From the NCBI GenBank assembly GCA_026388535.1, contig JAPLJP010000028.1:1-38683 (forward strand): a stretch of 38,683 bases of DNA. Direction: 5' to 3'. The notes below the pieces were generated by a model. That model was not told where the DNA came from, did not search any database, and saw nothing but the letters and a program-made list of their open reading frames with translations. Within the stretch, counting starts at the first letter, position 1. Every line of letters begins with the position of its first letter. Positions 1-38,683 of the stretch are shown here, in pieces. This DNA comes from Deltaproteobacteria bacterium (GTDB lineage Bacteria; Desulfobacterota; Syntrophia; Syntrophales; Smithellaceae). The translations under genes and the position numbers were made by a program.

Positions 1-1
1 G

Positions 2-370
2 TATTTCATCAAGGAAATGGAAAAGTGCATGCGCTGCAACGCCTGCCGTCAGGCCTGTCCTTCCTGTTACTGTCCGACCTGCTTTGTGGAACAGAGTCAG
101 CCGCAATGGGTGGGCATCGGCGAAGACAAGAGCGACACTCAGGTATTTCAATTGATGCGTCTGTATCATATGGTCGGACGCTGTGTTGACTGCGGCTCCT
201 GCGTAGCCGTCTGCCCGATGGGTGTTGACCTGCGCAAGTTCCTCAAGAAGATTGACAAGGACGGCTGGGAAATGTTCGGAAACCGCGCCGGCTCTTCGAT
301 GGAAGATATGCCGCCACTAGGTCGCTACGATGAACATCACGATAAGGGAGACTTTATCTACAACCCATAA
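2..370 (+). CDS. 4Fe-4S dicluster subunit, FdhB/HdrL-like, C-terminal part (5' end outside window)
   Basis: The frame is open to the window edge, so this is the C-terminal end of a longer protein; the ATG at 17 is probably internal. The visible 122 residues carry two iron-sulfur motifs: a cysteine-dense first one (CMRCNACRQACP followed by CYCPTC) and CVDCGSCVAVCP about 40 residues later. Such tails occur on F420-hydrogenase beta/FdhB-type subunits that pass electrons to heterodisulfide-reductase-like complexes. HdrC starts 24 bases downstream, which fits a shared complex in the cytoplasm. The N-terminal (possibly flavin) domain cannot be seen, so the exact family is uncertain. Confidence 0.75.
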   Translation, partial: YFIKEMEKCMRCNACRQACPSCYCPTCFVEQSQPQWVGIGEDKSDTQVFQLMRLYHMVGRCVDCGSCVAVCPMGVDLRKFLKKIDKDGWEMFGNRAGSSMEDMPPLGRYDEHHDKGDFIYNP

Positions 371-394
371 TTAGTTCGAGATAATGGAGTTTAC

Positions 395-922
395 ATGGAA
401 ACTTTTCTAGAAGAAGTAAACAAAAAAATACACGGTGTCCCGCTGCAGGCCTGTTATCACTGCCGTAAATGCACGGCCGGCTGTCCCATGACAAAGCACA
501 TGGAGTATAACCCCAACAAGGTTATCAAAATGATTCAGAACGGTCAGCGCGACAAGGTGCTCAACAGTTCGACTATCTGGATCTGTCTGTCCTGTGAAAC
601 CTGCATTACGCGCTGTCCCAATAAGGTCGATATTGCCCGGATGATGGATGTGCTGAGGCAGATGGCTATCGAAACCGGTGTCGGCGCCCATGAGAAGAAT
701 GTATTGAAATTCCATGAAGCGTTTCTCGCCGGCATGAAGAGAGGCGGCCGAATCAACGAACCGATGATGATGGTGGAGTACAAACTCAAGTCCGGAGATC
801 TTTTCTCTGACGCGCTGTTGGGCCTGAATATGTTTGCAAAAGGCAAGCTGTCGCTGCTTTCTCCGCGGACGAAAGACATGAAGTCGGTTAAAAATATTTT
901 TGAGAAAACAAAGCACTCATAG
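395..922 (+). CDS. hdrC: Heterodisulfide reductase subunit C-like iron-sulfur protein
   Basis: A 175-residue protein with two ferredoxin-type motifs, CYHCRKCTAGCP near residue 20 and CLSCETCITRCP near residue 65, then a helical tail without membrane segments. This is the HdrC layout and close to its usual length. HdrC relays electrons between the flavin subunit HdrA and the catalytic subunit HdrB. A GGAG Shine-Dalgarno precedes the ATG. hdrB follows after about 175 bases occupied mainly by a palindromic repeat. In a bacterium without coenzyme M/B the electron acceptor is unknown, so the heterodisulfide name is by family only. Confidence 0.88.
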   Translation: METFLEEVNKKIHGVPLQACYHCRKCTAGCPMTKHMEYNPNKVIKMIQNGQRDKVLNSSTIWICLSCETCITRCPNKVDIARMMDVLRQMAIETGVGAHEKNVLKFHEAFLAGMKRGGRINEPMMMVEYKLKSGDLFSDALLGLNMFAKGKLSLLSPRTKDMKSVKNIFEKTKHS

Positions 923-959
923 GAGTAAAAGTTTTTAGAAACAATATACGCAAACGGAC

Positions 960-1080
960 GGCTTTAAGAAAAAGCTTCAGATGCAAGGCGCGCGAGTCGC
1001 GAGGAGTGAGACGTATTTTTTCATACGTCGCAATGACGAGGGACGATGCGCAACGCGGCAGATGGACTTTTTAAAAAGCC
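960..1080. repeat. Palindromic intergenic repeat, family A, copy 1
   Basis: An imperfect inverted element whose ends are related (GGCTTTAAGAAAAAG against CTTTTTAAAAAGCC). At its centre is a 7-bp hairpin, GACGTAT (1010-1016) and ATACGTC (1023-1029). A second copy, inverted, lies at 22391-22516 and shares blocks such as AAAAAGCTTCAG, CAAGGCGCGCGAG and TCGCAATGACG. It sits between hdrC and hdrB and ends just before the hdrB ribosome binding site. The open frame through it is not a convincing protein. Confidence 0.75.
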
Positions 1081-1097
1081 GTATAAGGAGGCTAGAG

Positions 1098-1946
1098 TTG
1101 AAAGTTTCATATTATCCGGGCTGTTCGCTGCACGCGACGGGAAAAGAATATGATCAGTCCATGAAGGCCATCAGTCGTGCCCTCAACATCGAACTAAAAG
1201 AAGTTGACGATTGGTCCTGCTGCGGAGCATCGTCCGCGCATAGCACGATTTTTGATTTATCCATAGCGCTTTCAGCGCGCAACCTTATCGCCGCGGAAAA
1301 AGACGCGTTGGATGTCATGGTGCCCTGTGCCGCCTGTTACAATCGTTTTAAGACAGCCGAGCATCATTTAAAGGCCGACAAAGACCTCAAAGCAAAGATT
1401 GAAGGCGTGGTCGGAGCAAAGTATCAGGGCGGCATCACGATTCGCAATCCCATTGACATCATCTATAATGAAATAGGCATTGACGCGCTGGCCGCGAAGG
1501 TAGTCAAGCCGCTCGCCGGACTCAGGCCGGTTTCCTATTACGGCTGTCTGCTGTTGCGTCCGCCGGAGATTTGCCAGTTCGAAAATTATGAAAATCCGTT
1601 CATGTTGGATAAAATAATGACATCTATTGGTGCCGATGTGAAAAACTGGTCCTACAAGACGGATTGCTGCGGCGGTTCTCTGGCGATCAGTAAAACAGCC
1701 ATTGTTGTGGATATGTGCGATAATCTGATGAATGCCGCCATAGAAGCCGGGGCAAACTGTGTAGTAACGGCCTGCCCGCTCTGCATGGCCAATCTGGATA
1801 TGCGGCCCAGCGTTGGCAAGAAGCTGCCGATATTTTATTTTTCAGAATTGATTTCATTGGCCATGGGGCTTTCCGGATCGCAAGATACATTCAAATCGCA
1901 TATTTTTGATCCGCAGCCGCTGCTAAAACAGCTGGGACTGATTTAA
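1098..1946 (+). CDS. hdrB: Heterodisulfide reductase subunit B-like protein (two CCG domains)
   Basis: I chose the TTG start at 1098 because AAGGAGG lies 6 bases upstream; the longer frame from 981 only translates the repeat element. The product is 282 residues, usual for HdrB. Both cysteine-rich CCG domains are complete: YYPGC, then SCCGASS and PCAACYN; and YYGC, then DCCGGS and ACPLCMANLD. These motifs bind the noncubane 4Fe-4S clusters that act on disulfides in methanogen HdrB. The protein should work with HdrC and an HdrA-like flavoprotein; no hdrA is visible here. The native acceptor is unknown. Confidence 0.9.
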   Translation: MKVSYYPGCSLHATGKEYDQSMKAISRALNIELKEVDDWSCCGASSAHSTIFDLSIALSARNLIAAEKDALDVMVPCAACYNRFKTAEHHLKADKDLKAKIEGVVGAKYQGGITIRNPIDIIYNEIGIDALAAKVVKPLAGLRPVSYYGCLLLRPPEICQFENYENPFMLDKIMTSIGADVKNWSYKTDCCGGSLAISKTAIVVDMCDNLMNAAIEAGANCVVTACPLCMANLDMRPSVGKKLPIFYFSELISLAMGLSGSQDTFKSHIFDPQPLLKQLGLI

Positions 1947-1986
1947 TAAATTGTAAGCGAATTTCGTTTGGAGAAAATTCTTAATT

Positions 1987-3009
1987 ATGGAAAAACGTTT
2001 GATAAAAAAAGATGCACTAGCGGGCATTGCCAAAAAAATGGCTGAGAAATTCCTTGTTTGGGCGCCGGTTAAAAGAGAGGATAATATTCTTTTTGAACCT
2101 CTACAGAATAACGCCGAGCCAAACTTTGCTTATTTAAATTCCAAGAACGCTCCTAAAAACGTTTTCTTCCCGCACACGGAAACCATGATGAAATATACCC
2201 GTACGGAAAAGGGAATGGTTTTTTCAGCGGAGGAAAACAAGTCGGATGAATCGGTATTATTCGGCGTGCGTCCCTGCGACGCTCATAGTTTTGCCCTGCT
2301 GGATAAGCTTTTTGATCAGGAGAAATACAGGGACGGTTACTACATAGCGAAAAGACAGAGCACAACAGTCATTTCTTTAGCCTGTGTCAAGCCTCCTTAC
2401 GCCAGCTGTTTCTGCACATCTGTTGACGGCGAACCTGTTTCTTCGGAAGGTGCGGATATTCTCCTGACGAATATCGGTTCTGACTATCTGGTTGAGTTCA
2501 TTACTCCGAAGGGAGAAAAGCTGGCCGGTTATTTCGGCGACGTGAAAGCGGATTCCGCCGCCGAGACCAAGAAAAACGAAATCGCGGCCCAGGCCAAAGC
2601 GGCAATTAAATCGAAAATTCCCGCTCATGAAATTAAACCGATTATGGATAAAAATTTTGATCATCCCTTCTGGAACACGATTCACGGCAAATGCCTGGCT
2701 TGCGGTACCTGCACCTATTTATGCCCCACCTGTCATTGCTTTGATATCAGTGACGAGGTGAAAGGCAGTGACGGTATCCGCATCCGGTCCTGGGATTCCT
2801 GCATGTTCCCTATGTTTACAAAGGAAACATCCGGTCATAATCCGCGTCCGTCGCAGAAGGAAAGATGGCGCCAGCGCGCGATGCATAAGTTCAGATATTT
2901 TGTGGATAATTTTAACGCGATTGCCTGTGTAGGCTGCGGCAGGTGCGTAATGTATTGTCCTGTGAATATTGATATTCGAAAAATTGTTGAAGATATTTCA
3001 AAATTATAA
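1987..3009 (+). CDS. 4Fe-4S dicluster electron-transfer subunit, AsrA/HyhB (sulfhydrogenase beta)-like
   Basis: A 340-residue soluble protein. The N-terminal region has the family pattern GVRPCDAHSFALLDKLF and a CFCTS stretch. Two cluster motifs lie at the C terminus: CLACGTCTYLCPTCHC near residue 237 and CVGCGRCVMYCP near residue 315. Relatives are the beta subunit of archaeal sulfhydrogenases and AsrA of anaerobic sulfite reductase, which link an NAD(P)H-flavin subunit to a catalytic subunit. The flavin subunit follows after 14 bases, but no hydrogenase or sulfite reductase catalytic gene is present. The pair therefore probably serves the adjacent Hdr proteins. This role is inferred. Confidence 0.85.
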   Translation: MEKRLIKKDALAGIAKKMAEKFLVWAPVKREDNILFEPLQNNAEPNFAYLNSKNAPKNVFFPHTETMMKYTRTEKGMVFSAEENKSDESVLFGVRPCDAHSFALLDKLFDQEKYRDGYYIAKRQSTTVISLACVKPPYASCFCTSVDGEPVSSEGADILLTNIGSDYLVEFITPKGEKLAGYFGDVKADSAAETKKNEIAAQAKAAIKSKIPAHEIKPIMDKNFDHPFWNTIHGKCLACGTCTYLCPTCHCFDISDEVKGSDGIRIRSWDSCMFPMFTKETSGHNPRPSQKERWRQRAMHKFRYFVDNFNAIACVGCGRCVMYCPVNIDIRKIVEDISKL

Positions 3010-3023
3010 TTAGGGAGTTAGTA

Positions 3024-3863
3024 ATGCAAAACCCGTATATACCTTATCCTGTTGTGGTGGATAAAATCATTACTGAGGTCGATACCAAAGACATCAAAAC
3101 TTTTCGTTTTAAGTTCGTGAACCCGGAAGACGAAACAAAATACAGCTACATTCCCGGACAATTCGGCGAACTTTCCATTTACGGCAAAGGCGAATCGCCC
3201 ATCGGCATAGCTTCATCTCCGACGCAAAAAGGCTATGTGGAATTCACAGTCCAAAAGGCCGGCGTGGTAACCTCGGCGCTTCATGAAATGGAAGAAGGCA
3301 CCTTGATGGGTCTTCGTGGCCCGCTGGGCAATTCCTGGCCGCTGCAATTTTTGGAAGGAAAGAATATTGTCATAGTCGGAGGCGGCTTTGCTTTCACAAC
3401 CCTACGGTCTTTGATCAATTACATGATTTACGGCGACAACCGTAAACGCTTCGGCAACATCACCATTATTTACGGCGCAAGAAACCCCGGTTTGTTGCTT
3501 TATAAAGATGAATTAATCGAATGGGGAAAAAGAACGGATTTAAATTTGAATGTCACAGTTGATAAAGGCGATGCCAGCTGGAAGGGCAGGGAAGGTTTTG
3601 TGCCCGCGGTATGCAAGGAAGTTGCTCCCAGCAAGGAAAACGCCGTGGCGGTTATCTGCGGCCCCCCCGTTATGATCCGCTTTACCTTGCCGGTATTTTT
3701 TGATCTGGGTTTCTCCAAGGAAAACATTATCACTTCTCTGGAAATGAGAATGAAGTGCGGAATCGGCAAATGCGGACGATGCAATGTCGGCAGTAAATAT
3801 GTCTGCAAAGATGGTCCGGTATTTTCGCTGGCAGAACTTGACAATCTGACTAAAGAGTATTAA
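3024..3863 (+). CDS. FAD/NAD(P)-binding electron-transfer subunit, AsrB/HyhG (sulfhydrogenase gamma)-like
   Basis: A 279-residue member of the ferredoxin-reductase/PyrK-type family. The N-terminal FAD-binding barrel contains PGQFGELSIYG near residue 48, the NAD(P) domain contains IVGGGFAFTTL near residue 117, and the C terminus has a 2Fe-2S motif CGIGKCGRC followed by a cysteine about 12 residues on. It would exchange electrons between NAD(P)H and the iron-sulfur subunit encoded just upstream. A GGGAG Shine-Dalgarno precedes the ATG. A hairpin terminator follows, so it is probably the last gene of the Hdr-containing transcript. Confidence 0.87.
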   Translation: MQNPYIPYPVVVDKIITEVDTKDIKTFRFKFVNPEDETKYSYIPGQFGELSIYGKGESPIGIASSPTQKGYVEFTVQKAGVVTSALHEMEEGTLMGLRGPLGNSWPLQFLEGKNIVIVGGGFAFTTLRSLINYMIYGDNRKRFGNITIIYGARNPGLLLYKDELIEWGKRTDLNLNVTVDKGDASWKGREGFVPAVCKEVAPSKENAVAVICGPPVMIRFTLPVFFDLGFSKENIITSLEMRMKCGIGKCGRCNVGSKYVCKDGPVFSLAELDNLTKEY

Positions 3864-3896
3864 TCATACATTTAGCGGCTTGGTAAAAATATACTT

Positions 3897-3925
3897 AGAG
3901 GAAGCATTCGACTTCCTCTTTAATT
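3897..3925 (+). terminator. Rho-independent terminator after the Hdr/AsrAB genes
   Basis: A perfect 8-bp stem, AGAGGAAG (3897-3904) and CTTCCTCT (3912-3919), has a 7-base loop and is followed by a T-rich run (TTAATTTCCTTT). It lies 34 bases past the preceding stop codon and before the next gene, separating the Hdr/AsrAB group from nfnAB. The T run is interrupted, so termination may be partial. Confidence 0.7.
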
Positions 3926-3996
3926 TCCTTTAGAATAGCCCCAAAATCAAGACGTAATAAATCTATTTGTTTTATATAATAGAGGAGAAATGAAGT

Positions 3997-4833
3997 TTGA
4001 ATAAAATCATTGAAAAAGTAAATTTGTCCGAAAATGTCGTCAAAATGGTACTGGATGCTCCTGTCATCGCGCAAAAGAGAAAGGCCGGCCAGTTCATTGT
4101 TTTGAAAATTGATGAGAAGGGCGAACGTATTCCTCTAACCATTGTGGATTCCGACGGGAAAAAAGGAACAATTACAATCATTTTTCAGATTGTGGGAAAA
4201 ACAACGGCGCAACTGGCCGGACTGAAGGCGGGAGATTCGCTTCAGGATGTTCTGGGACCGTTAGGCAATCCGACGGAAATTGAAAATTATGGACGGGTTG
4301 TTTGCGTTGGAGGCGGCGTTGGCGTCGGCGTTGTTTATCCGCTGACAGTCGCTCTGAAGAAGGCGGGCAACGAAGTAATTTCGATAATCGGATCGCGCAC
4401 CAAGGATTTGCTTATTCTGGAAAAAGAAATGGGAGAAAGTTCAGATCGTTTAATTGTCACTACCGATGACGGCAGTTACGGCGTTCATGGTTTTGTCAGC
4501 ACTGTTTTACAGCAAATGATTGAAAAAGGTGAAAAGATCGACCGCGTTTTTGCCATCGGCCCGGTGCCGATGATGAGAGTAATTTGCGATGTGACCAAAC
4601 CGCATGGCATAAAAACAATAGTCAGTTTGAATTCGATAATGGTTGACGCGACGGGAATGTGCGGCGCTTGCCGTGTTGCTGTCGCGGGAAAAACAAAGTT
4701 CGCCTGTGTGGATGGGCCCGAATTTGATGGTCACGAAGTTGATTTTAAATTATTAGCCAATCGCCTGAGAATGTATTGCGACGCTGAGCGGGAGGCTTAT
4801 GAAAAACATAAGTGTGGGTGCGATGGAAACTAA
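3997..4833 (+). CDS. nfnA: NfnA/SudB-type FAD/NAD-binding subunit of ferredoxin:NADP+ oxidoreductase
   Basis: The start is TTG, 9 bases after GAGGAG. The 278-residue protein has an FAD-binding N-terminal domain (AGQFIVLKI), a nucleotide-binding glycine loop (CVGGGVGVGV near residue 102) and a C-terminal 2Fe-2S motif (CGACRVAV, with another cysteine in FACVDGPEF). With NfnB it forms a cytoplasmic enzyme that, in characterised anaerobes, bifurcates or confurcates electrons among NADH, reduced ferredoxin and NADP+. The reading frame of nfnB overlaps its end by 35 bases, consistent with translational coupling. Older annotations call the family sulfide dehydrogenase subunit beta. Confidence 0.9.
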   Translation: MNKIIEKVNLSENVVKMVLDAPVIAQKRKAGQFIVLKIDEKGERIPLTIVDSDGKKGTITIIFQIVGKTTAQLAGLKAGDSLQDVLGPLGNPTEIENYGRVVCVGGGVGVGVVYPLTVALKKAGNEVISIIGSRTKDLLILEKEMGESSDRLIVTTDDGSYGVHGFVSTVLQQMIEKGEKIDRVFAIGPVPMMRVICDVTKPHGIKTIVSLNSIMVDATGMCGACRVAVAGKTKFACVDGPEFDGHEVDFKLLANRLRMYCDAEREAYEKHKCGCDGN

Positions 4834-6238
4834 AGAGACGAAAGAAAAAAAAGAAAAAGTGCCGCGTCAGAAAATGCCGGAACAGGATCCTAAAAAAAGA
4901 ATTCATAACTTTGAAGAAGTTCCTATTGGATATTCTGAAGAAACGGCGATAATTGAGGCGAAGCGTTGCATCCAGTGCAAGAAGCCGGGCTGTGTCGGCG
5001 GATGTCCCGTTGATGTCAAGATTCCTGAATTTATCAAAGAAATTTCGGAAGGCCGTTTTATTGAAGCGGCGTTGAAATTAAAAGAAACAAACGGCCTGCC
5101 GGCTGTCTGCGGCCGTGTCTGTCCGCAGGAAGACCAGTGTGAAAAAGAATGTGTTCTGGGCAAAAAAGGCGAGCCAGTCGCTGTCGGCCGTCTGGAGCGC
5201 TTTGCCGCTGATTATGAACGCAACAGCGGCAAAATTTCGATTCCACCACAGGTAAAATCCAATGGCAAGAAAATCGCTGTAGCCGGTGCCGGTCCCGCAG
5301 GACTTACCATCGCCGGCGATCTGGTCAAGCTCGGTTACGAAGTTACCATTTATGAAGCCCTTCATAAGTCTGGCGGCGTGCTGGTTTACGGTATTCCGGA
5401 ATTTCGTCTGCCCAAAGCCATTGTCGAAGCGGAAGTGGAATATCTAAAGAAGCTGGGCGTCAAGATAGAGACCAATTTTGTCATTGGCCGCACAAAAACA
5501 ATCGATGAGCTTTTTACTGAAGGATTTAATGCCGTTTTTATCGGCGTAGGCGCGGGCGCTCCCGTTTTTATGAATATTCCCGGCGAAAACTTGAGCGGCA
5601 TATATTCGGCTAATGAATATCTGACGCGTTCTAATTTGATGAAGGCTTATTTATTTCCCGAATACGACACGCCGATTGTCCGCGGCAAGAAAGTCGCCGT
5701 TGTCGGCGGCGGTAACGTGGCAATGGATTCCGTGCGTACAGCATTGCGGCTAGGCGCTGAAAGAGCGATGATCATATACCGCCGCACTGAAGTGGAAATG
5801 CCCGCCCGTAAAGAAGAAGTCCATCACGCGCAGGAAGAAGGCGTGGAATTTTTGATGCTGCACAATCCTGTGGAATATATAGGCAATGAAGCCGGTTGGG
5901 TAACCGGCATGAAGTGCATTAAGATGGAACTGGGCGAGCCGGACGCGTCAGGAAGAAGAAGCCCTGTGCCGATCAAAGGTTCCGAGTTCGTGATTGATGT
6001 TGACACGGTAGTTGTCGCCGTGGGCACTATGGCTAATCCGATTGTTCCGGCAACTACAGCCGGTTTGGAAATAAATAAAAAAGGCTACATCTTAACCAAG
6101 GATGAATCGGGACTGACCAGCCGCGAAGGAATTTATGCCGGAGGCGATATAGTCACCGGTTCGGCAACGGTTATTCTGGCTATGGGCGCGGGACGTAAAG
6201 CAGCCAATGCGATACACGAATACCTTTCCAAAAAATAA
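4799..6238 (+). CDS. nfnB: NfnB/GltA-type subunit of ferredoxin:NADP+ oxidoreductase
   Basis: A 479-residue protein with the layout of the glutamate synthase small subunit and NfnB: an N-terminal double 4Fe-4S cysteine region (CIQCKKPGCVGGCP and CGRVCPQEDQCEKEC), an FAD loop GAGPAGLTIAG near residue 162, an NADP loop GGGNVAMDS near residue 302, and a closing GGDIVTGSATVILAMGAG. The start at 4799 has GGGAGG just upstream; a second ATG at 4823 is less well placed. No glutamate synthase large subunit is nearby, and pairing with nfnA makes the NfnAB reading much more likely. Confidence 0.92.
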   Translation: MKNISVGAMETKETKEKKEKVPRQKMPEQDPKKRIHNFEEVPIGYSEETAIIEAKRCIQCKKPGCVGGCPVDVKIPEFIKEISEGRFIEAALKLKETNGLPAVCGRVCPQEDQCEKECVLGKKGEPVAVGRLERFAADYERNSGKISIPPQVKSNGKKIAVAGAGPAGLTIAGDLVKLGYEVTIYEALHKSGGVLVYGIPEFRLPKAIVEAEVEYLKKLGVKIETNFVIGRTKTIDELFTEGFNAVFIGVGAGAPVFMNIPGENLSGIYSANEYLTRSNLMKAYLFPEYDTPIVRGKKVAVVGGGNVAMDSVRTALRLGAERAMIIYRRTEVEMPARKEEVHHAQEEGVEFLMLHNPVEYIGNEAGWVTGMKCIKMELGEPDASGRRSPVPIKGSEFVIDVDTVVVAVGTMANPIVPATTAGLEINKKGYILTKDESGLTSREGIYAGGDIVTGSATVILAMGAGRKAANAIHEYLSKK

Positions 6239-6424
6239 CCTAAACTGAATTGCCCGGCTTGCTGATTATGTCGTAATACTAATTTGTCATTGCGAGTTCA
6301 CGACAGTGAATGTGGCAATCTTATATTAATTTATCATCCCCATTGCCCATTAATAACCTTTTATCATTGATTTATTTTGAATATTACTCTAACGTTCAGC
6401 AATTATTTTTCAGGGGATTAGAAC
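6239..6424. other. Intergenic gap with a degenerate REP-like sequence
   Basis: 186 bases without a gene. At about 6285-6330 lies TGTCATTGCGAG followed by TGTGGCAATCTT, a weak copy of the bacterial repeat seen more fully at 19612-19688. No clear terminator or promoter was found. The ribosome binding site of the next gene, AGGGGATT, is at the right edge. Confidence 0.5.
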
Positions 6425-8608
6425 ATGAAATATACAAAAAAACCGCTTATTCATGGCTATGCCAACCAGGTTCTGACTATTGATTTGAGAACCGGCAAAA
6501 TAAATCCACAACCTCTGGATGAGCAAGTTCGTGATTTTTTCATTGGCGGTCGCGGTTTGGGGCTTTATCTTCTGCACAAAAAAATCAACGCCAAAACAAT
6601 AGCCGGCGATCCGGAAAATCCGCTGATCTTTTCTCCAGGTCCGTTGGGCGGTATTCCGCAATTTCCGGGAACCAGCAAATGCATGGCGATTTCATTATCA
6701 CCTCTGACGCATATTCCCGGTGTATCAAACTTCGGCGGGCATTTCGGAGCCTATCTGAAATACGCGGGCTTTGATGCCCTGGAGATCACCGGGATTGGTG
6801 AAAAAAATACCATGATTGTGATCGACGGTTTCAAAAATGAGGTGTCCATAACCAAAGCTCCGGAGATGGATCAGGTCTTCAATCTGGAAAAAGCCATTGT
6901 CGATCAATTTATTAAGGCCGGTCAGGAAAAGAAAGATATCGTCTTTTTGACCACAGGCATAGGCGCAGCGAATACCGCTTATGGCTGTATCAACAGCCAT
7001 TATTATGATGCCGCAAAACCTGTGGATGGAACAAAGGGATTATTCAGAACAAAGCAGGCAGGCCGCACGGGTTTAGGCACTGTCATGATGCACAAGAATA
7101 TTCGGGCAATCGTTGTACTGGCAGGTTATCCGCATGGAGAAAATCCTTACGGCGCGGTGGATTGGGACAAGGTTAAGCAATCGGGAACAAAACTTCACAA
7201 GGTTGTCAAAGAGGTCGATCCACAATCGCTTAAGATGTATCGCAAGGGTTCGGCCGGGCTGATTGCTTTTATGAATAAAGACGATTACCAATCCCTGCCT
7301 GTAAATAATTACCAGTATGGTTCAGACCAGCAGGCGGAAAAAATCTGCGGCAAAACATATGCCGAACATCTTTTCGATCACCGGGGCATGGACGGATGTT
7401 TTCCCGGATGCAATTTAAGATGCACCAAGGGAGGCTGGGTAACACTGGCATCTGGTGAACACAAGGGTCAAAAGGTATGGGTTGATGGTCCTGAATATGA
7501 AACGGCCGCCGGTTTCGGTTCCAACCTCGGTATGTGGAATCCTGAATTTATCATGGAAGCCAACTGGCATTGTGATAATTACGGCATTGATACAATCACC
7601 ACAGCCGTCATTATGGCTTTTTTGATGGAATGCTATCAGCGTGAGTATCTGGTCGAGGAAGATACAGACGGCTTTGCCCTTGCCTGGGGCGATGAATCCT
7701 CCGCATTCTCTTTTATACACCAGCTTGCCCGCAAGGAAACTGAGTTGGCAAAAATTGCCGGCTTGGGCATGATTGAACTCATCGACTGGGTCGCTAAAAA
7801 ATATGCCGCAAGAACCGGCAAGCCCAGCCCCAAAGATCAACTGGATCAATTTGCCATGCACACCAAAGGTCTGCCGTTTTCTCTTTACCGGACGCATAGG
7901 TCTCTATCCATGCAGGCCTCATACGCGGCGGCCAGCGACATCGGCGCGCATCATGCCGCCGCCTGGCTCGTCAAAGTGGATTTGCTGGGCGCGTTTCCCA
8001 CCTTTGAAGCCAAGGCGAAGGCGCTGATCACTTATCCGCGCGTGCGTCTGGGCAATGATAATCTGGGTTTGTGCAAACTGCCGTGGGTGGATGTGTTCAA
8101 TCCCGATTCCGGCAATCGCAAGAATACGGATATCTATATTAATCCAGCCTCTCAGGAAATCTACGCCGATTTTTATAACGGTATGCTGGGCACCAATATG
8201 ACCTGGGAGAAAATATTCGAACAGACTGACCGCGATATTAATTTACAGCGTGTAATGAATGTGATGGCTTATGAGAACAAGACAGGCGAACATGACTGGA
8301 TTCCGGACAGAGCGATTGGTCCGACGGAGGACAGCCTTTATGAGAAAGAAAAAGATTATAACGATAAGCAACTCAGCACTATCCTGAGTAAACCGCTTGT
8401 TGACATTCAAAAAATGAAAACCACCGAGAAACGCGAAATCCTGATGAAGCATCGCAAAGAAGAACTGAAGAAATTAATCGGCGTCTATTACGCACAACGA
8501 GGTTGGCGCTCCACCGGAATCCCGAAAGTTGAGACCCTCAAGCAAATCGGCCTATGGAATTTCCTGAGCGACGAAGCCAGAACAAAAATCACCGCGATGA
8601 ATAAATAG
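6425..8608 (+). CDS. Aldehyde:ferredoxin oxidoreductase family tungsten/molybdopterin enzyme
   Basis: A 727-residue protein of the AOR family. The N-terminal domain has NQVLTIDLRTGKI, then FFIGGRGLGLYLL and the pterin-binding SPGPLGGIPQFPGTSK region. The cluster cysteines appear as CFPGCNLRC near residue 325, with a later candidate ligand in LGLCKLPW. Characterised relatives interconvert aldehydes and carboxylic acids using ferredoxin; other members, such as BamB, reduce benzoyl-CoA. The protein is somewhat longer than the roughly 600-650 residues typical of the family, and its substrate cannot be told from sequence. Lying after nfnAB, it could share the ferredoxin pool. Confidence 0.85.
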   Translation: MKYTKKPLIHGYANQVLTIDLRTGKINPQPLDEQVRDFFIGGRGLGLYLLHKKINAKTIAGDPENPLIFSPGPLGGIPQFPGTSKCMAISLSPLTHIPGVSNFGGHFGAYLKYAGFDALEITGIGEKNTMIVIDGFKNEVSITKAPEMDQVFNLEKAIVDQFIKAGQEKKDIVFLTTGIGAANTAYGCINSHYYDAAKPVDGTKGLFRTKQAGRTGLGTVMMHKNIRAIVVLAGYPHGENPYGAVDWDKVKQSGTKLHKVVKEVDPQSLKMYRKGSAGLIAFMNKDDYQSLPVNNYQYGSDQQAEKICGKTYAEHLFDHRGMDGCFPGCNLRCTKGGWVTLASGEHKGQKVWVDGPEYETAAGFGSNLGMWNPEFIMEANWHCDNYGIDTITTAVIMAFLMECYQREYLVEEDTDGFALAWGDESSAFSFIHQLARKETELAKIAGLGMIELIDWVAKKYAARTGKPSPKDQLDQFAMHTKGLPFSLYRTHRSLSMQASYAAASDIGAHHAAAWLVKVDLLGAFPTFEAKAKALITYPRVRLGNDNLGLCKLPWVDVFNPDSGNRKNTDIYINPASQEIYADFYNGMLGTNMTWEKIFEQTDRDINLQRVMNVMAYENKTGEHDWIPDRAIGPTEDSLYEKEKDYNDKQLSTILSKPLVDIQKMKTTEKREILMKHRKEELKKLIGVYYAQRGWRSTGIPKVETLKQIGLWNFLSDEARTKITAMNK

Positions 8609-8631
8609 AAATAACGAACATTTTTTCTTCC

Positions 8632-8745
8632 TTGTCATTGCCCTGCGTGACCGGGCAATCCAGTTTCACCTTTTCTGTCATTCCCCTCATGAGGTAATCC
8701 AGTAAAGCCCCTCTCCCTTGAGGGGAGAGGTTGGGTGAGGGTGAA
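8632..8745. repeat. Composite REP-like palindromes after the AOR gene
   Basis: Three short units follow one another: TGTCATTGCCCTGC..GGGCAATCCAG, TGTCATTCCCCTCATGAGG.AATCCAG, and a CCTCTCC..GGAGAGG hairpin (about 8709-8730). They lie between convergent genes, where they may also stop transcription. Related TGTCATTGC/GGAATGAC units occur at 10730, 11460, 18168 and 19612. Confidence 0.6.
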
Positions 8746-8806
8746 ATGTTTTGTCTTTCCTTCCCTCATGCACGGGATTGCACTCTGACCGGTATCCAGA
8801 AATCTT

Positions 8807-9277
8807 TTATTTTGACATTTGCTTCTCAATCAATTCTAATAATTCCTTGTTTTCCGGAATGTCTGACATCGAATGGCCGTAGTGCACAAAACGAACCTTG
8901 CCGGATTTATCAATCATCACCTGCGCGGGCATTCTTCCTAATTTGAATATCTTGACCTCCTGTCCGTACAGCTTCAAAACCTTATGTTCAGGATCGGGTA
9001 AACCGATAAACGGCAGTTTTTCTTTTCCCCAGTAATTCTTAAAAGCCTCGGCGTTTTCTGGACCGGCAACAAGTATTTCTGTATCCAGCTTCACAAATTT
9101 TTCATAATCCTGGCGCAACTGCGCCATGTGCGCGCGGCAGAATGGTCAAAAAAACCCGCGGTTGAAAATCACCATCACATTATTTTTATTTTTATAGTTT
9201 GAAAGAGACACGCTCTTACCGTTAAAATCGTTCAGCGTAAAATCCGGCGCCTGAACATTTAATTCTACTCTGGCCAT
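8807..9277 (-). CDS. Peroxiredoxin-like (AhpC/TSA/redoxin fold) selenoprotein, UPFC active site
   Basis: Read from ATG 9275-9277 to the stop at 8807, this is a 156-residue thioredoxin-fold protein if the in-frame TGA at 9146-9148 is decoded as selenocysteine (residue 44). Before it come APDFTLNDFNGKSVSLSNYK and VMVIFNRGFF; after it PFCRAHMAQLRQDY. The peroxiredoxin-like family normally reads RGFFCPFCR.H..QL here, so TGA replaces exactly the first catalytic cysteine. A hairpin 19 bases downstream suits a bacterial SECIS. GAGGAT precedes the start. Read conventionally, the gene would be two useless fragments, the second beginning at 9127. Likely role: peroxide or disulfide reduction. Confidence 0.85.
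9111..9126 (-). promoter_or_regulatory. Candidate bacterial SECIS hairpin of the peroxiredoxin-like selenoprotein
   Basis: In the mRNA sense, a perfect 6-bp stem UGGCGC/GCGCCA closes the loop AGUU. The loop begins 25 bases after the UGA and has G at its second position. Bacterial SECIS elements usually have a small apical loop with a G in its first two bases, 16-37 bases after the UGA, so this fits. The lower stem is weak. Confidence 0.65.
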
Positions 9278-9293
9278 AATGATTATCCTCCTT

Positions 9294-10538
9294 TCATGTC
9301 GACGGGCGAAGGTATTGCATAGTACCGTCCTGAACCACGGCTACCTTAGCCGGACCAGGATAAAGTTTTTCGAGTAAGTCTAGCACTTCAGGCCATGTCT
9401 TTACCGCAACGGCATCATTGATGTGGCAGAAGAGATCCAGATTAGTGCGATCAGGGTGTGGCGCAAGTACTATCAGTTTTTTCATAAGTAAAGGTATGAA
9501 GCCGGTGGATCTGGGAGAGTAATGTCTTCCACCGTAATCAGTGCCCCAGCTCCGCATAACATAGTGCGGCACCTGGCCTTCGGGTGCGTCCGAGATAAGA
9601 ACGGCTGTGCCTGTTGCATCGGGCTTGAGCGTCTGCAACGCGATTAAGAGGGCGATGGCCGATTCGTTTGCCTTCGCGTAAGCGTTACACACAACGATGT
9701 CGTAGCCGCTGGAAAATGGTATGCCGTAATGTACCTTGCCTTCTTCGGCTCCGGCGGCATGCGTGGCGCGGAAGGAACCGGCGTAGAGATTGGAAATATT
9801 ACCGCGGCGGTTAATGAGGCAATCAACCTTAAAATTGAGTCCGGCCATATCACCGGCCGCGTCACACTCGGAGCGCATAATGTTGTTTTCGAAATTCCCC
9901 AGGCCTGTGCGCGCTTGGTCACGATAGAACTGGTTGTGAAACTGGTTGATGGTTTCTATACCGGCCACGCCCGGCAGAATAATTTTGGCTCCACCGCCGA
10001 AGCCCACATGTATATGGGCGGTTATACAGCCTATGCCGATTTTCAAATCGCAGGCCATAAATTCCCGGTTGAACCAGAGTTCCACGCCTGTGGGTGTTCG
10101 TCCTGCACGAACGGTGTTCTGGAAGGGATCATGGTTGTATAACGCATACTGTTCCACAATAGCATCACCGAGTTTCTTTCGGGCATTGATCATGTCGTAT
10201 GCGCCGTGCGCCCCCAGCGCCCACACAAACCTGATTTGATCGCGTTTGAGGCCGGCACGGTGCAGGATGTCCAGAATTAAAGGCGCCACATCCTTGACCG
10301 GAGTGGGACGCGTCATGTCATCGAATACGATTACAGCCTGATTCTTGTCTTTGGCCAGTTCGAAAAGCGTGGGACCATCAATAGGTTTTTCAACCTTTTC
10401 TCGAATTTGCTGAAGCGTTAAATCAGGTTTTTCCATGCCGGGCGAGGTGAGGTCGGTTATCTCCCACCGATCCGGAAAAATCAGTTCCCGCTCGATGTTC
10501 TCATACCAGCGCCGTGAAGGGACGGATATACGTTTCAT
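9294..10538 (-). CDS. LarA-like protein (nickel-dependent lactate racemase superfamily, DUF2088)
   Basis: I place the start at 10538, after AAAGGAT, rather than at the longer frame's first codon, giving 414 residues. The N-terminal part contains VFDDMTRPTP and WALGAHGAY, and the central part HIHVGFGGGAKIILPGV. Both regions match the LarA/DUF2088 superfamily, whose founder racemises lactate with a nickel-pincer cofactor; many relatives act on other 2-hydroxy acids. No larB, larC or larE genes for cofactor synthesis are visible nearby. It lies 16 bases upstream of the peroxiredoxin-like selenoprotein gene and is probably co-transcribed with it. The substrate is unknown. Confidence 0.8.
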   Translation of the reverse strand: MKRISVPSRRWYENIERELIFPDRWEITDLTSPGMEKPDLTLQQIREKVEKPIDGPTLFELAKDKNQAVIVFDDMTRPTPVKDVAPLILDILHRAGLKRDQIRFVWALGAHGAYDMINARKKLGDAIVEQYALYNHDPFQNTVRAGRTPTGVELWFNREFMACDLKIGIGCITAHIHVGFGGGAKIILPGVAGIETINQFHNQFYRDQARTGLGNFENNIMRSECDAAGDMAGLNFKVDCLINRRGNISNLYAGSFRATHAAGAEEGKVHYGIPFSSGYDIVVCNAYAKANESAIALLIALQTLKPDATGTAVLISDAPEGQVPHYVMRSWGTDYGGRHYSPRSTGFIPLLMKKLIVLAPHPDRTNLDLFCHINDAVAVKTWPEVLDLLEKLYPGPAKVAVVQDGTMQYLRPST

Positions 10539-10551
10539 GTCTAATATCCTT

Positions 10552-10596
10552 TCACCGCAAAATCCGGTGCTGAACATTTAATTCAACTCTGGCCAT
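10552..10596 (-). pseudogene. Duplicated 5' fragment of the peroxiredoxin-like gene
   Basis: Starting at ATG 10596, with GGAGGG upstream, the bases nearly repeat the start of the selenoprotein gene at 9277. Both encode MARVELNVQ, after which a lost base shifts the frame and a stop follows at codon 15. Similarity continues about 15 bases further, into CCGGATTTT, and stops just before larA. It may be the relic of a second redoxin copy or a duplication scar. It could still act as a short leader peptide for larA. Confidence 0.65.
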
Positions 10597-10781
10597 AACG
10601 CTTGCCCTCCTTCGTCTTTAGAAGTAGCTTGCTAAATATACTCGTAAATTATTAAATTTCAATTTGTTTTTTACTATTAATAATTACCGCGTCGCGCAAA
10701 GCACTCCTCACAAGGAAAATATGGACTGGATTCCCGCCTGCGCGGGAATGACAAATTGATGAAAAAGAAAAAAAAGATTAT
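10597..10781. other. Intergenic gap with one REP hairpin
   Basis: 185 bases between the DsbA-like selenoprotein gene and the redoxin fragment. It contains an ATTCCCGC/GCGGGAAT hairpin (10730-10749) flanked by ACTGG and GACAA, a REP-like unit. The rest is AT-rich, with no recognisable gene. Confidence 0.55.
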
Positions 10782-11375
10782 TTATTTAATTTTGTCGAGA
10801 AGATTACGGAATGTTTCTATCGGCTGAGCTCCGACCATTTGATATTTTTTCCCTATGACGAACAGGGGTACACCTGTCAAGCCTATCAATTGCCCCTCTT
10901 TTCTGGCTTCGTTCAAGCGTGATGCGTAACGGCCATCGTGAACGGCACTGATCGTTTCTTTTTCATCAAGACCGCTTTTCTTCGCAACGTCGGCAATAAC
11001 ATTCAGATTGCCAATATCCAGGCCTTCCGTAAAGTACGCATGAAAGATGATCTGATGAAACGAATCATATCTGTCCAGATCACGGGCAAATTCAGAGGCC
11101 ATTAGCGCTAATCTGGAATTGGAAAGGACTGTTAGATTACCGAAGACAACGCCCACTTCTTTGCCTCGTGCACGCAGTTGTTCATAAAAAGAAGAGAGAT
11201 CATAGCCCCTGAATCTTTCGGAAAGCAACATTCCTGCGGGCGGCGTCTCCGGATGAAGCTCGTAACTTACCCATTTATCATTAATGGCGTATTCTTTCTT
11301 CAACTGATCGACAATGCCCTTGCCGATATAACAGAAGGGTCAGATATAGTCGGAAAATATTTTAAAGTTGATCAT
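10782..11375 (-). CDS. DsbA-family (FrnE-like) selenoprotein, UPFC active site
   Basis: From ATG 11373-11375 the frame reads MINFKIFSDYI, then TGA at 11340-11342, then PFCYIGKGIVDQLKKEY and about 170 more residues to the stop at 10782. FrnE/DsbA-like oxidoreductases have DYICPFCYIG in this place, so TGA replaces the first cysteine of CPFC at codon 12. With selenocysteine the product is 197 residues, near family length. The C-terminal GVPLFVIGKKYQMVGAQP is the cis-proline region of the thioredoxin fold. No signal peptide is seen, so it is probably cytoplasmic. A strong SECIS-like hairpin follows the TGA. Confidence 0.88.
11307..11327 (-). promoter_or_regulatory. Candidate bacterial SECIS hairpin of the DsbA-like selenoprotein
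   Basis: In the mRNA sense, AUCGGCAA pairs over 8 bp (one G-U pair) with UUGUCGAU and closes the loop GGGCA. The loop starts 20 bases after the UGA and begins with GG. This matches the distance, loop size and loop guanine expected for bacterial SECIS elements, and is a better match than the hairpin of the peroxiredoxin-like gene. Confidence 0.75.
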
Positions 11376-11454
11376 TGTTTGATTCCTTTATAAATGCATG
11401 ATCTGGAAAGAACTGGTTTAAATATACTCGCAATAGGCCTGGGGTTCAAACTGT

Positions 11455-11600
11455 TTTTTAAATATAGATTGCTACGCCGCGCAAGGCGCGGCTCGCAATG
11501 ACAAAAGACAACTGGATGCCGGCCTTCGCCTGCATGCCGACTTTTGCCGCAATTTAAGCATTGTGACACAATTTCCTTGTGGGAATGACAAGGTTGAAAA
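11455..11600. repeat. REP-like palindromic cluster
   Basis: Two units lie in tandem: AGATTGCTACGCC..GGCTCGCAATGACA, with a GCGCAAGGCGC hairpin, and ACTGGATGCCGGCCTTCGCC with a later TGTGGGAATGACA. They belong to the TGTCATTGCGAG/GGAATGACA repeats scattered through the window. The surrounding stretch 11376-11663 holds no convincing gene. Confidence 0.55.
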
Positions 11601-11663
11601 GAAGGATTGAAATATTTTGTCGAAAAACGTAAAAATGTTTCCAATAAATCTAAGGTGAAATAA

Positions 11664-11787
11664 TACCATTTATAAATCAGAGATGATATTGAGGCGGCTA
11701 GGTGGAGGCGACGAGGCGTATATGGAAATACGTTGAGGAAGCCGACAACGACGACAACAAAAATAGCACTCTGATTTAGATATGGTA
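11664..11787. repeat. Palindromic intergenic repeat, family B, copy 1
   Basis: The 19-base terminal inverted repeats TACCATTTATAAATCAGAG and, inverted, TACCATATCTAAATCAGAG differ at two positions. The core has GCGTAT..ATACGTTGAGGAAGCCGAC and is shared, inverted, with 24240-24360. The right end touches the Shine-Dalgarno of the next gene, so it may supply leader RNA structure. It encodes no protein, as expected of a MITE-like or REP-like element. Confidence 0.75.
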
Positions 11788-11797
11788 GGGAGGAATT

Positions 11798-12247
11798 ATG
11801 GAAAGAAGTGATCAGGCGGTTCTAAAATTTGTCAGCGGTTATAATTGCGCGCAGTCGGTTCTTTTCTCTTTTTGTGATGATCTCAATCTAGATAAGGATA
11901 AAGCCCTGAAGCTGGCTTGCGGGTTCGGTGCGGGCATGGGAAGAAAAGAGGAAGTCTGCGGAGCGGTAAGCGGCGGGATAATGGTAATCGGCGCTAAATA
12001 CGGCCGGGGAGAAAATGAAGACCGGAAAACCACCGATAGCACTTACGTTAAGATAAGGGAACTTATGGATCAGTTCTCCAAAAAACACGGCACTTACATC
12101 TGCCGCGAATTATTGAACGGCTGTGAGTTAACAACTGAAGAAGGGCAGAAGACATATCTGGGGAACGATTATTTTAATAAAGTATGCAAGCCGTGTGTGA
12201 AGAGTGTGGTGGAAATACTTGAGAATATCATTAAAACAGAAAAATAA
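11798..12247 (+). CDS. C_GCAxxG_C_C family redox-type protein
   Basis: A 149-residue protein with the family signature: NCAQSVL near the N terminus, ACGFGAGMG, then CGAVSGGIMVIG, a cysteine in YICRELLNGC and a final CKPCV. The spaced cysteines suggest a metal or iron-sulfur site or redox chemistry, but the function of the family is not established. GGGAGG precedes the ATG by 5 bases. The start is immediately after a family B repeat, which may be part of its leader. Confidence 0.85.
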   Translation: MERSDQAVLKFVSGYNCAQSVLFSFCDDLNLDKDKALKLACGFGAGMGRKEEVCGAVSGGIMVIGAKYGRGENEDRKTTDSTYVKIRELMDQFSKKHGTYICRELLNGCELTTEEGQKTYLGNDYFNKVCKPCVKSVVEILENIIKTEK

Positions 12248-12264
12248 AACAGCGGTTCAGCGGA

Positions 12265-12378
12265 TGAATCACGGGTATAAACTCCGACGCAAGCTACGGG
12301 GTATTATACCCTCCGCTGTGCGGGATTGTTCGACTAACAAATTTCAATACACTTCGTTTTTGAAATTTGAGTTTCACA
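12265..12378. repeat. Modular palindromic repeat, family C, copy 5 (reverse orientation)
   Basis: Modules in order are ATCACGGGTATAA, a TACCCTCCGCTGTGCGGGAT block, GTTCGAC, and the hairpin AAATTTCAA (loop TACACTTCGTTT) TTGAAATTT. The same module order is found at 24421-24556 and, inverted, at 20823-21010. It overlaps the apparent N-terminal coding region of the MGMT-like gene. Confidence 0.75.
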
Positions 12379-12926
12379 ATAAAAAAATTATAAAGCAAAC
12401 TCCCTTCGGATCTGTTTGTGTAATATGGTCTGTATCAAATAAAACTCCCCTGATTGTCCATGTTTTGCTTCCTAGGCCGGGGCTCTCGGCTGAAGATCAG
12501 GCATTTGCGCTTTTTCCCGATTCCCGAGAATATTCCTGCGCGGAAATTGACGCGATAGCGGTTTCCATCAAAGCTTATCTCGAGGGAGAGAATATTAAGT
12601 TTTCTCTGAAATCAATTGACTTGCCATTGTGCTCGGCATTCCAGCAATCTGTTTTACGCGCGACGTACTCAATTCCTCGGGGAAGTGTCAGCACATACCA
12701 ACGGATTGCCGTAAGCTTGGACATACCGAAAGGAGCGCGGGCAGTGGGGAACGCTCTGGCGAATAACCCGTTTCCCCTAATAGTGCCTTGTCATCGGGTC
12801 ATCAGCTCAAATAGGCATATTGGCGGTTACGGAGGTGGAATTGAAATGAAGCAGGTTTTACTGGAAAGAGAGGGAATCGGTTTTGATCATACGGGGCTGG
12901 TGATCGACAATCGATTTCACTTTTAA
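12360..12926 (+). CDS. Methylated-DNA--protein-cysteine methyltransferase (MGMT/Ogt type)
   Basis: The C-terminal domain has the suicide-enzyme active site IVPCHRVI followed by GGYGGG, and the DNA-binding helix region ATYSIPRGSVSTYQRIA. An N-terminal subdomain starts about KQTPFGSVCVIW. It would remove alkyl groups from O6-alkylguanine. The open frame extends up to 12204, but the bases before about 12378 are a family C repeat. I give the TTG at 12360 as a provisional start (188 residues, usual size about 170). No good ribosome binding site is visible, so the true start is uncertain. Confidence 0.85.
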   Translation: MKFEFHNKKIIKQTPFGSVCVIWSVSNKTPLIVHVLLPRPGLSAEDQAFALFPDSREYSCAEIDAIAVSIKAYLEGENIKFSLKSIDLPLCSAFQQSVLRATYSIPRGSVSTYQRIAVSLDIPKGARAVGNALANNPFPLIVPCHRVISSNRHIGGYGGGIEMKQVLLEREGIGFDHTGLVIDNRFHF

Positions 12927-12933
12927 GACTTCT

Positions 12934-13389
12934 TCACTCCAGTATCACTTTCTTAATCGGCGGCGGTTCATTCCTTAAAAGCCAGTAGAGGCCAAGCAAT
13001 TTAACAGTTTCCATGAATTCTATAAAGTCAACCGGTTTGGGAAGATAACTATTGGCGCCCAGTTTGTAACAAGCAATCACGTCATCCTCCTGATCGGAAG
13101 AAGTGAGAATGACTACCGGCAATAGTTTGGTGATCTCGTTCTGGCGGATGGCCTTAAGCACTTCCAATCCGTTAATTTTGGGGAGGTTTAAATCCAGAAT
13201 AATAAGAATGGGCAAATCCTTTATCTCCCGTCCTGCATACATTCCTTTTCCAAACAGATAATCCAGGGCTTCCACACCGTTATTGGCGATGATCATCTTG
13301 TTGGAGATATGGTTTTTATTGAATGCCCGTATAGTCAATTCGACATCATCGGGATTATCCTCTACCAGTAGAATAATTTTTTCTTCCAT
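12934..13389 (-). CDS. Stand-alone response regulator receiver (Rcp1-like)
   Basis: A 151-residue single REC domain. It has the acidic pair in LLVEDNPDD, the phospho-acceptor aspartate in ILDLNLPKINGLEVL, the conserved threonine/serine in VILTSSDQ and the lysine in SYLPKPVDF. No output domain follows, as in Rcp1-type regulators that partner phytochrome-like kinases and pass phosphate on or act by protein contact. The ATG at 13389 follows AAAGGAGGG; an upstream start at 13425 would overlap the kinase stop. It is the last gene of the sensor operon and the probable target of the kinase encoded just before it. Confidence 0.92.
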   Translation of the reverse strand: MEEKIILLVEDNPDDVELTIRAFNKNHISNKMIIANNGVEALDYLFGKGMYAGREIKDLPILIILDLNLPKINGLEVLKAIRQNEITKLLPVVILTSSDQEDDVIACYKLGANSYLPKPVDFIEFMETVKLLGLYWLLRNEPPPIKKVILE

Positions 13390-13421
13390 CGTAAACCCTC
13401 CTTTAGTGATTATTATCTTCT

Positions 13422-15680
13422 TCACTCTGGTATCGTGAAATAAAACGTTGCTCCTCTGCCTACTTCGCCGTCCGCCCAGATTTGCCCTCCGTGGCGGGTT
13501 ATAATTCTTTTTACTGTCGCCAATCCAATTCCCGTGCCGGGAAATTCATCTGTCGAATGCAAGCGCTGGAAAGCGCCGAACAGTTTGTTAGCATAAGCCA
13601 TGTCAAAACCCACGCCGTTATCCCGAACAAAAAAAATCTTTTTCCCTTCTGTAAGAGTCATGCCGAATTCAATTAAGGGATGTTTTTGTTTGCCGGTGAA
13701 CTTCCAGGCATTTTCCAGCAGGTTTGTCAGGGCGATCCGCATGGTGTTGATATCACCTCTGGTGACCATACCTTGCTGGATAATCACGTTAGTATCATTA
13801 TCAGGATTATTCTGCTGCAATGTCTTAGCAATTGACTGGACTATTTTGCTCAAATCAATTGATTCATGGTAGAATTCGGTATGAGATATCCTCGATAGTT
13901 TCAGCATGTCTTCGATGAGCAAGCCCATGTGCTGTGTTGCCGCGCGGATCCTATTGAGGTAATTGCGTCCCGTATCATCAAGTTTTTCCTGATAGTCCTC
14001 CATGAGCGCCAGGCTGAATCCGTCAATGCTCCTAAGGGGCGCGCGTAAATCGTGGGAAACAGAATAGCTAAAAGCCTTAAGATCATTATTGGTTTCCTCC
14101 AGTTTCCGGCTGGCTAAATCAGTGTCTTTTGCGCTCTGGTTCAGGTCATCCACCAGATTCAACAGGGCCAGTTGACTGTTGTGCAATTCCGTGGTCCGTT
14201 CGGCTATTTTTTGCTCCAGTTCCGAGTTCAGGCTCTCAATTTCTTTGAGGGCCGCCTCCCTTTGGAATTCCATCTGTTTGAGCTCGGTGATATCCTCAAA
14301 GATAACGCAGAATTCTTGCATCGAATCCCAGGGACGATATGCATGGCAGTGGTAATGCTTCTTGGTTGAATGGTGGTACTGATCAAAGGTTTGTGATATG
14401 CCGCTAATGGCAACCTCACCATACTTTAGAATCCATTCCGGTTCAGTTTCCGGCCACACCTCGTGGACTGTTTTGCCCCGGACATCATCAATCTTCACCC
14501 CCGTAATGCGCTCGTAGGCTTCGTTGATATAAATAAAACGATAGCTGACGAACACGTCTTTCTCGTCGAAGACAGAACCGAAAAGGACAAAGGCATTGAT
14601 CATGCTCTTGAGCATTGTTTGCATCTCCTTGTCTTTCTGCCGTTGCCCTTCCTCCGCCCTTTTGCGGTCGGTAATGTCATTAATGCTGGACAGAACACAC
14701 ATTTCGTTGTTGATTGTGACCATCCCCGCCGAAAAAATCCCCGTGATTATCTCACCCGACTTTTTTCGGAATTGAAATTCGCGCTCCTGCACCGTTCCCT
14801 TGCTTGCCAGTTCGCTGACAACCAGAGCGCGGTCTTCTTCTCTGTTCCACAGATGCAAAGCAGGCGTTGTTTTTCCTCTGATGTCCTTTGACTGATAACC
14901 GGTGATCCTGAAAAAACTTTCATTCACTTCAATAATCTGTCCGTCGGACATTCGCGTAATGGTGATAGCATAAGGCGAGGAATGGAATGCCTTATTAAAT
15001 TTTTCTTCTTCTATTTTGACATTCGTTAACAGGGATTTGTTGAACATCAGCACCAGGGCATACGTCAGAAGAATAAACAACATCTGATAAGATATCATGA
15101 TGAGCTGTGCAAATATTCCGGACTGAAAATAATCGCTTGTTGTTTGAGGACCGGTAAAAAAATCGACAATACGGATGACACTAACCATACAGTAAACCGC
15201 AAAAACAAAGCCCACGCCTCTTGTCAACCCGCGTTTGTCCGGTTCAGTTCTGTAAAGCATAAGCCAGGCGCATTGCCAGCAGATAATCAGTAATGCCAAA
15301 GCAAGATTGAGATTTCTTGCCGCCAGATCAGGCTGAACAAATGTAAAATAGGTATGAATTAAGGCGAAAGCCGCGAGCAGAACATAATTATGTGCCTGTG
15401 AACTTTTCTTTCCGACAAAATGCGTAAGTCCTATATAACCCAGAAGCGCTCCCGCAATTACCATGGTATTGGACAGAACAATGGACACCCAGTCGAAAAT
15501 GCGGCCGCGCGCAACAATCATGAAAAGTGCCGCTGTCTGCAATGCAAAATCAAAAACAAATAATTCCGTGCCGGAAAAACGTTTACGGTTCTGCTGCCAC
15601 AGAAGCACGATAACCATCAGACAGACAATATCTGTGATCACATTACTGAAAATAATGGTTTGCATGTCCAGCAAAATCAT
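13422..15680 (-). CDS. Membrane PAS-PAS sensor histidine kinase
   Basis: A 752-residue kinase. About 220 N-terminal residues form some seven hydrophobic segments, followed by two PAS domains (ITRMSDGQIIEVNESFFRIT and a second ending in CVIFEDITELKQM), a coiled coil (LNSELEQKIAERTTEL), a HisKA helix with the phospho-histidine in SVSHDLRAPLRS, and a complete ATPase domain (NLLENAWKF, DNGVGFD, GTGIGLATVKRI). It is the only catalytic kinase in this operon. It ends 33 bases before the chosen receiver start, and it probably phosphorylates that receiver. The membrane domain does not match a sensor family I can name with confidence. Confidence 0.92.
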   Translation of the reverse strand: MILLDMQTIIFSNVITDIVCLMVIVLLWQQNRKRFSGTELFVFDFALQTAALFMIVARGRIFDWVSIVLSNTMVIAGALLGYIGLTHFVGKKSSQAHNYVLLAAFALIHTYFTFVQPDLAARNLNLALALLIICWQCAWLMLYRTEPDKRGLTRGVGFVFAVYCMVSVIRIVDFFTGPQTTSDYFQSGIFAQLIMISYQMLFILLTYALVLMFNKSLLTNVKIEEEKFNKAFHSSPYAITITRMSDGQIIEVNESFFRITGYQSKDIRGKTTPALHLWNREEDRALVVSELASKGTVQEREFQFRKKSGEIITGIFSAGMVTINNEMCVLSSINDITDRKRAEEGQRQKDKEMQTMLKSMINAFVLFGSVFDEKDVFVSYRFIYINEAYERITGVKIDDVRGKTVHEVWPETEPEWILKYGEVAISGISQTFDQYHHSTKKHYHCHAYRPWDSMQEFCVIFEDITELKQMEFQREAALKEIESLNSELEQKIAERTTELHNSQLALLNLVDDLNQSAKDTDLASRKLEETNNDLKAFSYSVSHDLRAPLRSIDGFSLALMEDYQEKLDDTGRNYLNRIRAATQHMGLLIEDMLKLSRISHTEFYHESIDLSKIVQSIAKTLQQNNPDNDTNVIIQQGMVTRGDINTMRIALTNLLENAWKFTGKQKHPLIEFGMTLTEGKKIFFVRDNGVGFDMAYANKLFGAFQRLHSTDEFPGTGIGLATVKRIITRHGGQIWADGEVGRGATFYFTIPE

Positions 15681-15694
15681 GAACTACCTCTTGT

Positions 15695-15758
15695 TTCGTA
15701 TCTCGTATCTCATATCTCGCATCTCGCGCTTCACGTTTCACGAGCGACGAACGACGCT
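15695..15758. repeat. Short imperfect tandem repeat between sensor genes
   Basis: A run of TCGTATCTCGTATCTCATAT-type units is followed by CGCTTCACGTTTCACGAGCGACG-like units. Similar degenerate sequence recurs at 18105-18165 and 18236-18275, each time at the end of a PAS-containing gene of this operon. Its spread may reflect recombination between the sensor genes. Confidence 0.55.
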
Positions 15759-18101
15759 TCACGTTTTTTTCTCCAGCTCCGCAATCCTTTCTTTGAGCTC
15801 CGCCATTCTTAATTCCCGGCCGACAAAAACACGGTTTGTCTCTTCGATCTCTGTGATGATTTTATGCAGTTCGGCGGTTCTTTCCTGAACCTTTTGCTCC
15901 AGCTCCGTGTTCAAGCGGATAATTTCCTCTTTTGCCCGCTTGCGCGAAAGAGCCACTCCTATGCTGATGCCGATACCCTCATAGAAATGAATGGCTGCCG
16001 GCGAAAAACTATCCTGATGGCGATTGGCCAGATGCAGCAAGCCAATGACCTCTGAGTCAGAACGAATGGGAATCAAGGCAAGAGATAAAAAACCGACATG
16101 GATACACCGGTTACGGGGATGCAGCCGGGGATCGGCTTCTGGAGGAACATCTAAAAATGCAAGTGAGTTATTAGTCCAGACACTGCCGCCGGGAGAAGAA
16201 AGCGGATTATCTGGATCGGATTTCCCGCTGATAATCATGCCGCAGGTACATTCAAGGCTTACTGTTCCGTCAGCATTCCTGCAAAGTCCGCCATCCGGGT
16301 AGTTATAGGTCAAAGTATTCTCGGCCTTTAAGAACTCTTCGGAATAGCCGAGCGAAGCGACAAATGGATAATCATTGCCTGTTTTGAGTCGCAAACCCAC
16401 GGCATCATGTCCGGTAGACTTCTTGATTATATCCACGATGTTCTCTACGGTTTGCGTAGTGGTAATATCGGAGATAAGTACTTTGAGAACATCGGACTGC
16501 ATAGACATTAGCTTATCGAAATGCTTGCGCTCGGAGATATCAATTACCGAAGATTGGTATCCTGTCACTTTGCCGTTTGCGTCACGGATGGAGGTTGCCA
16601 TGGTATAGGCAGTAAAGGTTGATCCGTCCTTCTTCTTTGCGGTAAATTCTCCACGCCATTTGCCCTTATCGTTGAGAGTATTGACGATGGCGACTGCTTC
16701 GTCCGGATCGTTTAGGAAATACGATATCGGATTGCCGACTACCTCATCATCACTTGAATAACCCCATAACTGGAGAAAAGAATTGTTTGCCTCATTTATG
16801 ATTCCATCAATATCCGCAATGCTTTTGGCAGCAATTGAAGTATCGAAAACTAAATTCTTGAGCTGTAACAACGCCTCTGCCCGCTTGCGCTCGGTGATGT
16901 CGGTCAGGATGTCTGCGATGTTGCATATCCGTCCCTGTTTGTCACGAACTACGAAGTAGTTCTCCTCGGTGGGCACGCTGCGACCATCAGCGGTCTGGAG
17001 TTCGAGTTCTCCGGACCAATGCCCAACGTCCATCAACGTAGGCATAATTTCCTCTTGTAGTTTCTTTGTCATCGATGGCTTGTAATACGCGGTCGGGAAA
17101 TGCTTTCCCAAACAATCTTCGGCGGTCTTCTCCCCAAGTAAGTGAGTCAGTGTGTCGTTGACGAAGGTTATGCGTCCATCAAGGTCGGCCATTCCCATGC
17201 CATACTGACTGGCATCTGCAAACCCTGAAAAACGAGCTAGTGTGCTGAACCGCTCCTCCTCCGCCCGCTTGCGTTCGGTGATGTCGACTGCTGTACCCTG
17301 AGCGCCGATCACTGCTCCATCTTTATAAACTCTTGAAAAGGAACACTCAAAAATCAATCTTTCTCCCGATTTCGCTATCATCGGTATTTGAAAATGTTTG
17401 ATCTTTTCCCCGGTCATACCTTTTTGCAGCGTTTCCAAAGCTCTTTGATGATCTTCTTCCGGGATAAAACTGAGGATGTTCATGTTGATCGTTTCCGCGT
17501 TATCATAGCCGAGTATTTCTTTTGTCCTTCGGCTTGCAAAAGTGATCCTGCCTTCCAGGTCGAGAGTGAAAATGATATCCGATATGTTATCCAGCAACCT
17601 TTTATACTTGTCTTCCGACTCGCACAGCGCCTCCTCCATCAGCTTGCGCTGTAAATCATTCTGCGCCTGCCCTAAGCCTTGCTCCAGCTTCTTGCGTTCG
17701 GATATATTATTTAATAATTTCGACAGCAGGACACCCATGATAACCATGCTGACCATGAAGATTAACGCCCGAAGTAAGGGATCAGGGTAAGGTGATACGA
17801 CCAGAGCGCGGGGAAGAAAGACGAGTAAGGAAAGGAAGCTGGTTATTATAATACCTTTCATTCTGAATTCATAAGTTGCATACATAACCGGTATAAGAAA
17901 TAAAGCCCGATGCAAATCGTGAACGGTGTAGAAAATCTTCCAGTGCAGATTAACCCAGCCACCCAAATTGATAATGACATCCATATAGTAAAACACTGAA
18001 CAGGCAACCATGAGGCCAGTGATATGCCAGAAAGATTTATTCCTCCATAAGGGGATCTTTTCGTGTTCGGAGGAATTACTTGTTTTGTCTGAATTGGCCA
18101 T
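15759..18101 (-). CDS. Membrane PAS-PAS-PAS-GAF sensor lacking a kinase domain
   Basis: A 780-residue protein. Four or so hydrophobic segments (residues about 25-135) lead into a coil, three PAS domains each ending in DITERKRAE-type linkers, and a GAF domain near residues 535-720. A coiled C terminus carries GRELRMAELKERIAELE. There is no HisKA, ATPase, GGDEF or methyl-accepting domain, so it cannot signal alone. The GAF region has clustered cysteines (GGLCRN, ECTCGM, NRCIH) that might bind metal or sense redox state. It lies 78 bases upstream of the true kinase gene and is probably an input subunit for it. Confidence 0.85.
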   Translation of the reverse strand: MANSDKTSNSSEHEKIPLWRNKSFWHITGLMVACSVFYYMDVIINLGGWVNLHWKIFYTVHDLHRALFLIPVMYATYEFRMKGIIITSFLSLLVFLPRALVVSPYPDPLLRALIFMVSMVIMGVLLSKLLNNISERKKLEQGLGQAQNDLQRKLMEEALCESEDKYKRLLDNISDIIFTLDLEGRITFASRRTKEILGYDNAETINMNILSFIPEEDHQRALETLQKGMTGEKIKHFQIPMIAKSGERLIFECSFSRVYKDGAVIGAQGTAVDITERKRAEEERFSTLARFSGFADASQYGMGMADLDGRITFVNDTLTHLLGEKTAEDCLGKHFPTAYYKPSMTKKLQEEIMPTLMDVGHWSGELELQTADGRSVPTEENYFVVRDKQGRICNIADILTDITERKRAEALLQLKNLVFDTSIAAKSIADIDGIINEANNSFLQLWGYSSDDEVVGNPISYFLNDPDEAVAIVNTLNDKGKWRGEFTAKKKDGSTFTAYTMATSIRDANGKVTGYQSSVIDISERKHFDKLMSMQSDVLKVLISDITTTQTVENIVDIIKKSTGHDAVGLRLKTGNDYPFVASLGYSEEFLKAENTLTYNYPDGGLCRNADGTVSLECTCGMIISGKSDPDNPLSSPGGSVWTNNSLAFLDVPPEADPRLHPRNRCIHVGFLSLALIPIRSDSEVIGLLHLANRHQDSFSPAAIHFYEGIGISIGVALSRKRAKEEIIRLNTELEQKVQERTAELHKIITEIEETNRVFVGRELRMAELKERIAELEKKT

Positions 18102-18104
18102 GGT

Positions 18105-18275
18105 TTAATTCCTCGTTACTCATAACTCGTGAAGAGTGAAGCGTATTTCGTATCTCACGCTTTGTCATACCGGACTTGATCCGGTATCCAGTATTTTCCT
18201 GGATTCCGGCTTTCGCCGGAATGACGATTGTTGGACTTTTTCTTATTTCGCTTCACGCTTTACTCTTCACGTCTT
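18105..18275. repeat. REP hairpins and degenerate CTCAC/TTCACG repeats between sensor genes
   Basis: Contains two clean palindromes: ATACCGG..CCGGTAT (18168-18186) and ATTCCGGC..GCCGGAAT (18203-18222), with TGTCAT and ATGACG at the outer edges. TCGTATCTCACGC and CTTCACGCTTTACTCTTCACG stretches flank them. The last bases overlap the 3' end of the next sensor gene. Confidence 0.6.
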
Positions 18276-19599
18276 TTATTCCTTCCAGCTCCGCGATTCT
18301 CTCTTTCAATTCCCGCATGCGCAGTTCCCGATCCACGAATACTTTATTTATCTTTTCGAGCTCGGCGGTCTTGGCCGATAATTCGGCGGTGCGTTCGTTG
18401 ACCCGCTGTTCGAGTTCTTCATTTAGTATTTTTATTTCCTCCTCTGTCTGCTTGATAGTGGTGATGTCGCGGGCGGAAGAAAGTGCTCCTGATATTTTCC
18501 CCTGCGCGTCTTTGAGAACCCGGCACCACCAGGCCAGCAGTCTCTCTTGTCCGTCTTTACGTTTCTGCCAGCTTTCTAAATAGATAAGATCATTACTGCC
18601 GTTGAAGAGACGCTGGACCTTATTGTACGTGTCTTGTTCCCGGACAAAATAAGAATCAGCGGCCTTACCGATCACGTCTTTTCCGAAAAATTTGATGCCG
18701 GGCTCATTAGCCCATGTATAAATTTTATTTGTATCCACTTCCATAATAATGTCGGGAATAGCATCAAGGAGCGTCTGCTGATGCAGAAAAATCTTTTTTA
18801 AATCCTCCTCCAACTTTTTGCGCTCGGAGATTTCTCTTTGGAGATTTTCCACGGAAGTATAAGAGTGCTTCAATTTTGCCACCGTTTCATTCACGGCCTT
18901 TGCCAAATCCGCCAGTTCATCATCGCCTGCCACTGCGATTTGATAATCAAGATTGCCACCCCCGATAACCTTGATTCCATCAGTAAGCGCATTCACGCCT
19001 TTCGCGACGATTTTGTTCAAGGAGATTGAATTGATGACGATCGCCGTGATACCGCATGCAAAGAAAAAGATAATCAGAATAGCCCCTCTGTTTAGCGCAT
19101 TCAGAGTTGCCTTTTTAGATAATTCATGCAGCGTCGCTATCCTGTCAATCAAGGCGTAGGATTTCAGAAATACCTGACCGATCAGCCGCGAATCCGCTTC
19201 ATTAAAAGCGAGGGGTCTGTTCTTATCGCCATCTTTTCGCTTATATTTCTTCAATATTGATGAAAAAACAGAGAATGTTACATCATAATTATGACGCATT
19301 TCCTGCAACATAATTTTTTGTTCTTTGCTTGTAAATCTTTGCGCGGCGGCATCCAGTAATTTCCGGAGAGCTTCGGACTTTATCTGCCACTGGATGCCCG
19401 CCCGTTCTTCCCGATTAAGCAGATAATCGTCCCGCAAGGCGATACGCTCAAAGGACGTTTTTCGTATTTCGTCGACCAGATTCTCGTTCTGGTTGGTCTC
19501 GTAAATTCCCCAGAATGACCAGAAGAGGGAAATCGCCATGAGTATGGTAATAAAGAAGGACACCAATGTATTGAGTTTAAGTCTTTTTGCGATTTTCAT
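18253..19599 (-). CDS. Membrane HAMP-PAS sensor lacking a kinase domain
   Basis: A 448-residue protein with a membrane segment at about residues 11-32, a roughly 130-residue extracytoplasmic helical domain, a second membrane segment near residue 175 (ILIIFFFACGITAIVINSI), a HAMP region, a PAS domain (LLDAIPDIIMEVDTNKIYTW onward) and a C-terminal coil with DRELRMRELKERIAELE. It has no histidine kinase, receiver or methyl-accepting module. The periplasmic domain is a natural contact point for the binding protein encoded next upstream. It shares its C-terminal helix with the other kinase-less sensor of this operon. Confidence 0.85.
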   Translation of the reverse strand: MKIAKRLKLNTLVSFFITILMAISLFWSFWGIYETNQNENLVDEIRKTSFERIALRDDYLLNREERAGIQWQIKSEALRKLLDAAAQRFTSKEQKIMLQEMRHNYDVTFSVFSSILKKYKRKDGDKNRPLAFNEADSRLIGQVFLKSYALIDRIATLHELSKKATLNALNRGAILIIFFFACGITAIVINSISLNKIVAKGVNALTDGIKVIGGGNLDYQIAVAGDDELADLAKAVNETVAKLKHSYTSVENLQREISERKKLEEDLKKIFLHQQTLLDAIPDIIMEVDTNKIYTWANEPGIKFFGKDVIGKAADSYFVREQDTYNKVQRLFNGSNDLIYLESWQKRKDGQERLLAWWCRVLKDAQGKISGALSSARDITTIKQTEEEIKILNEELEQRVNERTAELSAKTAELEKINKVFVDRELRMRELKERIAELEGIKDVKSKA

Positions 19600-19611
19600 T
19601 TTTTCCCCTCA

Positions 19612-19688
19612 TCTGTCATTGCGAGCGAAGCGAAGCAATCTCATGTGCTTAGATTGCCACGGCTCATGAGGGTCGCCTCGCAATGACA
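19612..19688. repeat. REP-like palindrome (TGTCATTGCGAG...CTCGCAATGACA)
   Basis: The ends TGTCATTGCGAGCGAAG and CTCGCAATGACA are inverted copies, with AGCAATCT..AGATTGC between them. It lies between two genes of the sensor operon and is the most complete copy here of a repeat type common in many proteobacteria. It could cause partial termination or stabilise mRNA. Confidence 0.75.
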
Positions 19689-19689
19689 A

Positions 19690-20700
19690 CTAATGGATAA
19701 TCCGCACGGCATCCGGTTTGACCGCCTCAAGGCCGTCAATATAAATGAAATCAAGATAATTGGGCATATCCCGGTGTTCTGTCAGCCGCTGTTTTATCGC
19801 CCATCGCGTTTGGTCTTCAAAATCAATAAGTAGAGCCTGATCGAGCGCCACCCGGAACGTGAAGATATCCCACAATTCATCAAGCAGGGCTTTGTCCACT
19901 TTGATGAATTCGGCAACACATCGCCTTGCTTCTTCGGGATGTTGTTGCACAAATGTTTCAGCCTTGATCAGAGCCCGCAGAACTTTTTTTACCGCTACGG
20001 GATTCTTCTTTACATAATCCTGCCCGGCGACAACACAGAAGTTCTCGGTGTATATTGATTCACCGAAAAAAATTATCCCTTTGCTTCCCAATTTTTTCTT
20101 CAGTTGTATCAAGTTAGGATTCCATGTGGAAACGGCATCAACTTTTCCCTTGGTGAGGGCGGCGTCCATATCGTCGGGCTTCAGATCAATGATTTTGACT
20201 TGTTTTTTGTCGATATCATGGAGTTGCAGAAAAGAATCAGTAAAGAAATGGCCTGTTGTGCCCAGCGTCAGGCCAATTTTTTTTCCTTTTAAGTCTGAAA
20301 ACCTTGCAATCCCACTGTCTCTTCTGGCCACGATGGCCTCATTTCTATTGGATGTCTGAATAACCGCCAGTGTCGTTATTTTCTTGCCGCCCATGACGGC
20401 AAAAACTATTGGCGTATCCGCCACGGTTGCAATATCCGCTTTACCATCAATCACAGCCTGTAGCGCCGGTTTCCCGAAGGCATGAGGCTGGAGGGTTGCG
20501 TCCAGACCTTCTTCCTTAAAATAACCATTGGCGAAAGCTATATGCGCAAGAACGGCATTAAACGCGGTTGAATACGCGATAGTGATTTTTTCCGGCGGAC
20601 TCGTCTTTTGCTGTTGACAGCCATTAATGGCAAAGACAATAAATAAAAGCGTGCTGAGAAAAAGGACGGCAAAATGTAAATGTTTCTGGAAATGGATCAT
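19690..20700 (-). CDS. NMT1/SsuA-like periplasmic substrate-binding lipoprotein
   Basis: A 336-residue protein with a lipoprotein signal (hydrophobic run then FAINGC, cysteine near residue 28), then the fold of SsuA/TauA/THI5-type binding proteins: ITIAYSTAFNAVLAHIAFANGYFKEEG, GKADIATVADTP and FSDLKGKKIGLTLGTTGHFF. Such proteins usually serve ABC importers, but no permease or ATPase gene is adjacent. Instead three sensor proteins and a receiver follow on the same strand. It is probably the ligand-binding front end of that signalling system. The ligand cannot be told from sequence; family members bind sulfonates, pyrimidine precursors and similar small molecules. Confidence 0.85.
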   Translation of the reverse strand: MIHFQKHLHFAVLFLSTLLFIVFAINGCQQQKTSPPEKITIAYSTAFNAVLAHIAFANGYFKEEGLDATLQPHAFGKPALQAVIDGKADIATVADTPIVFAVMGGKKITTLAVIQTSNRNEAIVARRDSGIARFSDLKGKKIGLTLGTTGHFFTDSFLQLHDIDKKQVKIIDLKPDDMDAALTKGKVDAVSTWNPNLIQLKKKLGSKGIIFFGESIYTENFCVVAGQDYVKKNPVAVKKVLRALIKAETFVQQHPEEARRCVAEFIKVDKALLDELWDIFTFRVALDQALLIDFEDQTRWAIKQRLTEHRDMPNYLDFIYIDGLEAVKPDAVRIIH

Positions 20701-20822
20701 ATTCTTTCCCCCCTATTTGAAACTTGGCGGTAAGTTAATATGATGCTTTGTGGTTGACTCTGGCTCCTCTTCAGTATGGTGTTAATTTTACTACTTAAAT
20801 ATTTAAAGTCAATAATAATATA

Positions 20823-21010
20823 ATGACACTCGCTGATCATGAGACCCAAGCTTCAGAAACAAAGTGAACTGAAGCTTGCTGGACGAATTATGCCAGGCGC
20901 GTAGCGCCGTGGTAAAACGAGCGTAGCAAAGTTCGAAGCGCCAGTGGAATTATCCCGCAAAGCGGAGGGTATGAATCCCAAAGCTTGCATGGGGATTCAT
21001 ACCCGTGATT
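20823..21010. repeat. Modular palindromic repeat, family C, copy 1
   Basis: Begins TGACACTCGCTGATCATGAG, then the hairpin AAGCTTCAG..CTGAAGCTT, GACGAATTATGCC, a GGCGCGTAGCGCC palindrome, GTGGAATTATCCCGCAAAGCG, and a final ATGAATCCC..GGGATTCAT palindrome. Its first 100 or so bases are almost identical to 27694-27794 inverted (two differences seen). The interval 20701-21089 holds this element and presumably the promoters of the two divergent flanking genes. Confidence 0.85.
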
Positions 21011-21089
21011 ATTATTAGAAATCATTTGACTTGATAAAATATCAGCGGAGTTGTAAAAAATAGGCATTATTAATAGCCGGAGGAGCTAA

Positions 21090-22388
21090 ATGTACTGGGA
21101 AAAGAATGTGGAAACGATAAAGCGGGCAAAGCTTGTGGACGTACAGCTTGGCAGGCTTAAAGAAACGATAGGCAGAACGAAAAAGTCTTATTATTACGGC
21201 AAAGTTCTTAAGGAAAAGAAATTAGGCATCAGCTCGATAAGAAAACTTAAAGATATTCAAAAGTTTCCGTTTACAACGAAGGACGATTTGCGCGAACACT
21301 GGCCTTATGGTTTTATCGCCGTACCAAAAGAAGAACTGGTGCGGATGCATTCGTCCTCAGGAACTACAGGAAGAGCTACAGTTGTATTTCATACAATGAA
21401 AGATATCGTTGTCTGGTCGAATCTTCTGGCGCGCTGTATGTATATGGCCGGTATGCGCAAAAGCGATGTTTTTCAGAACATGATGACTTACGGCCTTTTT
21501 ACGGGTGGCCTCGGTTTCCATTACGGCGCGGAAAAAATCGGCGCGCTGATTATTCCTGCCGGTGCGGGAAATTCCAAACGGCAGATTCAGTTGATGCGTG
21601 ATTTTGAAACAACGGTTATTCACGTTATTCCAAGTTACGCCCTGCATCTGTCCACTGTTTTTGAAGAACTGAAAATTGATCCGCGCAAGGATACCAAGGT
21701 GAAAATAGCTTTTCTGGGCGCGGAGCCGCATACTGAAAAAATGCGCAAAAAAATTGAGGAGATATACGTTTATAAAGCGTTTAACTCTTACGGGCTCTCC
21801 GAAATGAACGGGCCGGGCGTTGCTTTTGAATGCCCCGAACAAAACGGCATGCATATATGGGAAGATAGCTTTCTGGTGGAGATTATTGATCCCAAAACCC
21901 TTCAGCCTGTTGCCGACGGTGTTGAGGGTGAGTTGGTCATGACGTCTTTGCAGAAAGAAGGTATGCCGCTCATCCGTTACCGCACCAAGGATTTAACCCG
22001 GATTATACCGGGACAATGCGCCTGCGGACGCACCCACCGCCGAATCGAGCGCATCAAAGGAAGAACGGATGATATGCTGATTCTCAAAGGCGTCAATATC
22101 TATCCCATGCAGGTGGAAAAGAAGCTCATGGAAATAGACGGCGTGGGTACAAACTTCCTGATTGTTCTTGATAGGGAAGGATTCAACGACTTGATGACTG
22201 TTAAGGTTGAAGTGGAGAAAAAATATTTTTCCGGTGAAATGAAACAGATGGAAGCTTTAAGAAAGAAAATCGTCGAAGAATTAAAGAGCGAAATTCTAAT
22301 AACGCCCAAAATTGATTTGGTCGAGCCGGACAGTATTCCGAAGGGAGAGGGGAAGGCGGTTAGGGTAATTGATAACAGAAAGGACTAA
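21090..22388 (+). CDS. Phenylacetate-CoA ligase family (PaaK-type) AMP-forming ligase
   Basis: A 432-residue adenylate-forming enzyme. The ATP-binding loop is HSSSGTTGRATVVFHT near residue 87, followed by SYGLSEMNGPGVAFEC near residue 230, YRTKDLTRI, and a C-terminal lid with RIKGRTDDMLILKGVNIYPMQVE. It activates an aryl or arylacetic acid to its CoA thioester with ATP. In anaerobes such ligases also accept indoleacetate and related acids, so phenylacetate is only the default. GGAGGAG precedes the ATG. A tandem ACT protein follows, a frequent neighbour of this ligase in anaerobes. Confidence 0.9.
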   Translation: MYWEKNVETIKRAKLVDVQLGRLKETIGRTKKSYYYGKVLKEKKLGISSIRKLKDIQKFPFTTKDDLREHWPYGFIAVPKEELVRMHSSSGTTGRATVVFHTMKDIVVWSNLLARCMYMAGMRKSDVFQNMMTYGLFTGGLGFHYGAEKIGALIIPAGAGNSKRQIQLMRDFETTVIHVIPSYALHLSTVFEELKIDPRKDTKVKIAFLGAEPHTEKMRKKIEEIYVYKAFNSYGLSEMNGPGVAFECPEQNGMHIWEDSFLVEIIDPKTLQPVADGVEGELVMTSLQKEGMPLIRYRTKDLTRIIPGQCACGRTHRRIERIKGRTDDMLILKGVNIYPMQVEKKLMEIDGVGTNFLIVLDREGFNDLMTVKVEVEKKYFSGEMKQMEALRKKIVEELKSEILITPKIDLVEPDSIPKGEGKAVRVIDNRKD

Positions 22389-22390
22389 GT

Positions 22391-22516
22391 TGATGATGCG
22401 CTAAAAAGTTCATATGCTGCGTTGCGCTCCGCTCGCGTCATTGCGACCTACGAAAACGTAGGCCTCACTCCGCGATACTCGCGCGCCTTGCCTCTGAAGC
22501 TTTTTAGTCATCATCA
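22391..22516. repeat. Palindromic intergenic repeat, family A, copy 2 (inverted)
   Basis: The ends TGATGATGCGCTAAAAAG and CTTTTTAGTCATCATCA are inverted copies. The central hairpin is CCTACG (22447-22452), loop AAAA, CGTAGG (22457-22462). Compared with copy 1 at 960-1080, the centre still pairs although its bases differ. It separates the CoA ligase and ACT genes. Confidence 0.75.
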
Positions 22517-22565
22517 AATATTTTATTAGTTTGCTTTTATTAAGTAAATATAAGGAGAAAATATT

Positions 22566-22997
22566 ATGATTGCTTATCAGCTTTCCATTTTTGCGGAAAA
22601 TAAGTCCGGGAAACTCGCTCAGATAACCGGTATTCTGGCTAAAGAAAAAATAAATATTCGCGCGACGACAATAGCAACAGCGGATACATTCGGCATTATA
22701 AATTTGATTGTGGATGATCCCAAGCGCGCCGAGGCGGCGTTGTCTCAGGCGGGAATGACGGTACATCTGCGCGAAGTTTTAGCTGTTTTGATTTCTGATA
22801 CCCCCGGCGGGCTGGATAATTTGATGCAGCTGCTTTATCAGGAGGGCATCAACATAAATAACGCCTATGGTTTTGTGCTGGAGAGTTCGAAAAAAGCTGT
22901 ATTTGTGGTTGATGTCGATCAGATGCAGAAGACGGAAAAGCTTTTGGAACAGAAAGGTTTTAAGACCTTGGATGTTCAGTCACTCTCTGGTATGTAA
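22566..22997 (+). CDS. Tandem ACT domain protein
   Basis: A 143-residue protein made of two ACT domains: QLSIFAENKSGKLAQITGIL at the N terminus and AVLISDTPGGLDNLMQLLYQ near residue 75. ACT pairs bind amino acids or similar small ligands and regulate partner enzymes. No catalytic domain is attached. Its place directly after the PaaK-type ligase suggests it senses an aromatic amino acid or its product; that is inference. AAGGAGAAA precedes the ATG. Confidence 0.88.
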   Translation: MIAYQLSIFAENKSGKLAQITGILAKEKINIRATTIATADTFGIINLIVDDPKRAEAALSQAGMTVHLREVLAVLISDTPGGLDNLMQLLYQEGININNAYGFVLESSKKAVFVVDVDQMQKTEKLLEQKGFKTLDVQSLSGM

Positions 22998-23027
22998 TAA
23001 ATCACCCTTTAAAATAGGAGGAAAATT

Positions 23028-23462
23028 ATGACGCATGCGGATAAAGATAAATATTTCAAGAAACATCCTGATGGTTCTAAAGTAGACGATGAATTAAAGC
23101 AGGAAATTATTAGTCAGGTTAAGAATAATAATATTTCCTGCAAGAAGGCGGAGGAAATTGCCGTGGAAATAGGGTTTACTCTTGAAGAAACCGGCAAGGC
23201 CATTGATATTTTGAATATTAACATTACTAAATGCCAATTGGGGCTATTTGGTTATGGTGAGACCAAAAAAATTGTCCAGCCCGCTAAAGAGGTAACGCCG
23301 GAGCTGAAAGAAAAGATTACATCAGCTCTGAAAGACGGAAAACTGTCCTGTGCCTCTGCTTGGGAAATTGCTAAGAAATTAGATGTCGCCCGTATGAAGG
23401 TTTGTGCCGCCTGCGAAGCAATGGAGATAAAGATTAAGCCTTGTCAGTTGGGAGCTTTTTAA
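23028..23462 (+). CDS. Unrecognised protein of two tandem SC..CQLG repeats
   Basis: I do not recognise the family. The 144 residues contain two copies of one unit. Copy 1 runs about residues 20-75 and copy 2 about 89-144. Each starts with a charged helix (LKQEI or LKEKI), has SCKKAEEIA or SCASAWEIA in the middle, and ends with ITKCQLGLFG or IKPCQLGAF. The spacing resembles a small winged-helix or helix-turn-helix fold with a conserved cysteine at its end; copy 2 has extra cysteines (VCAACEA). A metal- or redox-responsive DNA-binding role is possible but unproven. It follows the ACT gene by 30 bases and has AGGAGG before the ATG. Confidence 0.75.
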   Translation: MTHADKDKYFKKHPDGSKVDDELKQEIISQVKNNNISCKKAEEIAVEIGFTLEETGKAIDILNINITKCQLGLFGYGETKKIVQPAKEVTPELKEKITSALKDGKLSCASAWEIAKKLDVARMKVCAACEAMEIKIKPCQLGAF

Positions 23463-23467
23463 TCTTT

Positions 23468-24178
23468 TCAAGAGAATAATTTCAGGTAGCTATGCAGTAA
23501 TTGAATCATTAAATCGGCGTTTTTGCGGGTGCCCTCAAGGATTTCTTCCATGCTTAAAGGTTCATCCAAAAGGCCGTTGCCGAAATTGTCAATAGAACAG
23601 GCGCAGGCGTAAGGTATTTCCAGTTCCAGAGCAATTGCCGCTTCATTGGCCATAGTCATGCCGACAATATCGGCAAAATTGGCCATCATTTTAATTTCCG
23701 CTTTTGTTTCCAGCCGTGGTCCTTGCGTTTGCCAGTAAGTTCCTTGTTTTATAACCTTTAAATCGCTGTTTAGCGCCGCCTTGATGATTTTTTGCCGCAC
23801 TTTTTCATTTAATGATGGCGTGATATGAACAGCTTTGTTTTGATGAATAGTCGGGGTAGCAGTTAACGTAATAAAATCATCAGGGACAACAATCATTCCC
23901 GGGGACAAATTTTTCTTTAATGATCCTGTGGAGTTGATGCCCACTATTTCAGTTACCCCGATATCCTTCAGCGCTTTGAGATTAGCGCAATGATTAATTA
24001 AATGAGGTAAAATATGATTATTGGGTTTGTTTCCATGCCTTAAAATCAAGGCTGTTTTATCGGTAAGAAAAACTGAAGTCTGACCGAATTCATTTTCCAT
24101 CAATTTAGCCGTGCCATTTCTTAATAAATCGCTTCTTTCCATGACTAATCTGGTGGAAATAACGCCCAAAAGACCCAT
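23468..24178 (-). CDS. Purine nucleoside / methylthioadenosine phosphorylase family
   Basis: A 236-residue member of the MTAP/PNP family. Visible motifs are ALILRHGNKPNNHILPH, HCANLKALKDIGV, INSTGSLKKNLSPG (phosphate-binding region), GTYWQTQGPRLETKAEIK and GMTMANEAAIALELEIPYAC. It would cleave a purine nucleoside, possibly 5'-methylthioadenosine or methylthioinosine, with phosphate. The base specificity cannot be decided by eye. GGAG lies 6 bases before the ATG. It is convergent with the CQLG protein gene, whose stop is 5 bases away. Confidence 0.85.
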   Translation of the reverse strand: MGLLGVISTRLVMERSDLLRNGTAKLMENEFGQTSVFLTDKTALILRHGNKPNNHILPHLINHCANLKALKDIGVTEIVGINSTGSLKKNLSPGMIVVPDDFITLTATPTIHQNKAVHITPSLNEKVRQKIIKAALNSDLKVIKQGTYWQTQGPRLETKAEIKMMANFADIVGMTMANEAAIALELEIPYACACSIDNFGNGLLDEPLSMEEILEGTRKNADLMIQLLHSYLKLFS

Positions 24179-24239
24179 ATAATCTCCTTTATTATAGTTT
24201 TATAGCAAATTAATTGAAAACAGTCAAAGAAATGACTTA

Positions 24240-24360
24240 TACCCAGTCGCATCCTTTGGCTAACTTTGTTGGCTGTGTCGTCGGCTTCCTCAACGTATAA
24301 ATAATACGCCTGCGGAGCCTCCTCCTTGCTGCCGCGTTATCCTTTGGATGCAACTGGGTA
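24240..24360. repeat. Palindromic intergenic repeat, family B, copy 2 (inverted)
   Basis: The terminal inverted repeats TACCCAGTCGCATCC and TACCCAGTTGCATCC (inverted) differ at one of 15 positions. The core contains GTCGGCTTCCTCAACGTAT..ATACGCC, which is the inverted core of 11664-11787. The ends of the two copies differ apart from TACC, yet each pairs with its own partner. Confidence 0.75.
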
Positions 24361-24420
24361 TTTTTTATAGTATCAGATAGCATTTGACTTTCCGGGTTCT
24401 ATTATGACATATAGCTCTGC

Positions 24421-24615
24421 GATCACGGGTATGAACCCCAACGCAAGTTTTGTGGTTCATGCCCTCCGCTGCGCGGGATTGTTTCCAATAGCGTTTAGCT
24501 ATTGGATAATTCGACTAAAAAACTTCAATACGCTTTGCTTTTGAAGTTTAAGTCTCATTACAGCTTAACAATTTCGCTAGGCCTATAGTAACCTTTAGGT
24601 TATTTGCTTTCTGAA
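24421..24615. repeat. Modular palindromic repeat, family C, copy 4 (reverse orientation)
   Basis: Contains ATCACGGGTATGAACCCC..GGTTCATGCCC, CTCCGCTGCGCGGGATTG, the hairpin CCAATAGC (24485-24492) GTTTA GCTATTGG (24498-24505), and the hairpin AACTTCAA (loop TACGCTTTGCTT) TTGAAGTT. Another palindrome, TAACCTTTAGGTTA, lies near 24588. Together with the family B copy it fills the 478-base gap before thioredoxin. Confidence 0.8.
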
Positions 24616-24656
24616 TTGGAGTTTCAACAATAAAAAAGTTGAGGAGGACGCGATAA

Positions 24657-24986
24657 ATGAGTAGTCAATTCTTAGGTGTTGCCACTGACGATAACTTTGA
24701 AAATGAAGTTCTGAAAAGCGACAAACCAGTACTAATTGATTTTTGGGCGCCCTGGTGCGGGCCCTGTAAAGCTGTCGGACCTATTGTTGAAGAACTCGCG
24801 GGGCAATTTAAAGACAGTGTTAAGATCATGAAACTAAACGTTGATGATAATCAGAAGACAGCTGTTAATTACGGCGTGCGCAGTATTCCCACCCTCATTC
24901 TTTTTAAAGACGGCAAGGTTTTAGATACGCTCATCGGCCTTGTCCCCCAGAAAAGGCTGGAAGATTTTATAAAAAAAAGTTTATAA
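24657..24986 (+). CDS. trxA: Thioredoxin
   Basis: A 109-residue classical thioredoxin with the active site FWAPWCGPCKAVGPI and the cis-proline region VRSIPTLILFKDG. It reduces protein disulfides in the cytoplasm and is a plausible electron donor for the peroxiredoxin-like selenoprotein. GAGGAGG precedes the ATG. The active site has the ordinary two cysteines, unlike the two selenocysteine-type proteins at 8807-11375. Confidence 0.96.
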   Translation: MSSQFLGVATDDNFENEVLKSDKPVLIDFWAPWCGPCKAVGPIVEELAGQFKDSVKIMKLNVDDNQKTAVNYGVRSIPTLILFKDGKVLDTLIGLVPQKRLEDFIKKSL

Positions 24987-25019
24987 ATCGCGAGTTTAAG
25001 GCGAGAAGGTTGTGATTTG

Positions 25020-25823
25020 ATGTATTTAAGAATGTTCAGAAAAATGATGAAATTAAGAATAGTTTTATTGGCTTTATTACTGCCGTTAATTTTCAGCGGC
25101 TGTTCGTTTCTTAATATTTTCAGTAAACACGAAATGGCGAAGGCTTCTCCCGAAGGGCTTTATTCAAAGGCCTCAGTAGAGTATAAAGACGGCCATTATA
25201 AAAAAGCGCAGGAATCTTTCCTGCGTCTCAAGGAACAATATCCATTGCACGATTTGGCAATTTTAGCGGAAGTGGGCATCGCTGATTCCTTATACAGCGA
25301 TAAGGAATACACGGAAGCGGAAAGCGCTTACAGTGACTTTATCTCTCTCCATCCTGTTAACGAAAATGTTCCTTACGCGCTGTACCAGTTGGGAATGTGT
25401 CATTACAATCAGATAGGAGCTACTGATCGCGATCAGACCGAAACAATTAAAGCCAAAAACACGTGGGAAAAACTTGTTGCGCGTTATCCGGAAAGTAAAT
25501 TTTCCCCTATGGCTGAAAAACTGATTCGGGAATGTAAACAAAAACTGGCGGAACAGGAATTTTATGTGGGGAAATTTTATTTAAGACAGAATAAATATCA
25601 GGCGGCGCTCTCACGCTTTGAAAAGGTGGCACAAGACTACGCCAATGTCGGTCTTGATTATAAAATAGAATATTACATTAAGGAAACCAAGGCTAAAATT
25701 GCCGAGGAAGAGAAAGAAAAGTTAAAGGAAGAAGAGAAAAAGAAAAAGAAGGAAGAAGCGAAGATAAAGAAAGAAGAAGAGAAAAAAAGAAAAGAAGAGG
25801 AAAAGAAAGCTGCAAAAAAATAA
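25020..25823 (+). CDS. BamD-like outer-membrane assembly lipoprotein with Lys/Glu-rich tail
   Basis: The ATG at 25020 gives 267 residues. The N terminus is a lipoprotein signal (LLALLLPLIFSGC). The body carries TPR-like repeats typical of BamD/YfiO: LYSKASVEYKDGHYKKAQESF, then YTEAESAYSDFISLHP and YQAALSRFEKVAQDY. BamD helps insert beta-barrel proteins into the outer membrane. The last 45 or so residues are almost entirely lysine and glutamate, an unusual coiled tail. The stop codon overlaps the first bases of a family C repeat. A GAGAAGG Shine-Dalgarno lies before the start. Confidence 0.85.
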   Translation: MYLRMFRKMMKLRIVLLALLLPLIFSGCSFLNIFSKHEMAKASPEGLYSKASVEYKDGHYKKAQESFLRLKEQYPLHDLAILAEVGIADSLYSDKEYTEAESAYSDFISLHPVNENVPYALYQLGMCHYNQIGATDRDQTETIKAKNTWEKLVARYPESKFSPMAEKLIRECKQKLAEQEFYVGKFYLRQNKYQAALSRFEKVAQDYANVGLDYKIEYYIKETKAKIAEEEKEKLKEEEKKKKKEEAKIKKEEEKKRKEEEKKAAKK

Positions 25824-25985
25824 TGACACTCGCTGAGAGTGAGTGTAGCGAAACTCGAAGCGCAAGTGGAATTATCCCAGGAGCGAAGCGCCGAGGGATC
25901 AGACACTCGCTGAGAGCGAATGAAATGAATATCGAAGAGCAAGTGGAATTATCCCGCATGCGAAGCCATGTGGGATTCATAACCG
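25823..25985. repeat. Modular palindromic repeat, family C, copy 3 (two tandem units)
   Basis: Two related units follow each other: one starts TGACACTCGCTGAGAGTGAG (25823), the other GACACTCGCTGAGAGCGAAT (25901). Each continues into CAAGTGGAATTATCCC. The second ends with TGGGATTCATAACCG. The first base is the last base of the preceding stop codon. It lies between convergent genes. Confidence 0.8.
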
Positions 25986-27557
25986 TTAGTCTTCTAATTT
26001 AATTTTTCTGATAATTTTCTGCCGCGTAGTTTCGGGTTCGACGGAAGTGTCAATTATAAAATGACTATCCGCCGGCACTTCGTTAATCGTGTCAAAATCG
26101 TTCTTTTGTTCTTGAAACAACTCCCAGCGCCCGTCCGAGGCATTGTCTTTTTCCCGCATTCTTTTTTCCAGACGATTTTTGGTGATTTCATCGGAGCAGA
26201 TGCATTCCAAAATATAGAAACGAACACCGAGTTTTCGCGCCATTTCCATGGCTTTCTGACGTTCAGCCCGTCTCTTGAAGGAGGCGTCAATAATTACCGC
26301 CTTACCCTGCTTTATTTTTTGCGCCGCCAGATCATAAGCCTTGTCATAGATAAGACGGGAAATATCGTCGGAATAAATACCCTGACCGAAATCTTCAAAA
26401 CGCCGCTCGGTAGGCTTAATGTTGAATGAATCTTTGCGTAATATATCGGTGCGAATGATTTCCGCTCCCAGACGAGCCGTCAGCGCTCGCGCCTGATAAC
26501 TTTTTCCTGAACCCATCAGTCCCGCGGTTAATATCAATACGGGCTTATCCAAACGAGTGGCGTAGGTATAAGCAAGATCAAAGTATTGCGCCGCGTTTTT
26601 TGTAATCTGTCTGCGTTCAGATTCCTGCAGTTCCTCCTGATCCAGAAGAAAACTGGTTACTTTCCCGCGCACATAAGCATAATAACAGCGATAAAAATTG
26701 AGCAATAAGGGTAAGTCGGTATCGCCGGAATGCTTGATGTAGGATTCTATAAAAGCGTCGGCGTACTGAGAATAACCGTTGAAATCAATATCCATCGTTA
26801 AAAACGCTACGTCTTCCGCCACATCGCCGCAACGAAAACGCTCGTTAAATTCGATGCAGTCAAAAATGATTATTTCATCATCAACACAAATATGTTCCAG
26901 ATGCAAATCGCCGTGACAGTCTCTGATCTTATGATCGGCAACTCTTCTTCTAAAAAGGTTTTTATTTTCGGCTAGGAATTTTTCCGTACAATTCGTGATG
27001 AATTTATATTGATATTTAGGGATTGTAATATTGATGTAATTTATCGTTTCGGCGAAGTTTTCCTCGTTATTGTGACGGATGTTTTCAATATCTCCCATTT
27101 TGTCAATATGTCCGCCTGTCTGAGCGTTTTGATGAAAATCGGCAATCTTTTTGGCTACATCATCCATTACTTTTACATCGGCAAGTCCTTTGAAAAGCAT
27201 TGTCTTGAGCATTCTGTCGGCAGGGAGCTTTTTCATCCGGACGGCATAATCAATAACTTCCACTCCTTCACCGAGAGTAATATTCCCTCGGTCGTTTCGT
27301 GATATAGCAACGACATCCAGATATGTTTCCGGGGCAAGGCGTCTGTTTAATCTCAGCTCTTCTTCACAGTAAAATTTCCGTTTTTCCAGACTGGTAAAAT
27401 CGAGAAAATCAAAACAGACCGGTTTTTTTATTTTGTAAACAACATCACCGGCAATGAAAACATAAGAAATATGTGTTTCGATGAGTTCGATTTCTGCCGG
27501 ATTGTTCGGATAAAATTCTACCCTTTTCATAGCTTTAATTAATTGGAGATGGGTCAT
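25986..27557 (-). CDS. Aminoglycoside-phosphotransferase-like / P-loop kinase fusion
   Basis: With the ATG at 27557 (GAGGAT upstream) the protein has 523 residues. The N-terminal part is a protein-kinase-like/APH fold with CHGDLHLEHICVDD and IFDCIEFNERFR. The C-terminal part is a P-loop ATP-binding domain with LTAGLMGSGKSYQA and later VIIDASFKRRAER. This fusion is widespread in bacteria (COG2187 with COG0645 type), but its substrate is not known; it is unlikely to be an antibiotic-resistance enzyme. Its neighbours give no clear pathway. Confidence 0.82.
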   Translation of the reverse strand: MTHLQLIKAMKRVEFYPNNPAEIELIETHISYVFIAGDVVYKIKKPVCFDFLDFTSLEKRKFYCEEELRLNRRLAPETYLDVVAISRNDRGNITLGEGVEVIDYAVRMKKLPADRMLKTMLFKGLADVKVMDDVAKKIADFHQNAQTGGHIDKMGDIENIRHNNEENFAETINYINITIPKYQYKFITNCTEKFLAENKNLFRRRVADHKIRDCHGDLHLEHICVDDEIIIFDCIEFNERFRCGDVAEDVAFLTMDIDFNGYSQYADAFIESYIKHSGDTDLPLLLNFYRCYYAYVRGKVTSFLLDQEELQESERRQITKNAAQYFDLAYTYATRLDKPVLILTAGLMGSGKSYQARALTARLGAEIIRTDILRKDSFNIKPTERRFEDFGQGIYSDDISRLIYDKAYDLAAQKIKQGKAVIIDASFKRRAERQKAMEMARKLGVRFYILECICSDEITKNRLEKRMREKDNASDGRWELFQEQKNDFDTINEVPADSHFIIDTSVEPETTRQKIIRKIKLED

Positions 27558-27639
27558 AAAAGTATCCTCGTAAATGTTTATCCGGCAAAACAATTATTTT
27601 AATTATCTAACAATCATAAGCCGATAATCAAGGCAAAAA

Positions 27640-27794
27640 TCACGGATATCTGCGATATCCTCCGCCTTCAGCGGGCAGGGACAAACGTCGCTATGCTCGT
27701 TTTACCACGGCGCTACGCGCCTGGCATAATTCGTCCAGCAAGCTTCAGTTCACTTTGTTTCTGAAGCTTTGGTCTCATGATCAGCGAGTGTCAT
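27640..27794. repeat. Modular palindromic repeat, family C, copy 2 (inverted)
   Basis: From 27694 to 27794 it is the inverted near-identical copy of the start of the 20823-21010 element, including AAGCTTCAG..CTGAAGCTT and GGCGCTACGCGCC. The left part differs: GGATATCTGCGATATCC palindrome and CCGCCTTCAGCGGG. It fills most of the 305-base space between divergent genes. Confidence 0.85.
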
Positions 27795-27862
27795 TAAAAT
27801 CACGCTTGCACTTGTATAGTATTCGTGATTATTTTAGACACATACAAAATGGAGAAATAAAG

Positions 27863-28513
27863 ATGTTTAAAAAATTGCGTAAAATAGCGAAAACCAGACC
27901 TGCCGGAGTTATTATTCACTGGATTATACGGCTGTATTGCGCGACATTTCGTCTGAAAGTAGAAAATGAAGCTGAGTGGTTAAATTATCTGGAACAAGGG
28001 GGAAGGGTTCTTCTTTGCGGGTGGCATCAGCAGTTTTTTGCCGGGGTTCGCTATTTTAAAAAATATAAAAAATACCAACCCAGCTTGATGTCTTCTAAAA
28101 GTCTGGATGGGCAAATTGCCGCTGGTGTTGCTAAGCAAGTGGGGTTTTATACCGTATGGGGTTCTTCTTCTAAACGTGCCACTGCCGCTCTGAAAGAAAT
28201 GATCCAAAGATTAAAGGACTACCGGTTCGCATTGCATCTTCTTGATGGGCCGCGTGGTCCCGCGGGAGTGGTTAAGCCCGGTGTAATTGCCATTGCCCAT
28301 GGCGCGGGCGCCGTTATTATCCCCGGAGTTGTAATCGCTGATCGTGCCTGGTATTTAAACAGTTGGGATAGATTTATGATTCCCAAACCTTTCGCCCGTG
28401 TTACTATAAAATATTTTCCGAAAATTGAATTGCCGCCGGAAATGGATAAAGCCGAGTATGAAAATCAGAGAAAGAAGCTGGAAGAGATTATGCGGCCATA
28501 TCTGAGGCTTTAG
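27863..28513 (+). CDS. DUF374-type lysophospholipid acyltransferase
   Basis: The ATG at 27863 follows GGAG; the longer frame reaches into a repeat. The 216-residue protein has a hydrophobic N-terminal helix (VIIHWIIRLYCATF), CGWHQQFFAGVRYF (the HX4D-like acyltransferase box region, here with H but no matching D), SLDGQIAAGVAKQVGF and HLLDGPRGPAGVVKPG. This is the DUF374 pattern, a branch of the lysophospholipid/lipid A acyltransferase superfamily, probably inner-membrane associated. The exact acyl acceptor is unknown. Confidence 0.85.
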   Translation: MFKKLRKIAKTRPAGVIIHWIIRLYCATFRLKVENEAEWLNYLEQGGRVLLCGWHQQFFAGVRYFKKYKKYQPSLMSSKSLDGQIAAGVAKQVGFYTVWGSSSKRATAALKEMIQRLKDYRFALHLLDGPRGPAGVVKPGVIAIAHGAGAVIIPGVVIADRAWYLNSWDRFMIPKPFARVTIKYFPKIELPPEMDKAEYENQRKKLEEIMRPYLRL

Positions 28514-28521
28514 AATTGCTG

Positions 28522-29592
28522 TTACTTTTGTTCCAGCCATTTGGTCAGAAGCTTGGTTTCTTTTCCTTCCCATTGCGGCGAATAACGGATTTGTAAAAAG
28601 GACTCATAAAGACTGTCTATGGTTTTTACAGCGTTTTCAATAAGGTAAATTCGCTCCAGAAGACTTCCCGAAGGATCTTCCGGAGTATCCTGCCAGTCTA
28701 TCACGGGCAGTTTCAGAGACTGAAAATGGAAAGAGTCAGCCTTAAGGGTAAATTCCCATTCGTTTTGGTTATGAATAAGCCTGATTCCTGCTTCCTTGAC
28801 TTTTTTCCCCTGACGTATCGCTTCCTTGCCTTCTTTCAATTCGGCGTGAATGCCGTGGCAGACAACTCCCTGTGAATATTCTCCCTCGCCGGCCTCCAGA
28901 GCGATTCTTTTTAAAAAATGAAGTTCAACTTCTTCTGTGTCAGACATCTTTATTCTTCCGTTGCGTTCTTCCGATTTAAACCAGAGCCAGGTTAAAAACT
29001 CGCGGCCAATCAAAGAAGCAGCCTCTGTAGATTCAGGTTCTTTTGTTATCAGATTATTTTCCTGCGGCATAAAACGCCGGAGATTCAATGCAAAAGTTTT
29101 TTTAAACAAATCAACAAAATCGTCGGCCACCTTGTCGGCAAGCGAAGAAAAATAAATTGTTTTTTGCCCCACAGCCCAGCAAACATCGTAAAAAGAAGGT
29201 ATGGCATCTAATCTGGTCAGAAGTTCCAATTTTACCTTATCTTTAATGCCTCCGGCCATTGCTTTGTTGATTCTGTTTTTGCCGCTTTCAGCGAGGAAAC
29301 GTCTTTCCTCTTCCATCAGTTTGACCTTCATTAGTTTGGGAGGGATAAGCTTGCGGTCAATACGCAGTGAAAAAATAAGGTAATCGCCCAGCGCGTAATT
29401 TGCCTTTTCAAAATCGGTGTCCAATACATCGGTGAGAGAAACCCAGCCGAGCCTTTTTTCTTCTGTTGATTTGAGCGCATCCCTGTATGAATTGGTTTTA
29501 ATACGGCTGCTGATGAAATTTAAAAAAGCCTGCGGCAACTGGCCATCTACATGAAAACGCGCGAAAGTAAAACTGCCTTTGAGTAAACCCAT
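28522..29592 (-). CDS. RdgC-like recombination-associated protein
   Basis: With ATG at 29592 the protein has 356 residues and begins MGLLKGSFTFARFHVDG. The pattern KRLGWVSLTDVLDTDF, then LIFSLRIDRKLIPPKL and a charged region with INKAMAGGIKDKVK, resembles the deltaproteobacterial branch of the RdgC family. RdgC of E. coli forms a ring on DNA and limits RecA activity. The match is by pattern and overall shape, so I am moderately sure. It is convergent with the acyltransferase gene and divergent from nadK. Confidence 0.68.
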   Translation of the reverse strand: MGLLKGSFTFARFHVDGQLPQAFLNFISSRIKTNSYRDALKSTEEKRLGWVSLTDVLDTDFEKANYALGDYLIFSLRIDRKLIPPKLMKVKLMEEERRFLAESGKNRINKAMAGGIKDKVKLELLTRLDAIPSFYDVCWAVGQKTIYFSSLADKVADDFVDLFKKTFALNLRRFMPQENNLITKEPESTEAASLIGREFLTWLWFKSEERNGRIKMSDTEEVELHFLKRIALEAGEGEYSQGVVCHGIHAELKEGKEAIRQGKKVKEAGIRLIHNQNEWEFTLKADSFHFQSLKLPVIDWQDTPEDPSGSLLERIYLIENAVKTIDSLYESFLQIRYSPQWEGKETKLLTKWLEQK

Positions 29593-29767
29593 AATTAATA
29601 CCTCGACGGGCTGCACCGTATATTATTAGATCCGAATATGTCAAGAATTTATGTTGGGTAATTGCACTAAAAAATCAAATATTTTATAAACGTATCCGCG
29701 GAATATTTATCCGTAGACAGCGGTTTTTTTTTATGTTACTGAGCTTCATATTTTGAGGGTTAAGTAG

Positions 29768-30658
29768 ATGAAAATAAAAAAAATCGGCATTGTCGCCAAT
29801 ATTGAAAAAGAAAAGATTGCCGACCACGTAAAATCATTAAAAAAGTGGCTGGAAGAGAAAGGCGTGGAAGTCTTTCTGGAGATGGAAATTTCCCGAAAAA
29901 CAGGTTTTCGTAAGGGACTTAAATGGAATGACCTGGCGCGAAAATCAGAACTTATTGTTGTTCTAGGCGGCGACGGCACGATGCTCCGCACGGCGCGTTT
30001 TGTGGCTAAGTTTAATATTCCCATTCTGGGAATCAATATGGGCAGTTTCGGTTATCTTACCGAAGTGAATTTAAATGAAATACACTCCAAGGTTGAATTA
30101 ATTATCCGCGGAGTATTCCTGGTGTAGAAAAGAATGATGCTTGATGTGAGCATCAAGCATGGCAGGATCATCACCAATGTCGACGATGTTTTAAACGATG
30201 TCGTCATCAATCGCGGCAGTCTGTCCCGCATGAATGAACTGGAAATGGCGGTTAACGATAAATACCTGACGACTTATAAAGGGGATGGTCTCATTATTTC
30301 CACGCCCACAGGTTCCACTGCTTATTCGCTTTCCGCGGGCGGGCCTATCGTCTTTCCCGGGAAAGACTTGATTATTATTAATCCCATTTGTCCCCATACC
30401 CTGACTAACCGTCCGATCATCTTTTCGGAAGATTTCAATCTGAAAATAACTCTCTGGTCTAAGGATAAGGGCGCCATGTTGACTTTGGATGGACAGGAAG
30501 CTCACAAGATCGTATCCGGCGATGTAGTGACTATAAAAAAATCAAAACATGTGACAACGCTTGTTCTTTCTCCCTACCGGAGCTACGGACAGATTCTGCG
30601 TTCCAAGCTCGGTTGGGGCGATTTACCTCCAGGAGCTAGAAAAAAGAAAAATGCTTAA
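29768..30658 (+). CDS. nadK: NAD kinase, interrupted by an in-frame TAG
   Basis: Both halves of NAD kinase lie in the same frame. The first has VVLGGDGTMLRTARF and LGINMGSFGYLTEVN; the second has MNELEMAV, DGLIISTPTGSTAYSLSAGG and a final LTLDGQ region. Between them the frame reads GVFLV, TAG at 30125-30127, then KRMMLDVSI. Family members usually have glutamate at this point, so one GAG to TAG change explains it. If the TAG is ignored the product is 296 residues, normal length. The enzyme makes NADP and is usually essential, so a sequence error, suppression or two-piece expression (ATG at 30134) should be considered. recN overlaps its end. Confidence 0.88.
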
Positions 30659-32333
30659 TGAATTGAGCATTAAAAATTTTGCCATCATTGATGAACTCCA
30701 TGTTTCATTCGGTGACGGGCTGAATGTTATTTCCGGCGAAACCGGCGCCGGCAAATCAATAATTATCGGCGCGGTAAGCTTACTTCTGGGCGATAGAGCG
30801 ACTGCGGAAATGATCAGAACTCAAGCTGATACAGCGACCGTGGAAGCAGTATTTGATATTACCGCCAATAAACCTCTGCGGGAAAAAATTACGGAGATGG
30901 GCTTTGCCGCAGAAGAAGAACTGATTATCCGCCGGGTGATATCTCACGCGGGCAAAAACAAAGCGTTCATCAACGGGCAAATGGCGACTCTGGCTAATCT
31001 GGCTTCCGTCAGCGAGTTGCTGATTAATATTTGCGGCCAACATGAACATCAGGTAATTCTTAACGCCGAAAATCATATTAATATCCTGGATGAATTCGGC
31101 GGCTGTCTGCCCTCCAGAGTTGTGTACGCGGAAATTTATAGTCAGTATCAGCGGATAACAATTCAGATGGAAAAATTAAAATATTTGCGCAGCAGCCGTG
31201 AAGAAAAAACGGATCTGTTTAAATTTCAATTAAAAGAAATTCAGGATATTAATCCGCAACCTGCGGAAGATACGGCGCTGGCGGATGAAAAAAAGATTAT
31301 TGTTAATTTTCAAAAGTTGTCCGGTTGGGCCAATCATGCCTATGATTTGCTCTATAGCGAAAAGGATTCCGCCATAGTTAAGTTGAAGGAAGTTCAGAAT
31401 CAGATAAAAGAAATTAAAAAAATAGACGCTAATCTAAAACTTGCCGATACGGATATTGAAGGCAGTTTTATCGCCCTGCAGGAAGCGGCTTTGACTCTGC
31501 GTGATTACAGCAAGAACCTTTTCTTTGACTCCGAGAGGCTCACGGCCATTGATGAACGCCTTGAACTGTTAAATCGGCTCAAACGCAAGCATGGCGGTTC
31601 TATTGAAGGCGTTTTGCGCAGGAAACAGGAAATAGAGGAAGACCTGAATAAAGTATTTTCCGTGGAAGAGGAGTTGGAAAAACTGGGTAAAGAAGAAGAA
31701 AAAATCAGGGATGACTTACGGCAAAGCGCGCTCAAACTTTCTCAAATAAGAAAGCAGGCGGCGAAGAAACTGCAGGAGGCGGTGGAAAAGGAAATCCACG
31801 CGCTGAATATGCCGCACGCTTCTTTCCATGTTAATTTTAATAAATGCGCCGCTGATAAAAGCGTTGAATCATTTGATCCGACAGGAGGCGACGAGATTGA
31901 ATTTTATCTTGCTGCTAATAAAGGCGAAGAATCAAAACCTTTAAACAGGATTGCGTCGGGCGGTGAATTGTCGCGAATAATTCTGGCGTTGAAAAATGTT
32001 TTGTCGCGCACCGGGTCCGTGGCGTCAATTATTTTTGACGAGGTGGATAATGGCATTGGAGGAGCAGTGGCGGAAATTATCGGACGGAAATTGAAAGATG
32101 TGTCCGAGAACCATCAGGTTATCTGCATTACCCATTTGCCTCAGATCGCCTGTTTTGGAGATAAACACATGTATGTTTCTAAAAAAGTTGTGAAAGGCAG
32201 AACGATCACATTTGTGGAAGAACTTGATAATGAACAGAAGATTGAAGAAATCAGCCGCATGCTTGGCGGAGTCAATGTGACAAAAGCAACACGAGAACAT
32301 GCCCGTGAGATGATCAGTGGTTCGAAAGCGTAA
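30651..32333 (+). CDS. recN: DNA repair ATPase RecN
   Basis: With the ATG at 30651 the protein has 560 residues, typical of RecN. It starts MLNELSIKNFAIIDELHVSF and has the Walker A loop GETGAGKSIIIGAVSLLLGDRA near residue 30, long coiled coils in the middle, and the ABC signature RIASGGELSRIILALK with Walker B IIFDEVDNGIGG near the end. It is an SMC-like protein used in double-strand break repair. It overlaps the nadK stop by 8 bases; nadK followed by recN is a common arrangement. Confidence 0.96.
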   Translation: MLNELSIKNFAIIDELHVSFGDGLNVISGETGAGKSIIIGAVSLLLGDRATAEMIRTQADTATVEAVFDITANKPLREKITEMGFAAEEELIIRRVISHAGKNKAFINGQMATLANLASVSELLINICGQHEHQVILNAENHINILDEFGGCLPSRVVYAEIYSQYQRITIQMEKLKYLRSSREEKTDLFKFQLKEIQDINPQPAEDTALADEKKIIVNFQKLSGWANHAYDLLYSEKDSAIVKLKEVQNQIKEIKKIDANLKLADTDIEGSFIALQEAALTLRDYSKNLFFDSERLTAIDERLELLNRLKRKHGGSIEGVLRRKQEIEEDLNKVFSVEEELEKLGKEEEKIRDDLRQSALKLSQIRKQAAKKLQEAVEKEIHALNMPHASFHVNFNKCAADKSVESFDPTGGDEIEFYLAANKGEESKPLNRIASGGELSRIILALKNVLSRTGSVASIIFDEVDNGIGGAVAEIIGRKLKDVSENHQVICITHLPQIACFGDKHMYVSKKVVKGRTITFVEELDNEQKIEEISRMLGGVNVTKATREHAREMISGSKA

Positions 32334-32359
32334 AAATTCGGTAATTAAGGAGAAAGAAA

Positions 32360-32818
32360 ATGCTGAGAAAAGCGCGCATTGATGATGTGAAAACTATTCA
32401 CCGCATGATAAATTCATCGGCGGGGAAGGGCGAAATGCTGCCGCGCTCTCTGGTGGACATTTATAATTCCCTGAGGGATTTCTTTATTTATTATGATGAA
32501 GACAAATCGCAGGTTACCGGTATATGCGCGATGAATATAATCTGGGAAAATCTCGCAGAAATACGTTCGCTCTACGTGGATGAAAATTATCGAAAAAGCG
32601 GCATCGGCCGGGAACTAGTTGAAGCATGTGTTTCCGAAGCCATTACTTTGGGTCTTTTTAAAATATTTACCCTTACGTACAAAAAAGATTTTTTTATTAA
32701 ATTGGGATTTAAGGAAATTGATAGGAATCTGCTGCCGGAAAAAATCTGGTCGGATTGCTTCCATTGCTCCAAGTATCCCGATTACTGTGATGAAGTGGCG
32801 ATGATTGTAGAACTATGA
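32360..32818 (+). CDS. GNAT N-acetyltransferase, short ArgA-like (N-acetylglutamate synthase type)
   Basis: A 152-residue GNAT protein. It begins LRKARIDDVKTIHRMIN, and has LAEIRSLYVDENYRKSGIGRELV (acetyl-CoA loop of the R/Q-x-x-G-x-G/A type) and FFIKLGFKEID, ending in CFHCSKYPDYCDEVAMI. This C-terminal cysteine pattern is seen in short ArgA-like proteins thought to make N-acetylglutamate for arginine synthesis. AAGGAG precedes the ATG. Its stop codon overlaps the next start by 4 bases (ATGA), so it is translationally coupled to mltA. Confidence 0.82.
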   Translation: MLRKARIDDVKTIHRMINSSAGKGEMLPRSLVDIYNSLRDFFIYYDEDKSQVTGICAMNIIWENLAEIRSLYVDENYRKSGIGRELVEACVSEAITLGLFKIFTLTYKKDFFIKLGFKEIDRNLLPEKIWSDCFHCSKYPDYCDEVAMIVEL

Positions 32819-33972
32819 GATACTGGTTAAAATTCTTTCCATTAATAGTAATCATTGTTTTTGTCAGTGGGTGTATGCGGGCTGTTCCGAAAGCCCCTTT
32901 AAAATCCATCGAATCATTTTCTTCCATTACCGCCGCAAATATTGATTTTGCTGATGATCTTGATCCGGCTTCGCTGGAACTGGCAATTGAACACAGTATA
33001 AATTATTATGAAAACGCGGGACGAAAAAAAGTCTATCGTATTGCGGACAGATTGGTCAGTGCACAGCAATTAAAAGAAACACTCACAACATTTAGAGCGA
33101 TTCTGCGTAAAACGGGGAATACAGCCGATTTAAGCAAAAAGATTGCTGCGGAATTTAACGTTTATCGTATCGCCGGCAACGGTAACTCCAACAATGCGCT
33201 TTTTACCGGTTATTATGAACCTCTGCTCGAAGGTTCACTTACACGAACCGAAAAATACAGGTATCCGCTATATAGAGTGCCGCCTGATTTAGTCAGGAAT
33301 GAAAATAATGTCGGCCGGATGAAGGATGGTAAATTTGTTCCCTACTACAGCCGCCGAGAAATTGATGTTGATGGAGTTTTACAGAGGAAAAATCTGGAGC
33401 TTGTCTGGGTGGCTGATCCGGTGGAATTGTTTTCTTTGCATATACAGGGTTCCGGCAAAATTAAACTGGAAGACGGAACCCTTTTAACAGTTGGTTTCGC
33501 GCAGACTAATGGCCGGCCTTTCCGCAGTATAACCAAATTCATGCTGGATGGCGGCAAAATAAACAGCAGTGAAGCCTCTTATCGTCATCTTTTCTTAAAG
33601 GGAAAGCCTGAGCAGGAAATTTATGATATCTTAAGCCATAATGAAAGATACACATTCTTTCGTTTTCTGGATAAGGAACCAGTTGGTTCTTTAGGCGAAC
33701 CGGTAACTCCGGGCAGATCGATCGCGACCGATCCTGATTTTTTCCCTGAGGGAGCGCTGGCTTTTATCCGCCTGCGCAAACCTGTTTTTGATACCGAAGG
33801 AAATGTTAAAGAAAGAGTCAATTTTTCCCGCTTCGTGCTCAATCAGGATAAAGGTTCGGCCATTGAAGGTCCCGGCAGGGTAGATCTTTTCTGCGGGTTT
33901 GGTGAAAAAGCGGAATATACGGCCGGTACTCTTAAAGAAAACGGCGAACTGTATCTGCTACTGAAAAAGTGA
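32815..33972 (+). CDS. mltA: Membrane-bound lytic murein transglycosylase A (MltA)
   Basis: A 385-residue lipoprotein: the signal ends FVSGC near residue 20. The MltA barrel has FTGYYEPLLEGS, YPLYRVP, VWVADPVELFSLHIQGSG and VGFAQTNGRPF. The C-terminal 3D-like region ends GRVDLFCGFGEKAE, with the aspartate in the catalytic position. It cleaves peptidoglycan between MurNAc and GlcNAc, forming anhydro-MurNAc, from the inner face of the outer membrane. The 189 bases after it hold no clear terminator. Confidence 0.93.
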   Translation: MRYWLKFFPLIVIIVFVSGCMRAVPKAPLKSIESFSSITAANIDFADDLDPASLELAIEHSINYYENAGRKKVYRIADRLVSAQQLKETLTTFRAILRKTGNTADLSKKIAAEFNVYRIAGNGNSNNALFTGYYEPLLEGSLTRTEKYRYPLYRVPPDLVRNENNVGRMKDGKFVPYYSRREIDVDGVLQRKNLELVWVADPVELFSLHIQGSGKIKLEDGTLLTVGFAQTNGRPFRSITKFMLDGGKINSSEASYRHLFLKGKPEQEIYDILSHNERYTFFRFLDKEPVGSLGEPVTPGRSIATDPDFFPEGALAFIRLRKPVFDTEGNVKERVNFSRFVLNQDKGSAIEGPGRVDLFCGFGEKAEYTAGTLKENGELYLLLKK

Positions 33973-34142
33973 ATTCATTTTTATGCTTATGTAAAACTTC
34001 CTCCCTGGAATCCTTATTTTTAATTTTTTAATTTTATGCTAGGTTACAACCTGAAATCGTCATTACATGATTTGCCCTTTTATTAAGAAAAGATTCCACA
34101 AGTACTTATGTTTGGTTATTCGCAAGCATAAAAATAAACTAG

Positions 34143-35809
34143 TTAAAGAAAGGATATTTCTATGAACTATAGAATCCGTTCGTGGTATTATGTGCTTTGT
34201 TTAGTGCTATTTTTTATTGCTTCTATAGCCATTGCAGAAGAAACACGTAAAAACACATATCCTTTGCCTAATCATGGGAGTATTCAATTTAATGTTCAGT
34301 CAAATTGGCAAGATGACTTACTGACAGATTCAAATGGATTACCACCAACAATTAAATTTACTCAAAAATCTGGTTCCCCTTTTAAAATTTTAGTTACACC
34401 AATATGGGCTGCGAATGAATACACGCAATTACCAGATGGTAATAAATTACGTAATACTGTGCAAAGCATGGCAGACAAAGTCAAATCACAAGCAATTGAA
34501 AAAAACATAGAACTCAAGGAATTGGTGAGTTCATCAGCGCACGGATATTATTTTTCCCTTACAGATTCTGCACCAAAGCCAGGAGAATTTAAGTATCTTA
34601 CCCAAGGTAGTATACGCGTTGGAGATTTGATAGCAACTTTTACAATATTGACAAATGATGGGCAAGATAGATTTATTAGCGACGGTTTGGCTTTAATGAA
34701 AAGTGCTGAACAAATTAAAGATTCAGCCACTTCTAAAATCGATGCTATTGAAATATCTGAGTTGGAAAAAGTATTTCGTGTTGCAGTACCTATTAGCAAA
34801 CTTATAATGACCATTCCCCGAAGTGGTTTGTCTATTGCAAAAAACCAGTTTGGTGGATCGGCAAATCACCCTCGCTACTTCTATTTTCGTGACGCATCTA
34901 GTAAACTGGAAATTTCCGGTTGGTTTGAACCAAGTAATTTATATCCGGGTGAGGAAAAATATTTTGGAGAATTAACTAAAGTATGGAAGGCAAATGGTCT
35001 TCCTGTGCCGGAAAATGTAAAACTTCTTAAACGTAATGATTGGGTAGTTACTTCATATGATATGCCATATCGTAATTGCTATACACCCAATATTCAAGCT
35101 CATTTTGTAAAAGATAATACATGGATAAATTTACATATATCATATGAATGTGGCAGTGGGAAAAAAATGGATGATTTAATTAATTATCTTGATACTATAA
35201 AAATTATATCAAAAGATGAACAAAAAGTAGATGTCTATCTTATCCCTTTGGATGACTTTCCTTCTGGCTATGCTGTTAATCTCTCTCGAGAATTATCTAA
35301 AGATCTGTCTATATATGTTAAGAGTACTCTCGAAATGGGAACAAGTGGGCTCAAACCCTTTGAAGGGATAGATCAATATCCTGCAGAGGACATCGTGGAT
35401 ATGTCATCTACCGTCATAGAAAACTTACCGGAGAAGGAGCCAAATACCGTTTTTATAATTCTGACGAGAAGGGATATAAATGAAAGGGCAAGAAACTTTA
35501 GATTCTTGTTTGCTTGGCACCAAAAAGCTAAGCGAGTTTCGGTTGTTTCAGCTGCAAGAATGCTGGGTGAAATAAATGGCGAAGCAGCTAGTCCCGAGAA
35601 AATTTTCTCTAGAATCTACAAAATGACAAAACGATCTATTGGCGAGCAATATTATCGATATTCTAGATCAAGTGATATTAGAGATGTGATGTATTCACCA
35701 ATAATGAACTTGGATAATCTTGATAACATGGGAACCAAGTATCTTCAGAAGAACAATCCCTAACAATGGCATGCAGCCGACGGTCTATAGCCGCGGCTGA
35801 TGCCAAACG
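34143..35809 (+). mobile_element. Putative single integron gene cassette
   Basis: The right end is a well-formed attC site in which the gene's stop codon is embedded. The left end is inferred from GTTAAAG (34142-34148), a near match to the integron core GTTRRRY just upstream of the ribosome binding site. Cutting after G at both places gives a cassette of about 1.67 kb with one gene and short flanks, as cassettes usually have. The gene is visibly more AT-rich than its neighbours. No integrase gene is in the window. Confidence 0.6.
34162..35763 (+). CDS. Secreted protein with degenerate archaemetzincin-like C-terminal half
   Basis: A 533-residue protein with a signal peptide (VLCLVLFFIASIAIAEE). 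The N-terminal half is unrecognised. From about residue 360 the order of motifs follows archaemetzincins (M54): VDVYLIPLDDF, FEGIDQYPAEDIVDM, TVFIILTRRDINERARNFRFLFAWHQ, VSVVSAARMLGE and DVMYSPIMNLDNLDNMG. Where M54 enzymes have HExxHxxGxxH, this protein has KRSIGEQYYRYSRSS, so zinc-binding histidines are missing and it is probably not a protease. AAAGGA precedes the ATG. Codon use is AT-rich and the gene ends inside an attC site, both signs of acquisition as a cassette. Confidence 0.7.
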   Translation: MNYRIRSWYYVLCLVLFFIASIAIAEETRKNTYPLPNHGSIQFNVQSNWQDDLLTDSNGLPPTIKFTQKSGSPFKILVTPIWAANEYTQLPDGNKLRNTVQSMADKVKSQAIEKNIELKELVSSSAHGYYFSLTDSAPKPGEFKYLTQGSIRVGDLIATFTILTNDGQDRFISDGLALMKSAEQIKDSATSKIDAIEISELEKVFRVAVPISKLIMTIPRSGLSIAKNQFGGSANHPRYFYFRDASSKLEISGWFEPSNLYPGEEKYFGELTKVWKANGLPVPENVKLLKRNDWVVTSYDMPYRNCYTPNIQAHFVKDNTWINLHISYECGSGKKMDDLINYLDTIKIISKDEQKVDVYLIPLDDFPSGYAVNLSRELSKDLSIYVKSTLEMGTSGLKPFEGIDQYPAEDIVDMSSTVIENLPEKEPNTVFIILTRRDINERARNFRFLFAWHQKAKRVSVVSAARMLGEINGEAASPEKIFSRIYKMTKRSIGEQYYRYSRSSDIRDVMYSPIMNLDNLDNMGTKYLQKNNP

Positions 35810-35816
35810 TTGCATC
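35758..35816 (+). other. attC-like integron recombination site
   Basis: The left core CCCTAAC contains the upstream stop codon. The paired arms are GGCAT (35768-35772) with ATGCC (35800-35804), then CAGCCG (35774-35779) with CGGCTG (35794-35799), leaving an unpaired G at 35773, then CGG with CCG around the loop TCTATAG. The right core is ACGTTGCAT. Related cores at both ends, an extrahelical base and a small variable loop are the hallmarks of attC. The right core departs from GTTRRRY at one base. Confidence 0.78.
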
Positions 35817-35961
35817 TTTCAAGTGGTAATCCTCAATTTGATACCTTATCGAAAACTGAGGAGTTGTAGATGTAAGTGATAAACTACAGTCAAACCAAAT
35901 CAAAGGTTGTAAAGTTCAAAAATGATAAAGAAGCTATACAAAAATGTACGGCAAATATTGC

Positions 35962-35990
35962 TTGACAGCCATCTAAAAAGGGCATAGCTA
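35962..35990 (+). promoter_or_regulatory. Sigma70-type promoter for the kdp leader
   Basis: A perfect -35 TTGACA (35962-35967) is followed, after 17 bases, by TAGCTA (35985-35990) as a weaker -10. Transcription would start near 35997, about 10 bases before the riboswitch. The position and spacing fit well; the -10 is imperfect. The remainder of 35817-35961 shows no gene. Confidence 0.5.
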
Positions 35991-36006
35991 GCTCGACGAT
36001 ATTTTA

Positions 36007-36125
36007 ATGATGCCTAAATTCATGTAGTGTGGATACGGGGGACCCGAGTTACTCAGGGGCGTATTTCTTGTTCGAAGAATAGGACACTTCCTTGTCCGAG
36101 CCCGTCAGCTAACCTCGTCGGCATA
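36007..36125 (+). promoter_or_regulatory. Cyclic di-AMP riboswitch (ydaO/yuaA class)
   Basis: The conserved blocks of the ydaO/yuaA motif are present in order: GGGGGACCCGAG (from 36037), CAGGGGCG (36054-36061), GAATAGGACA, CCTTGTCCGAG, and CCCGTCAGCTAACCTCG (36101-36117). The closing stem pairs ATGCC (36009-36013) with GGCAT (36120-36124). This class senses c-di-AMP and usually turns off potassium uptake or osmolyte genes when it binds. It lies 170 bases before kdpA, which fits potassium control exactly. Confidence 0.88.
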
Positions 36126-36292
36126 AGGGGGAATCAAGAAGATATGTCTAATATTCTTCTTTTATCAATTTTCCGGTATTTGCTGTGCCTGGAAAGTGGC
36201 ACACAAACATATCCTAATTACCCATCTCTTAGATCAAAGAAATTATTTTACGATTTATTGTGCATTGCGAAAATCACTGGGAGGAGGTTTCC

Positions 36293-37998
36293 ATGACTAC
36301 AGGCAACTGGTTGGCCCTTATATTATTTCCATTGATTTTAACTGCTCTGGCTTATCCCCTGGGAGAATATATGGCGAAGGTTTTCAGCGGCGGCAGAACA
36401 TTTCTCACACCGGTTTTGGCTCCGGTGGAAAGATTTCTTTATAAGATATTTGCAGTAGACCCAAACGAAGAAATGTCCTGGAAAACTTACGCCCTATCTC
36501 TGGTTCTTTTTAATGTCGTAGGTATAGTGGCGTTATTTTGTTTGCAACTGATTCAGGGCTTGCTTCCCTTTAACCCGCAGAAATTCGGCGCTGTGCGCTG
36601 GGACACGGCGCTCAATACTGCCATTTCCTTCGGCACCAATACAAACTGGCAGGCTTACAGCGGCGAGCAGACGATGAGTTACCTGACTCAGATGCTGGGT
36701 TTGACCGTACAGAATTTTACTTCCGCGGCCATTGGTATTGCCGCGGTTATTGCCGTCATTCGCGGCTTTATCCGTAAATCAGCGGCGGCTATCGGTAACT
36801 TCTGGGTGGATTTGCACCGTTGTGTTTTGTATGTTTTATTGCCGCTTGTCGTGATTCTGTCTTTAATTTTGGTTTCGCAAGGCGTTGTGCAAACGTTGAG
36901 CCCTTCCATTACGGCCAATACTTTGGAGGGCGGCAAACAAGTCATCGCCGTTGGTCCCGTTGCGTCGCAGGAAGCGATCAAAGAGATCGGCACCAATGGC
37001 GGCGGATTCTTTAACGTCAATTCCTCTCATCCCTTCGAAAACCCGACACCGCTGACTGATTTTCTGGAAGTGCTGGGGCTTTTGTTAATTGCGGCGGCCC
37101 TGCCTTTCACGCTGGGAGCGATGTTGAAAAACCGTAAGCAGGGCTTTGCCGTTTTTGCGGCCATGATGATCCTCTATCTTGCCGGATTGGGCATTTTTGC
37201 CTGGACGGAAATGCAGGGTAATCCGCTTTTGGAAAAAGCAGGCGTGGTCAGCGGGATAAATATGGAAGGAAAGGAAGTAAGATTCGGAGTTATTAATTCC
37301 GTTTTATTTGCTCATTCCACAACAGTAACTTCCTGCGGAGCTGTCAACAGCATGCATGACAGCATGATGCCTCTGAGCGGACTGGTTCTCCTGTTTAACA
37401 TGGCCGTCGGTGAAGTCATCTTCGGCGGTGTCGGCACAGGCCTTATCGGAATGCTGAGTTACGCCATCCTCACGATGTTTCTGGCGGGATTGATGATAGC
37501 CGCACTCCGGAATTCATGGGCAAGAAACTGGAACTTCTGGAAATGGTTATGGCGGTGGTGATTATTATAACTCCGGCCATTTTGCTCCTTATCTTATCGA
37601 GCATTGCTATTTCCACTGAAGTGGGAATAACCAGCCTCGGAAATAGAGGGCCGCATGGGTTATCCGAAATTATTTATGCTTTTGCCTCGGCCGCCGGCAA
37701 TAACGGCTCCGCTTTTGCGGGCCTGAACGCCAATACCGTTTTCTATAATCTGACAACCTCTCTGGCCATGCTGGTCGGACGGTTTTCCACGATCATTCCT
37801 GCCCTGGCGATTGCCGGCTCTCTCGCGGGCAAGAAAATTGTTCCATCAAGCGTGGCGACTTTTCCCACAACCAGCGTTCTTTTTATTATCATGCTGGTCA
37901 GTGTAATCATTGTTGTCGGCGCGCTGACATTTTTTCCGGTTTTCACATTGGGACCACTTATCGAACACCTGCTTCTGGCCATCGGCAAAACGTTTTAG
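36293..37998 (+). CDS. kdpA: Potassium-transporting ATPase subunit KdpA, with an apparent frameshift
   Basis: The start is ATG 36293 after GGGAGGAGG. The first frame runs to 37561 and contains SFGTNTNWQAYSGEQTMSYL, TNGGGFFNVNSSHPFENPTPL and AHSTTVTSCGAVNSMHDSMMPLSG, the pore regions of KdpA. Near 37499 the true sequence leaves this frame: GLMI should continue as GRTPEFMGKKLE, which is read one frame over and runs to 37998 with HGLSEIIYAFASAAGNNGSAF. One missing base (for example one G at 37499) restores a protein of about 568 residues, normal for KdpA. It forms the potassium channel part of the KdpFABC pump. No clear kdpF was found upstream. Confidence 0.93.
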
Positions 37999-38005
37999 TA
38001 AGTTA

Positions 38006-38044
38006 GAAATTATTTTCTGAGCTTTTCTTGCAGAAAATAATTTC
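38006..38044 (+). repeat. Perfect inverted repeat between kdpA and kdpB
   Basis: GAAATTATTTTCTG (38006-38019) and CAGAAAATAATTTC (38031-38044) pair perfectly over 14 bp with an 11-base loop. No T run follows, so it is not a typical terminator. It is followed by AATTATCCCGTTTAGCGGGAT (about 38053-38073), which resembles a module of the family C repeats. It may set the KdpA to KdpB ratio or be an inserted repeat. Confidence 0.7.
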
Positions 38045-38087
38045 GTTAACGCAATTATCCCGTTTAGCGGGATTGAGGTGAATGAAA

Positions 38088-38683
38088 ATGAAATCGAAAA
38101 AAATCAATATCTGGCAGGCAAAGTTTATCTTGCCGGCGCTGAAAGATTCGCTGGCGAAACTCAATCCGCTGGTCATGGTAAAAAGCCCGGTGATGTTCAT
38201 TGTGGAGATGGTAACCATCGTAACCACAGTTATTGTTATGTATGATATTGTTACCGGCAGAAGTATAGCCTTTGATTTGCAGATTACCTTATGGCTGTGG
38301 TTTACAATAATATTTGCCAACTTTGCTGAATCCCTTGCGGAAGGTCAGGGACGGGCTCAAGCCGATTCTCTCAAAAAGAACCGTTCGGAAGCCAAAGCTA
38401 AACGATTGCAAAATGATGGCAGTACAGAAACCATATGCGCGTTGCAGTTAAAAAAAGAAGACATGATTCTTCTGGAAGACGGCGACACAATTCCGGGAGA
38501 TGGTGAAGTTGCCGCGGGGACGGCACTTATTGATGAATCGGCCATAACCGGGGAATCGGCTCCCGTCATCAGAGAATGCGGCGGTGACCGCAGCGGCGTG
38601 ACCGGAGGCACACGTGTGCTCTCGGGGAAAATCAAAGTTCGCATTACCGCCAATCCGGGAGAGAGTTTTCTCGATCAGATGAT
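38088..38683 (+). CDS. kdpB: Potassium-transporting ATPase subunit KdpB, N-terminal part (runs off window)
   Basis: The ATG at 38088 is 7 bases after GAGGTG. The 198 visible residues match KdpB: LKDSLAKLNPLVMVKSPVMFIVEM, then FANFAESLAEGQGRAQADSL, GDTIPGDGEVAAGTALIDES and AITGESAPVIRE. KdpB is the P-type ATPase that powers potassium uptake by KdpA. The phosphorylation motif DKTGT lies beyond the window. No frame lesion is seen in this part. Confidence 0.95.
   Translation, partial: MKSKKINIWQAKFILPALKDSLAKLNPLVMVKSPVMFIVEMVTIVTTVIVMYDIVTGRSIAFDLQITLWLWFTIIFANFAESLAEGQGRAQADSLKKNRSEAKAKRLQNDGSTETICALQLKKEDMILLEDGDTIPGDGEVAAGTALIDESAITGESAPVIRECGGDRSGVTGGTRVLSGKIKVRITANPGESFLDQM

What the first reader, a model, noticed from the sequence alone, without database searches (positions are those of the whole stretch)
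10782..11375. DsbA/FrnE-like gene with TGA at the CPFC cysteine: second selenoprotein within 2 kb
Seen: MINFKIFSDYI, TGA (11340-11342), PFCYIGKGIVDQ in one frame, and an 8-bp hairpin with loop GGGCA starting 20 bases after the UGA, close to the ideal bacterial SECIS. Known: DsbA-like oxidoreductases have DYICPFCYIG here. Two independent TGAs that both replace the first Cys of CPFC argue strongly against sequence error.
Basis: partly seen in the sequence, partly recalled or inferred. Interest (0 to 1): 0.78.

Follow-up and report, generated by a model that had tools for sequence, protein, structure and literature searches.

The report
UGA-encoded selenocysteine in a FrnE-like redoxin
This bacterial gene appears to use a stop codon to insert selenocysteine at the active site of a thiol-redox enzyme; the find is well supported by comparison with relatives, but it is a new member of a selenoprotein family known since 2005.

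Summary
The gene at 10782-11375 (-) encodes 197 residues with one in-frame UGA (11340-11342) in DYI-U-PFC, on a FrnE-type DsbA fold. In 149 genomes (own included), all 54 matches reaching that residue carry the UGA there. The hairpin is weak evidence in this gene alone but strong across the family: 43 sequences of its clade keep 7.35 of 8 pairs against 5.61 expected from synonymous recoding (0 of 500), a second clade has an unrelated stem at the same place, and 88 cysteine homologues show no excess. The genome has selA, selB, selD and tRNA-Sec. The neighbouring peroxiredoxin-like UxxC gene is a second likely selenoprotein. DsbA-like UxxC selenoproteins (COG2761/PF01323) are in print, so this is a new member of a known kind; no NCBIfam model reached its cut-off. 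Unexpected: the genome also has a second UCA tRNA with the cysteine discriminator U73 inside a selenium-uptake cluster, resembling the reported selC* tRNA-Cys, so part of the product might carry cysteine. That is untested.

The parts
10782..11375 (-). FrnE/DsbA-like selenoprotein gene, 197 aa, Sec12-Pro-Phe-Cys15
   Evidence: translation; Pfam DSBA 1.2e-27; relatives; model pLDDT 95.4; nearest solved folds FrnE
11340..11342 (-). in-frame UGA, read as selenocysteine
   Evidence: TGA at this residue in 54 of 54 matches that reach it, 149 genomes searched, own included
11307..11327 (-). SECIS-like hairpin ATCGGCAA-GGGCA-TTGTCGAT (loop 11315-11319)
   Evidence: family-level synonymous-recoding test; third-base changes 15 of 120 in codons 13-24, which hold it, against 601 of 1728 after them (my sums)
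11384..11389 (-). ribosome-binding site AAAGGA
   Evidence: read
10866..10868 (-). Pro170 in the GVP loop: expected cis-proline next to the active site
   Evidence: invariant in the 30 aligned homologues; the cis-Pro role is recalled from thioredoxin-fold knowledge, inferred
8807..9277 (-). peroxiredoxin-like UxxC selenoprotein gene, 156 aa (the other gene of the pair)
   Evidence: (AhpC-TSA 6.9e-23)
9146..9148 (-). in-frame UGA of the peroxiredoxin-like gene
   Evidence: TGA in 20 of 20 loci read, window included
9112..9125 (-). SECIS-like hairpin GGCGC-AGUU-GCGCC of the peroxiredoxin-like gene
   Evidence: 6.00 of 6 pairs over 20 loci, synonymous null 3.90, 0 of 1000
11798..12247 (+). C-GCAxxG-C-C redox protein (cysteine form), divergent neighbour found beside one or both selenoprotein genes in 7 relatives
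   Evidence: my count

Best explanation
The gene encodes a cytoplasmic FrnE-type thiol:disulfide oxidoreductase whose attacking residue is selenocysteine (U12-P-F-C15). SelB recognises the hairpin that follows the UGA and delivers Sec-tRNA-Sec to that codon, so the ribosome reads through. The selenolate attacks a disulfide or an oxidised thiol in a substrate, Cys15 resolves the selenenylsulfide, and an unidentified reductant regenerates the pair. Shown here by computation: reading frame, predicted fold, conserved UGA, conserved hairpin, presence of the Sec machinery. Inferred: Sec incorporation itself, the reductase direction, the cytoplasmic location (no signal peptide seen by eye, no predictor run), the regenerating partner.
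For: TGA at residue 12 in 54 of 54 matches that reach it (51 of 149 genomes, own included; 3 further match pieces do not reach it). Stem beyond synonymous expectation in two clades with unrelated stem sequences at the same offset (0 of 500 each), and a third group of 2 sequences with a 10-bp stem nearby (best-stem test 0 of 500); 88 Cys homologues show no excess. Third-position changes depressed over the codons that hold the hairpin. selA, selB, selD (its match contains one TGA) and tRNA-Sec in the genome. Of 61 phylum genomes whose best match is listed with one TGA, 60 have selA above cut-off. G181, inside the Sec clade on the quick tree, has Cys (TGC), a broken stem and no selA match. D. radiodurans FrnE structures are the top five fold matches, TM 0.86-0.91 by query length. 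TGA is the stop of 4 of 11 large window ORFs listed.
Against: The hairpin of this single gene is not significant by shuffling and only weakly so by synonymous recoding (8% for the stem, 0.85% for energy). 3 of 43 UGA sequences of its clade and 7 of 43 of the second clade have fewer than 7 pairs at the fixed site. One genome with the UGA gene, G341, has no selA above cut-off, perhaps a binning gap. A second UCA tRNA with U73 could give cysteine. The simulations treat related sequences as independent. No protein, RNA or selenium data exist here. The home genome is a draft with 5.75% estimated contamination.
Confidence: 0.92

Rival explanations
1. Dual decoding: the UGA is read as selenocysteine by tRNA-Sec and, when selenium is short, as cysteine by the second UCA tRNA (U73, selC*/tRNA-Cys type), giving a working CPFC enzyme either way.
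For: The genome has a second tRNA with anticodon UCA and discriminator U73, in a cluster with a selenium-metabolism LysR regulator, the YedE selenium transporter and a Se/S-carrier-like protein. Relatives have such tRNAs too, so contamination is unlikely. A review describes selC* tRNA-Cys, some with UCA anticodons, in anaerobes including Syntrophobacterales. Cys homologues of this enzyme exist.
Against: No association: by my count 5 of 36 genomes of the family have both the UGA gene and a second-type tRNA, against about 6 expected by chance; 12 of the 17 with the UGA gene have no second-type tRNA at the threshold used, which may miss weak ones. Each of 18 genomes tested has one SelB above the cut-off; 16 have a further match below it (about 400 aa), which I take for EF-Tu by length. 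Recognition by SelB and charging with Cys are not shown.
Confidence: 0.2
2. Sequencing error or pseudogene: a Cys codon misread, or a nonsense mutation in a dead gene.
For: Only that TGA is one base from TGC/TGT.
Against: The same codon in many separate genomes, protein conserved on both sides with changes mostly at third codon positions, and a conserved hairpin.
Confidence: 0.01
3. Genome-wide reassignment of UGA to an amino acid rather than Sec-specific recoding.
For: A second UCA tRNA exists.
Against: TGA ends 4 of 11 large window ORFs listed. Among window frames of 140 codons or more with one or two in-frame TGAs, only the two UxxC redoxins look credible (my reading). SelA and SelB frames have no internal stop while SelD has one. 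The UGAs are followed by conserved hairpins.
Confidence: 0.01
4. Different chemistry: a glutathione-linked isomerase or GST-kappa-like enzyme rather than a disulfide reductase.
For: HCCA isomerase and GST-kappa structures are among the 50 matches shown (TM 0.72-0.81 by query length).
Against: They rank below FrnE (TM 0.86-0.91), and U/C-x-x-C is invariant in the 30 aligned homologues. That those two classes lack a CxxC redox pair is recalled, not tested.
Confidence: 0.1

Closest known systems
DsbA-like selenoprotein family (COG2761 / PF01323, UxxC), Sargasso Sea 2005; 'DsbA-like protein form 1' in the 2026 review
   Same: Pfam DSBA domain, UxxC motif, bacterial SECIS
   Different: No held paper has both Smithella and selenocysteine, or both Syntrophales and selenoprotein; Syntrophus aciditrophicus was listed in 2006 without a DsbA-like selenoprotein.
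FrnE of Deinococcus radiodurans (PDB 5cnw, 5co3, 5coh, 5xwh, 5cp1)
   Same: Best sequence and fold match; CP(W/F)C active site, described as cytoplasmic
   Different: Sec in place of the first Cys; no C-terminal CxxxxC, since the 197-aa product has no Cys other than Cys15
Prx-like thiol:disulfide oxidoreductase selenoproteins (PF00578, UxxC)
   Same: The neighbouring gene 8807-9277 fits this family by domain and motif; the family was listed for Syntrophus aciditrophicus in 2006
   Different: Below the cut-off of every NCBIfam model that matched; best SelL-related, 75 bits against 120
selC* tRNA-Cys (Mukai et al. 2017, as described in PMC7609411)
   Same: tRNA-Sec-like, U73, UCA anticodon, can be drawn with an 8/4 acceptor/T arm; reported from anaerobes including Syntrophobacterales
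   Different: Here it lies beside YedE and LysR; the review describes a second selB downstream, and none above the cut-off was found

Membership tests
Bacterial selenoprotein | In-frame UGA at a residue that is Cys in homologues | tested here: met
   TGA at residue 12 in 54 of 54 matches that reach it; of 80 named loci 75 have TGC/TGT and 5 TGA
Bacterial selenoprotein | SECIS hairpin directly downstream, conserved beyond the protein sequence | tested here: met
   weak in the single gene
Bacterial selenoprotein | Sec machinery in the same genome | tested here: met
   tRNA-Sec, SelB, SelA, SelD with one TGA in its match
Bacterial selenoprotein | Selenium present in the protein | not testable with these tools
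   needs mass spectrometry or 75Se labelling
DsbA-like selenoprotein (PF01323, UxxC) | DSBA domain above the gathering score | tested here: met
   97.4 bits against 25.6
DsbA-like selenoprotein (PF01323, UxxC) | UxxC with Sec at the N-terminal position | tested here: met
   U12-P-F-C15
DsbA-like selenoprotein (PF01323, UxxC) | Clusters with the published family sequences | not tested
   I had no access to the published sequences
FrnE | FrnE fold | tested here: met
   model pLDDT 95.4; ranks 1-5 are FrnE
FrnE | C-terminal CxxxxC, found in many but not all members | tested here: not met
   no Cys beyond Cys15; absent also from S. roseofulvus and D. maricopensis FrnE, so not strictly defining
FrnE | Disulfide reductase or isomerase activity | not testable with these tools
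   needs purified protein
selC* tRNA-Cys (second tRNA) | U73 and tRNA-Sec-like structure | tested here: met
   U73 in 14 of 14 second-type tRNAs read by eye, G73 in 3 of 3 canonical ones; G025 and G026 have a 7/5-like sequence
selC* tRNA-Cys (second tRNA) | Second selB downstream, as described for Syntrophobacterales | tested here: not met
selC* tRNA-Cys (second tRNA) | Charging with Cys and UGA decoding | not testable with these tools
   needs an experiment

The most novel reading that the evidence does not exclude
The UGA codons of the two redoxins are two-way codons: Sec when selenium is plentiful, Cys delivered by a U73-UCA tRNA encoded inside the selenium-uptake cluster when it is not. 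The cell could then adjust the chemistry of the same active site to selenium supply without changing the gene.
Probability: 0.18. Interest if true: 0.75.

Novelty: new member of a known kind. Interest (0 to 1): 0.42.

Why it matters
It indicates that the FrnE-like enzyme of these anaerobes, and of many other genomes of the phylum (38 of 57 further matches read), uses selenocysteine. Annotation with the ordinary code would cut the window gene to a 173-residue fragment, and no NCBIfam model reached its cut-off. The contrast between UGA and Cys homologues gives a natural test set for bacterial SECIS rules, with three unrelated stems. The second UCA tRNA in the selenium cluster makes selenium-dependent Sec/Cys switching directly testable.

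Tried and rejected
One search translated a wrong frame (coordinate slip) and one search folded a stretch that began at the A of the second UGA, 2 bases past its U; neither is used as evidence. The single-sequence shuffling tests and 10 were not significant (z -1.18 and -0.54). A link with the LarA-like gene between the two selenoprotein genes was considered and dropped: it had no match at 1e-15 in the 58 relative loci examined, though most of these have only about 1.5 kb of flank. Neighbours in five other relative loci vary (MsrB/SelR, MFS transporter, PEPCK, SBF, nitroreductase, TPR, Fic), so no substrate is suggested beyond a redox context. Contamination as the source of the second UCA tRNA was considered and thought unlikely. 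The SelB-like match on C10 I take for EF-Tu: a short frame with a ribosomal-protein-like frame beside it, my reading. Presence of selA hardly separates UGA from non-UGA genomes in this phylum: 16 of 19 without a TGA in the best match have it too (two of those 19, G182 and G513, have Ser at the site, and G182 also has a weaker match with a TGA). An association between the UGA gene and the second tRNA was looked for and not found.

Full report
What is there. On the minus strand, 10782-11375, one frame runs from ATG to TAA for 197 residues with a single in-frame TGA at codon 12 (11342-11340), in MINFKIFSDYI-U-PFCYIGKGIVDQ. AAAGGA stands 8 bases before the ATG. With table 11 the listed frame is a 173-aa fragment from a TTG, and neither NCBIfam model that matches the full protein reaches its cut-off, so ordinary annotation would probably miss the N-terminus. 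Pfam gives DSBA, 1.2e-27. A model from an alignment of 30 sequences has mean pLDDT 95.4; the five best solved folds are D. radiodurans FrnE (TM 0.86-0.91 by query length), then S. coelicolor SCO1869. In that alignment of 30, which I picked from the fetched loci, D9, Y10, U/C12, P13, F14, C15, Y16, P42 and P170 are invariant.

Is the UGA real? In 149 genomes (own included) the protein query found 57 match rows in 52 genomes. All 54 rows that reach residue 12 carry one TGA, and I read it at that residue in each; the other 3 pieces do not reach it, and one genome (G142) has only such a piece. The gene is patchy: 97 of the 149 have no match, 11 of the 16 other same-genus genomes among them. In a phylum-wide sample of 395 genomes, 108 had a match. 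I fetched and read the codon in 57 of these matches beyond those above: 38 TGA, 17 Cys, 2 Ser. Of 80 named loci, 5 have TGA (two Syntrophaceae, one Smithellaceae, one Smithella and one Deltaproteobacteria record) and 75 have TGC or TGT; one of the six peptide patterns of that scan is written with Cys at this residue, so it leans towards Cys homologues. The home genome's place near Syntrophaceae/Smithella is inferred from these titles.

Is there a SECIS? The hairpin ATCGGCAA-GGGCA-TTGTCGAT has its loop 20 bases after the UGA. For the one gene the statistics are weak: shuffling z -1.18, synonymous recoding 412 of 5000 for the stem and 17 of 2000 for the energy. Across the family they are not. 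After dropping 18 duplicate rows and 2 Ser rows, 43 UGA sequences of the window's clade (window included) have 7.35 of 8 pairs at the fixed site (null 5.61, sd 0.15, 0 of 500); 40 of 43 have 7 or 8. A second UGA clade (UPWCY), 43 sequences, has 7.33 (null 4.96, sd 0.14, 0 of 500; 36 of 43 with 7 or 8) with an unrelated stem, typically TTCAGTAC-CGGGC-GTATTGAA, at the same offset. Two sequences of a third group (f48) have a 10-bp stem nearby (best-stem test 0 of 500; not significant at the fixed site, 119 of 500), while 3 Cys sequences of the same family group lack it. The 88 Cys homologues have 3.67 pairs (null 4.12, 500 of 500 as high), 3 of 88 with 7 or more (the smaller set agrees). Between the window gene and 10 close relatives, third-position changes are 15 of 120 in codons 13-24, which hold the hairpin, against 601 of 1728 after them (my sums). 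Related sequences are not independent, so these simulations overstate certainty; unrelated stems in separate clades, and their loss in most Cys relatives, do not rest on that.

Machinery. The home genome has tRNA-Sec (77 bits), SelB, SelA, and a SelD whose match contains one TGA. I tested 80 phylum genomes for selA. Of 61 whose best match is listed with one TGA, 60 pass the cut-off; the exception, G341, has only a marginal match. Of 19 whose best match has no TGA, 16 pass. So selA is nearly universal in this set and discriminates little.

Evolution. A quick tree of 90 rows that I picked (48 U, 42 C) needs at least 8 changes between U and C, 4 forced by well-supported branches. Several Cys rows lie inside UGA clades. 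One, G181, has no selA match and a broken stem. Another, a Gaiellales record (L052), still has an 8-bp stem, as might be expected of a recent change from Sec to Cys or of transfer. The direction is inferred from nesting and is not proved.

The neighbour. The gene 8807-9277 (-) is a peroxiredoxin-like protein with UPFC. By my count of the listing, 53 rows of at least 40% identity span the Sec residue and 52 of them are marked with one TGA. The exception, G019, has a TAG and a TAA; G004 is broken in two pieces, each with a TGA; G001 is a fragment. I read the position only in the 20 fetched loci, where it is TGA in 20 of 20. Its hairpin GGCGC-AGUU-GCGCC keeps 6.00 of 6 pairs over these 20, against 3.90 expected (0 of 1000). 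In the same genus the UGA-DsbA gene lies within 3 kb of the UGA-Prx gene in all five other genomes that have it (G003, G005, G010, G012, G014; positions), and by my count a C-GCAxxG-C-C redox protein lies near one or both in 7 relatives.

Mechanism. The most likely reading is a cytoplasmic disulfide reductase or isomerase of FrnE type with a selenolate as attacking group. D. radiodurans FrnE is proposed to be a cytoplasmic disulfide reductase, and its mutant is more sensitive to cadmium and diamide (PMC8945050, passages). This protein lacks the C-terminal CxxxxC proposed to regenerate that enzyme, so another reductant is needed.

An unexpected rival. The genome has a second UCA-anticodon tRNA (C71), with U73 in place of G73 and an acceptor/T arm that can be drawn 8/4 (ARAGORN draws it 7/5, the 8/4 reading is mine). 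It lies between a YedE selenium transporter (510 bits, cut-off 200) and a Se/S-carrier-like protein, with a selenium-metabolism LysR regulator beyond YedE. At E 1e-9 and strict filters, second-type tRNAs (53-64 bits) occur in 13 of the other 59 genomes searched; the home copy itself is near that threshold, so some may be missed. I fetched all 13; 12 have one or more of the three genes beside them, and the other lies near a contig end. U73 was read in 14 of 14 (home copy included) and G73 in 3 of 3 canonical tRNA-Sec. G061's copy has a GCA anticodon; those of G025 and G026 have a different, 7/5-like sequence. A review describes selC* tRNA-Cys of this sort and reports that a special CysRS aminoacylates it (PMC7609411, that section read). 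That a non-canonical tRNA-Cys with SelB can recode the Sec UGA is the title of Vargas-Rodriguez et al. 2018, seen only in a reference list; the paper is not held. So the codon may be read in two ways. Against this, 12 of 17 family genomes with the UGA gene have no second-type tRNA at that threshold, 5 of 36 have both against about 6 expected (my count), and no second SelB above the cut-off was found in 18 genomes.

Known or new. DsbA-like UxxC selenoproteins (COG2761, PF01323) were reported in 2005 (PMC1088965, passages), appear in selenoproteome tables of 2006, 2008 and 2016 (PMC1794560, PMC2398784, PMC5029168; passages) and are listed as DsbA-like form 1 in 2026 (PMC13188914, passages). Selenocysteine with Smithella and selenoprotein with Syntrophales gave no paper; selenoprotein with FrnE gave 9, none about bacterial selenoproteins by title, not opened; selenoprotein with COG2761 gave only the 2005 paper. 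This is therefore a new member of a known kind. A place of selC* in a selenium-uptake cluster was not mentioned in the section I read.

Noticed in passing
home genome contig C71:11335-11429 (L002; L191 2337-2430): Second UCA-anticodon tRNA with discriminator U73 inside a selenium-uptake cluster (LysR_Sec_metab, YedE, Se/S carrier); second-type tRNAs in 13 of 59 other genomes searched. Resembles selC* tRNA-Cys, but no second selB was found.
   Followed up: partly
L250 (G061:C18): In another family of the order, the second tRNA near YedE and the Se/S carrier has a GCA (Cys) anticodon according to ARAGORN, which supports the tRNA-Cys reading.
   Followed up: partly
L052 (Gaiellales MAG record), match 5001-5585: Cys-coding homologue placed among the UGA genes on the quick tree that still has an 8-bp SECIS-like stem: a possible recent Sec-to-Cys change or transfer.
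   Followed up: partly
G341, L217: UGA gene with an intact-looking hairpin in a genome rated 100% complete but with no selA above cut-off: a binning gap or real loss of SelA.
   Followed up: no
window 9294-10577 (-): Lar_N (nickel-pincer racemase family) protein between the two selenoprotein genes; no match in the 58 relative loci examined, most with short flanks.
   Followed up: partly
L189, L190 (G076, G035): Extra short or broken second copies of the UGA-DsbA gene, one with USFC instead of UPFC.
   Followed up: no
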